40,831 bases of DNA from assembly GCA_028280565.1 (NCBI GenBank), contig JANQLQ010000222.1, positions 1 through 40,831 of the forward strand, written 5' to 3'. Shown here one piece after another: positions 1 to 40,831 of this stretch (its first letter is position 1; each line of letters starts with the position of its first letter). The notes under the pieces were generated by a model, which was given only the letters and a program-made list of their open reading frames with translations, made no database searches and had not been told where the DNA came from. Origin of the DNA: Fulvivirga sp. (lineage in GTDB: Bacteria > Bacteroidota > Bacteroidia > Cytophagales > Cyclobacteriaceae). A program made the position numbers and the translations under genes.

Positions 1-183
1 AGAAAGTACGTATGGCTTTAAAGCGGGCCGTTTTTTTGGAGAACTAGGTAAACCTACTTACTTTGAGACCGAAGCGTTGCTCACTTAAATCATGTACCGG
101 TGATCGAATGTTTTCTCTACGGTTTGGCTACCCTGTTCGTGGTGAATTGATAAAGATTTGGGTAAGATCAACTGCCCAGACCC

Positions 184-240
184 CTAAGATTCTAAACTCA
201 AGAATCACTAAAAGATATTTTTTTTAGTGTTTGATCTTAG
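184..240. terminator. three-part hairpin, possible bidirectional terminator
   Basis: CTAAGAT (184-190) pairs with ATCTTAG (234-240). Inside it CACTAAAA (206-213) pairs perfectly with TTTTAGTG (222-229) around an 8-base loop, and TCAA/TTGA adds pairs between them. The A and T tracts sit within the stem, so it could terminate transcription from either side, for instance from a gene left of the window. Function is inferred from shape only. Confidence 0.4.
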
Positions 241-536
241 CATCCTTTTATATCGAATCTATACCTCTCCATGTAAATTTGTTGAATACCTCTGCCAAGC
301 TATCAACGTCAGTTTGGGATAAGGACAAAGTAATAAAATGAAGTGGGGCTGACCTTCCGTTTTTCACGCCAAGTGCACAAAGACACTACCGCAAAGCTCG
401 CAAAAGCTGCCTTGCAAGCTCTGCGTGATAGGCCTGTTCCGATTGCCGAACATTAAAATATTTCTTAACCCGAACTTAGGGTATAAGGTGATTAGTAACG
501 TGAACTTGATATAAAAATACGGCTAGGTTGTGACTC

Positions 537-588
537 TTTGCGCTTTGGTGCCCTGGTGGCGAAGCTTTCTTGGCCACCAAAGCGCAAA
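537..588. repeat. 14-bp perfect inverted repeat
   Basis: TTTGCGCTTTGGTG at 537-550 is matched by its exact reverse complement at 575-588, with a 24-base centre that is itself GGTGGC/GGCCACC-rich. The arm resembles the 'tttgcgcctttgcg' family of intergenic repeats seen in many Bacteroidota genomes, so a mobile or REP-like palindrome is more likely than a terminator. Confidence 0.5.
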
Positions 589-726
589 TCCACTAAGGTT
601 CTCCAAGTTTACGAGCCAAAACTACCCTAGGTAATATCAAAGTGATAAATAGTTATCGTGTCCAGGTTAGTAGATCTTTAGCGCAATAGTTATATGGACG
701 TGATCGCCCATCATAACACTGTAGGA

Positions 727-1590
727 TTAAAGCTTAAGGAAAACTCCCAGGCTGTAGTTGGGGGCGGCTAATATGTTGCTCCCGGATGCTGCAAAACCCG
801 CAGAGGCAGCAACCCCGATCTTTTCCGTGGCGTTATAGCTTACCTCGGGGCTTATGGCCAGGAACTCTACATTGTTGCCAAAGATGCCGTTACCCGCTCC
901 GCCACCGGGATCACCATTCCTGAGGGATTCCACACCATTTACTTTTAGGGCCAGGTTCCACTTTTTTAACCCGGTATACCCCAGCTCAAAAGAATACCTG
1001 AACTCATCGGAGAAATCATTGGTACGATTATTAAAACCCGCTCCTACGGAAGCATAAAACGGCGAGGGGTAGAAGGACCTACTGGCCTCTACCATCAGCA
1101 ATTGGTTGAATTCCCCGTCGCCGGTCTGCAGGATACGCGGTTCCCCGGCGTCTGAAAAACCTTCCGCGGTCTTACCAAAAGGTAAACCCAATGTTACAGA
1201 GGCCGCTAGAGCAATCTTTTTACCGGTGATCAGCGCATATTTCAACCCGATATCCGTATCGCCAAAAGAATTAACGGCATCACCCGGCTCGATGATCCCT
1301 GATTGCCTTCTTTCCACCTCGTTTAATGTACTCCTTACAAAAAAGGGCATGTAAAGAACCCCGGTGAGCCGATCGGTAATCCCATATTCCGCATAAATAC
1401 TCGTCGTGAAAAGACTAATGGTGGTGAGGTCAATTATTTCTCCTTCCAAATCATAGAACTGGTCAGAAATAATAGCCGATTGACCTAACTTGAAATACCC
1501 CTTTTTCTTAGGCTGGGGCCAACCACCCCCGGCTATGACACATGGCTGTGCCAGTACCGTGATCAACAAAAAAATGGTGATTCTTTTCAT
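727..1590 (-). CDS. predicted outer-membrane beta-barrel protein
   Basis: A 287-residue protein with an N-terminal signal peptide (about residues 1-20, ending CVIAGG). The mature part alternates hydrophobic and polar residues, is rich in Gly, Tyr and Phe, and ends in a Leu-rich strand (GVFLKL), as expected for a small outer-membrane barrel. Phrases such as YAEYGITDRLTGVLYMPFF resemble the transporter/MetA-pathway barrels of Bacteroidota, but no substrate can be named. It begins 6 bases after the lipoprotein gene and is the last gene of the minus-strand operon begun by the regulator at 4724. It is therefore probably co-expressed with the two-component system and is a surface partner of the DM13 lipoprotein. 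Confidence 0.7.
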   Translation of the reverse strand: MKRITIFLLITVLAQPCVIAGGGWPQPKKKGYFKLGQSAIISDQFYDLEGEIIDLTTISLFTTSIYAEYGITDRLTGVLYMPFFVRSTLNEVERRQSGIIEPGDAVNSFGDTDIGLKYALITGKKIALAASVTLGLPFGKTAEGFSDAGEPRILQTGDGEFNQLLMVEASRSFYPSPFYASVGAGFNNRTNDFSDEFRYSFELGYTGLKKWNLALKVNGVESLRNGDPGGGAGNGIFGNNVEFLAISPEVSYNATEKIGVAASAGFAASGSNILAAPNYSLGVFLKL

Positions 1591-1596
1591 ACTATT

Positions 1597-2547
1597 TTAA
1601 GGATTAAGGTCCGCTACTCCAAACGTGATAGAGGCGGGCTTACAGAGCACGATCACATAGCGATAGGTGCTAAGGGTTACATCAGTATCAATTTCACTCA
1701 CATTAAATAAAGCAGCTCCCCCGCTGCGGATTTCGGATAATTCCAACCCGGCGGATCGTGTAGCAGAACCGGCCGTGCTGTTTGAAAGGTAAATAAAGGT
1801 ACCTAATGCAAAATCCGTGTCGAAATCGTCACTTAGTTCCAGCATGACATCTCCATTTTCCGCTACAAATAGCGTCGCCATACCTACCGCATTATATCCA
1901 CTTCTTCCTTCGAATGAAGCGGTCCTGCTGCTGCTTCCTATTTGGATCAAGAACGGCTCACTTTCCACGCCATTGATGGTGGCTGTAACAAGGATTTCGC
2001 CATTAGAAATGGCAGTAAGGTTGCCTTCATCATTGACCTGCGCTATATTTTCGTTATCCACTTGCCAGGTAGCTTGGGTATTTTCCACTAACTCCCCGGC
2101 TATGTTCCATGCTGTAGCCACAAGTTGAATGGTTTCACCTACCTGTAATACTTCTTTAGGCGACTCAATAAGTACCTTGTTCACATCATTGGCAGTTTCG
2201 CTCACATTGATAGGAACAGGCGCACTCATTACCCCTTCTACCATGATCATGACGTGGGTTTGGCCCCTAGAAAGGGCTAAAACGGTGCCATTTGTTGAGA
2301 CCGTGGCTATGCTGGCATCTTCTACGGTCCATGTAGGGTCAATATCTTCGGCCACGCCGAACTCATTAAGATAATTAAATGAGAGCTGCTGGTTTTGCCC
2401 TACCAGTAAAGACACTACATCTTCACCAGGCACTTCAATTTCTAATATCTCTGGCCTGGTCTCATCATCGAGCAGGTCTGTGCCAATACACCCAGATAGC
2501 AGGAAGGGCAAAATGATGGCTTTTAGTTTTGAGCTAAGCACTTTCAT
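1597..2547 (-). CDS. BIG2/BIG2/DM13 lipoprotein
   Basis: The preferred start is the ATG at 2547, which gives a lipoprotein signal ending in the lipobox LLSGC (Cys20). An upstream in-frame ATG at 2613 would put a non-signal extension inside the kinase gene. Two bacterial Ig-like (BIG2-type) domains follow, each beginning VxLLVGQ/VLQVGE and containing the pattern WxV-x-IAxVxxxGxxxAxxxG. The C-terminal ~105 residues (from ASFEGRSGYNAVG to the end) look like a DM13 domain, including the late VIVLCKPASITFGVADL segment with its single Cys; DM13 is a proposed extracytoplasmic redox domain. The gene overlaps the kinase stop by 14 bases and precedes the barrel gene. Adhesion or envelope redox sensing is inferred. 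The BIG2 calls are more certain than DM13. Confidence 0.75.
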   Translation of the reverse strand: MKVLSSKLKAIILPFLLSGCIGTDLLDDETRPEILEIEVPGEDVVSLLVGQNQQLSFNYLNEFGVAEDIDPTWTVEDASIATVSTNGTVLALSRGQTHVMIMVEGVMSAPVPINVSETANDVNKVLIESPKEVLQVGETIQLVATAWNIAGELVENTQATWQVDNENIAQVNDEGNLTAISNGEILVTATINGVESEPFLIQIGSSSRTASFEGRSGYNAVGMATLFVAENGDVMLELSDDFDTDFALGTFIYLSNSTAGSATRSAGLELSEIRSGGAALFNVSEIDTDVTLSTYRYVIVLCKPASITFGVADLNP

Positions 2548-4012
2548 ATTGTGGTAATTGAAATGAAAAAGTAGTCCCCTTGTTAAGCTTACTCGAGAGC
2601 TTAATGGTAACATTATGGATCTCTAATATTTTCTTGACTATCGCTAATCCCAGCCCAGTGTTATTGTTATCCAGGCTGATGCGCTTGTCGCCTATATGGT
2701 ATCGGTCAAATAGGAAAGGGATCTGTTCTTTTGGAATACCCGGACCGTTATCTGAAACCTTTATCTCTACGTATTGATCAGAATTATCGATCTCCAACAT
2801 GATCTGCCCCTTTTTTGGGGTGAATTTCAAGGCATTATCTACCAAGTTTTGTAAAACACGCTCGATGAGAGATACATCGGCGTATACCATGGATCGCGTG
2901 GGGCTAGTTGCACTGGTAAGTGTTATATCTTTCTTTTGAGCGACCAGTTCAAATTTTTGGCAGATGTCACTGATAAGATCTTGTATAAAAAAGGGCTCTT
3001 TTTTCGGTTTTACTTGCTTCGCTTCCAGTTTCGAAAGCTCAAACAATTCCTCAACCAATTTTTTTAAACGGTGCGTACTTTCGAGGGTAATTTTCAGGTA
3101 CTTCTTCCTTTCCTCTATGGTGAGCTGGTCGCTCTTCATCATCAAGGTCTCTACGTACCCGTGGATCACGGCGAGGGGGGTCCTTAGATCGTGGGACACA
3201 TTCCCTACAAGTTCCCTCCTTAGGTTTTCCATGGACTTAAGGTTCTCAATGTTACCCACGATAGTATCCGCCATCTCGTTGAAAGCTATGGCAAGATCAT
3301 TAATGCCGCCCCCCTCTTTTACAGGAATCCGTGCACTCATTTCCCCGGCTTGGAACCGCTTTACCGTGGTTATGATCTTATCGAGATTTTTAGTGATCAG
3401 CCAGATGGCCAGTATGCCCAGTGCCAATGCAGATAGGAGGGCTAGTAGCATGGCCCTGCCTCCCAGCTTTAAGATATAGCTATTGAAGACCTTTTCCGAG
3501 GCTGACTCGTACTCCTCGCTAGCCAGTATCACGTATATATATGCGATGGTCCTTTCATCTTCCACGATCCCTGCGGCAGAGAAAACCTTTTGTTTGCCGG
3601 GGTTCCTGGGATCATCTCCCTCTATGTATTGTTGTCCTTTTGAGGCAATAAATTTTTGAATAGGGGCTAGGTCCACACGTTCAAGCTTCACCTTTTTATA
3701 AGGGGCCACATAGTTCAGGATCACCCCATCGGCATCCAAGATGTATACTTCTATGCTAGGATTGATCGCCATCATATGCCCCATGATCTCGTCGGTAGCC
3801 GTTGTGTCTAACAGCCCTCCTACGTAGGGTTTGACTTCCGCTATGATGTGCTCGGCGATGTCTGCATTTAACCGCTGATTACGCTCTTGGACATATTTTT
3901 CAGATAAGTTAATGGTAATCAAGACGTAGGCAAATCCCACCACCACTAGCAGCCCGGTAAGGGTGATCACGATCTTCCAGAAAAAGCCTTTGGAGGAGTT
4001 ATGATTATTCAT
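2534..4012 (-). CDS. HAMP-domain sensor histidine kinase
   Basis: A membrane sensor kinase of 492 residues if started at the ATG at 4012, just 4 bases after the regulator stop; the ATG at 4060 would overlap that gene. TM1 is at about 13-35, an extracytoplasmic Cache/PAS-like sensor (VYILDADGVILNYVAP) lies between, TM2 is at about 187-207, and a HAMP segment follows to about 260. The dimerisation motif VGNVSHDLRTPLA has His274 as the phospho-acceptor. The ATPase end has NLVDNALKF (N box), DNGPGIP (G1) and GLGLAIVKKI (G2). Overall it resembles PhoR/BaeS-type kinases. It is co-transcribed with its regulator and, by overlap, with the lipoprotein and barrel genes. The ligand is unknown; an envelope signal is inferred. 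Confidence 0.93.
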   Translation of the reverse strand: MNNHNSSKGFFWKIVITLTGLLVVVGFAYVLITINLSEKYVQERNQRLNADIAEHIIAEVKPYVGGLLDTTATDEIMGHMMAINPSIEVYILDADGVILNYVAPYKKVKLERVDLAPIQKFIASKGQQYIEGDDPRNPGKQKVFSAAGIVEDERTIAYIYVILASEEYESASEKVFNSYILKLGGRAMLLALLSALALGILAIWLITKNLDKIITTVKRFQAGEMSARIPVKEGGGINDLAIAFNEMADTIVGNIENLKSMENLRRELVGNVSHDLRTPLAVIHGYVETLMMKSDQLTIEERKKYLKITLESTHRLKKLVEELFELSKLEAKQVKPKKEPFFIQDLISDICQKFELVAQKKDITLTSATSPTRSMVYADVSLIERVLQNLVDNALKFTPKKGQIMLEIDNSDQYVEIKVSDNGPGIPKEQIPFLFDRYHIGDKRISLDNNNTGLGLAIVKKILEIHNVTIKLSSKLNKGTTFSFQLPQYESA

Positions 4013-4016
4013 CTTC

Positions 4017-4724
4017 TCATGGATTAATGGGGAGATCATCATTGAATCGATAACCCACACCCCAGGTGGTAAGAATGTAAGTAGGATTGGAAAGGTCCTC
4101 TTCTACTTTGGCCCTGAGGCGATTAATATGTGAGTTTACCGTATGCTCATATCCTTCAAATTCATATCCCCACACCAAAGAAAGCAGCTTATCTCTCGAA
4201 TAATTTTTGCCTGGGTTGGAGGCAAGCAGGTAGAGTAGGTCAAACTCCTTGGGAGTCAGGTCGATCCGCTTATCTTTGATCATCACCTTTCTCTTGCCTT
4301 GGTCGATCTGCAGTAGGCCATATTTAAGAATTTGTGCCGGGGGCTCTTCATCCTTCAGCATGTCCACCCTCCTGAAAATCGCTTTTACCCTCGCCAGGAA
4401 TTCACGTATGCTAAAAGGTTTGGTGAGATAATCATCAGCCCCGGTTTCCAAGCCCATGATCTTATCGATCTCTTCGCTCCTGGCGGTTAACATCAAAATA
4501 GGGGTTTTGATCTTATTGGCTCTCAAATCCCGGCAGATCTCCAGCCCATCTTTGTCCGGCAGGTTAATATCCAATATGACCAGGTCAAGTTGCTCAAGAA
4601 GGGCGGCATTATACCCCGCCTTACCATTGGTAAAAGACATAAGATGGCACTCCAGGTCCTTTAAGTGCAGCTCGAGCAGCTCTTTGATATGAATATCGTC
4701 CTCGATGAGAAGAATTTTTTTCAT
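4017..4724 (-). CDS. OmpR/PhoB-family response regulator
   Basis: The start is taken at the ATG at 4724 (MKKILLIEDD); the upstream ATG at 4745 would include the promoter. The receiver has the acidic pair in IEDD (residues 9-10), phospho-acceptor Asp in LVILDINLPD, Thr in LMLTAR and Lys in YLTKPF. A winged-helix DNA-binding domain follows (about 130-230: DLTPKEFDLLYLLASNPGK, then the HTVNSHINRLRAKVE recognition helix). It is the first gene of a four-gene operon with its kinase, lipoprotein and barrel. The promoter has a TAnnTTTG element 5 bases from the ATG and an 11-bp-spaced direct repeat where the -33 box should be, which suggests direct autoregulation. Confidence 0.94.
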   Translation of the reverse strand: MKKILLIEDDIHIKELLELHLKDLECHLMSFTNGKAGYNAALLEQLDLVILDINLPDKDGLEICRDLRANKIKTPILMLTARSEEIDKIMGLETGADDYLTKPFSIREFLARVKAIFRRVDMLKDEEPPAQILKYGLLQIDQGKRKVMIKDKRIDLTPKEFDLLYLLASNPGKNYSRDKLLSLVWGYEFEGYEHTVNSHINRLRAKVEEDLSNPTYILTTWGVGYRFNDDLPINP

Positions 4725-4729
4725 TATAT

Positions 4730-4737
4730 CAAAACTA
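4730..4737 (-). promoter_or_regulatory. TAnnTTTG -7 element of the regulator operon
   Basis: On the minus strand this reads TAGTTTTG, a perfect match to the Bacteroidota primary-sigma -7 consensus. Its last base is 5 bases from the ATG at 4724, so transcription should start at or within a base or two of the start codon (a leaderless mRNA). No TTG-type -33 box is present at the usual distance; the direct repeats at 4747-4765 lie there instead. Confidence 0.55.
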
Positions 4738-4746
4738 ATTACCAAG

Positions 4747-4765
4747 TATCACGAAAATATCACGA
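4747..4765. promoter_or_regulatory. direct repeat, candidate response-regulator box
   Basis: TATCACGA occurs at 4747-4754 and again at 4758-4765, an exact 8-base direct repeat with an 11-base period. This is the spacing of tandem sites bound by OmpR/PhoB-type dimers. It lies 10-28 bases upstream of the -7 element of the operon that encodes just such a regulator, in place of the -33 box, as at activator-dependent promoters. Binding is inferred. Confidence 0.5.
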
Positions 4766-4908
4766 CACCCGGCGAGGCTAGGGAAAGTCAGATCGATGAC
4801 TTTTTTTGAGTGGTCAAGGACTAATTCAAGTAAAGAAACTGGAAATATTATTTAACACAAGTCAGTGAGCTGACAAGAACTAATTTTATCGAATTTTAGT
4901 TAATTCGT

Positions 4909-4916
4909 TAAATTTG
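4909..4916 (+). promoter_or_regulatory. TAnnTTTG -7 element before the gene at 4922
   Basis: TAAATTTG matches the Bacteroidota -7 consensus exactly and ends 5 bases before the ATG at 4922, the same geometry as the divergent regulator promoter at 4730-4737. A leaderless transcript is predicted. No good -33 TTG is visible 19-21 bases upstream, so the match could be fortuitous in this AT-rich stretch. Confidence 0.45.
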
Positions 4917-4921
4917 GAATT

Positions 4922-5407
4922 ATGTTCGTGTCATTTGAAAATATGCCGCCGGAGTCCAGGGCCTGGGTATACCAAGCGAATAGAAAGCTGAACCCTACTG
5001 AAGAGGACTCCATACACCAGTTGGCCCAAGAGTTCTTGGGCTCATGGGCCGCACATGGTGCCGCGCTCAGGGCTTCTTTTAAAATTATGCATAACCAATT
5101 CCTGGTGATATTGGTGGATGAAAACCATAATATGGCCAGTGGGTGCTCTATCGACGCCTCGGTACATTTCGTACAGCAACTGGAGCATCATTTGGGCCTA
5201 AACTTCTTTGACCGGACCAAAGTAGCCTTCATTTTAAACGATGAGGTATTCTTAGAATCACTCAATGACTTAAAAAACAAAGTAAACGAAGGTACTATTC
5301 GCAAGAATACGTTGACCTTTAATAATTTGGTCCGAAACAAGCAGGAATTAGAAGAGCAGTGGCTGGTGCCGGCTGAACAGACCTGGCTCGGACGTTATTT
5401 TAAATAA
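4922..5407 (+). CDS. conserved Bacteroidota protein of unknown function
   Basis: A 161-residue cytoplasmic protein with no signal peptide or membrane segment. It looks like a small conserved family of Bacteroidota whose N-terminus runs FENMPPESRAWVYQANRKL, with a later WAAHGAALRASF segment and a GCSIDASVHFVQQLE stretch. Such proteins are sometimes labelled 'ABC transporter ATPase' in databases, but no Walker A, signature or Walker B motif is present here, so that name is not adopted. It is read divergently from the two-component operon and precedes the PorE-like gene by 64 bases on the same strand. The function is not known. Confidence 0.8.
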   Translation: MFVSFENMPPESRAWVYQANRKLNPTEEDSIHQLAQEFLGSWAAHGAALRASFKIMHNQFLVILVDENHNMASGCSIDASVHFVQQLEHHLGLNFFDRTKVAFILNDEVFLESLNDLKNKVNEGTIRKNTLTFNNLVRNKQELEEQWLVPAEQTWLGRYFK

Positions 5408-5471
5408 CAGGCAACAATTAAAAATGGGCTTTCGTTACTTTCTTAGGGTTAATTCTGTATAATTTTAACCA

Positions 5472-7496
5472 ATGAGTACCATGAAAACCACTGTAAAATT
5501 CAGCCTAATTTTACTTTTAGGACTGTCGGCGGCGTCCTGTAATTTAGAAAAAAAGGCTTTCAAGTCTTTCGAGGTGGCCGAATATCAATATGTCATCTCT
5601 CTTTATGAGAAGGTACTAAAAAAGGATCCTGAAGACGCTGAAGCCAATTATTTTATTGCTGAATCTTACCGTCTTTCTAATCGTCTCCACCAAGCGCTGC
5701 CGTATTATGAGAAAGCCATTGCGAATGGCATGGAAAATGACTCTATCGGCCTGTTTTACGCATTTGCCCTAAAAGTCCAAGGTAATTATGACGAGGCCGA
5801 AAAGCAATTGGATAAATTTTTAAAGGAGAGTGAAAATGAAAAATACCTGGCCCGCGCTGAAGAAGAATTTAACAATTTAGACTTTTTAGAAGAGTTAAAG
5901 ACCAAAAAGAACTATTTCAAGGTTAAAAACCTGGAAGCAGTCAATAGCGGGGCCGCAGAATATTCCCCGGTATATAACGATGGCAAGCTTTTTTTCACCT
6001 CGTCACGCGGCGATAATAAGATCTACCTAGGTTCAGGCACACCATTCACCAACATTTATTCGGCAGATACCCGGGGTGCGAGGGTGAAGTCAGAAAGCAT
6101 AAGGGCGCTTAACGAGGTGATCAATAGCCCGATCACCAACGAAGGTTCCGTGACCTTTAGCCCGGACGGTAAAACGATGGTCTTTGCGAAAGGAAACTCA
6201 GGCAAAAGAAAAGGCACTGCTGACGTGAACCTATACATCACGCGAAACAGGAACGGGGTTTGGACGGAGCCGCGTATGTTAAATATCAACAACCCTGGCT
6301 ACTGGGACTCTTCTCCTGCTTTTAGCCGCAATGGTAAAACATTATATTTTGCCTCCAATCGCCCAGGAGGATATGGAGGTACCGATATATATTCCGCACG
6401 ACAAAATGCCCGCGGCCGGTTCTTTAAAGTAAAGAACTTGGGACCCGAGATCAATACCTCCGGCAACGAGATGTTTCCTTACATTTCCGATGATGGTCAC
6501 ATGTATTTTTCCAGTGACGGGCATCCCGGTTTCGGGGCATTGGACCTTTTCGTGGCGCGCAGGGTGAATGGGCAGATTACATTGGAAAACCTCGGGGAGC
6601 CGGTCAATTCCAATGCTGATGATTTTGGCATTCACCTCTTTAAAGCGGATCGTGGGTTTTTTACCTCCAACAGGGAAGGAGGCAAAGGAGATGATGATAT
6701 TTATACATTCGTGAATGAAGACCCTGATCTGAAAGTGGTGAACTACTTCTTAGAAGGGGTAACGATGACGCCGGGGAATGATGGTAACTTATCCATACTA
6801 CCCAACGTGCGCGTGGAGCTGAGGGATTATAAAGGCGAAGTGTTAGATGAGACCACTACCCGTGATGACGGCAAGTTCCTATTCCGGGTCTACGAACATG
6901 AACACTACAACTTGATCGGTGAAAAGGTAGGAGGAAATGATCAATACCTGGTGACCCGCGAGCAATTCACCACTGTAGGTAAAGCCGTGGACCGGACTAC
7001 CCTCACCAAACTGGTGACAGACATAAAATTCGATACGCTACTAGTGCTGGAGAAAATAGAAAAAGACAAAATTTTTGTATTGGATAATATTTATTATGAC
7101 TTGGATAAGTCAGACATACGGGAGGACGCCGCCATCGAGTTGGACAAACTCGTGGTGATACTCAATGATAACCCCGAATTGAAAATTGAACTGAGCTCCC
7201 ATACCGATGATCGCCAGACGGATGCCTATAACCTGAACCTTTCAGAAAGAAGGGCTAAGTCTGCCGTGAAATACATTATCTCACAAGGCGTATCCGGGGA
7301 CCGGCTGGTGGCAAGGGGATATGGGGAGTCTAAGTTGCTCATTCCTAATGCCAAAACCGAGGAGGAGCACCAGGTAAACCGCCGTACGGAGTTTAAGATC
7401 TTGGAAATTGGACAGAAGAGAACAACGACCACCTCACCGGATGAATTTGACGAAGACCGGTACTTCGATGATGAGGAAGATAGCGGGGAAAATTGA
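5472..7496 (+). CDS. PorE-like T9SS lipoprotein (TPR, PD40, OmpA)
   Basis: A 674-residue lipoprotein with lipobox SAASC (Cys23); an alternative start is the ATG at 5481. TPR repeats occupy about 35-135 (YEKVLKKDPEDAEANYFIAE). A beta-propeller of PD40/WD40-like repeats runs to about 415 (YSPVYNDGKLFFTSSRGD, VTFSPDGKTMVFAKG, PYISDDGHMYFSSDG). A carboxypeptidase-regulatory-like fold lies at about 435-510 (PNVRVELRDYKGEVLDETTT), and an OmpA peptidoglycan-binding domain at about 535-650 (IYYDLDKSDIR, LSSHTDDR, LSERRAKSAVKYI, NRRTEFKI). This order is that of Porphyromonas gingivalis PorE, which links the type IX secretion machine to peptidoglycan. Bacteroidota carry many TPR/PD40/OmpA paralogues, so the exact orthology is inferred. 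The acidic tail (DEFDEDRYFDDEEDSGEN) is unusual. Confidence 0.85.
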   Translation: MSTMKTTVKFSLILLLGLSAASCNLEKKAFKSFEVAEYQYVISLYEKVLKKDPEDAEANYFIAESYRLSNRLHQALPYYEKAIANGMENDSIGLFYAFALKVQGNYDEAEKQLDKFLKESENEKYLARAEEEFNNLDFLEELKTKKNYFKVKNLEAVNSGAAEYSPVYNDGKLFFTSSRGDNKIYLGSGTPFTNIYSADTRGARVKSESIRALNEVINSPITNEGSVTFSPDGKTMVFAKGNSGKRKGTADVNLYITRNRNGVWTEPRMLNINNPGYWDSSPAFSRNGKTLYFASNRPGGYGGTDIYSARQNARGRFFKVKNLGPEINTSGNEMFPYISDDGHMYFSSDGHPGFGALDLFVARRVNGQITLENLGEPVNSNADDFGIHLFKADRGFFTSNREGGKGDDDIYTFVNEDPDLKVVNYFLEGVTMTPGNDGNLSILPNVRVELRDYKGEVLDETTTRDDGKFLFRVYEHEHYNLIGEKVGGNDQYLVTREQFTTVGKAVDRTTLTKLVTDIKFDTLLVLEKIEKDKIFVLDNIYYDLDKSDIREDAAIELDKLVVILNDNPELKIELSSHTDDRQTDAYNLNLSERRAKSAVKYIISQGVSGDRLVARGYGESKLLIPNAKTEEEHQVNRRTEFKILEIGQKRTTTTSPDEFDEDRYFDDEEDSGEN

Positions 7497-7665
7497 TTAC
7501 CAGCCATGGGTACCTCGCGGAAGTGAGGCTTAAAACTATTGCTGGAACCTGGTCCTAACATGTGCACGGGATAGCCGGAATAAGAAACCATCGTATTTCG
7601 CCTTTGCAAACTGTAGTCCTCTTCATCCGGCTGTCGTCATATCTACACTATACATTTGCTTTACC

Positions 7666-7832
7666 GTCATCGCGAACCCAGTGTGTTGGCTTCGGCAAGG
7701 TGTGAAGCGATCCCCTTTCTCGTCAAACGCAAAATGGAGTGTGCCCAGGACATTACAACGGGGGGCAGCTTCGTAACCCGCCCGCTGGCCACGCCAGCCT
7801 CGCGCCATAGACGTCCCTTTGGGGCAGTGACG
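7666..7832. repeat. imperfect palindromic repeat, copy A
   Basis: It begins GTCATCGCGAACCCAG and continues to GTGAAGCGATCCCC, then the second half runs through CTTCGTAACC, CCAGCCTCGC and CAGTGACG, a degenerate reverse complement of the first half. A second copy lies at 8751-8894 and shares the same opening and the same GAAGCGATCCCC and GCCAGCCTCG blocks. The shape and 'gtcatcgcgaa' arms match the MITE/REP-like palindromes frequent between Bacteroidota genes. Confidence 0.65.
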
Positions 7833-7910
7833 ATTATTTTTTAACCCAAAGGCTGGACTAAGTTCCTATTCACGGAAGGCGTAGTTGAAATATGACGTTT
7901 TATATTACTT

Positions 7911-8050
7911 CACCGAGCGGACGCTCTTGGTGATTTGGGGTCTTAGGACCGCTGCGCTTAACCTAAGACCAGGGGGTTAACACCTCGCACGAGCCAGGGA
8001 TCAGCTCATCATTGGAGCTCCCCGATCGTTAGACGCTAGCGGGGAGGTAT
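7911..8050. other. cluster of three hairpins
   Basis: Three adjacent inverted repeats are visible. CACCgAGCG pairs with CGCTcttGGTG (7911-7932). GGTCTTAGG (7939-7947) pairs exactly with CCTAAGACC (7962-7970). AGCTC/GAGCT with flanking GGG/CCC lies near 7992-8018. They could be a structured RNA or a decayed mobile repeat. No promoter or T-run was recognised to decide. Confidence 0.35.
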
Positions 8051-8152
8051 CCAACCTACCAGGGTTTAATGGTTTTCCAAAATGCAAATATTATTTACCA
8101 TAACAAAGTATTTATAAACAATAATGTTATAATTATTCTCCTAATTGCTATT

Positions 8153-8236
8153 TTTTAATTCCTAAAACCCATATTTTTATCCTTTAACAATATATTTTAA
8201 TTCCTAAAGAACATGTTTTAATTCTAAAAATACAAT
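8153..8236. promoter_or_regulatory. four 21-bp-phased operator-like repeats
   Basis: TTTTAATTCCTAAA at 8153, TTTTTATCCTTTAA at 8174, TTTTAATTCCTAAA at 8195 and TTTTAATTCTAAAA at 8216 start exactly 21 bp apart, two helical turns. The best unit is partly palindromic (TTTTA-N5-TAAAA, 8153-8167). They lie 118-201 bases upstream of the XRE-family gene at 8354. Repressor binding sites (autoregulation) or phased T-tracts causing DNA bending are both possible. Confidence 0.5.
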
Positions 8237-8353
8237 AAACTATGATATATGGCCATACTTATATTCAAGAATGCTACTAATAAAGAATATATTGCCATTA
8301 AAATTGACCATATTAAGAATACAGCTTACTCATTACTAATCTTATAGACTAAA

Positions 8354-8698
8354 ATGCTAACATTTAACCTTGATACGATCTGCCGGGCCCGTGGGATCAA
8401 ACGTAAATACGCTTTTTTAGCTAAAGTAGGCCTTACGTATCGTGTGGCGCGGCGATTGGCTGACGGGGATACGCAATCCCTCCGCACTTCGCATATTGAA
8501 AAGCTTTGCCTGGCGTTACATTGTACTCCGAATGACCTTTTACAGTGGACTCCCGAAGGGGACGTATCCCGTGACCATCCTTTGCAAGCGCTAAACCGGG
8601 AGCACCAGTTGGATGTCCTTAAAGAGATCAACGAATTACCCCTGGATAAGCTAGGGGAATTAAAGGCCACGTTGGATGAGCTAAAAGGTAAGGATTGA
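8354..8698 (+). CDS. small XRE/Cro-type DNA-binding regulator
   Basis: A 114-residue protein. Residues about 5-70 form a Cro/C1-type helix-turn-helix: FNLDTICRARGIKR, KVGLTYRVARRLADGDTQSL and HIEKLCLALHCTPNDLLQW. The last phrase, with 'alhCtpnDLl.w.p', is typical of the short YozG/HTH_26 regulators. The C-terminal 35 residues are a charged amphipathic helix (QLDVLKEINELPLDKLGEL), probably for dimerisation. No partner gene follows, so it is not obviously an antitoxin. It sits alone in a repeat-rich island behind an AT-rich upstream region with phased repeats that may be its operators. It may have been acquired horizontally; its target is unknown. Confidence 0.85.
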   Translation: MLTFNLDTICRARGIKRKYAFLAKVGLTYRVARRLADGDTQSLRTSHIEKLCLALHCTPNDLLQWTPEGDVSRDHPLQALNREHQLDVLKEINELPLDKLGELKATLDELKGKD

Positions 8699-8750
8699 AT
8701 GTGTTAAGACCGTGCGGTAGGCTTATCTTGCTTCACTACTTTTGTTTTCC

Positions 8751-8894
8751 GTCATCGCGAACCCAGCGGGTAGCCTTGGGCGCTGTGTGAAGCGATCCCC
8801 TGCTCGAGAAACGATACCAAAGTCCATGAGGTGTATCTCTTGGAGGGGATGGCTTCGTAGCCCTTGCACTGGCATCGCCAGCCTCGCCATGACG
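8751..8894. repeat. imperfect palindromic repeat, copy B
   Basis: It starts GTCATCGCGAACCCAGCG, passes GTGAAGCGATCCCC and ends GCCAGCCTCGCCATGACG. The right half, read on the other strand (GTCATGGCGAGGCTGGCGAT and on to CGAAGCCATCCCC), mirrors the left half. It is homologous to copy A at 7666-7832, with the centre diverged. Confidence 0.65.
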
Positions 8895-8909
8895 ATCCGT
8901 TTTTATTTT

Positions 8910-8958
8910 GTCATCCCCACTCCAAGTCATCCCCACTCCAAGCATTTTCGCGAAAATG
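8910..8958. repeat. 16-bp tandem duplication plus 16-bp palindrome
   Basis: GTCATCCCCACTCCAA occurs twice in a row (8910-8925, 8926-8941). It is followed at once by CATTTTCGCGAAAATG (8943-8958), a perfect palindrome. This is probably the remains of another 'gtcatcccc' type intergenic repeat. Confidence 0.55.
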
Positions 8959-9055
8959 GGCGACTCGCCGTGATGATTGTTTCACCGAAATGGGAGGGTT
9001 TTCGAAGACGGGCCAAACCTAGTGTTTTATCTTTTTGTCCTTGGCCAGGCCCTGT

Positions 9056-9134
9056 ATTTGCGCCTTAATGGTAAGGTGACCACTAAGGGAATAGGGCTCA
9101 AAAGATCATAAAATGATCCCCGTTAAGCGCAAAT
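9056..9134. repeat. bulged inverted repeat upstream of purM
   Basis: ATTTGCGC-c-TTAA at 9056-9068 pairs with TTAAGCGCAAAT at 9123-9134, leaving 54 bases between the arms. It lies just upstream of the purM promoter. It may be a repeat relic or a regulatory structure; nothing decides between them. Confidence 0.35.
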
Positions 9135-9182
9135 AATTTTCGGAAAGCGCCAGGTCTCCTATCAATAGGACGCTACTTTTCT

Positions 9183-9190
9183 TACTTTTG
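9183..9190 (+). promoter_or_regulatory. TAnnTTTG -7 element of the purM operon
   Basis: TACTTTTG matches the Bacteroidota -7 consensus exactly and lies 20 bases before the ATG at 9211. The -33 box is not obvious. A short untranslated leader of roughly 14 bases is predicted. Confidence 0.55.
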
Positions 9191-9210
9191 CATCTTTCCA
9201 CAAGTTGCCC

Positions 9211-10377
9211 ATGAACGAAAGATATGCTTCCCGTGGGGTCTCTGCCTCTAAAGAAGATGTACACAATGCCATCAAGGCCGTAGATAAAGGGCTTTATCCC
9301 AAAGCATTTTGCAAAATAGTAAAAGACTACCTCGGGGGGGATCCCGCCTACTGCAATATAATGCATGCTGACGGTGCAGGAACAAAGTCATCGCTGGCGT
9401 ACATCTATTGGAAAGAAACGGGCGACCTCTCGGTATGGAAAGGGATTGCCCAAGACGCCGTGATCATGAACGTTGATGACCTGCTATGCGTAGGTGCCGT
9501 GGATAATATTTTACTTTCTTCTACCATAGGCAGGAACAAATCGCTGATCCCGGGAGAAATAATTGCCGCACTGATCAATGGTACCGAGGAGGTACTGCAA
9601 ATGTTGAGAGACAACGGCGTTAACATTATCAGTACCGGCGGCGAAACTGCCGACTTGGGAGATTTGGTGCGTACCGTGGTAGTAGACAGTACCGTTACAG
9701 CGCGCATTAAAAGAGAGCAGGTCGTTGATAATGCCAATATCAGGGCCGGTAATGTTGTTATAGGCCTGGCATCCTATGGGCAAGCGACATACGAGGAAGA
9801 GTACAACGGCGGCATGGGGAGCAATGGTCTTACTTCGGCGCGTCATGATGTTTTTCACAAAGAATACGCCGGCAAATACCCGGAAACTTTTGAACCGTCT
9901 ATCCCGGGTGAATTGGTCTATTCCGGCAAGTACCATGTAACGGACCGCTTGCCCGGTGTGCCATTAGATATGGGGAAACTCGTACTGTCACCTACCAGAA
10001 CCTATGCGCCCATAGTGGTAGAAGCGCTGAAAAGACTGGGACCTAACATCAATGGTATGGTGCATTGTAGTGGAGGCGCTCAAACCAAGGTACTTCATTT
10101 TATTGAGGGCTTGCATGTGATCAAAGATAGCTTGTTTGAAATACCTGCCTTGTTCCAGGTGATCCAAGAGGAAAGTGGCACGGATTGGAAAGAGATGTAC
10201 AAAGTATTCAATATGGGCCATCGTTTGGAGATCTACTTAGACGAAAAATACGCACAGGAAATAATCGATATCTCCAAGGGGTTTGGAGTAGAAGCAAAGG
10301 TGATCGGCTACGTTGAGCCCTACCAAGGTAAACAAGTAACGATAAAAGGGCAAAACGGCGTGTTTAACTATAATTAG
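9211..10377 (+). CDS. purM: phosphoribosylformylglycinamidine cyclo-ligase (AIR synthase)
   Basis: AIR synthase closes the imidazole ring of FGAM using ATP, the fifth step of purine synthesis. The start is the ATG at 9211 (MNERYASRGVSASKEDV); a TTG six bases upstream is less likely. At 388 residues it is longer than the ~345-residue enterobacterial enzyme and matches the Bacteroidota form. Visible PurM-superfamily signatures are the phosphate loop HADGAGTKSSLAY, AQDAVIMNVDDLLCVGA, the Gly-rich ISTGGETADLGDLV, GLASYGQATYEEEYNGGMGSN and the C-terminal HCSGGAQTKVL and NMGHRLEIY. It leads an operon with the M1 peptidase gene 3 bases after its stop. Confidence 0.93.
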   Translation: MNERYASRGVSASKEDVHNAIKAVDKGLYPKAFCKIVKDYLGGDPAYCNIMHADGAGTKSSLAYIYWKETGDLSVWKGIAQDAVIMNVDDLLCVGAVDNILLSSTIGRNKSLIPGEIIAALINGTEEVLQMLRDNGVNIISTGGETADLGDLVRTVVVDSTVTARIKREQVVDNANIRAGNVVIGLASYGQATYEEEYNGGMGSNGLTSARHDVFHKEYAGKYPETFEPSIPGELVYSGKYHVTDRLPGVPLDMGKLVLSPTRTYAPIVVEALKRLGPNINGMVHCSGGAQTKVLHFIEGLHVIKDSLFEIPALFQVIQEESGTDWKEMYKVFNMGHRLEIYLDEKYAQEIIDISKGFGVEAKVIGYVEPYQGKQVTIKGQNGVFNYN

Positions 10378-10380
10378 CCT

Positions 10381-12243
10381 ATGCATAAAACAAAAGGAGT
10401 ATATTTTGCTTTACTCATCACAGCCTTATCTTGCCAGTCACCCGCTGGCGAAGACAAACCGGTAAAAAATACAATGAATGTCACTGATCCGCATAGCTAC
10501 GCGCAACCCAATGAATCAATCGTAACCCATTTGGAATGGAAGGCTGACGTAAATTTTGATACAAAAACGATAAAGGCACAGGCCTCACTGAGTCTTGATA
10601 ACAGTGCTGATGCTCAAAAACTATACCTGGATACCAAAGGACTGGATATAACCGGTGTATTCATAGGCGGAACCGCTGTAGATTTTGTATTGAAAGAAGC
10701 GGATGAGCATAAAGGAAGTGCTCTTGAAATACCGATCACCCCGGCCACCCAAACGGTTGATATCCATTACACTACCTTGCCTGGCGCGGAGGCCTTGCAA
10801 TGGCTAAGCCCGCAACAAACAGCAGACAAGCAGTATCCTTTTTTATTCACACAGTCTCAAGCGATCTTAGCGCGCAGTTGGGTACCCATACAAGATTCAC
10901 CGGGGATCCGGTTTACTTACAGTGCAGAAGTCGCTGTTCCGCAAGGATTGATGGCGTTAATGAGTGCGGAAAACCCCACTTCGGTCAGTGCCGATGGCAA
11001 GTACCACTTTCAAATGAAACAGCCCATCCCAGCCTACCTACTCGCATTGGCCGTGGGTAAACTTGAATTTGAATCTCTAGGTCCCCGGAGCGGGGTTTAT
11101 GCGGAGTCATCCGTATTGGAAAAGGCAGCGACAGAATTTGAAGACCTAGAGTCCATGATCACTGCTGCGGAAAAACTCTACGGCCCCTATCGGTGGGACC
11201 GCTATGACCTTTTGGTATTACCTCCTAGCTTTCCTTTTGGCGGGATGGAAAATCCAAGGCTTACCTTTGCCACACCTACAATACTGGCAGGCGATAAGTC
11301 GCTGGTATCGCTTGTGGCCCATGAACTGGCCCATTCGTGGTCCGGCAACTTGGTGACGAATGCCACTTGGAACGATTTCTGGTTGAATGAGGGGTTTACA
11401 GTGTATTTCGAGCAGCGGATCATGGAACAAGTCTATGGCCGGGATTACAGTGAAATGCTGGCCGCCTTAGCATCCCAAGGTCTGCAAGAAGAAATTGATC
11501 ATATGACCCGTGAAGGTAAGGAAAACGATACCAAGCTTAAACTGGATCTAACGGGCCGAAACCCAGATGACGGGGTGACCTCTATTGCTTATGATAAAGG
11601 ATATTTACTATTAAGAAACCTAGAAGAATCCTTAGGAAGAGACAAATTTGATGGGTTCTTGAAAGATTATTTCCAGCAGAATGCCTTCCAAGTCATGACT
11701 ACCGAGGAATTCATATCCCAGTTTGAAGAGTTTTTGGAAGGACAAGATACGAGGGTTGATTTGAAAGCTTGGATCTATCAGCCGGGTTTGCCTGTAAATG
11801 CCATTTTGCCTACGTCTGACAGGTTTTCATTGGTAGATGCCGAGTTGCAAAAATTTTTGCAGGGCGCGGATCCGTCGGGGCTTAACACCGCTAAATGGAC
11901 CTCGCATGAATGGTTACACTTTATCCGTTCACTCCCGTCAGACCTGGTACTAGCACAATTGAAGGTACTCGATGACACCTTCAATTTTACAGGCTCCGGG
12001 AATGCCGAAGTGCTAACTGCCTGGTTGATACAATCTGTCAAACACAATTACACCCCTGCTTACGAGCGTTTAGAGGAATTCCTCGTACGTACAGGCAGGA
12101 GAAAGTTTTTGAGTCCCATATACAGCGAAATGATCAAAACAGGAGAAGGGAAAACTATGGCATTAGCCATTTACGAAAAAGCCCGGCCTAATTATCATTT
12201 TGTGGCAACTAATACCTTGGACGAAATGTTAGCTATAGACTGA
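10381..12243 (+). CDS. M1-family zinc aminopeptidase lipoprotein
   Basis: A 620-residue membrane-anchored metallopeptidase related to leukotriene-A4 hydrolase/aminopeptidase N. The signal ends in the lipobox TALSC (Cys18). An N-terminal beta-saddle domain is followed by the catalytic domain with the exopeptidase motif GGMEN (287-291), zinc site HELAH (His314, Glu315, His318) and the third ligand in NEG (Glu337), exactly HExxH-x18-E. The C-terminal helical domain resembles the LTA4H C-terminal region (WTSHEWLHFIRSLP, LARFLVRTGR-like text at LEEFLVRTGRRKFL). All active-site residues are present, so it should be active, probably trimming N-terminal residues of peptides in the periplasm. It lies 3 bases after purM and 21 bases before the thiol peroxidase gene. 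Confidence 0.92.
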   Translation: MHKTKGVYFALLITALSCQSPAGEDKPVKNTMNVTDPHSYAQPNESIVTHLEWKADVNFDTKTIKAQASLSLDNSADAQKLYLDTKGLDITGVFIGGTAVDFVLKEADEHKGSALEIPITPATQTVDIHYTTLPGAEALQWLSPQQTADKQYPFLFTQSQAILARSWVPIQDSPGIRFTYSAEVAVPQGLMALMSAENPTSVSADGKYHFQMKQPIPAYLLALAVGKLEFESLGPRSGVYAESSVLEKAATEFEDLESMITAAEKLYGPYRWDRYDLLVLPPSFPFGGMENPRLTFATPTILAGDKSLVSLVAHELAHSWSGNLVTNATWNDFWLNEGFTVYFEQRIMEQVYGRDYSEMLAALASQGLQEEIDHMTREGKENDTKLKLDLTGRNPDDGVTSIAYDKGYLLLRNLEESLGRDKFDGFLKDYFQQNAFQVMTTEEFISQFEEFLEGQDTRVDLKAWIYQPGLPVNAILPTSDRFSLVDAELQKFLQGADPSGLNTAKWTSHEWLHFIRSLPSDLVLAQLKVLDDTFNFTGSGNAEVLTAWLIQSVKHNYTPAYERLEEFLVRTGRRKFLSPIYSEMIKTGEGKTMALAIYEKARPNYHFVATNTLDEMLAID

Positions 12244-12264
12244 AACAACTAATCTATAAACATA

Positions 12265-12759
12265 ATGGCACAAGTAACATTAAAAGGTAATCCTTCTAAC
12301 ACTAACGGCGAGCTACCGTCTACCGGGACTGCGCTGGACTTCACCCTTACCAAGTCTGACCTTTCTGAGGCAAAACTTGATGATTTTAAAGGTAAGAAAG
12401 TGGTTTTAAATATCTTCCCTAGTATTGACACGTCTACTTGTGCCACTTCCGTAAGAAAGTTTAACGAAAAGGCAGCATCGTTAGATAATACCGTGGTCCT
12501 ATGCATTTCTAAGGACCTGCCATTTGCACAGGCCAGGTTTTGTGGCGCAGAGGGGATTGAAAATGTAGTGACTCTCTCTGATTTCAGGCATCCGGAATTT
12601 GCCGAACAACTGGGCATTGCATTAAAAGATGGTCCCCTAGCAGGTTTGGATGCCCGATCCGTGGTCGTGCTAGACGAGGAGGGCAAGGTAATCTATACCC
12701 AGCTCGTAAGCGAGATTGTAGATGAGCCGGATTATGATGCCGCTTTGAATAGTTTGTAA
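12265..12759 (+). CDS. tpx: thiol peroxidase (atypical 2-Cys peroxiredoxin)
   Basis: Tpx reduces hydrogen peroxide and alkyl hydroperoxides with thioredoxin as electron donor. At 164 residues it has the normal family length. The peroxidatic Cys59 is in the motif [13 protein letters not shown] and the resolving Cys93 is in ARFCGAEG, matching Cys61 and Cys95 of the E. coli enzyme; Arg in [11 protein letters not shown] is the conserved active-site Arg region. It has no signal peptide, so it is cytoplasmic. It is the last gene of the purM operon and is followed by a hairpin terminator at 12773. Confidence 0.96.
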
Positions 12760-12772
12760 GCTTATAATTTGT

Positions 12773-12812
12773 AATTCTACGCTCGGAGGGGTATGAGCCT
12801 GGGCGTAGAATT
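12773..12812 (+). terminator. terminator after tpx
   Basis: AATTCTACGC (12773-12782) pairs with GCGTAGAATT (12803-12812), a 10-bp stem with a 20-base loop that can fold further. The 3' arm runs into an AT-rich stretch, although not a pure T-run. It lies 14 bases after the tpx stop. Confidence 0.6.
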
Positions 12813-12955
12813 TATATAAAACTTACGAATCTGGACACTGGAATAATTTATTGCGTTGATGTGGACCCGGGTGATGTTAGTTACTGGAAATCTCCTCTCT
12901 ATGCGCCAATTTGAGTTTTCAATGATTCCCGAATCCGCGTTACGAGTACCCCAGG

Positions 12956-13079
12956 TTTAATGCCGTTTAGATAAGGCCGTCGCTCACCCCTAAACCCCTG
13001 GAGGGGAACCAACCGCGCAATGGAGTGCACCTCCAGGGGTGAGGGGTGTGATGGATCTGCCAAACTCAACGGCATTAAA
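12956..13079. repeat. two-tier inverted-repeat element
   Basis: Outer arms TTTAATGCCGTT (12956-12967) and AACGGCATTAAA (13068-13079) are perfect complements. Inside them CACCCCT-AA-ACCCCTGGAGG (12985-13004) pairs with CCTCCAGGGGT-G-AGGGGTG (13030-13048). It lies between the 3' ends of tpx (plus) and the M14 peptidase gene (minus). The CTCACCCCT/CCCCTGGAG words recall an intergenic palindrome family of Bacteroidota. It may also terminate both converging transcripts. Confidence 0.6.
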
Positions 13080-13119
13080 TCCAGGTTTAAACGAACCCTA
13101 AGGTTTTGATGGAGATAGT

Positions 13120-15636
13120 TCAATTTCCTACCAGGAAAACGGCATTGCTGAACAGTAGTTTTCCATTCTCCCAGAAAGCCCGGAAAAGTGGGTTATCCAC
13201 CATGTAAACAATTTCCCCTTGCCCCTTTTTTTCCACACCAAAAACAAGGCTGTTTTCTAGCTTATCTACTGCCTTGAAACCGGCAAAACCACTCACTGGA
13301 ATGGATTCTTTTTTTAGCACCCCAACATTTTGCCCGTTTTCTAAGTAGGCAAAACGCAGGTTACTGGTTTTCAAAGAGAAATATTCGCTGCCGTAGCCAT
13401 AGGCCAATGGATTGGAATTGTCCAGCGCTACCTTGAATATAGCGCCGAAGATCGAGCTTGACAGCCCGTCCCTTTCCGAGGCATCGAAAGGTTTTAGACG
13501 CTCTTGAAGCGTTGGGGTGTCATTTTTATTTGCGTTTTTCTCATTTTTGGTGAACTCCTTCAGTGAAAACCCATTTTTATCTTTAAATACATTTAGTGCC
13601 CTGCCTATGGCAATAACTTTACCACCGCGGCGGACCCAACCTGAAAGTTCGTTTAAAACGCTCTCGGAAAACAAGTGATAGCTACCGTTAGGAATAATCA
13701 GAACATCATACTTACTTAGGTCCACCTGGTTGAAGTAATCGGTACGAATGGCCGTGATGGGGTAATCAAGGTGCTGTTCGAAAAAATACCACGTTTCGCC
13801 AAAGTTCAATGAAGAGGTCTGTGGCCCGGAGAGCACCGCGATCTTTGGTGGTTTGATCCTTGCGATTTCGCCCGAACCTAGGTCCGCCCCAGAATCTACA
13901 AAACCAGTCTTCACCGGCACAATGCTCCGCTCGAATTTTTTAGTGGCTTCTAACACGAGTTCGTCAAACCGCGGCCCAAGCCGTTCATTTGTTCTGCGGG
14001 TCACTACTATGGTCCCTTTTTTATAAGATTGGCCCTCCAACGTGAAGGAACGGTGTGCCACGCGCGCATTTACACCGTTTTTGAGTAAGTAACACAGCCA
14101 TTTTACATCTTGGAGGCTATTATACTTGGCTAAGTATGCATAGGGTTTTTGGTCTGTCTTGAGAATTTCCGAGGATGGAAATTCATAGGGTTCGGTCACA
14201 TTCACTTTTTCCAGCAAGGCGTAAGCCTCTAGCCCGTAAGCATAGGGCAGTGACCAGGCCGTAATATCATACGTTAAGGTATCCGAAAGCTTTACGTCAG
14301 GCTCGAATAGCGCAGTGACCAACTTTGATTTAGGCTGGTGGGTACTGATGAGTAGGTCATTGCCCGAGATAGATACAGATGAAGTGGTGTTTTTTGTATA
14401 ACTGAAGCCATTGAAGGTTTGACTACGGTTACTTTTACCATATTGTATTTTTTGTTTGTTTAAAAATTCAACCAAGGCCCGGACCTTATCCGGCTCATTC
14501 GAACCCTTGACCACGTAAGTCTTATACCTGCCTGCCGGCCGGTTCACATTTTGTTCAAAATAACGGGCAAACTCCGTGGTGAGCCGATCCGCATTTTTTG
14601 ATGAGATTTCCACGGTAGAGATCCCCGTGGTGAAATGATGCGCAACCCGGTCTTTGAGGGTAAGGGTATCCCCATACTCCGTGATAATGCCCAGCCCGGC
14701 AAAACCATGCCCGGCTTGTTCGTAGGTCATGCCAATGGCGCCATTGTAGGTAGGATAGGTATCCCCATAACTAGGATAAAGCAGGTCAAATCGTTCTTTG
14801 GTAAAATACAGCCAACCTTCTTGATCAAAATACTGGGCATGATTCTTCCCGATCGTGACCTGGAACTCACGTTGCCACGGGGTGATCACTTCATGGAAAG
14901 GTTCGGCAGCCGGGGCAAAGTAATAAGGACTGTTATAGCTTTGTTCGTGAAAATCTACGTGGATATGCGGCAGTATCTCGTTGTAGGCGCGCATCCTTTG
15001 ATAAGATTCCTGTTGGGTTTGCCAAGCCCAATCCCGGTTAAGGTCGAAGAGGTAGTGGTTCGGCCTGCCCCCGGGCCAAGGCTCCCTGTGCTCCATAGCA
15101 TCGCCATTGGGGTTGAAATCTTTATTTGCAAATTGGTTGTAGAAGTTAGCGTACCTATCCCTGCCATCGGGGTTAATGCACGGGTCGATGATCACCAAGG
15201 TGTTCTCAAGCCAAGATTGCGCCCGTTCACCGGTTACCAGCTCGTGGAGGGTTTTCATGGCAGCTTCGAGGCAGGATGCTTCGTTACCATGGATATTATA
15301 GCTTAACCACACTAAGGCTACATCATCATCGGTGGCATTCCCCTCCAGCATGCGAGCACGGCGCAAATTGTTTTTCCTGATCTCATCCCACCGGTCGATA
15401 TTCTCTTGCGAGGAGATCACCGCCATGACCAGTGGACGATGTTCGTAAGTCTCCCCATAAGGGAATAGCAATACGTTTGAGGCACTTTCCGCGGCGTGTT
15501 CAAAGTATTCCACCACCTTATGATGGCGTGTAAACCTCTCTCCAAGTTCGTACCCCAGAAACTCACCCGGGGATTTTAGTTGTGCATATAAAAACTGGGC
15601 CATTAGGAGAAAAGGAATGCAAAGCGCTTTTTTCAT
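13120..15636 (-). CDS. secreted M14 zinc carboxypeptidase with GATase1-like tail
   Basis: An 838-residue exported protein with a signal peptide ending near residue 19 (FLYAQ). The M14 domain (about 25-350) shows the first zinc pair in NIHGNEASC (His116, Glu119), substrate-binding text INPDGRDRY and DLNRDW, the third ligand in DFHEQ (His230) and the catalytic Glu in TYEQAGHG (Glu306). After a spacer domain, residues about 595-690 resemble a class I glutamine-amidotransferase/ThuA-like fold (KIAVLSGPQTSS, DVLIIPNGSY, LSGWVRRGGKVIAIG), an arrangement known in large Bacteroidota M14 peptidases. A peptide- or cell-wall-trimming role is inferred. It is a single gene, read convergently with the purM operon. 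No T9SS sorting domain is evident. Confidence 0.9.
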   Translation of the reverse strand: MKKALCIPFLLMAQFLYAQLKSPGEFLGYELGERFTRHHKVVEYFEHAAESASNVLLFPYGETYEHRPLVMAVISSQENIDRWDEIRKNNLRRARMLEGNATDDDVALVWLSYNIHGNEASCLEAAMKTLHELVTGERAQSWLENTLVIIDPCINPDGRDRYANFYNQFANKDFNPNGDAMEHREPWPGGRPNHYLFDLNRDWAWQTQQESYQRMRAYNEILPHIHVDFHEQSYNSPYYFAPAAEPFHEVITPWQREFQVTIGKNHAQYFDQEGWLYFTKERFDLLYPSYGDTYPTYNGAIGMTYEQAGHGFAGLGIITEYGDTLTLKDRVAHHFTTGISTVEISSKNADRLTTEFARYFEQNVNRPAGRYKTYVVKGSNEPDKVRALVEFLNKQKIQYGKSNRSQTFNGFSYTKNTTSSVSISGNDLLISTHQPKSKLVTALFEPDVKLSDTLTYDITAWSLPYAYGLEAYALLEKVNVTEPYEFPSSEILKTDQKPYAYLAKYNSLQDVKWLCYLLKNGVNARVAHRSFTLEGQSYKKGTIVVTRRTNERLGPRFDELVLEATKKFERSIVPVKTGFVDSGADLGSGEIARIKPPKIAVLSGPQTSSLNFGETWYFFEQHLDYPITAIRTDYFNQVDLSKYDVLIIPNGSYHLFSESVLNELSGWVRRGGKVIAIGRALNVFKDKNGFSLKEFTKNEKNANKNDTPTLQERLKPFDASERDGLSSSIFGAIFKVALDNSNPLAYGYGSEYFSLKTSNLRFAYLENGQNVGVLKKESIPVSGFAGFKAVDKLENSLVFGVEKKGQGEIVYMVDNPLFRAFWENGKLLFSNAVFLVGN

Positions 15637-15839
15637 AGGTACGTATAGGTTTTCAGTGGTGTAGTTTACAAATTTTAGTAATATTCTTCATGCAGAAGGC
15701 CACTGAACGGAAGCCTTTTATGTTAGGTGGTAACCTCCGCGAATACTGCAATTATGAATATACCGAATATGAATGGAGCCTCAATCACCAAGATATCATT
15801 ATTGTACAATTTTTTACAGGTGGCGGAGAGTAAACTTTA
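15637..15839. other. divergent intergenic region
   Basis: This is the upstream region of both the M14 gene (minus) and the patatin gene (plus). No perfect TAnnTTTG was found. Near misses are AAATTTTA on the plus strand at about 15671 and TACAATTT at about 15804. A short repeat, TATGAATATACC-GAATATGAAT, is seen at about 15752-15774. Before the patatin ATG there is a rare Shine-Dalgarno-like GGCGGAGAG. Confidence 0.35.
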
Positions 15840-16778
15840 ATGGTGCCGGTTTCAGGAAACCTTGCTAACTTGGGTAGAATAAATGGATCAACGGTGAGCA
15901 AGTCGGTGGCATTGGTACTCTCTAGCGGTGGTGCCCGAGGGGTGGCGCATATGGGAGTGATAGAAGCTTTATTGGAGGAGGGTTATACCATAACTTCTAT
16001 TGCAGGGAGTTCTATGGGTGCAGTGGTCGGAGGCGTATACGCCGCCGGAAAGTTCGAGGAATACAAGGACTGGATCTCTAACCTGGATAAACTCGATGTT
16101 TTCAAGCTGTTGGATTTTACCTTAAGCACACAAGGGTTTGTACGGGGGGAGCGTGTATTCAAAGAGATGAAAAAATTCATCGAAGACCGTGATATCGAGG
16201 ATTTAACCCTCCCTTTTGCCGCGGTAGCTACGGATATTGTCAATAAAAAGGAAGTAGTTTTCACTTCAGGTAGCCTCTACACGGCCTTAAGGGCTTCTGC
16301 GGCCATCCCTTCGGTATTGAAGCCCAGTATTATTAATGATATAGAGCTCGTAGATGGCGGTGTATTGAATCCCATCCCTATTCATCACGTCAAGCGTCAT
16401 AGTGAGGATGTTTTGGTGGTTTCCGATGTAAATGCTGAAGTGCCCAATACCATGGCCAAGGAAAAGACAGAAGATAAGAACAGGTTTGCCCCATTATTGG
16501 AAAAGTGGAGTAACATCTTTCCTAACGTAGCCACTAATACTAAGACCAAACGGCTGGGGATTTTCGATCTTTTTGCGCGCTCTATTGATCTCATGCAGGA
16601 CCGTATTTCGGATTATATCATTGAGCAGAGCTCACCGGATGTTGTCGTAAAGATGTCACGAGAGATCTGCTCTACTTTCGAATTTTACCGGTCTGCCGAG
16701 CTCATTGAATATGGCAAAAAAGAGACAAAAAGAGCATTAAAACATGCATTTCAAAGAACTGAACAGGGCAATAGGTAA
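15840..16778 (+). CDS. patatin-like phospholipase
   Basis: A 312-residue cytoplasmic lipase-like protein (RssA/NTE type). The oxyanion motif is SSGGARGVAH (residues 28-37), the nucleophile elbow is GSSMG with Ser58, and the second catalytic residue is in VDGGVLNP (Asp172), giving the complete Ser-Asp dyad. It should hydrolyse acyl-ester bonds of phospholipids or lysophospholipids. The start is the only in-frame ATG before the catalytic core and is preceded by an SD-like GGAGAG. It overlaps the methyltransferase gene by 35 bases, so the two are translationally coupled. The C-terminal ~80 residues are helical and charged. Confidence 0.92.
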   Translation: MVPVSGNLANLGRINGSTVSKSVALVLSSGGARGVAHMGVIEALLEEGYTITSIAGSSMGAVVGGVYAAGKFEEYKDWISNLDKLDVFKLLDFTLSTQGFVRGERVFKEMKKFIEDRDIEDLTLPFAAVATDIVNKKEVVFTSGSLYTALRASAAIPSVLKPSIINDIELVDGGVLNPIPIHHVKRHSEDVLVVSDVNAEVPNTMAKEKTEDKNRFAPLLEKWSNIFPNVATNTKTKRLGIFDLFARSIDLMQDRISDYIIEQSSPDVVVKMSREICSTFEFYRSAELIEYGKKETKRALKHAFQRTEQGNR

Positions 16779-17316
16779 CCTAGACCTCTACCTGCTGGAC
16801 CAGGTGCTAAAAGGCCGGTTCGAAGGGCGCAAAACCCTATTGGACGCTGGATGCGGTGAAGGGAGGAATTTACCCTATTTTATAAACAACAACTTTACCA
16901 TATACGGCTTTGATCTAGACCCTAAGGCCGTTTTGATGGCTATGATGACCTACAAAAGCGTTCCCAAGAAACATTGGTCAGCAGGTGATATTGAAAAACT
17001 GCCTTGGGAGAACCATTTTTTTGATGCGATCATTTGTAGCGCAGTGCTTCATTTTGCCCGTGATGCGGATCATTTTCATGCTATGATGACAGAATTGCTA
17101 AGAGTGCTAAGAAAGGGAGGGCTATTGTTCATCCGGATGGCCACTACCGTAGGCCTGTCGCATAAAGAGCCCCGGGATGGGTTTACTTATCTCCTTACCC
17201 CGGAACAACTTTATAATTTCGACAAGCTCTATGGGCTTAACTACATTGAATTGCCCAAGTCTATCGTGGTGGACGACCAGCGTTCCATGGGGGTATTGGT
17301 AATGGAAAAGAAATGA
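16744..17316 (+). CDS. class I SAM-dependent methyltransferase
   Basis: A 190-residue Rossmann methyltransferase. Motif I is LLDAGCGEGRN (about 32-42), the acidic residue binding the SAM ribose is in YGFDLDPKAV, motif II-like text is WSAGDIEKLPWENHFFDAIICSAVLHF, and a Methyltransf_11-type LRVLRKGGLLFIRMA follows. The substrate is not evident. The N-terminus (NRAIGNLDLYLLDQVLKGRF) starts inside the patatin gene and is kept because it looks like family sequence; the next Met would delete part of the fold. Coupling to a patatin lipase hints at lipid or small-molecule methylation, but this is inference. Confidence 0.85.
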   Translation: MHFKELNRAIGNLDLYLLDQVLKGRFEGRKTLLDAGCGEGRNLPYFINNNFTIYGFDLDPKAVLMAMMTYKSVPKKHWSAGDIEKLPWENHFFDAIICSAVLHFARDADHFHAMMTELLRVLRKGGLLFIRMATTVGLSHKEPRDGFTYLLTPEQLYNFDKLYGLNYIELPKSIVVDDQRSMGVLVMEKK

Positions 17317-17330
17317 TCCTTTGAACATAG

Positions 17331-17372
17331 CCAATAAATTAATACATTACACTGTCAACCAATAAATTAATA
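17331..17372 (+). repeat. 14-bp direct repeat before the RDD gene
   Basis: CCAATAAATTAATA is present at 17331-17344 and again at 17359-17372, a 28-base period, ending 6 bases before the ATG at 17379. It may be a duplicated leader or a pair of binding sites. No TAnnTTTG is present in this gap. Confidence 0.5.
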
Positions 17373-17378
17373 TCAATT

Positions 17379-17894
17379 ATGGAAACAGTTTCTACCACCA
17401 CGGAAACGGCAGAGGTCAAGGAATACGCAGGTTTTTGGCTGCGTTTCGTAGCCTTGATCATTGATGGTATTATCGTGGGTGTTGTCTACGCGTTCGTCGT
17501 TACGCCGATCTTTGCCGTCTTGGGCTTTGGCTTCGCTTCAGCCGCGGAAGGCCTGGAATCAGGCACATTTTCCGATGAAGAGGCGATTGGCATGTTTGGC
17601 ATGCTCACAGGTATAATTATGACGGTGAGCCTTGTCGTACAGGTTCTTTACATCCTGTATTTCTCCATTATGGAATCCAGTAAATACCAGGGTACTGTAG
17701 GCAAGCTAGCGGTGGGAATTAAAGTGACCAATGTTAATGGCGAAAGGGTATCTTTCGGCACGGCTTTGGTCAGGAATCTTGGTAAGATCATCAGTCAAAT
17801 CATCCTTTACATTGGGTTCTTGATGGCGGCATTCACCGAGAAAAAGCAGGGGCTGCATGATATCATTGCCAGTACACTTGTGCTCAAAAAGTAA
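17379..17894 (+). CDS. RDD-family membrane protein
   Basis: A 171-residue integral membrane protein of the RDD family. The first helix carries FWLRFVALIIDGIIVGVVYAF with the defining Arg and Asp. A second hydrophobic block is at about 70-100 (LTGIIMTVSLVVQVLYILYF), and the family's third segment is VGKLAVGIKVTNVNGERVSFGTALVRNLGK followed by a hydrophobic stretch and a C-terminal GLHDIIASTLVL. The function of the family is poorly defined; ion or small-molecule transport has been proposed. It is 62 bases after the methyltransferase gene and has its own strong terminator, so it ends the patatin-methyltransferase-RDD group. Confidence 0.9.
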   Translation: METVSTTTETAEVKEYAGFWLRFVALIIDGIIVGVVYAFVVTPIFAVLGFGFASAAEGLESGTFSDEEAIGMFGMLTGIIMTVSLVVQVLYILYFSIMESSKYQGTVGKLAVGIKVTNVNGERVSFGTALVRNLGKIISQIILYIGFLMAAFTEKKQGLHDIIASTLVLKK

Positions 17895-17917
17895 GGGTTA
17901 AAAGCATCAATTGTTCT

Positions 17918-17953
17918 AACCCCGCTAAGCCTACTGGACCTGGCGGGGTTTTT
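17918..17953 (+). terminator. Rho-independent terminator after the RDD gene
   Basis: AACCCCGC (17918-17925) pairs with GCGGGGTT (17943-17950), followed by a T-run (TTTTT to 17953). It lies 24 bases after the stop codon. Confidence 0.85.
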
Positions 17954-18038
17954 CATTCCTGCCTAAGGCCAAGAAGGTAGATTGAGAGCCGGTAAGCAAT
18001 TGGCAGTGGGTAAGTCTTAACTTTTGCTTACTGCCGGG

Positions 18039-18353
18039 CGTCCTCGAAAATTGGACTTGATAATAAAACGTCTATTCTTTTGCAAAGAAGGATACATTTT
18101 TAAAACGTTTCGGGTAATGTCAACCTCGCAATGAGCAGTTTAATCGGGATTTTGTGGTTCTAAGCCCGGTTTTCATTTTTTTTTGCTCGCCCAAAAGAAA
18201 ACGAAACAAAAGAAAAGGGCGCCAGCAACCAAGCCCATTTTCCCCGCGAAACGCTCTATCCTGCCCCTATAGGCTGCTTCCCCACAGGCCTCAAATGTGC
18301 CGCGCTGTTGCTGGATGTCTGCCCTCCATACGTCACTTGAATTTTTAATGATG
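18039..18353 (+). repeat. ~300-bp dispersed repeat, copy 1
   Basis: It is homologous along its length to 27931-28243 and 40066-40366. Best-conserved blocks are TTGTGGTTCTAAGCCCGGTT (18152-18171), the purine tract between GCCC and GGGC (18188-18221), and CCCACAGGCCTCAAATGTGC (18283-18302). All three copies keep an in-frame 61-65-codon GTG-started reading frame (18154-18348 here; product begins MVLSPVFIFFC and has KRKRNKRKG). No transposase, and arms are not simple inverted repeats. MITE-like element or RNA are both possible. Confidence 0.7.
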
Positions 18354-18364
18354 CTCGTCTTAAA

Positions 18365-18435
18365 GTCAACAGTTGGCACAGGGTAATCGGCAACCCCCTA
18401 GTTTTTGCCTACTGCCCCTTGCCTATTGCCGACTG
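18365..18435. repeat. TGCC heptad array, site 1
   Basis: TGCC recurs at 18406, 18413, 18420 and 18427, exactly every 7 bases. The left half (AACAGTTGGCACAGGGTAAT) is a degenerate reverse complement of the right, so the unit is a palindrome of heptads. Equivalent arrays follow the other two copies of the dispersed repeat. Confidence 0.6.
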
Positions 18436-18515
18436 ATCAAGAGCTTTCTAACGTTGCAAATATAATTTACCATGTACCTTACCGGTCATTTAACATGCGA
18501 CTGGACATTAGCGCT

Positions 18516-18785
18516 CTACAACATTTTCAATTGCCGGTGCATGTAGCAATAGGCCCAGTTTTCGCCGGGTTCTGCGGAGATGGCCACCGGGTGTCCATGA
18601 TCGGCGGCATGTTTGGAGGCATGGCGGTTAGGAGATGAATCGCAGCAAAGCGTAACGCCACAGGCCTGGCAGGTACGCAGGTGCAGCCAGCTACCTCCTA
18701 TCTTTACGCATTCCTCGCATTGATAGCTTTGCGGCTCCTTTTTTTCAAAGCTTTCAAGATGTTCACAATTCTTCTGTTTTAGCAT
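18516..18785 (-). CDS. small UBP-type zinc-finger protein
   Basis: The start is the ATG at 18785 (MLKQKNCEHLE); the upstream ATG at 18833 would overlap the flavoprotein stop. The 89-residue product is almost entirely one ZnF-UBP domain: Cys7-x-His9, Cys23-x2-Cys26, Cys39-x2-Cys42, Cys47/Cys48, then His55, His59, His63 and His65, and the late GENWAYCY that lines the ubiquitin-tail pocket in eukaryotic homologues. Bacteria lack ubiquitin, so its ligand is unknown. It lies 50 bases after the response-regulator/flavoprotein gene and is third in the kinase operon. A redox- or metal-linked adaptor role is inferred from this context. Confidence 0.88.
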   Translation of the reverse strand: MLKQKNCEHLESFEKKEPQSYQCEECVKIGGSWLHLRTCQACGVTLCCDSSPNRHASKHAADHGHPVAISAEPGENWAYCYMHRQLKML

Positions 18786-18835
18786 AGTGTTTCGACGTTG
18801 ATTTCCAGTGATCCGATGAGTTGAACTTAGCAATA

Positions 18836-20497
18836 TTAGTTCTCCGAAATGTATTCATGCACGAACTTTATGGCCATGGCGCCTTCACCTACTGCCGAAG
18901 CGACACGATTCATGGCTCCAGCCCTGACATCACCCGCAGCGAATATACCCGGGCTGCAAGTCTCCAAAAGGAATGGCTCCCGGTCTAGTTTCCATAACGT
19001 TTTAAAGTCACCGTACTTATTCAGCCCGTTCCCGGTTTCTATAAACCCCTTTTCATCTTTTATGATGTTCAGTCTTAACCAATCGGTGTACGGCTTAGCG
19101 CCTATAAATATTAAAAGCGCCCCCGCATCTACGGTCCTCTCCTCGTTGCTTTTGCCATTCTTTAATACTAGCTGCCGTAGTCTTTCGTTTCCTTTAGCTT
19201 CTACAATTTCAGTATGACCTAATACATGAATGTTAGGAGTGTTATCGATCTGGTCAATAAGATACTGCGACATGCTGACGCTGAGGTCCGGTTTCCTGAC
19301 CAAGATATAGACATTGCTGGCAAAATTGGCCAGGTACATGGCGGCCTGGCCGGCGGAGTTTCCTCCTCCTACAATGTATACCTCTTCATTTTTACACGCA
19401 TTTGCCTCGGTATTAGCGGCGCCATAATATACACCGGCACCGGTAAAATCATCCACTCCTTTTGCCTCTAGCTTACGATAATTAACGCCTGTTGTGATCA
19501 CTACACTTTTCGCGTTGATCTCGCTTCCGTCAGAAAGTGTCAAGATCTTGTAGTTATCCTTCAACTTTACATCCACTACTTCTTGTGGCGACAGGAATTC
19601 AATACCAAACCGGGTGGCTTGGGTGATGGCCCGGCGAGATAATTCCGCACCGCTTAACCCTTTAGGGAAACCGAGATAGTTTTCAATCCGGGAGCTCGTG
19701 CCCGCCTGTCCGCCGGGAGCCCTTTTTTCGATCAGCAAGGTATTGAGGCCTTCTGAGCCCCCGTAGACACCGGCGGCCAGCCCCGCCGGGCCAGCGCCGA
19801 CAATGGCTACATCATACATTCTTTGCTGCGCCACGGCAATCATACCCACGTTTTTGGCTACTTCGGGGAGGCCGGGGTTTACCAGTAAATTGCCGTCGTT
19901 GAAGAAGATCGCCGGGAGGTCTTTGGTTTCTATGGTATTGAGACTGACCAATTCCCGGCCCTTTTCATTGGTTTCTACGTCAAGCCATTGATAAGGGATC
20001 AGGTTGCCCGCCAGGAAATCTTTGATAGCATGGGAGCGGGGTGACCATTGATATCCTACGATCTTGATACCGTCGAATTCAGGGCGATACGAGCCCTGCC
20101 ATTCTTCTAACTGGTCATTTAATACCGGGTAAAGTTTTTCCTCGGGGGGGTCCCAGGGTTTCATCAGGTAATAATCCAATTGTACATCGTTGATGGCTTT
20201 GATCGCGGCATCGGTGTCTGAGTAGGCCGTCAGCAGTATCCTTTTTGCGCCGGGAAACGATAATTTGGCCTTTTCGAGAAACTCCACGCCAAGCATCTCG
20301 GGCATGCGCTGGTCACTTAAAAAAAGAGCGACGGACTCTCCTTTGTTTTTTAGATCTATTAGGGATTCCAAGGCCTCGTGGGCGGACTCTGTCGCCATAA
20401 TACGATACTCCTTTTTATAGACGTCCCGTAAATCGCGTACGATTGCCCTCAATACGGAGGAGTCGTCATCAATGACAAATATGATCGGTTTTTTCAT
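18836..20497 (-). CDS. response regulator fused to thioredoxin-reductase-like flavoprotein
   Basis: A 553-residue fusion. Residues 1-125 are a complete receiver: Asp10-12, phospho-acceptor Asp62 in LFLSDQRMPEM, Thr90, Lys113 in LMKPWD. Residues about 143-222 look like a degenerate glutaredoxin/thioredoxin fold (IVGYQWSPRSHAIKDFL) in which the CxxC is SPRS. Residues 228-553 are a thioredoxin-reductase-like flavoprotein: FAD loop GAGPAG (234-239), PGGQAG, NAD(P)H loop GGGNSAG (377-383) and GDVRAGAMNRVASAVGEGA. The redox CATC is replaced by GAAN (359-362), so it cannot relay electrons through the usual disulfide. A phosphorylation-controlled NAD(P)H oxidase or redox sensor is inferred. The cognate kinase is probably the gene at 20596. 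Confidence 0.9.
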   Translation of the reverse strand: MKKPIIFVIDDDSSVLRAIVRDLRDVYKKEYRIMATESAHEALESLIDLKNKGESVALFLSDQRMPEMLGVEFLEKAKLSFPGAKRILLTAYSDTDAAIKAINDVQLDYYLMKPWDPPEEKLYPVLNDQLEEWQGSYRPEFDGIKIVGYQWSPRSHAIKDFLAGNLIPYQWLDVETNEKGRELVSLNTIETKDLPAIFFNDGNLLVNPGLPEVAKNVGMIAVAQQRMYDVAIVGAGPAGLAAGVYGGSEGLNTLLIEKRAPGGQAGTSSRIENYLGFPKGLSGAELSRRAITQATRFGIEFLSPQEVVDVKLKDNYKILTLSDGSEINAKSVVITTGVNYRKLEAKGVDDFTGAGVYYGAANTEANACKNEEVYIVGGGNSAGQAAMYLANFASNVYILVRKPDLSVSMSQYLIDQIDNTPNIHVLGHTEIVEAKGNERLRQLVLKNGKSNEERTVDAGALLIFIGAKPYTDWLRLNIIKDEKGFIETGNGLNKYGDFKTLWKLDREPFLLETCSPGIFAAGDVRAGAMNRVASAVGEGAMAIKFVHEYISEN

Positions 20498-20595
20498 GGT
20501 TGTTTCTTACAAATTTTGCCCATCCGCCCCCTAAGCATTCCTTTTTTTGCTGGTAAGTACATTGTCGAGGTAGGAGATAGGCGCAAAACATCAAC

Positions 20596-21987
20596 TTATT
20601 CAATGGGCAGACAAACGATAAATTCGGTTCTACCCGGTTTAGAATCTATGTCTATGGAGCCGTTATGCTGGTTTATGATCTGCCGAACCACGTCCAATCC
20701 CAATCCAGTTCCCTTCCCAATGGGTTTCGTGGTGAAAAAGGGATCAAAAACTTGGTCAACGATGTCTGCTGGGATCCCCTTACCACTGTCTATGATATGT
20801 GTTTTTACAAATTTCCCGTCCTGCACTGTGTTTATTTCCAACTGCCGCTCATCCGACGACTCCATCGCATCTATAGCATTATCGATCAAGTTGGTCCATA
20901 CTTGGTTCATCTCGCTTACAAATATTGACACCCCTGGCAACTCGGCAAAGTCTAAGTTTACCGCTATGTTACCTTTTTTAATCTTATGCTGTAACATTGT
21001 GAGGGTATTGTTGATCCCTACATGCAGGTCTGCTGACTTTTTTTCAGGGGCCTGGTCCATATGGGTGTAGCTCTTGACGGATAGTACCAAGTCATTGATC
21101 CGTTGTGATGCTTCCTCAATCTCGTTGACCAGTTTTTCTGTGACCAAAACTTGGCTGAGCCAATTGACAATAGGAGCAAGGTCTTCCTGCCTCACCTGTT
21201 TTTTTACCTTTTCAAAATCTTCAATAGAGAAGTTGAAATCAACGAAATTTTCAGCCAGTTCATAGCCATCTTCGAAACCGTTCTCTTCCAACCATTCTGC
21301 AATTTGATCTTCTTTTTCCGACCTCTCCATTAAGGGGTGGTGAACCACACCCTGTGCAGCTTTATCAAAAACCACCTGGTTCACGGTGTCAATAATGTGA
21401 TCGTCCACGCGAATTTTGATGACGCTTTTAAAATGGTCCGGGAGAAAGGCTAAATGTTTTTTTAAAGATTGTGCGCTGCGTACAACAGCGGCCGAAGGGT
21501 TGTTCAGCTCATGGGCAAGGCCGGCAGAAAGCTTACCCAAGGCAGTCATCTTATCGTTTTGTTGCTGAAGCTTGGTGAAGTTTCGAATTCGTGTACTCAT
21601 TTCATGGACAAGTACGGTCGTTAGCTCATCAAATTCATGGATCATGAATTTAAAATGATCCTTATGAAGGGATAAAACTTTGGCAGGCACAAGCGCTTCC
21701 GCGTAGCCCGAGGCCGTCGTGGCGCGTGAATAAGGCAAGTAACCGGTAATACTATTGGCCTCTAGGTTGCTGATCAGTTTGAAATGCCCGTTTTGCTCCA
21801 TTTTTATGGCAAACCGACCCTCCAAAATGATGTTAAGCCGGTCGATAGGATCCCCTTTTTTAAAGAGGTAATCCCCAGGGGCAAAGGTGAGTTCTACGCC
21901 ATGTTCTATCAGCCACTCGAGTTGCTTGGCCGGTACCTCCTTTAGTGATTCTATTTGTTCCAGTGACTCAAGTAAAGTGTTTGCCAT
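20596..21987 (-). CDS. cNMP-binding-domain sensor histidine kinase
   Basis: A 463-residue soluble kinase with no membrane segment. Residues about 10-125 form a cyclic-nucleotide-binding-type beta-barrel (FAPGDYLFKKGDPIDRLNII, a phosphate-cassette-like ITGYLPYSRATT), whose ligand is not certain. The dimerisation motif is LSAGLAHELNNPSAAV with His159. The ATPase domain has NLIDNAIDAM, DSGKGIP, FDPFFTTKPIGKGTGLGL and a final GRTEFIVCLP. It starts the three-gene operon with the receiver-flavoprotein (98-base gap) and UBP zinc finger, and is the obvious phosphodonor for that receiver. The same trio is, from memory, recurrent in other bacteria. Confidence 0.9.
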   Translation of the reverse strand: MANTLLESLEQIESLKEVPAKQLEWLIEHGVELTFAPGDYLFKKGDPIDRLNIILEGRFAIKMEQNGHFKLISNLEANSITGYLPYSRATTASGYAEALVPAKVLSLHKDHFKFMIHEFDELTTVLVHEMSTRIRNFTKLQQQNDKMTALGKLSAGLAHELNNPSAAVVRSAQSLKKHLAFLPDHFKSVIKIRVDDHIIDTVNQVVFDKAAQGVVHHPLMERSEKEDQIAEWLEENGFEDGYELAENFVDFNFSIEDFEKVKKQVRQEDLAPIVNWLSQVLVTEKLVNEIEEASQRINDLVLSVKSYTHMDQAPEKKSADLHVGINNTLTMLQHKIKKGNIAVNLDFAELPGVSIFVSEMNQVWTNLIDNAIDAMESSDERQLEINTVQDGKFVKTHIIDSGKGIPADIVDQVFDPFFTTKPIGKGTGLGLDVVRQIINQHNGSIDIDSKPGRTEFIVCLPIE

Positions 21988-22126
21988 ATGTCAATTTCAA
22001 TACCCTAAAAAAAGGTTGACATAACGGGTTTAGTCATGCTGGCAAAACTAACCCCGCTATGGTTATAAAATTAACAATAAAGCGTAAGCCCTAAAACAAT
22101 AATCCCGGTCTAACCGGAATAATTAT

Positions 22127-22519
22127 TCAATCGTGAAAACTTGACAGTGTATTTGGATTCCGTACCCAGCTTGCTACCCAGGTCAAGACTAAAATAATCG
22201 ACGGCGCAACATAACTTTGTATACCTTCTCCCCCCAATTCTTCCGAAGCCGGGGCGGCTGACATGTGGGCCACAATGGCACCCCCCATATATGCGCTCAG
22301 GAGCAAAGTGCCTAACGATTGTGTTTTCGGGACTAGGAATAATACAGCACAAAGTGCCTCCCCGATGGCGATTAAAGTAGTTTCACCCGCCGTGAAACCA
22401 AAATGAGTCATCATGGGGCCAGCACTACCTGAGAATTTACCAACAGCGCTGAATAGCAGTAAGGCGCCTAAGAGCCCGGATAATACCCAACCGATGATCT
22501 TTCTTGTTTTTTCACTCAT
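22127..22519 (-). CDS. DoxX-family membrane protein
   Basis: A 130-residue protein with four predicted membrane helices (about 8-26, 46-64, 68-86, 104-120). It carries the DoxX pattern: GALLLFSAVGKFSG in helix 1, then IAIGEALCAVLFLVPKT and a glycine-rich GTLLLSAYMGGAIVAHM. The family includes subunits or relatives of quinol-oxidising and sulphur-stress membrane complexes, but most small members are uncharacterised. It is a single gene, 139 bases from the start of the cNMP kinase gene, and could belong to the same redox neighbourhood. Confidence 0.87.
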   Translation of the reverse strand: MSEKTRKIIGWVLSGLLGALLLFSAVGKFSGSAGPMMTHFGFTAGETTLIAIGEALCAVLFLVPKTQSLGTLLLSAYMGGAIVAHMSAAPASEELGGEGIQSYVAPSIILVLTWVASWVRNPNTLSSFHD

Positions 22520-22678
22520 GACTTTTGATGTTTAAGTTTGTGAGAAAATCTAAGATAAAAATAAATGTTTAAACATCGATTGTTTGAAACGATATTTGTT
22601 TTAAGCAGTTATGAATTCGTACCCACCGTCTAAAATAAATCTGTGGGTTTTTCGTACATTAGAATATAACCGAATCCT

Positions 22679-23221
22679 ATGATAAAATATCTTCTCACAC
22701 CGTTGTTTGTTGGCTTATGTATAAACCTTTCGTTAGGGCAGATCATTGGCAAGGCTTTCCCCGCCATGGAAGCAGAAGATGTAGAAGATGCAGCGGTATC
22801 TCTACCGAAAGATACCAAGGGAAAGTATACACTATTAGGATTAGCCTATTCAAAAAAGTCAGAAAGTGATCTTAATACCTGGTTCAATCCTGTCTTTGGC
22901 AAGTTCATACAAAAGAACCAAGGTCTATTCGGGGGTTTTGGGTATGACGTCAACGTTTATTTCATCCCGATGTTTACGGGGGTCAAAGCGGCCGCCACGG
23001 GTACGGCTAAACGTAAGGCCGCAAAAAATATTGATCCCCAATTACTTCCTTATGTTTTATTTTATAAAGGCAAGCTAAAACCGTACAAAGATGCGCTGGC
23101 ATTTGAGCAAAAGGATGTTCCTTATTTCTTTGTACTGGATGATCAAGGGAAAATAGTATATGCTACTTCTGGTGCTTATTCGGAATCCAAAATGGATGAG
23201 ATAGAAGAAGTGCTGGAGTGA
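22679..23221 (+). CDS. secreted thioredoxin-fold protein without CxxC
   Basis: A 180-residue exported protein with a signal peptide (about 1-20, ending SLGQ). The mature part opens IIGKAFPAMEAEDVEDAAVSLP, like the start of redoxins, followed by KYTLLGLAYSKKSESDLNTWF and near the end VPYFFVLDDQGKIVYATSG, the strand pair common to thioredoxin folds with the cis-Pro at VPYFFV. The active-site Cys pair is absent. It may be a degenerate redoxin, possibly related to the ATP10-type family, in which case it would assist assembly rather than catalyse redox; this is a guess. It is a single gene on the plus strand. Confidence 0.7.
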   Translation: MIKYLLTPLFVGLCINLSLGQIIGKAFPAMEAEDVEDAAVSLPKDTKGKYTLLGLAYSKKSESDLNTWFNPVFGKFIQKNQGLFGGFGYDVNVYFIPMFTGVKAAATGTAKRKAAKNIDPQLLPYVLFYKGKLKPYKDALAFEQKDVPYFFVLDDQGKIVYATSGAYSESKMDEIEEVLE

Positions 23222-23755
23222 CACCGTGGGTTTATGTTTTGACTTCCACGGGATGATCGCGTTTTTAAACCTATCTTAGAATAATCTTATCCTGTTTTTT
23301 TACTTTTTTGATAATGCTATAAAAGCTTACATGGGACAGGTATATCCTTAAGCCAGGGGGCATTTTTCCATAAAAATTCGTCACTTGCTATCTAGCGATA
23401 GTACTGCCGGGCAGTTTGGGATTATGCGGTAGTGCAAATTACAAGGTTGTAGGGCAGGCAAAAGGTGACAATTTCCATAGGCATTTTAAGTCATTTTTTG
23501 AAAACCTACCACCCGCTTATAAGCCAGGTCGATAGGCCAAACTACAACAAAGCTCACAAATATTCACATCACTAGTGTATAGTTCTATTACTAGGAGCTG
23601 GGCAGATAACTGCCTGATTTGCAACTAATTATAAATAGAATTATATAAATCACCTTCTATTTTGTTTAAATGACAATAAATCAACTTTAGATTCCAAAAT
23701 TAATGGAAAAATATATAAAAATCCTTAAATAATACAAATTTTTGTTAATTAAAGC
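23222..23755. other. gene-free upstream region of the peptide cassette
   Basis: No gene is supported. A weak CCGTGG/CCACGG hairpin (23224-23251) follows the thioredoxin-fold gene. From about 23620 the sequence becomes very AT-rich up to the peptide gene at 23833. Nothing else was recognised. Confidence 0.45.
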
Positions 23756-23786
23756 TTGTTTTTAGTTTTTCGGTTTGCTAAGTTCG
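23756..23786 (+). promoter_or_regulatory. candidate promoter of the 45-aa peptide gene
   Basis: TTG at 23756-23758 and TAAGTTCG at 23779-23786 (one mismatch to TAnnTTTG) are 20 bases apart, the usual -33/-7 spacing in Bacteroidota. Transcription would begin near 23793, leaving a ~40-base A-rich leader before the ATG at 23833. Confidence 0.35.
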
Positions 23787-23832
23787 TTCCTACATTATTT
23801 GAATAAATTCAATAAAATAAACTACTTAAGCT

Positions 23833-23970
23833 ATGTCTGTTAAACTGAAAGAACAACAATCCTCTACTCAATCTAAGAAAGACCTGGTCGATAACCTTGT
23901 CTCTAAAAACTTAGGAAATCCTATTATCGCTTGTATCGCGTGCATAGGCGAGGGAGATTTCCCGGGTTAA
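23833..23970 (+). CDS. 45-residue candidate peptide precursor
   Basis: A short gene below the usual gene-calling length. The product starts MSVKLKEQQSSTQSKKDLVD, a polar charged leader-like half with a helix-forming DLVDNLVSKNL, and ends with a small-residue tail NPIIACIACIGEGDFPG containing two cysteines (Cys34, Cys37) and four glycines after position 34. There is no signal peptide. The layout (leader plus Cys/Gly-rich core, strong hairpin immediately after the stop, then a longer gene on the same strand) is typical of RiPP or peptide-signal precursors. No known leader motif such as GG was recognised. Expression is supported only by the architecture and a plausible promoter. It could instead be a small metal-binding protein (CxxC). 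Confidence 0.6.
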   Translation: MSVKLKEQQSSTQSKKDLVDNLVSKNLGNPIIACIACIGEGDFPG

Positions 23971-23981
23971 TATCGGTATTT

Positions 23982-24018
23982 GGCAGAGCACATAGCTCTG
24001 CCACTTCACTTTTTATTT
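23982..24018 (+). terminator. hairpin between peptide gene and downstream gene
   Basis: GGCAGAGC (23982-23989), loop ACATA, GCTCTGCC (23995-24002): a perfect 8-bp GC-rich stem, followed by the T-rich ACTTTTTATTT. It starts 12 bases after the peptide stop and 40 bases before the next ATG. It is probably a partial terminator or 3'-stabilising stem giving more peptide mRNA than downstream mRNA. Confidence 0.7.
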
Positions 24019-24041
24019 CTACTTCAAAATCTTGATTATTT

Positions 24042-24530
24042 ATGAACCAGCAATTATTAATGCAGGCCCTGGACTGTGACAATGAACAAGCGATCTTAGA
24101 GGGTTTCATGGACCGCTACCAGGTGTCCTACCAAGAGGCAGAAGATATTTTCAAAGAGACAAAAAAGTGGCTATGGCTTGCTTCCCAAAGCGAAGTTACT
24201 GGTATCCCTGTATTTATTGATAAACCCCTGATGATCATCGATGAGATGTGGCATACTTTTATCCTGCACACCCGGTCATATTATAACTTTTGCCTTACGC
24301 ATTTCCAAAAATTGGTCCACCATAACCCTACGTCTCCCAAGGAAAAAGAAGAACGGCGAGACGAGTTTCTTAAAAATCCAACAGGTGCTATAAAAAAGCA
24401 TGAAGAGCAATTACGAACCCAATACAATCTAATTTATGATAATTTGGGTCCAGAAACCCTGTTAAAATGGTATGACACAATGGCTCAAAAGTATACACCT
24501 GAATACATCCGGTCCATTAAAAAATATTAA
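24042..24530 (+). CDS. DUF1399/GRDP-like protein
   Basis: A 162-residue soluble protein. Its hallmark is IDEMWHTFILHTRSYYNFC (about 65-83), matching the 'D-x-W-H-x-h-x-x-x-Y-x-x-x-C' core of the glycine-rich-domain-protein (GRDP, DUF1399) family. Upstream lies ALDCDNEQAILEGFMDRY and AEDIFKETKKWLWLASQ, and downstream LVHHNP and a charged helical tail. No enzyme motif beyond the conserved His and Cys was recognised. It follows the peptide gene by 71 bases with a hairpin in between, so it is probably co-transcribed at a lower level. It could process, bind or confer immunity to the peptide; this is inference. Confidence 0.7.
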   Translation: MNQQLLMQALDCDNEQAILEGFMDRYQVSYQEAEDIFKETKKWLWLASQSEVTGIPVFIDKPLMIIDEMWHTFILHTRSYYNFCLTHFQKLVHHNPTSPKEKEERRDEFLKNPTGAIKKHEEQLRTQYNLIYDNLGPETLLKWYDTMAQKYTPEYIRSIKKY

Positions 24531-24565
24531 TAAGCGCACTGCAATTCACAGGCATTCTTTTCTAT

Positions 24566-24587
24566 ATAGCTCAAGGAAAGCTATTTT
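24566..24587 (+). terminator. weak hairpin after the DUF1399-like gene
   Basis: ATAGCT (24566-24571) pairs with AGCTAT (24579-24584) around a 7-base loop and is followed by TTTT (24584-24587). The stem is short and AT-rich, so read-through to the kinase gene at 24615 is likely. Confidence 0.35.
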
Positions 24588-24614
24588 AGAGCATTGGGAA
24601 ACAGCCTGTTCCAT

Positions 24615-27600
24615 ATGCTCAAGATCTTCTCTGCAGCTTGCTTGCTTTTCACGTCTCACTTGGTAGTGGCACAGGAGCAGGGAGACTACTTTATCTCTAA
24701 CTTCTATCGATCGGATTACGACGCTTCTTTCTCAAATTTCGGGGTGTTACAAGCGAGCAACGGTCTCATTTATGTGGCCAATTTCGATGGAGTATTAGAA
24801 TATGACGGCCAAGAGTGGAGGCGTTATCCCATTGCCAATAACTCGGTGGTTTTGAGTATTGCTGATCATAAAGGTACGATATATGCCGGTGCATTGAAGG
24901 AATTCGGCTACTTCAAACCTAACCCTGCCGGTCACCTTACCTATCATTCCCTGTCTTCAAAGGTTTCCGAAACGACTCGTTTTAATGCGGTGAGAGCCAT
25001 AATCTCTACCCCAGGGGGAGTTTATTTTTTTTCTGGCGAGGCGATCTTCTTGTTTAACGATCAGCACGAACTCGTGCAGGTTTGGGAGGCGGGGGAGCAT
25101 AAATTTTACTTCTCACTGATCCAGCAGGAAGGTAAGTTTTACTGCCTAAGAGAAAAGTATGGCTTGGTAGAACTCAATGAAAGTACGCAAAGTTTACTTC
25201 CCCCGGAACAGGTAGAATCATGGAGTGCCATGACTTTTATCGATAAAATGGAAGGTGATTATGTCATTGGTACCCTTTCCAAGGGCATATATCGATGGGA
25301 TGGCCAAAGAATCCATGAACTCCAAACCCCGCTATCGGTATACGGCTCAAAAAATTTCCTTTCTGCGGGTCGTACTTTCAATGAGCATCTACAGGCTTTT
25401 GGTACGTTCAAGGGAGGTATTGTGGTCAGTGATAGTAGCTTCAGGCTATCCGCTATTATTGACAAGCAAGGCGGACTTCAAAGCGAAAACATAAAGGACC
25501 TTTATTTTGATCATCAAGGAGGGTTATGGGCAGCCATGCAGGAGGGAGTAGCACGGGTGGAGATCAATTCCCCTTGGACCCAGTGGCAAAGAGAACTAGA
25601 TTTCAAAGGTGTGCCATGGGATCTTGCAATATCAAACGGGGTATTTTACCTAGCCACATCAGAAGGACTATATTACAAAGACGGAATGGCGTTCAGGAAG
25701 GTAGAAGGGATAGACAGTAAGGTTTGGTCGCTATCCAATATTCACAACTACAAGGGTGACGAAGAGGTTTTACTGGTTGGCACCAATGACGGCTTGTTCG
25801 AGGTACGGGATAATAGTTCTAAAGAGATTTTCAATTTCCCAATTGTAAATAAGCTTTCGCGAAACACAAATATGGATTCTTTGGTGATCGTCGGTCACCG
25901 GTATGGCTTGAGTGCTGTAGGTTATGATAAAAACGGGGATTACTTTCAACGCGACTTGGCAGAGATATTGAATAACACGTACCAAGACATGTTGTTAGAT
26001 CCCCATGGTGTTCTTTGGGCTACTTCTAAGTTCATTGGTGTGTACAGGGTAACTGGTATTCATGGCCAGTCCGCGGAAACAAGCCTCTTTACCACGGAAC
26101 ATGGTCTGCCCGATGTTAACAAGTGGAATATCCACTACCAGGGAGATACGGTACGGTTTGCTAGTGATGATGGGGTATATTTTTTTGATGATCATACTTC
26201 AGCAGATTCTGCAAAGTTTAAAAGAGACACTACCTTCAGCCGGGAGCGGACACTTTTCACCCAGTTGGCCAATGGGGCTTACAAGATAGCAGGTGGCGCT
26301 AGTACTTTCGGTCTTACGGATGCGTGGCTACCCTACCGGCGGCTCCCGGAAATGGAGATCATGAAGGTGTACCCGGGTGAGGATGATATCCTGTGGGTGG
26401 CAGGCTCGGATGGGCTCTTCCGTTTTGATGGAAACATTCACCAGGACTATGGGCAGTCCTTTTATACACTGATCAGGAAAATCACCACCAGTGATTCTTT
26501 GCTGTTCAATGGTGCTACCACTGTGGATCATTTTAGCCAGGACTCCTCAACGGTTTTGCCGTATGTTGAAGCCCCTGTAGAACTCACTTACAGTTTTAAC
26601 AACGTACGGTTTGAATTTGCTGCTACTAACTACGAAATGCCCTGGAAAAATACCTACAGTTATTACCTCGAAAATAATGACAAGCAATGGTCTGCCTGGA
26701 CTCCCGAAAGCCGGAAGGAATACAATAACTTATCGCCGGGTGAATATACGTTTCATGTAAAATCAAAGAATGCTTACGATACGGAAGGTAGCATGGTGCA
26801 TTATTCTTTCATCATTTTACCTCCTTGGTACGAGACCAATTGGGCAAAAGCCCTATTCGCGGGGCTGGCAATCTTGGGCGTTTGGTTCATTGTAATGGGT
26901 TATTCTTATCGTGTACGTATGCAGAGAAGAAGGTTGAAGCTTATCGTAGCGGACAGGACGTTTGAAGTGATGTCACAAAAGAAAGAAATTGAACAGCAAA
27001 ATGCCCTGCTGAAAAAGCAAAACGCCGAGATATCACATCAAAAAGAAGACATAGAACTTAAAAACCATCTGCTCAATGAATCTCAAACCAAGGTGCTGGT
27101 CATCAACCGGGAGCTAAAAGAGTTGAACCTGTCGTTAGAGAAGAAAATTGATGATCGTACGTCCAAGATAAAAGCCACGCTCAAAAAGTTACAACAGATC
27201 AACCAAGAGCTGGACACCTTCATCTACCGGGCCTCGCATGATCTGAAGGGGCCCATCAGCCGTATCCATGGGCTTACGGCACTGGCAAAATTACAAACCC
27301 TCGATGGCCCGAATGCCAGGTATTTTAACCTCATACAGGACACCACCCGCGAAATGGAGATGTTGCTCTCCAAACTTATCCAGGTCCATGAAATATTGAA
27401 CTTGGAGGTGTGCAAAGAAGAGGTGGATATCCCATCTTTACTCCACGAGATCCGCGAATCGGTCAAGTTCCTGGATAAAAGTAAGGATACAAAATATTCT
27501 TTTGAGCTGGATGAGCAGGTGACGTTATTCACAGACCGGTACTTGATCAGTATTATCTTTAAGAACTTGGTGGATAATGCACTCACCTTCAAGAACCCTA

Positions 27601-27866
27601 CCCGCAAGGTGCCGCACGAAGTGAAGGTGACCACATGCAAAAGCAACGGGACCTTCGTGTTCAAGGTCTTCGATACCGGGATCGGGATAGATCCCCTGCA
27701 TTTTGAAAAGATCTATACCATGTTTTTCAAAGGCTCAAACCTTTCTAAGGGTAATGGGCTTGGGCTGTATTTAGTAAAACTGGCCAGCGATAAGCTCGGT
27801 GCTACGGTAGAAATGACGAGTAAAAAAGGAGAGTTTTCCGAATTTACGGTGCGTATCCCTACCTGA
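24615..27866 (+). CDS. Reg_prop/Y_Y_Y periplasmic-sensor histidine kinase
   Basis: The start is the ATG at 24615, which gives a clean signal peptide (MLKIFSAACLLFTSHLVVAQ); a TTG at 24594 is less likely. The 1083-residue product has a ~620-residue periplasmic beta-propeller of two-component-regulator propeller repeats (FGVLQASNGLIYVANFDGVL, IADHKGTIYAG), then a Y_Y_Y domain at about 650-735 (YSYYLENNDKQWSAW), TM at about 745-765, a long coiled coil (about 775-860), and a kinase core: SHDLKGPIS with His875, NLVDNAL, DTGIGID and GNGLGLYLV. There is no receiver or HTH, so it is a classical kinase needing a separate regulator, not seen nearby. Such sensors usually bind glycans or peptides. It sits 84 bases after the peptide cassette. 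Confidence 0.88.
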   Translation: MLKIFSAACLLFTSHLVVAQEQGDYFISNFYRSDYDASFSNFGVLQASNGLIYVANFDGVLEYDGQEWRRYPIANNSVVLSIADHKGTIYAGALKEFGYFKPNPAGHLTYHSLSSKVSETTRFNAVRAIISTPGGVYFFSGEAIFLFNDQHELVQVWEAGEHKFYFSLIQQEGKFYCLREKYGLVELNESTQSLLPPEQVESWSAMTFIDKMEGDYVIGTLSKGIYRWDGQRIHELQTPLSVYGSKNFLSAGRTFNEHLQAFGTFKGGIVVSDSSFRLSAIIDKQGGLQSENIKDLYFDHQGGLWAAMQEGVARVEINSPWTQWQRELDFKGVPWDLAISNGVFYLATSEGLYYKDGMAFRKVEGIDSKVWSLSNIHNYKGDEEVLLVGTNDGLFEVRDNSSKEIFNFPIVNKLSRNTNMDSLVIVGHRYGLSAVGYDKNGDYFQRDLAEILNNTYQDMLLDPHGVLWATSKFIGVYRVTGIHGQSAETSLFTTEHGLPDVNKWNIHYQGDTVRFASDDGVYFFDDHTSADSAKFKRDTTFSRERTLFTQLANGAYKIAGGASTFGLTDAWLPYRRLPEMEIMKVYPGEDDILWVAGSDGLFRFDGNIHQDYGQSFYTLIRKITTSDSLLFNGATTVDHFSQDSSTVLPYVEAPVELTYSFNNVRFEFAATNYEMPWKNTYSYYLENNDKQWSAWTPESRKEYNNLSPGEYTFHVKSKNAYDTEGSMVHYSFIILPPWYETNWAKALFAGLAILGVWFIVMGYSYRVRMQRRRLKLIVADRTFEVMSQKKEIEQQNALLKKQNAEISHQKEDIELKNHLLNESQTKVLVINRELKELNLSLEKKIDDRTSKIKATLKKLQQINQELDTFIYRASHDLKGPISRIHGLTALAKLQTLDGPNARYFNLIQDTTREMEMLLSKLIQVHEILNLEVCKEEVDIPSLLHEIRESVKFLDKSKDTKYSFELDEQVTLFTDRYLISIIFKNLVDNALTFKNPTRKVPHEVKVTTCKSNGTFVFKVFDTGIGIDPLHFEKIYTMFFKGSNLSKGNGLGLYLVKLASDKLGATVEMTSKKGEFSEFTVRIPT

Positions 27867-27873
27867 TCGCTTT

Positions 27874-27898
27874 AGGTCCATTTTCTTTTGATGGACCT
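27874..27898. terminator. hairpin after the large kinase
   Basis: AGGTCCAT (27874-27881) pairs with ATGGACCT (27891-27898) around a T-rich 9-base loop. No T-run follows on the plus strand, so termination is uncertain. Confidence 0.45.
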
Positions 27899-27930
27899 GG
27901 GCCCGATATCAAGAAATATTGGGATTGGAG

Positions 27931-28243
27931 CGTTTTGAAAATTAGCTTTGATAGGAAAACGTTTAATTTTGGTAGGTTAAGCTATATTTTTGAGTTTTTT
28001 CGGGTAATGCCAGCCTGGCAACGCGCCGTTTAAACGAGATTTTGTGGTTCTAAGTCCAGTTTTCATTTTCTTTTGCGCACGTAAAAGAAAACGAAACAAA
28101 AGAAAAGGGCGCCAGCAGCCAAGCTCATTTTCCCCGCAAAACGCATTATCTAGCCCCTGTAGGCTGCTTACCCACAGGCCTCAAATGTGCCGCGCTGTTC
28201 CTGGAGGTCTCCCCTTCATACGCTACTTGAATTTTCAATGATG
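27931..28243 (+). repeat. ~300-bp dispersed repeat, copy 2
   Basis: It opens CGTTTTGAAAATTAGCTTTG, matching copy 3 closely. It keeps the TTGTGGTTCTAAG block, the AAAACGAAACAAAAGAAAAG tract, CCCACAGGCCTCAAATGTGC and an end at CAATGATG. The frame 28044-28241 encodes 65 residues beginning MVLSPVFIFFCARKRKRNKR, equivalent to those in copies 1 and 3. Confidence 0.7.
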
Positions 28244-28317
28244 ACCTGGCGTTGAGTTAAGTTTCAAATGACGTACCGGTACAGGCTGGGTTATGTTTGA
28301 AGGTATTGATCAGTGGT

Positions 28318-28371
28318 TAACAGGCAAAAAAATAGAGGGTAACCTACTGCCCTTTGCCAACTGCCGACTTT
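28318..28371. repeat. TGCC heptad array, site 2
   Basis: TGCC occurs at 28348, 28355 and 28362, a 7-base period, preceded by an inverted half (AACAGGCAAAA). It lies about 75 bases after dispersed repeat copy 2, as the other arrays follow copies 1 and 3. Confidence 0.5.
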
Positions 28372-28489
28372 GAGCTTAACGGCCTATAAAGCTTCGCTAC
28401 CAAGGCACAGATGCCCTAAGGTTTACTAAGCATTACCAGGAAAATAACCCCGGATGACGTCAACGTGGTAAATGATCACCAGGCCGAGG

Positions 28490-29026
28490 TCATAAAGCCT
28501 TTTTAAGCCGGTTGGCAAATACTCTTTTTACCTTTTCTACCTTAGGTTTTACCACGAACTGGCAATAGGGTTGATCCCCGTTATTGTTAAAATAGTCCTG
28601 GTGGTAATCTTCTGCCACGTAGAATACGGCCAGTGGGGTGATCTCCGTTACAATAGGATTGTCGAATGCCCCGGAAGCGTCCAATTCTGCCTTGTAATGC
28701 TCGGCTAACTGTTTTTGATCTTCGTTATGATAGAATACGGCTGATCGGTATTGTGTGCCCACATCGGCTCCTTGCTGATTTAAAGTGGTGGGATCATGAC
28801 TTGACCAGAATACTTCCAGTAGTTCTTGGAAGCTGACCACCCCCGGGTCATAGGTGATCTGTGCCACTTCAGCATGACCGGTTCGGCCACCACAAACTTC
28901 CCTGTAGGTAGGGTCTTTTACCTTTCCGCCGGTGTACCCTGAAACCACCTGCTGCACTCCTTCGATCTGCTGAAACACGGCCTCAACACACCAGAAACAC
29001 CCGGCCCCAAACGTAGCTTTTTCCAT
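28490..29026 (-). CDS. msrA: peptide methionine-S-sulfoxide reductase
   Basis: MsrA repairs oxidised methionine (S-sulfoxide) in proteins. The 178-residue product has the catalytic motif GAGCFWCVEAVF (nucleophile Cys10), Glu and Tyr-containing GYTGG, THAEV-like GHAEVAQITYDP and HDPTTLNQQGADVGTQYRS, and a late YHQDYF. A second Cys (Cys154 in PYCQFV) could act in recycling. It has no signal peptide, so it is cytoplasmic. It is a single gene between the big kinase (convergent) and the 7TMR-DISM kinase (same strand, 86-base gap). It matches the peroxide-defence theme of the tpx gene in the same window, though not co-regulated by position. Confidence 0.96.
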   Translation of the reverse strand: MEKATFGAGCFWCVEAVFQQIEGVQQVVSGYTGGKVKDPTYREVCGGRTGHAEVAQITYDPGVVSFQELLEVFWSSHDPTTLNQQGADVGTQYRSAVFYHNEDQKQLAEHYKAELDASGAFDNPIVTEITPLAVFYVAEDYHQDYFNNNGDQPYCQFVVKPKVEKVKRVFANRLKKAL

Positions 29027-29112
29027 AGATTTTTTCCTATTTACACATTAACCATCCTGGTGGGTTTTAGTTCCGCAAACCTCTAAAGAAAACGCATGGA
29101 CACCCGGAACCG

Positions 29113-31527
29113 TTAAGGCATACCCGGGATTTCGATCAAAAACTCCGCGCCTTCTTTGGGCTGTGACCGTACCTCTACCGTTCCTTCTAATTTCTCTACC
29201 GTTTCCTTTACAATGTATAGGCCCAGCCCGGTGCCAGTGAGCCCCTCATGCGCACGATAGAACATGTCGAAGATCTTGTAATGCTGATCCCCGGGTATGC
29301 CAGGGCCGTGATCTTTGATGGATAGTCTGAGTCGATCATCCCCGACTTGGGCCTTGATCTCGATTTTTTTTATCCTGCTACCGAGGCAGCCATACCGGAT
29401 GGCATTGCTTAAAATGTTTCTTAAGATCACTTTTAAGCGAATAGGATCGGTCTTAAAATTACGGTTTTCATTGATATCTACTTCCTTTTCAAGTTCATCA
29501 GCGCCATCAATGTATTTGAGGTCATCGAATACATCGTATACCATATTTTCGAGCTCGATACTTCCGGGTTTTACCTTTATTCGTGAGTTCCTGGAGTAAT
29601 CAATGATATCTTCAATGAATTGGTCTAATCGCACCACTGACTTTTCCATCATTTCATAATACTCTTGCTGAATCGTGGGGTCATTTTCCATCCGTGATAA
29701 AGTGATGAGCCCGAGTACCGAGGCCAATGGGGCTTTGAGATCATGCGAGGCACTGTAAACAAAACTATCCAGCTCGCGGTTGACCTTGGTTAACGTTCGG
29801 TTTTGTTCTTCCAGTTTTTTTTGAGCTTCTACTCTTACGGTTACGTCCTTAGCAAAAAAGGAAATCCCGTTAACTTCCCCGGCCTCGCTAATGGGGTACA
29901 CATGTATTTCGTAGTAATGTTTTTCCCCGGCTAGTTCGTACATATCTTGGTATACTGCCTTTTTGCTGGTCAGCGCCAGTGCATACCGCTTTTCCCAAGT
30001 CTTCTTGATTTTCTCGTCAGGGATGCACTCTAGTAATTTCACTCCTACGGCCAGTTCTAAGTTGTACGCCAGTTTCCATTCTTCCAAAAAGATAGCATTG
30101 AAGTCGATCAGCCGGTAATGTTTATCGACCAACCAGATGGAGTTATCAGAATTGTCCAAAATAGAGCGCAAGTTGATCTCTTTTTTGAAGATGTCCCGGG
30201 TGCGTTCTTTTACTTTTTCTTCCAGCTCCTGGTTCTTTTTCGTGATGATCGCCTGTTTTTCTTTTTCGCGATCCAATGAATTTAGGTAGATCCCGTATAT
30301 CCTAACCCCCAAGCCGTAAGACAATATGGCAATGCAGGAAAGAAAACCGAAATGTATGGCGTACTTTATTAAAAAACCAAATGGCAGTATGCGCAGCAGG
30401 CTCAAAATGAAGATAATTACGAAAAAGCCATAAAGCGTATACGCCACCACGAAAAACGCAGATTGTGGAACTTTACGCTTAACGGCAAGTATACCTCCCG
30501 ACAAAGTAACGCCAAGGGTAAGCAGGCCTATAAAGACTAGGGCATCGTAAGTTGCAGGGAGGTGTAAGAGCGTCACAATGATCACCGAAGCTACGATAGC
30601 CGGGGGCAGCCATTTCAGGAACGTATAAAAGCGGTCGGACCATTGTTTTACTTTAAGAAAATCTGTCATGAACCATAATCCCAGTACATTCAAGGCGGTC
30701 GCTATCGGGATATCCTGGTAGCCTTTGGACCATTCCACGAGGAAAAATAGGTACTGGGAGCTAAAACCATCGGAAGCCCCGGTAAACACGCCCACCAATA
30801 ATGTATAGATCCCTATGAGCAGGAAAGGATTGGAACCGGTGGTGGTAAAGAGCAATACGTTATAAACCACTAAGATCAATAAGATACCATAGAACATACC
30901 GAGGAATACCCGCTCATGCAAGCTTCGGCTCAAAGCTATTTGCACGTCCATGAGCTGCGCCGAGATGGTAATATAGTTGAGTGAGTATACCCTGGCTACA
31001 AACAGCGTTTCACGACGAGGTTCTAATTCGATCAAAAAATTATTCCTATTTCCTTCTACCGCTTTCTTGGAAGGAGCTATCCCGGCCCCGGATTCAAATT
31101 TTTGGAAAGTTCCGTTGGGCAGTTGTTGGTAGAGCTGGATGTTAAAGAGTGCCGGATCCAGGAAGTCCAGCATGAATGTAGCCGGATATTGGAATGTACT
31201 CCTGCATTTGAATTTCAACCAAATAGGAGGAGAACCTGGGGGCAACCTTAGCCCTTCTTCCCCCATGGACCTGAAATGCTTGCCATCGAGTGAAAGTGCC
31301 TCTTGGAGCGTAGCAGACTGCTTTTGGTCTATCCAATACTGCAGGTACCGGTCAATGTTGACCTGGTCGCCCGGGGAACTTATTTCTAGTGTTCCCTGGG
31401 CGGCCAGCTCTGCCAATGGAAATGATAAGGCGAGTAATCCCAGGAAATGTTTTACCCGGAGATCAATCCCCAAAAGAGATCCCTGTACTTTTAGCAGCGC
31501 GGACCAGGAAAGAATCTTTATCCACAT
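29113..31527 (-). CDS. 7TMR-DISM / PAS sensor histidine kinase
   Basis: An 804-residue membrane kinase. The signal sequence (LGLLALSFPLAELAAQG) fits a start either at the ATG 31527, which overlaps pfkA by 65 bases, or at the TTG at 31473, which overlaps by 11 and gives a more normal signal peptide. An extracytoplasmic 7TMR-DISMED2-type domain (about 50-195) precedes seven helices (about 210-410), a coiled coil, a PAS domain (SILDNSDNSIWLVDKHY, about 455-570) and the kinase: SASHDLKAPLAS with His595, NILSNAIRYG, DHGPGIPG and GTGLGLYIVKE. 7TMR-DISM proteins usually bind carbohydrates. It is co-transcribed with pfkA, so a link to carbohydrate status is possible. Confidence 0.9.
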   Translation of the reverse strand: MWIKILSWSALLKVQGSLLGIDLRVKHFLGLLALSFPLAELAAQGTLEISSPGDQVNIDRYLQYWIDQKQSATLQEALSLDGKHFRSMGEEGLRLPPGSPPIWLKFKCRSTFQYPATFMLDFLDPALFNIQLYQQLPNGTFQKFESGAGIAPSKKAVEGNRNNFLIELEPRRETLFVARVYSLNYITISAQLMDVQIALSRSLHERVFLGMFYGILLILVVYNVLLFTTTGSNPFLLIGIYTLLVGVFTGASDGFSSQYLFFLVEWSKGYQDIPIATALNVLGLWFMTDFLKVKQWSDRFYTFLKWLPPAIVASVIIVTLLHLPATYDALVFIGLLTLGVTLSGGILAVKRKVPQSAFFVVAYTLYGFFVIIFILSLLRILPFGFLIKYAIHFGFLSCIAILSYGLGVRIYGIYLNSLDREKEKQAIITKKNQELEEKVKERTRDIFKKEINLRSILDNSDNSIWLVDKHYRLIDFNAIFLEEWKLAYNLELAVGVKLLECIPDEKIKKTWEKRYALALTSKKAVYQDMYELAGEKHYYEIHVYPISEAGEVNGISFFAKDVTVRVEAQKKLEEQNRTLTKVNRELDSFVYSASHDLKAPLASVLGLITLSRMENDPTIQQEYYEMMEKSVVRLDQFIEDIIDYSRNSRIKVKPGSIELENMVYDVFDDLKYIDGADELEKEVDINENRNFKTDPIRLKVILRNILSNAIRYGCLGSRIKKIEIKAQVGDDRLRLSIKDHGPGIPGDQHYKIFDMFYRAHEGLTGTGLGLYIVKETVEKLEGTVEVRSQPKEGAEFLIEIPGMP

Positions 31528-32560
31528 AATGATTGCTGGCAGTAGCCTCCAGCAACGAAACGGAGGTTATTTCGTTATTCCGAAGTGAAACCATTTGACC
31601 AAACTGTTGGTTCAGTACCAATTCAAATGCCTTTACGCCAAACAAGGTAGCGAGTACCCTATCAAACGATACCGGTGTACCCCCTCTTTGCGTATGACCG
31701 AGAACGGCCTCCCTGATATCAGCTTTGCAGCCGGCCGCTTTAAGTTGCTCTGAAAGCTCGTAAGCTACTCCTCCTAAGCGGCGATTTTCATAACCTACCT
31801 CGTCACTTTCACGGCTGACCACGGTACCGTCTTTAGGTTTGGCCCCTTCTGCGATCACTATATTAGCAAAACCGCGGCCCTTTTCATAACGGTGATTGAT
31901 ATGCTCGACAACTTTATTGATATCATAAGGGATTTCTGGGATCAAACACACCTCGGCACCTCCAGCTATCGCTGTATGCAGGGCGATCCAGCCTGCATCA
32001 CGTCCCATGACTTCCATGATCATCACACGGTGATGGCTCTCGGCCGTAGTTACAAGTTTATCAAAGCTATCCGTGGCGATTTGCACAGCGGTACGGAATC
32101 CAAACGTAGAGTCCGTGGCCGAGAGGTCGTTGTCGATGGTCTTTGGCACGCCTACAATATTCAGGCCTTTTTCATATAGCTTTTGAGAAATGCGCTGTGA
32201 GCCATCTCCGCCAATGCTGATCACCGCACCTACTTCCAGGTCTTTGATCTTTTGGATAAGTTCATCGGAGCGGTCTATAATGGTGATAGACCCATCCGCA
32301 TTTTGTATAGGGAAATCAAAGGGATTGCCCTTATTGGTGGTTTTAAGGATCGTTCCTCCTTTTACATGTATGCCTGCGGTGGTTTTATTATTTAGTTTTA
32401 TCAGCTCCGTGGGCTCACGCAGTACCCCATTAAAAGCTTCCATACTACCGATTACTTGCCAATCTCCCTCCTGTTTTGCTCTTTTTACCACTCCTCTGAT
32501 CACGGCATTTAGTCCCGGGCAGTCTCCTCCGCCGGTCAATATCATTACCTTTTTTTTCAT
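31463..32560 (-). CDS. 6-phosphofructokinase (group III type)
   Basis: A 365-residue phosphofructokinase converting fructose-6-phosphate to fructose-1,6-bisphosphate. The start MKKKVMILTGGGDCPGLNAV has the nucleotide-binding GGGDCPG. The phosphoryl-donor motif is GGDGS (117-121), with Gly120 typical of ATP users. The following PKTIDND (139-145) has Lys140, usually seen in pyrophosphate-dependent enzymes. This Gly/Lys pair is the signature of group III (mixed) PFKs, so the donor cannot be called from sequence alone. GRDAGWIALHTA, TQRGG and SFDR substrate motifs are present. It is longer than the ~320-residue PfkA. Its stop overlaps the start of the sensor kinase gene. Confidence 0.9.
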   Translation of the reverse strand: MKKKVMILTGGGDCPGLNAVIRGVVKRAKQEGDWQVIGSMEAFNGVLREPTELIKLNNKTTAGIHVKGGTILKTTNKGNPFDFPIQNADGSITIIDRSDELIQKIKDLEVGAVISIGGDGSQRISQKLYEKGLNIVGVPKTIDNDLSATDSTFGFRTAVQIATDSFDKLVTTAESHHRVMIMEVMGRDAGWIALHTAIAGGAEVCLIPEIPYDINKVVEHINHRYEKGRGFANIVIAEGAKPKDGTVVSRESDEVGYENRRLGGVAYELSEQLKAAGCKADIREAVLGHTQRGGTPVSFDRVLATLFGVKAFELVLNQQFGQMVSLRNNEITSVSLLEATASNHYVDKDSFLVRAAKSTGISFGD

Positions 32561-32697
32561 GGAATCGAGTGTTATTAACTGGTTGAATTTAGTTTATATT
32601 TTTTAAGTTTATCCTATTCATTCGTCGGTATCTTCTTACCGAAACGGGGATTTATTTTTATACTACACCTGCCTTGAAAAATAGAACATTGGGTATG

Positions 32698-33759
32698 TCT
32701 ATGGCGCAAGAATTGCTAATATACGGAGCGTACGGCTACACTGGAAAATTAATTGTAGAAGAAGCTGTTAAACAAGGCTTAAGACCTATGTTAAGTGGCC
32801 GTAATCACTCGAAATTAGGGCAATTAGCGTCAAAATATGATTTAAATCATGTTGCATTCGAGCTGTCTGACGGGCAAGCGCTTAACAATGCTTTAAAACA
32901 GGTAAAGCTGGTGATCCACTGTGCGGGCCCTTTTGCTTTCACAGCGATCCCTATGGCCAGGGCTTGCATCGCCCAAGGGGTCCATTACTTGGATATCACG
33001 GGGGAATACAGCGTTTTTGAAGACTTACATGGCCTTGATAAAGAGGCTAAGGCCGCTGGGGTCATGCTGCTGCCAGGGGCAGGGTTCGATGTAGTCCCTT
33101 CGGATTGCCTGGCCAACCGGCTTAAACATTTACTGCCCGAAGCGGATTCAATCACTTTGGCTTTTACTTCTGAGAGGGCTTCTGTATCCCGGGGCACAGC
33201 AAAAACAATGGTAGAGAATGCAGGGGAAGGACATTTGATGCGGAAGGGTGGTAAATTGGTCCGTTTACCTCTTGGAAAGGTGGTAAGATCGATTGATTAC
33301 GGCCCTTTTGAGCAATTGTCTGTAGGAATTTCATGGGGAGACATCTCTACTGCTTATTACAGCACCGGTATCCCCAACGTGCTGGTGCTTACCGGAACGG
33401 ATGAAAAACAGCTCAAAAGCTTAAAAGTAGCTCAACGGCTCCGGCTGCTGCTTCGATCAAAGTGGGTAAAGAATATGATTAAACGACGGATTGATAAAAA
33501 ACCGGAGGGACCTTCCGAGGAAAGGCGATCCAAGGCAGCCATGTATCTTTGGGGAAAAGCAACGAGAGGCACGCAAGAAGTGCAACAGCGATTAAAAACA
33601 CCGAATGGCTATACGCTAACGGCTAAAACCGCGGTGCTCATCGCTTCCAAAATATTGAAAGGCGAATACCGGGACGGGTACCAAACACCTGCTACTGCTT
33701 ATGGTCAGGATTTGATATTGGAGGTGCCGGGGTGTGAATGGGGGGAGGGTGTGGAGTGA
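32698..33759 (+). CDS. saccharopine-dehydrogenase-like NAD(P)-binding protein
   Basis: A 353-residue Rossmann oxidoreductase of the saccharopine dehydrogenase/trans-acting enoyl reductase family. The start is the ATG at 32698; a TTG at 32674 would extend it and the ATG at 32704 is also possible. The dinucleotide loop is YGAYGYTGKLI (about 9-19), followed by LSGRNHSKL with the NADP-type Arg, VIHCAGPF, YLDITGEYSVFEDL and LLPGAGFDVVPSD. These fit the trans-acting enoyl reductase branch rather than lysine-biosynthetic enzymes. The substrate is unknown. It is a single gene, converging on the minus-strand operon, and ends directly in a 15-bp tandem repeat. Confidence 0.86.
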   Translation, partial: SMAQELLIYGAYGYTGKLIVEEAVKQGLRPMLSGRNHSKLGQLASKYDLNHVAFELSDGQALNNALKQVKLVIHCAGPFAFTAIPMARACIAQGVHYLDITGEYSVFEDLHGLDKEAKAAGVMLLPGAGFDVVPSDCLANRLKHLLPEADSITLAFTSERASVSRGTAKTMVENAGEGHLMRKGGKLVRLPLGKVVRSIDYGPFEQLSVGISWGDISTAYYSTGIPNVLVLTGTDEKQLKSLKVAQRLRLLLRSKWVKNMIKRRIDKKPEGPSEERRSKAAMYLWGKATRGTQEVQQRLKTPNGYTLTAKTAVLIASKILKGEYRDGYQTPATAYGQDLILEVPGCEWGEGVE

Positions 33760-33760
33760 T

Positions 33761-33881
33761 GAAGTGCTGAAGTGTTAAAGTCCGAAGTGTTAAAGTCCGA
33801 AGTGTTGAAGTCCGGGGTGTTGAAGTCCGGGGTGCTGAAGTGTTGAGGTCCGGGGTGTTGAAGTGTTGAAGCCTGGGGTGT
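33761..33881. repeat. 15-bp tandem repeat between convergent genes
   Basis: AAGTGTTAAAGTCCG is repeated at 33770, 33785 and (as AAGTGTTGAAGTCCG) at 33800; GGGTGTTGAAGTCCG follows at 33815, then diverged units with 8-base insertions. The unit is GAAGTGTT plus AAAGTCC. It lies 2 bases after the plus-strand stop and 14 before the minus-strand stop. The array is degenerate at its right end. Confidence 0.8.
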
Positions 33882-33894
33882 GAATTAGTGGTGC

Positions 33895-34251
33895 TTATGA
33901 TTGTTTGCTGCGCTTTTTTTCTATTTTTTCGGGTATTCTTTCGAGTAGTGTCCACCATTCTTCGTTGTTGCGGTAGCTTCTTACGGCGCCGGACCTGACG
34001 AGTATTTTTCTTAGTTCATTATCCTCAAACCCGCCAAGTGCTTTTTTTAAAGTTTCAAACCTTCTATCGGTGTAGCCTTTATGTGAAAGATAATACCTGG
34101 CGGTCCTTTCGGCCATATGTTCGGTCTTTAACTCCTCCACCTTTAGTCTGTAAGCGTGGCGTAGCCGGCCTATTTGGAGTAAATAAGAAATACCCCCGCC
34201 TACAAGTACGCCGGAAAGAGAAGATATGATGCCAAGTACTTCAGGTTTCAT
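33895..34251 (-). CDS. small membrane-anchored protein, unknown function
   Basis: A 118-residue protein. One N-terminal helix (about 5-25, LGIISSLSGVLVGGGISYLL) is followed by a charged helix and then a C-terminal segment ARYYLSHKGYTDRRFETLKK and GGFEDNELRKILVRSGAVR, which recalls a recurring short bacterial domain with 'GGFEDdELRklLVraGAvR' text. The protein is predicted to be tethered to the inner membrane with its basic tail in the cytoplasm. It is last in a five-gene minus-strand operon, 6 bases after the thioesterase. Function unknown. Confidence 0.75.
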   Translation of the reverse strand: MKPEVLGIISSLSGVLVGGGISYLLQIGRLRHAYRLKVEELKTEHMAERTARYYLSHKGYTDRRFETLKKALGGFEDNELRKILVRSGAVRSYRNNEEWWTLLERIPEKIEKKRSKQS

Positions 34252-34257
34252 AGCATT

Positions 34258-34659
34258 TTATGAGTCGTCGCGCTGCTCCAATCGGTCTGCCACGTATTCG
34301 ATTTTTGTTTTCCCATGTGGCAGGGGCACACCATGCTCGTCCAGGCTTACAAATACGATCTTATCAATTTTAAGAATCGTCTTGTGTGTCAGCTTGTTCC
34401 GTACCTCGCAGGTGATGGTTAACGAGGTTCTGCCAAAATGTATGGCCTCCATTCCTAGCTCAATGATATCCCCTTGTTTCGCGGAGCTTACAAAATTAAT
34501 TTCCGAAATGTATTTGGTAACGCAACGGTGATTTTCCAATTGTATGATGGCGTAAATGGCTGCTTCTTCGTCGATCCATCGTAACAGGCTGCCGCCAAAT
34601 AGGGTGCCATTGGCATTTAGGTCTTCCGGCTTTACCCATTTCCTGGTGTGAAAATTCAT
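34258..34659 (-). CDS. hot-dog acyl-CoA thioesterase
   Basis: A 133-residue hot-dog fold enzyme of the YciA/BFIT type. Motifs are NANGTLFGGSLLRWIDEEAA (about 16-35, with the catalytic Asp30 region), VTKYISEINFVSSAKQGD (beta-strand and oligomer interface) and a late IVFVSLDEHGVPLPHG. It should hydrolyse acyl-CoA to free CoA and acid; chain-length preference cannot be read from sequence. It lies 14 bases from the SMUG2-like gene, within the same operon. Confidence 0.9.
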   Translation of the reverse strand: MNFHTRKWVKPEDLNANGTLFGGSLLRWIDEEAAIYAIIQLENHRCVTKYISEINFVSSAKQGDIIELGMEAIHFGRTSLTITCEVRNKLTHKTILKIDKIVFVSLDEHGVPLPHGKTKIEYVADRLEQRDDS

Positions 34660-34673
34660 AGGGGTTAAAGTTA

Positions 34674-35342
34674 CTAGGTTCCCATCAATTTTTCTTTGTA
34701 AAGATGAATGAACTCGTCCTTTCGCTTGAGGCGATACTGCATAACCCAGCGGGGATGAGGTAACGGTTCAATGGCTTCGAAAAATCCATGTTGCTTGTTC
34801 AGCTTGTTGAGATATGCGATGTTTTTACCCATACCCAGGCTGTAGGCCACAGGATTAGCCCCAAATTCCACCTGCTTTTTCAACTCTGCGACCATGTACG
34901 GTTCTAACTGTTCTTGGAGTGACCTAAGGTCATAATAATTTAAGTTCTTGGCGTCTTTTGTAAATCCAACGGGACATACCGAGGTGATGTAAAACTTACG
35001 GTAAAACTCCCGGGCTCCTCCACAGGCACCAATTACCTCGTATACAAATCGCGAGGAAAGCTCAGCCTTCTTGGGCAAGTTGTTTGCAATATTCAATTCA
35101 GAGTCCAGCCGGGCAGGATCTGTAAAGGGAATACCCGTAGTGCCGCCACCTAATCGGCCGGGGTTGATCCCGATGAGGAAGGTCCTGCTGTTGTTATCGT
35201 TGTAGAAACTTTGGTAAAACTGGGTGACATACTCCATGATCAATGGATCTGAAAATGGAAAAAGCACTTTTACCTCGGCGGGCAGGTTTGAAGGAGGCAG
35301 TAAGGTTCTATAGTATTCAACGACTTTTTCTCCAAAAGTCAT
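34674..35342 (-). CDS. SMUG2-like uracil-DNA glycosylase
   Basis: A 222-residue member of the uracil-DNA glycosylase superfamily. The first motif FLIGINPGRLGGGTTGIPFT (about 55-74) matches the GMNPGP-x-G-x-x-TG-x-PF of SMUG-type enzymes, and the second motif PLPHPRWVMQYR (about 194-205) supplies the conserved His of the leucine-loop HPSPR block. These place it in family 3 (SMUG2 branch), which excises uracil and some oxidised pyrimidines from DNA. Its ATG overlaps the DUF4174 stop as ATGA, indicating translational coupling. There is no obvious helicase partner. Confidence 0.85.
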   Translation of the reverse strand: MTFGEKVVEYYRTLLPPSNLPAEVKVLFPFSDPLIMEYVTQFYQSFYNDNNSRTFLIGINPGRLGGGTTGIPFTDPARLDSELNIANNLPKKAELSSRFVYEVIGACGGAREFYRKFYITSVCPVGFTKDAKNLNYYDLRSLQEQLEPYMVAELKKQVEFGANPVAYSLGMGKNIAYLNKLNKQHGFFEAIEPLPHPRWVMQYRLKRKDEFIHLYKEKLMGT

Positions 35343-35764
35343 TGTTTTCTTTTCATTTCATTTATGCGCATGGGCATTTTATCAATTACGGCAAATAGCT
35401 CGGTTGGTGTTATCATTTCTGTGCGGTCTAATTTAACACCACCATCCTTGCCGATCAACAAAAAACGGAATTCATCTTTTGGGGCAATGTATTCCTGTTT
35501 TAAAAAACGCTGGTCTTGTACTTCTAGCGGTTCTTTTTTAGGACCGTAACCGGATGTGGAAAAAAGTGATAGGATCACCAAGTCACGGTCTGTTACACCC
35601 GGCTCGGCTTGAGTCAATTCTGCTAACTGCTTTTGGTGTTGTGCATCCAAGGTAGGGGAGTAAATAATGATGACCCGCTGCTTCCATAAGTACTTGGATA
35701 GGGGATCGGGATCTTGATGGAACGAGAAACCTAATAATACTAGGTATAAACTAACTAACATCAT
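35339..35764 (-). CDS. DUF4174 thioredoxin-fold protein
   Basis: The preferred start is the ATG at 35764 (MMLVSLYLVLLG), which gives a hydrophobic signal/anchor and a 14-base overlap with the preceding gene; the ATG at 35803 overlaps more. The DUF4174 pattern is clear: LSKYLWKQRVIIIYSPTLD, RDLVILSLFSTSGYG and FRFLLIGKDGGVKLDRTE near the end, the latter matching the redoxin-like final strands. No active-site Cys is present. The family is exported and of unknown function. It overlaps the glycosylase start by 4 bases (ATGA). Confidence 0.82.
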   Translation of the reverse strand: MMLVSLYLVLLGFSFHQDPDPLSKYLWKQRVIIIYSPTLDAQHQKQLAELTQAEPGVTDRDLVILSLFSTSGYGPKKEPLEVQDQRFLKQEYIAPKDEFRFLLIGKDGGVKLDRTEMITPTELFAVIDKMPMRINEMKRKQ

Positions 35765-35960
35765 CGTACCATTGCTCACTGAAGGTTTTTTTACTGGCCT
35801 CACCGTCTTTGAGTATGCGGATCACCATCCAGATCGTAAGTATGTTTACCGTAACGAAAGAGGCAAAGATAAAGGGATATGGAAGACCCATATAGGGGCT
35901 GATAGTGTAAAAGGTGAGGAACAGGGTGGTAATGGTAATTGGTACTTTTATTTTTCTCAT
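35751..35960 (-). CDS. two-helix small membrane protein
   Basis: A 69-residue protein with two hydrophobic segments, about 5-25 (VPITITTLFLTFYTISPYMG) and 27-49 (PFIFASFVTVNILTIWMVIR), then a short polar tail (KDGEASKKTFSEQWYDD). It resembles small conserved Bacteroidota membrane proteins. It is the first gene of the five-gene minus-strand operon and overlaps the DUF4174 gene. Function unknown. No TAnnTTTG could be placed upstream. Confidence 0.7.
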   Translation of the reverse strand: MRKIKVPITITTLFLTFYTISPYMGLPYPFIFASFVTVNILTIWMVIRILKDGEASKKTFSEQWYDDVS

Positions 35961-36142
35961 ATATGCTTAACATCATTTCCCTACCCAGGGTTTAGATAAT
36001 TTTTGTTGCCCATTAAAACAAAATAAAAACCTTTTAAATAATTTTTTAACCAATTATAATATTGATATGGCCCAAACGAAACAAGGACCCGCTGGTTTCC
36101 CGTGTATATAGACAGGTCAAAACAACAACAAAATAAATAGGA

Positions 36143-36739
36143 ATGAAATTAACAACTGCTGTGGCAGCTCTGCTCATGGTGAGCACAGTTGCCTTCGGGT
36201 CACACCCTATCACCAAGGACAAGAAAAGTACTAGCGCCAAAGTTGCCGTTGTCCAAAAAGCTGATCAAAAATTTAAGCTCGTTTATTTTGACAAGATCCA
36301 TGGCGAAGTCATTGTAAACATCAAAAACAGGCTTGGTAATGTAGTCTACAGCCAAGCAGTCCTTAGCGAAGGAGGCTTTGCACAATCTTACAATTTCTCG
36401 AAACTGCCTAAAGGCACGTACACTTTTGAAGTTGTACAACCGAACGGTGAGCGGTTGAAGAAAAAGGTGGAATATAAAGAACCTGTGCGCACACCTAGTA
36501 TAAAGGCTAACTTATTGAGCGTAAGTGATGATAAAAAATATCGGCTGGCGGTATTGAAATACAATGCAGAGCCCGTGAAGGTAAGGATCTTCAACCAAAC
36601 CAATGACCTCGTTCATGTCGAGACCATCGATTCGGCAGAAAGCTTCAGGAAAATGTATGACTTGGGCAAGCTGGACGGGGAGTCTTTTCGATTCGATTTG
36701 ATAAATAGCGATAACACCGTTTCACTAGTGACGGAATAA
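36143..36739 (+). CDS. secreted protein with two beta-sandwich repeats
   Basis: A 198-residue exported protein with a signal peptide (about 1-19, ending VAFGS). The mature part has two similar halves: residues about 42-110 (VYFDKIHGEVIVNIKNRLGN, KLPKGTYTFEVVQPNG) and about 125-195 (KYNAEPVKVRIFNQTNDL, DLGKLDGESFRFDLINSD). Each resembles the beta-sandwich fold of Por secretion-system C-terminal domains (VNIKNRLGNVVY, LPKGTYTFEV), but no conserved T9SS motif ends the protein, so it is probably periplasmic or surface-bound rather than a T9SS substrate. A strong terminator follows. Function unknown. Confidence 0.75.
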   Translation: MKLTTAVAALLMVSTVAFGSHPITKDKKSTSAKVAVVQKADQKFKLVYFDKIHGEVIVNIKNRLGNVVYSQAVLSEGGFAQSYNFSKLPKGTYTFEVVQPNGERLKKKVEYKEPVRTPSIKANLLSVSDDKKYRLAVLKYNAEPVKVRIFNQTNDLVHVETIDSAESFRKMYDLGKLDGESFRFDLINSDNTVSLVTE

Positions 36740-36765
36740 AATACTTGTTTTGTTTAGGTTAAAAA

Positions 36766-36808
36766 TGAGGCCAACCGCCAAACGAGGCGGTTAGGCCTCA
36801 ACTTTTTT
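36766..36808 (+). terminator. strong Rho-independent terminator
   Basis: TGAGGCCAACCGCC (36766-36779) pairs with GGCGGTTaGGCCTCA (36786-36800), a 14-bp stem with one bulged A around a 6-base loop, then ACTTTTTT. It lies 26 bases after the stop at 36739. Confidence 0.9.
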
Positions 36809-36852
36809 AGGCCTGCGACAAGCGATTTTTCCGTTAATGGCCCACCGATGAT

Positions 36853-36860
36853 TATATTTG
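36853..36860 (+). promoter_or_regulatory. TAnnTTTG -7 element before the 71-aa gene
   Basis: TATATTTG is a perfect match to the Bacteroidota -7 consensus, 37 bases before the ATG at 36898 and just beyond the preceding terminator. The -33 region (TTTTTCCG near 36826-36833) is only a weak match. Confidence 0.55.
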
Positions 36861-36897
36861 TGAAGGTGTACGTCATTTTTATTAGATTCTTTTCTCG

Positions 36898-37113
36898 ATG
36901 AATTCTTTTCTGCTTCTTGCCATAGGGGTGTTGATCATGCAAGTGATCTTATTTTTCCTGATCCGGAAAAAGAAACGGGAAGAAAGAAAAAACAGTATTA
37001 TTGAAAAATACCAAATAAAATCTGCCTCAGACGCTTTCCGGCTGATCCAGGACCCATCGATCCCGGAAGATGACCGGAAAAAAATTGAAGCCCTGTACCA
37101 AGGAAAGTCCTAA
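36898..37113 (+). CDS. single-pass 71-residue membrane protein
   Basis: One N-terminal transmembrane helix (about 4-22, LLLAIGVLIMQVILFFLI) is followed by a positive RKKKREERKN stop-transfer and a soluble helical tail (QIKSASDAFRLIQDPSIPED, EALYQGKS). The tail therefore points to the cytoplasm. It has its own promoter and is not part of the preceding gene's operon. Function unknown. Confidence 0.7.
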   Translation: MNSFLLLAIGVLIMQVILFFLIRKKKREERKNSIIEKYQIKSASDAFRLIQDPSIPEDDRKKIEALYQGKS

Positions 37114-37289
37114 GCCACTATCCTAATGAAAACAGCCAGTAGGTAGACCTTTACCGGCTTGTTACGAACTCCTTAAATATCCCTAATGCCGTTTCTCGTT
37201 TATATCCTCTATTAATCCAAGCATGGTATACTACTAGGCATACTCACAAATACTTGGTACATAGTATCATACCGCTTATATTGTGAGGT

Positions 37290-38060
37290 ATGATGAGACA
37301 AGGCTTAAAAAAGAATCTTGTAGGATTAAATAAGGAATTCCGTTACCGGGGAGAAGAACAGACCCGTGTGGAAACTTTCAGCGATGCTGTATTTGCCCTA
37401 GCCATAACGTTATTGATCGTATCTACAGAAGTCCCGGATAAGTTTGAGGATATGCGGACGTTTGTAGCGGATATCATTCCGTTTGGACTTTGCATGGCGC
37501 TGATCGTATACATTTGGTATGAGCACTATCTTTTTTTTATTCGTTATGGGTTTAAAAACCGCTACATCGTTTTACTCAATGCGGCGCTACTATTCTTTGT
37601 ATTGCTTTATGTATACCCGCTGAAGTTTTTGGCCAAGCTACTCGTGGCAATTTACGGCAACTCTTTTTTGAAGTTGTTTGGGTCGTCGCAAGGTTATCTA
37701 CCGGCAATAGGAGATATGATCCACCCCAGCGAAATGCAAGAGCTCATGATCCTGTACGGCGGCGGGGCTACCATGATCTTTGGCATATTAGCCCTGATGT
37801 ATAAGTATGCCTTGGCAAAAGCAGGGGCATTGGGACTAAATTCAATAGAGACCTTTGATACACAAAGTGGCCTGCAGAACCAGGTGATCATGGGATCGGT
37901 GCCGGTATTATCCGTTTGTATTGCGTTGATTTTCGGTTCGTGGACGTATGGGTCGATGATTGCAGGGTTTACCTACATGCTGTACCCGTTGATTTTTTTT
38001 ATTTGGGGTTCCAGGAGGAACAAGCAACGCGGGAGGTTGCTCGCCGGGCTCGATACATGA
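37290..38060 (+). CDS. TMEM175-family potassium channel (DUF1211)
   Basis: A 256-residue six-helix membrane protein. After a polar N-terminus the family hallmark RVETFSDAVFALAITLLIVS (about 26-45) contains the pore-lining FSD triad (Phe30, Ser31, Asp32). The further helices carry IVYIWYEHYLFF and LLFFVLLYVYPLKFL. Prokaryotic TMEM175 proteins are tetrameric potassium-permeable channels with one six-helix repeat, matching this length. Position in the cell: inner membrane. It converges on the ABC exporter gene with a 17-base gap, which may form a shared transcription end. Confidence 0.88.
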   Translation: MMRQGLKKNLVGLNKEFRYRGEEQTRVETFSDAVFALAITLLIVSTEVPDKFEDMRTFVADIIPFGLCMALIVYIWYEHYLFFIRYGFKNRYIVLLNAALLFFVLLYVYPLKFLAKLLVAIYGNSFLKLFGSSQGYLPAIGDMIHPSEMQELMILYGGGATMIFGILALMYKYALAKAGALGLNSIETFDTQSGLQNQVIMGSVPVLSVCIALIFGSWTYGSMIAGFTYMLYPLIFFIWGSRRNKQRGRLLAGLDT

Positions 38061-38077
38061 GATCGGCAGAGAGGAAG

Positions 38078-39814
38078 CTATATCCGGGCTTGGTAAGTGT
38101 ACAATTGGTAATAGCGCCCTTCTTTAGCAATTAATTCATCGTGTTTACCGCTTTCTACGATCTGCCCGTTTTCTACCACCAGGATCTGGTCGGCCTGCCG
38201 TATAGTACTTAGCCTATGAGCGATTACAAACGTAGTTCTGCCTTTCATTAACTCCTTTAAGCTGGCCTGTATAAATGTTTCACTCTCTGTATCCAGGTTA
38301 GACGTAGCCTCATCCAGGATCAAGATCTTGGGATCAGCCAATATGGCCCGGGCTATAGCGATCCGCTGGCGCTGCCCGCCGGAAAGTTTAACACCTCGCT
38401 CCCCGATCAAAGTATCTAGGCCTTCATCGAAGCGATCTGTGAACTCGTTAACATGAGCCGCGTTTACGGCGGCTAGGAGCAATTCTTCCGTGGCCTGCGG
38501 CCTTGGGAAAAGTATATTTTCCCGTATGGTACCTTCAAACAGGAAATCATCTTGCAGCACTACCCCCAGCTGTGACCTAAAACTTTGCAAGGTGACTTGG
38601 GATAGGTCCAGGCCATCGATGGTCACGGTGCCGTGGCCGGGGGTAAGAAAGGAAGCCGCCAGGCCGGCAATCGTAGTTTTACCACTGCCGGAGGTTCCTA
38701 CTAACGCAGTGACAGACCCTGCGGGGGCGGAAAAACTCACCTCCTTCACTACATTTTTACCTTCTTCATAGGCGAAAGAGACTTGGTCGAACTTCACATC
38801 TCCATGGATGCCATTCAGCCTGGTGTTCCTTTCGGAGCCATCATCTTCCAGCGGCATATTCATGATCTCTTCTGTCCGGTCCAGGCCGGCAAAAGCTTCT
38901 GTGAGCTGGCTGCCGATGTTGCTCATTTGCACAATAGGGGCGATCATGAAACCAAGGTATAAGGTAAAGGATAAAAACTCGCCAAAGGTAAGGTTTCCTT
39001 CCATGATCATATAACCGCCTATACCCATGATACCCGTAGAAGCCAGCCCTAAAAGGAAGGTGGCAGAGCTGGTGACCAAGCTGGTAGAGGTCAAGCTTTT
39101 TTTTACATTTTCAAATAATCGCTCTACCCCGTCTTCAAATGTCTTTATCTCCTGAGCTTCGGCATTAAACCCTTTGATGACCCTTACGCCTCCCAAAGTC
39201 TCAGTTAACCGGCCGGTGACTTCCGCATTGATCTTGCCACGCTCTCGAAACAAGGGACGTATGTAACCAAAGGCCTTCAGCGATATGAATCCAAAAATGG
39301 CTACGGGTACCAAGACATACAGTGTCATCATAGGGCTAATGCTGATGAGTAATACCAGTGAAATGATCGAAGTGAGTATCCCTCCTACTAGCTGTACCAG
39401 TCCTGTACCCACCAAGTTTCTCACACCCTCTACGTCTGTCATGATCCGGGATACTAACTCTCCCGTCTTGGTATTATCAAAAAACCGGATGGGAAGCTGT
39501 ATAATATGTCGCTGTACCTTAGCCCGGAGCTGCGCAATTAAATGCTGGGCCTCAACACTCAAGATACGGGTCAGCGAAAACGAAGTAATAGCCTGTACCA
39601 CCACGGCTGAAACCACGATGACCAGCAGCGTTTTCAATTCGTTCATATCTCCTTCAGGAATGATATCGTCTATAAGGATTTTACTGGCATAGGGTAGCAC
39701 CAGGTTAGCAAGGCGACTGATCACAATCAGGATCAATCCAATAAAAACATACTTTCTTCGTGGCCATATGATTGTTTTGAACACATACCCTATGGTGACC
39801 CTCGATTTACTCAT
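38078..39814 (-). CDS. ABC exporter, fused permease and ATPase
   Basis: A 578-residue half-transporter of the MsbA/multidrug type that works as a dimer. Six transmembrane helices (about 20-310) include the coupling region GELVSRIMTDVEGVRNLVG. The ATPase domain has Walker A GTSGSGKTT (373-381), Q-loop VVLQDDFLF, signature LSGGQ (477-481), Walker B ILILDEATS and the H-loop VIAHRLSTI. All catalytic residues are intact. The substrate (lipid, drug or peptide) cannot be read from sequence. A near-consensus TACCCTTG lies 20 bases before its ATG on the minus strand (39835-39842). Confidence 0.95.
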   Translation of the reverse strand: MSKSRVTIGYVFKTIIWPRRKYVFIGLILIVISRLANLVLPYASKILIDDIIPEGDMNELKTLLVIVVSAVVVQAITSFSLTRILSVEAQHLIAQLRAKVQRHIIQLPIRFFDNTKTGELVSRIMTDVEGVRNLVGTGLVQLVGGILTSIISLVLLISISPMMTLYVLVPVAIFGFISLKAFGYIRPLFRERGKINAEVTGRLTETLGGVRVIKGFNAEAQEIKTFEDGVERLFENVKKSLTSTSLVTSSATFLLGLASTGIMGIGGYMIMEGNLTFGEFLSFTLYLGFMIAPIVQMSNIGSQLTEAFAGLDRTEEIMNMPLEDDGSERNTRLNGIHGDVKFDQVSFAYEEGKNVVKEVSFSAPAGSVTALVGTSGSGKTTIAGLAASFLTPGHGTVTIDGLDLSQVTLQSFRSQLGVVLQDDFLFEGTIRENILFPRPQATEELLLAAVNAAHVNEFTDRFDEGLDTLIGERGVKLSGGQRQRIAIARAILADPKILILDEATSNLDTESETFIQASLKELMKGRTTFVIAHRLSTIRQADQILVVENGQIVESGKHDELIAKEGRYYQLYTYQARI

Positions 39815-40065
39815 ACCCTAGACTTACGAAATTGCAAGGGTATAGGTACGAATATTTTGGGTTTCATGAAAATAGGGACCCTAATTAATGTTTGAAGCCG
39901 GAATTTTAGTCCAATAGGTTGCGGTTTATAGCTATACTTCAATAGACAGGCTGTTAAGGCTCTGGAATAGATCTATCAAATAGTCTATTTTCTGAACATA
40001 AGAAACTAGCCCTTATGTTAAGTGCTATTTGATGGTTAGCTATTTTTTCCAGTCTTGTTCTAAAA

Positions 40066-40366
40066 CGTCCTTGAAAATTAGCTTTGATAGGAGAACGTTT
40101 AATTTTGACAAATTAGGCTACATTTTCAAGTGTTTCGGGTAGTGCCAGCCTCAAAATGAGCAGTTTAAGCGGGGTTTTGTGGTTCTAAGCCCGGCTTTCA
40201 TTTTCTTTTGCTTGCCCAAAAGAAAACGAAAAAAAAGAAAAGGGCGCCAGCAACCCCTTCGAGACACGCTATCCAGCCGCTATAGGCCGCTAACCCACAG
40301 GCCTCAAATGGGCCGCGCTGTTCCTGGAGGTCTCCCCTCCATACGCCACTCGAATTTTCAATGATG
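40066..40366 (+). repeat. ~300-bp dispersed repeat, copy 3
   Basis: It opens CGTCCTTGAAAATTAGCTTTG, has the TTGTGGTTCTAAG block, a purine tract and CCCACAGGCCTCAAATG, and ends CAATGATG. It is about 12-15 bases shorter than copies 1 and 2 near 40255, but the shared short frame (40179-40364, 61 residues) stays open. Nearest to copy 2 at its left end. Confidence 0.7.
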
Positions 40367-40373
40367 CCTTTTT

Positions 40374-40439
40374 AAGTCGGCAGCTGGCAAAGGGCAATCT
40401 TTTTTTGCCTACTGTCCTTTGCCTATTGCCTACTGATCG
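40374..40439. repeat. TGCC heptad array, site 3
   Basis: TGCC or TGTC occurs at 40406, 40413, 40420 and 40427, every 7 bases, with an inverted left half (GTCGGCAGCTGGCAAAGGGC). It is laid out almost identically to site 1 after copy 1. Confidence 0.6.
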
Positions 40440-40606
40440 AGAACCTTCCAATACCGCAAACCTACTCATCCTGTATCCCATACGTCATTTGAGGCTTAGC
40501 TTAACATTAATTTAATTTGTCACATTCAATTATTGGATAGACAGGGATTTAACGATAAAGTACCCCCTTGGATATCCTTATCAAAAACGAAAAAAAACTC
40601 TTTATC

Positions 40607-40831
40607 GTCATTCCTTACTTTCTACCCTCGTCATTCCTGCCGGCCTTGCAGGGAGAGCGATGCGGGAGAGCAGGAATCTGCTGTGTCGTAGAACGTGAAC
40701 GTTCTCTTAGCGAATGCACTGGGTTTTCGTTCCACGACTTCGTAGATTCCTTGTCACGCGCATTCCAGCACCAAGCCCGCAAGGAATGACGGTATGAAAG
40801 GGAATGACGAGGGTAGAAAGTAAGGAATGAC
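40607..40831. repeat. palindromic element with 31-bp perfect arms
   Basis: Bases 40607-40637 (starting GTCATTCCTTACTTTC) are the exact reverse complement of 40801-40831, the last base of the window. The interior is an imperfect palindrome with GTCATTCCTGC and GCAAGGAATGAC inner arms. This is the shape of a MITE or intergenic palindrome, of the 'gtcattcctgc' type common in Bacteroidota. No transposase gene. The arms may extend beyond the window. Confidence 0.8.

Follow-up and report, generated by a model that had tools for sequence, protein, structure and literature searches.

The locus described here raises the question of whether a very short gene and the gene that follows it form one system and, if so, what that system makes. 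Both genes lie in the window, the whole 40,831-nt stretch of DNA that was analysed, which is contig C44 of a 9.05 Mb Fulvivirga genome. The first encodes a short peptide, here called P, and the second a protein, here called G (Table 1). A preliminary description, made from the window alone, had reported P as a 45-aa frame with cysteines at residues 34 and 37 and G as a 162-aa frame on the same strand, and both were present as reported. It had also interpreted the two as a precursor peptide and its partner gene. Our comparisons support this interpretation through the co-occurrence of the pair, the conserved leader of P, the maturation-type genes that neighbour G in distant relatives, and the homology of G to MctA of the microcin 1229 cluster. 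We consider it probable that P and G represent an unnamed RiPP- or microcin-type family and that, in Fulvivirga and Marivirga, the product is a likely ligand of the kinase linked to the pair.

Table 1. Features of the window around P and G
Feature	Position	Strand	Basis or remark
Promoter-like pair, TTTG + TATTTG	23774-23777 + 23796-23801 (span 23774..23801)	+	by eye
P, 45-aa precursor-like peptide	23833..23970	+	ORF, conservation beside G, leader matrix
Hairpin, perfect 9-bp stem, then T-rich tract	23981..24003; tract 24004-24019	+	between P and G
G, 162-aa protein with a DEMWH...Y...HH motif	24042..24530	+	predicted helical; MctA homologue
Propeller sensor histidine kinase (Reg_prop, Y_Y_Y, HisKA, HATPase_c)	24594..27866	+	Pfam; likely start ATG 24615

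The short peptide P and its leader

P has the sequence MSVKLKEQQSSTQSKKDLVDNLVSKNLGNPIIACIACIGEGDFPG, with a leader motif, SKKDLVDNLVSKNL, at residues 14-27, and Cys34 and Cys37 forming a CxxC in the core. Searches of Pfam and NCBIfam with P gave nothing usable (the top Pfam match, at E 0.058, was below cut-off), and P used as a sequence query in its own genome found only itself at significance. A second P-G pair in this genome (contig C138, L046:1865-2562) was noticed because its G, 53% identical to that of the window, turned up in a DNA search. The peptide of this second pair lies upstream, its ORF overlapping the first ATG of the long G frame, and it has SK-x-DLV and a Cys-containing tail in common with P; no sensor kinase accompanies it.

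If the preliminary description was right, a homologous short frame should recur beside the partner gene in related genomes, and such frames were found. Twenty-four of 26 close loci carry P upstream of G, one carries it downstream (L055) and one (L058) is truncated where its contig stops. The 24 upstream peptides are 33-61 aa long and lie on the same strand as G, and a downstream peptide was also seen in L096 and L097. The proposal that the pair would show a conserved leader and a more variable core was upheld by pairwise identities and by a leader matrix. This is the pattern of a RiPP, namely a ribosomal precursor with a conserved leader and a variable core. L041 and L043, for example, are 97% identical in the leader, 21% in the core and 73% in G, and the contrast is milder among the 59 pairs whose G proteins are more than 55% identical (mean leader 39%, core 27%). 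The comparison of the window with L039 departs from this, at 60% identity in the core and 55% in the leader, and taken by itself would not reveal the RiPP-like pattern. The number of cysteines in the core varies, and L052 has one.

The leader matrix covers 14 residues and was built from 17 peptides (16 of the kinase type plus the second peptide of this genome). The 4,672 short ORFs found in the other 74 loci were scored with it, with no minimum set. The top-scoring ORF adjoins G in 41 of the 74, while 4.0% of the ORFs lie in that zone (binomial 2e-37, for loci that are not independent); some of these 41 ORFs score low because no minimum was set. With one locus retained per 50%-identity cluster, the top ORF adjoins G in 15 of 31 (2e-12). 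Scores of at least 8 were reached by 23 of 189 near ORFs versus 6 of 4,483 far ORFs, and high scores include peptides of Pseudoalteromonas (L097), Uabimicrobium (L089), a member of Polyangiaceae (L114) and a cyanobacterium (L099). The top ORF lies outside the G-adjacent zone in the other 33 loci. Among these, L101-L103, L116, L123, L139 and L140 have Cys peptides that scored lower or lie just outside the zone, and others have no visible peptide. L116 and L123 (C-type) count as misses because their peptide is 1.2-1.3 kb downstream, and L101-L103 because theirs is within a longer frame that starts just outside the zone.

Upstream of P, the TTTG/TATTTG pair resembles the Bacteroidota -33/-7 promoter, and TACCTTTG/TACATTTG boxes were seen by comparison of 17 stretches, unscored, upstream of P in several relatives at a similar spacing to the peptide start. 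Between P and G, the preliminary description had noted a perfect hairpin followed by a T-rich tract. Both are present, with the stem measuring 9 rather than 8 bp and beginning 10 nt, not 12, past the stop codon of P (arms 23981-23989 and 23995-24003; loop of 5 nt). RNA folding of 23968-24041 gave z = -4.7, with none of 200 shuffles equally stable; terminator-like sites in 23600-24700 were not in excess (one versus a shuffle mean of 1.0). In a survey of the best stem per locus, with one mismatch allowed, 15 of the 25 loci inspected had a stem of at least 8 bp that begins 5-24 nt past the stop codon of the peptide; 0.93 loci would be expected from mononucleotide shuffles of those stretches. The stem sequence varies from locus to locus. 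The hairpin is probably an attenuator or a partial terminator. Elsewhere in the window, 18154-18348 and 28044-28241 hold near-identical ORF texts (MVLSPVFIFFC...KRKRNKRKGRQQPS...), which points to a repeat of about 200 bp.

The G family, GRDP-like proteins and MctA

Among 98 genomes searched, that of the window included, G was matched at E<=0.001 in 33 and strongly in 17 (26 places, E<1e-20). Scanning a single genome from each species yielded 130 relatives, and the 80 best of these were retained. These 80 come from Bacteroidota, Gammaproteobacteria, Cyanobacteria, Myxococcota, Bdellovibrio-like bacteria and Uabimicrobium, and the closest named relatives among them are a Flammeovirgaceae MAG and Fulvivirga species. 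When 395 genomes were sampled evenly across the phylum, 15 had a match at E<=1e-6, only two of them strong (G000 and G416, E<1e-50) and a third at 3.6e-15; with so few matches, and few of them strong, the distribution of G is patchy. The set of 91 loci used below leaves out L073-L082, L118, L120, L122, L126 and L136, which are duplicates fetched by another route, and nine weak relatives (L064-L072) stand outside these counts. A distant G-like gene was also seen on a Rhizobium gallicum plasmid (L157:3420-4010), between nifW and nifS.

The G of the window had no match in Pfam at E<=1 and nothing usable in NCBIfam. The preliminary description had called it GRDP- or DUF1399-like, a label that holds as a remote profile relation and fails as a direct match to PF07173. 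When 82 G proteins were compared at E<=0.1, 38 families were matched; PF07173 was absent among the 25 listed, and the other 13 had at most single matches, none better than E 0.058. A profile of these 82 members aligned at 98.9% probability over 82 columns with four GRDP-like domains, which were themselves picked from weak relatives of G. Of the four, three hit PF07173 with scores short of the cut-off (E 0.0028, 0.018 and 0.065) and the fourth does not match. The two groups have a D-x-x-W-H ... Y ... H core in common over the 82 aligned columns, but G differs in its small size and in the precursor-like peptide that accompanies it. The GRDP-like relatives at L027:1390-2748 and L029:1501-2859, both also weakly TIGR04222-like, carry Cys/Gly-rich C-terminal tails, and the gene adjoining L031:1306-2612 carries such a tail as well.

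Eight positions are invariant in the 82-member alignment (F22, D67, M69, W70, H71, Y80, H94 and G136), with the invariance of W70 and H71 owed in part to selection, because the scan patterns included DEMWH and a 'WH' filter chose the alignment rows. L113, L114, L130 and L132 dropped out of this set of rows, which also leaves out L090, L101-L103 and L105. DEMWH and HH are also kept in the 26 loci from the whole-protein search and in MctA. D67, H71 and H94 could form a metal site. The predicted model of G (pLDDT 92.3) is helical apart from single-residue bridges. Its fold had no match in the PDB at E<=0.001, and the best PDB match by sequence (E 0.047) was rejected. A RiPP recognition element (RRE) has a winged-helix, PqqD-like fold. 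G does not resemble an RRE protein, as its model is helical and one of the 82 members matches PqqD, at E 0.023 only. When the P, spacer and G of L040 were modelled as one chain, the leader blocks reached pLDDT 95 and 90, the core and linker about 50, and pTM was 0.79. This model is suggestive of a leader that docks on G, a reading to be set beside the fact that a leader helix may score highly without docking.

A relative of G is encoded on E. coli plasmids of 7.9-12.9 kb (25 Escherichia records). On one of these, p0.1229_3 (NZ_CP028323.1), genes at 3094-3792, 3831-5423 and 5426-6319 agree in position with the deletions of mctA (3084-3792), mctB and mctC given in PMC8853679. According to that paper, microcin 1229 activity requires mctA, mctB and mctC, immunity lies in mctDE, iron represses the microcin, and CirA and TonB import it; its chemical identity is described there as unknown. 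MctA is 34% identical to the G of the window over 151 aa and aligns along the domain with the family at 100% hhalign probability; it contains a homologous G domain. The cluster mctABC(DE) is like the P-G pair in that a G homologue is needed for an exported microcin that is taken up by CirA/TonB (PMC8853679). It differs in its Cys-rich tail, which is fused to the C-terminus of MctA, in its partners, which are an ABC transporter and a cupin (the mctC product is a JmjC/cupin protein), and in that no sensor kinase is seen. Relatives in Azotobacter and Saccharospirillum have the same layout, with a Cys-rich tail on G followed by ABC and JmjC/cupin genes. This layout is absent in the window, where the Cys peptide is separate and a kinase comes next. 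A cupin gene is also reported with Mcc17978 of Acinetobacter.

A leader motif in the MctA-type tails, plausible by eye, was rejected when the matrix found no signal there (null fractions 0.36-0.69), and homology of P to the MctA tail is accordingly unsupported. The simplest unification of MctA with the P-G pair, as far as their sequences allow, would be that they are fused and split forms of one system. Borosins offer a comparison, as they too have a peptide-maturation protein with its core either fused in cis or separate in trans; in contrast to borosins, the P-G system has no methyltransferase.

Neighbours of G and the sensor kinase

By raw counts, in which ABC genes are common, 74 of the 91 loci fall into seven recurring contexts and 17 into others. 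The seven are kinase (23), a 306-aa protein (type B, 20), HlyD/ABC (9), S9 peptidase (7), methyltransferase plus P450 (6), other ABC (5) and grasp-with-spasm (4). These labels are BLAST clusters of which part of the members were typed: S9 peptidase in 5 of 7, P450 in 3 of 6, methyltransferase in 1 of 6, HlyD in one and C39 ABC in two of the 9 HlyD/ABC loci, and type B in 1 of 20. The grasp-with-spasm maturase pair (TIGR04192/TIGR04193) scored above cut-off in all four loci of that context. In L137, L138, L144 and L151, G is found within such operons beside KGG-type leaders, whereas neither maturase is near G in the window. L109 and L116 resemble class II microcins, with GG-leader Cys peptides, G, an HlyD-like gene and a C39 ABC exporter; in contrast, the leader in the window has no GG site and no exporter adjoins it. 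Genes of further tailoring types also lie near G, for TauD proteins in L094 and L117 and for a PLP decarboxylase in L099.

The 306-aa protein, which starts MSIFPKR, follows G in 20 Bacteroidota-type loci (e.g. L145:8474-9394), and the one tested had no Pfam or NCBIfam match. A TonB-receptor-like gene is present in 19 of these 20 loci, and a lipoprotein together with an ABC-2 permease in 17. In L145, the type-B representative, the best model for the TonB receptor was the siderophore receptor MxcH (515 bits; cut-off 925), the lipoprotein was DUF4374-like, just under cut-off, and an ABC-2 permease was present. TIGR04165 was rejected as an assignment for one type-B peptide (E 0.0021; 18 of 60 bits, far below cut-off). 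The type-B locus of Aureibacter adjoins CobN and ExbB-family genes, and in Uabimicrobium a P-type ATPase with heavy-metal-binding domains (L089:4863-7100) lies alongside G.

A same-strand gene for a sensor kinase of about 1,100 aa comes after G in 23 of the 91 loci, and P is present in all 23; the kinase domains were typed with Pfam in two of them, the window and L040. The genes upstream of the three vary between groups, namely L040-L043 (AsnRS-like by eye), L047-L049 with L051-L053, and the window with L039 and L044, which indicates that P, G and the kinase stay together while their context changes. The kinase is thus the third member of a conserved cassette in Fulvivirga, Marivirga and their kin, a membership that the preliminary description had not recognised. 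As in a pheromone cassette, a peptide gene is here linked to a receptor-type kinase. Three genomes (G002, G009 and G014) each have two kinase cassettes. Across 21 kinases, mean identity is 32% in the sensor regions and 48% in the kinase regions, a contrast commonly found in proteins of this sort. Inspection of the Fulvivirga cassette showed no tailoring enzyme, protease or exporter, and a search for C39 in the Fulvivirga genome gave a single match, on another contig.

The proposed system and its alternatives

Three other accounts of the pair were weighed. P could be a regulatory upstream ORF, an attenuator leader for G and the kinase whose peptide has no function of its own. The hairpin that directly follows P in 15 of the 25 loci inspected is in keeping with this, but it is the amino-acid sequence of the leader that is kept, with a Cys core that diversifies. 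In addition, three loci have P on the downstream side of G, and similar peptides elsewhere have GG leaders and lie in C39-exporter operons. We therefore regard a purely regulatory P as very improbable. Only slightly better placed, and still unlikely, is the idea that P is an unmodified small bacteriocin or a Cys-metal peptide and G its immunity protein or antitoxin. The two-gene layout and the CxxC of the window core agree with it, as do iron themes such as the TonB-receptor-like genes of 19 of 20 type-B loci (one typed) and the iron regulation of microcin 1229. Against it, G adjoins maturation enzymes of unrelated kinds, and in the MctA relative the Cys-rich tail belongs to G itself, which is needed for activity; immunity is assigned to mctDE (PMC8853679).

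An account in which the Cys peptide is a metallophore or a metal-sensing ligand, rather than a cell-cell signal, is unlikely to a lesser degree than these two, and it overlaps our preferred explanation up to the last step. It draws on the MxcH-like receptor, DUF4374-like lipoprotein and ABC-2 permease of L145, on the CobN/ExbB-family neighbours in Aureibacter and the heavy-metal ATPase of Uabimicrobium, and on the iron repression and CirA receptor of microcin 1229 (PMC8853679). It is opposed by the varying number of core cysteines, down to the single one of L052, and by the window cassette, next to which no metal gene was seen.

We return to the preferred reading, a RiPP- or microcin-type system whose product is probably read by the kinase. 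In its components the system fits an established category, that of ribosomal peptide systems. Because of the comparative evidence, which consists of conservation, the leader/core pattern, synteny and the homology of G to MctA, we treat P and G as one system. From these observations we infer leader binding, core modification, export, a role for the hairpin and sensing by the kinase, as follows. P would be a ribosomal precursor with a helical leader (K-x-D/E-L-I/V-x-x-L) and a short Cys core. G would hold the leader helix and act on the core. It could do so as an enzyme, or it could be a chaperone by which the core is presented for maturation and export. The Cys core may be modified or kept reactive, and the product would leave the cell. 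The hairpin would let P outnumber G in translation. In E. coli, Azotobacter and Saccharospirillum the precursor would be the Cys-rich tail that extends G at its C-terminus (the MctA form), and in many other loci it would be encoded by a small gene of its own. In Fulvivirga and Marivirga, the mature peptide would most likely be read by the kinase, which has a large N-terminal propeller region, as a peptide signal or as a sensed self-product.

A wider proposal is possible, and we put it forward tentatively. G may be the hallmark of a new, phylum-spanning class of ribosomal peptides whose precursors come in split and fused forms. The class would be defined by a helical DxMWH...H protein, possibly a metal enzyme of Asp/His/His type that acts on Cys. 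Fulvivirga and Marivirga would then hold a three-gene signalling circuit of peptide, maturase and propeller receptor kinase, and some genomes would have two distinct channels. In the single literature collection searched, we found no link between a GRDP/DUF1399 protein and peptide biosynthesis, and no description of G as a hallmark protein, of its cross-phylum range or of its kinase-linked form.

If this is true, G would provide a searchable hallmark for ribosomal peptide systems, many of which have no established RiPP enzyme alongside. It would also suggest that microcin 1229 is built from a G domain and a Cys-rich core. For Fulvivirga and its relatives, it would supply a candidate peptide ligand for one group of the large propeller sensor kinases of Bacteroidota.
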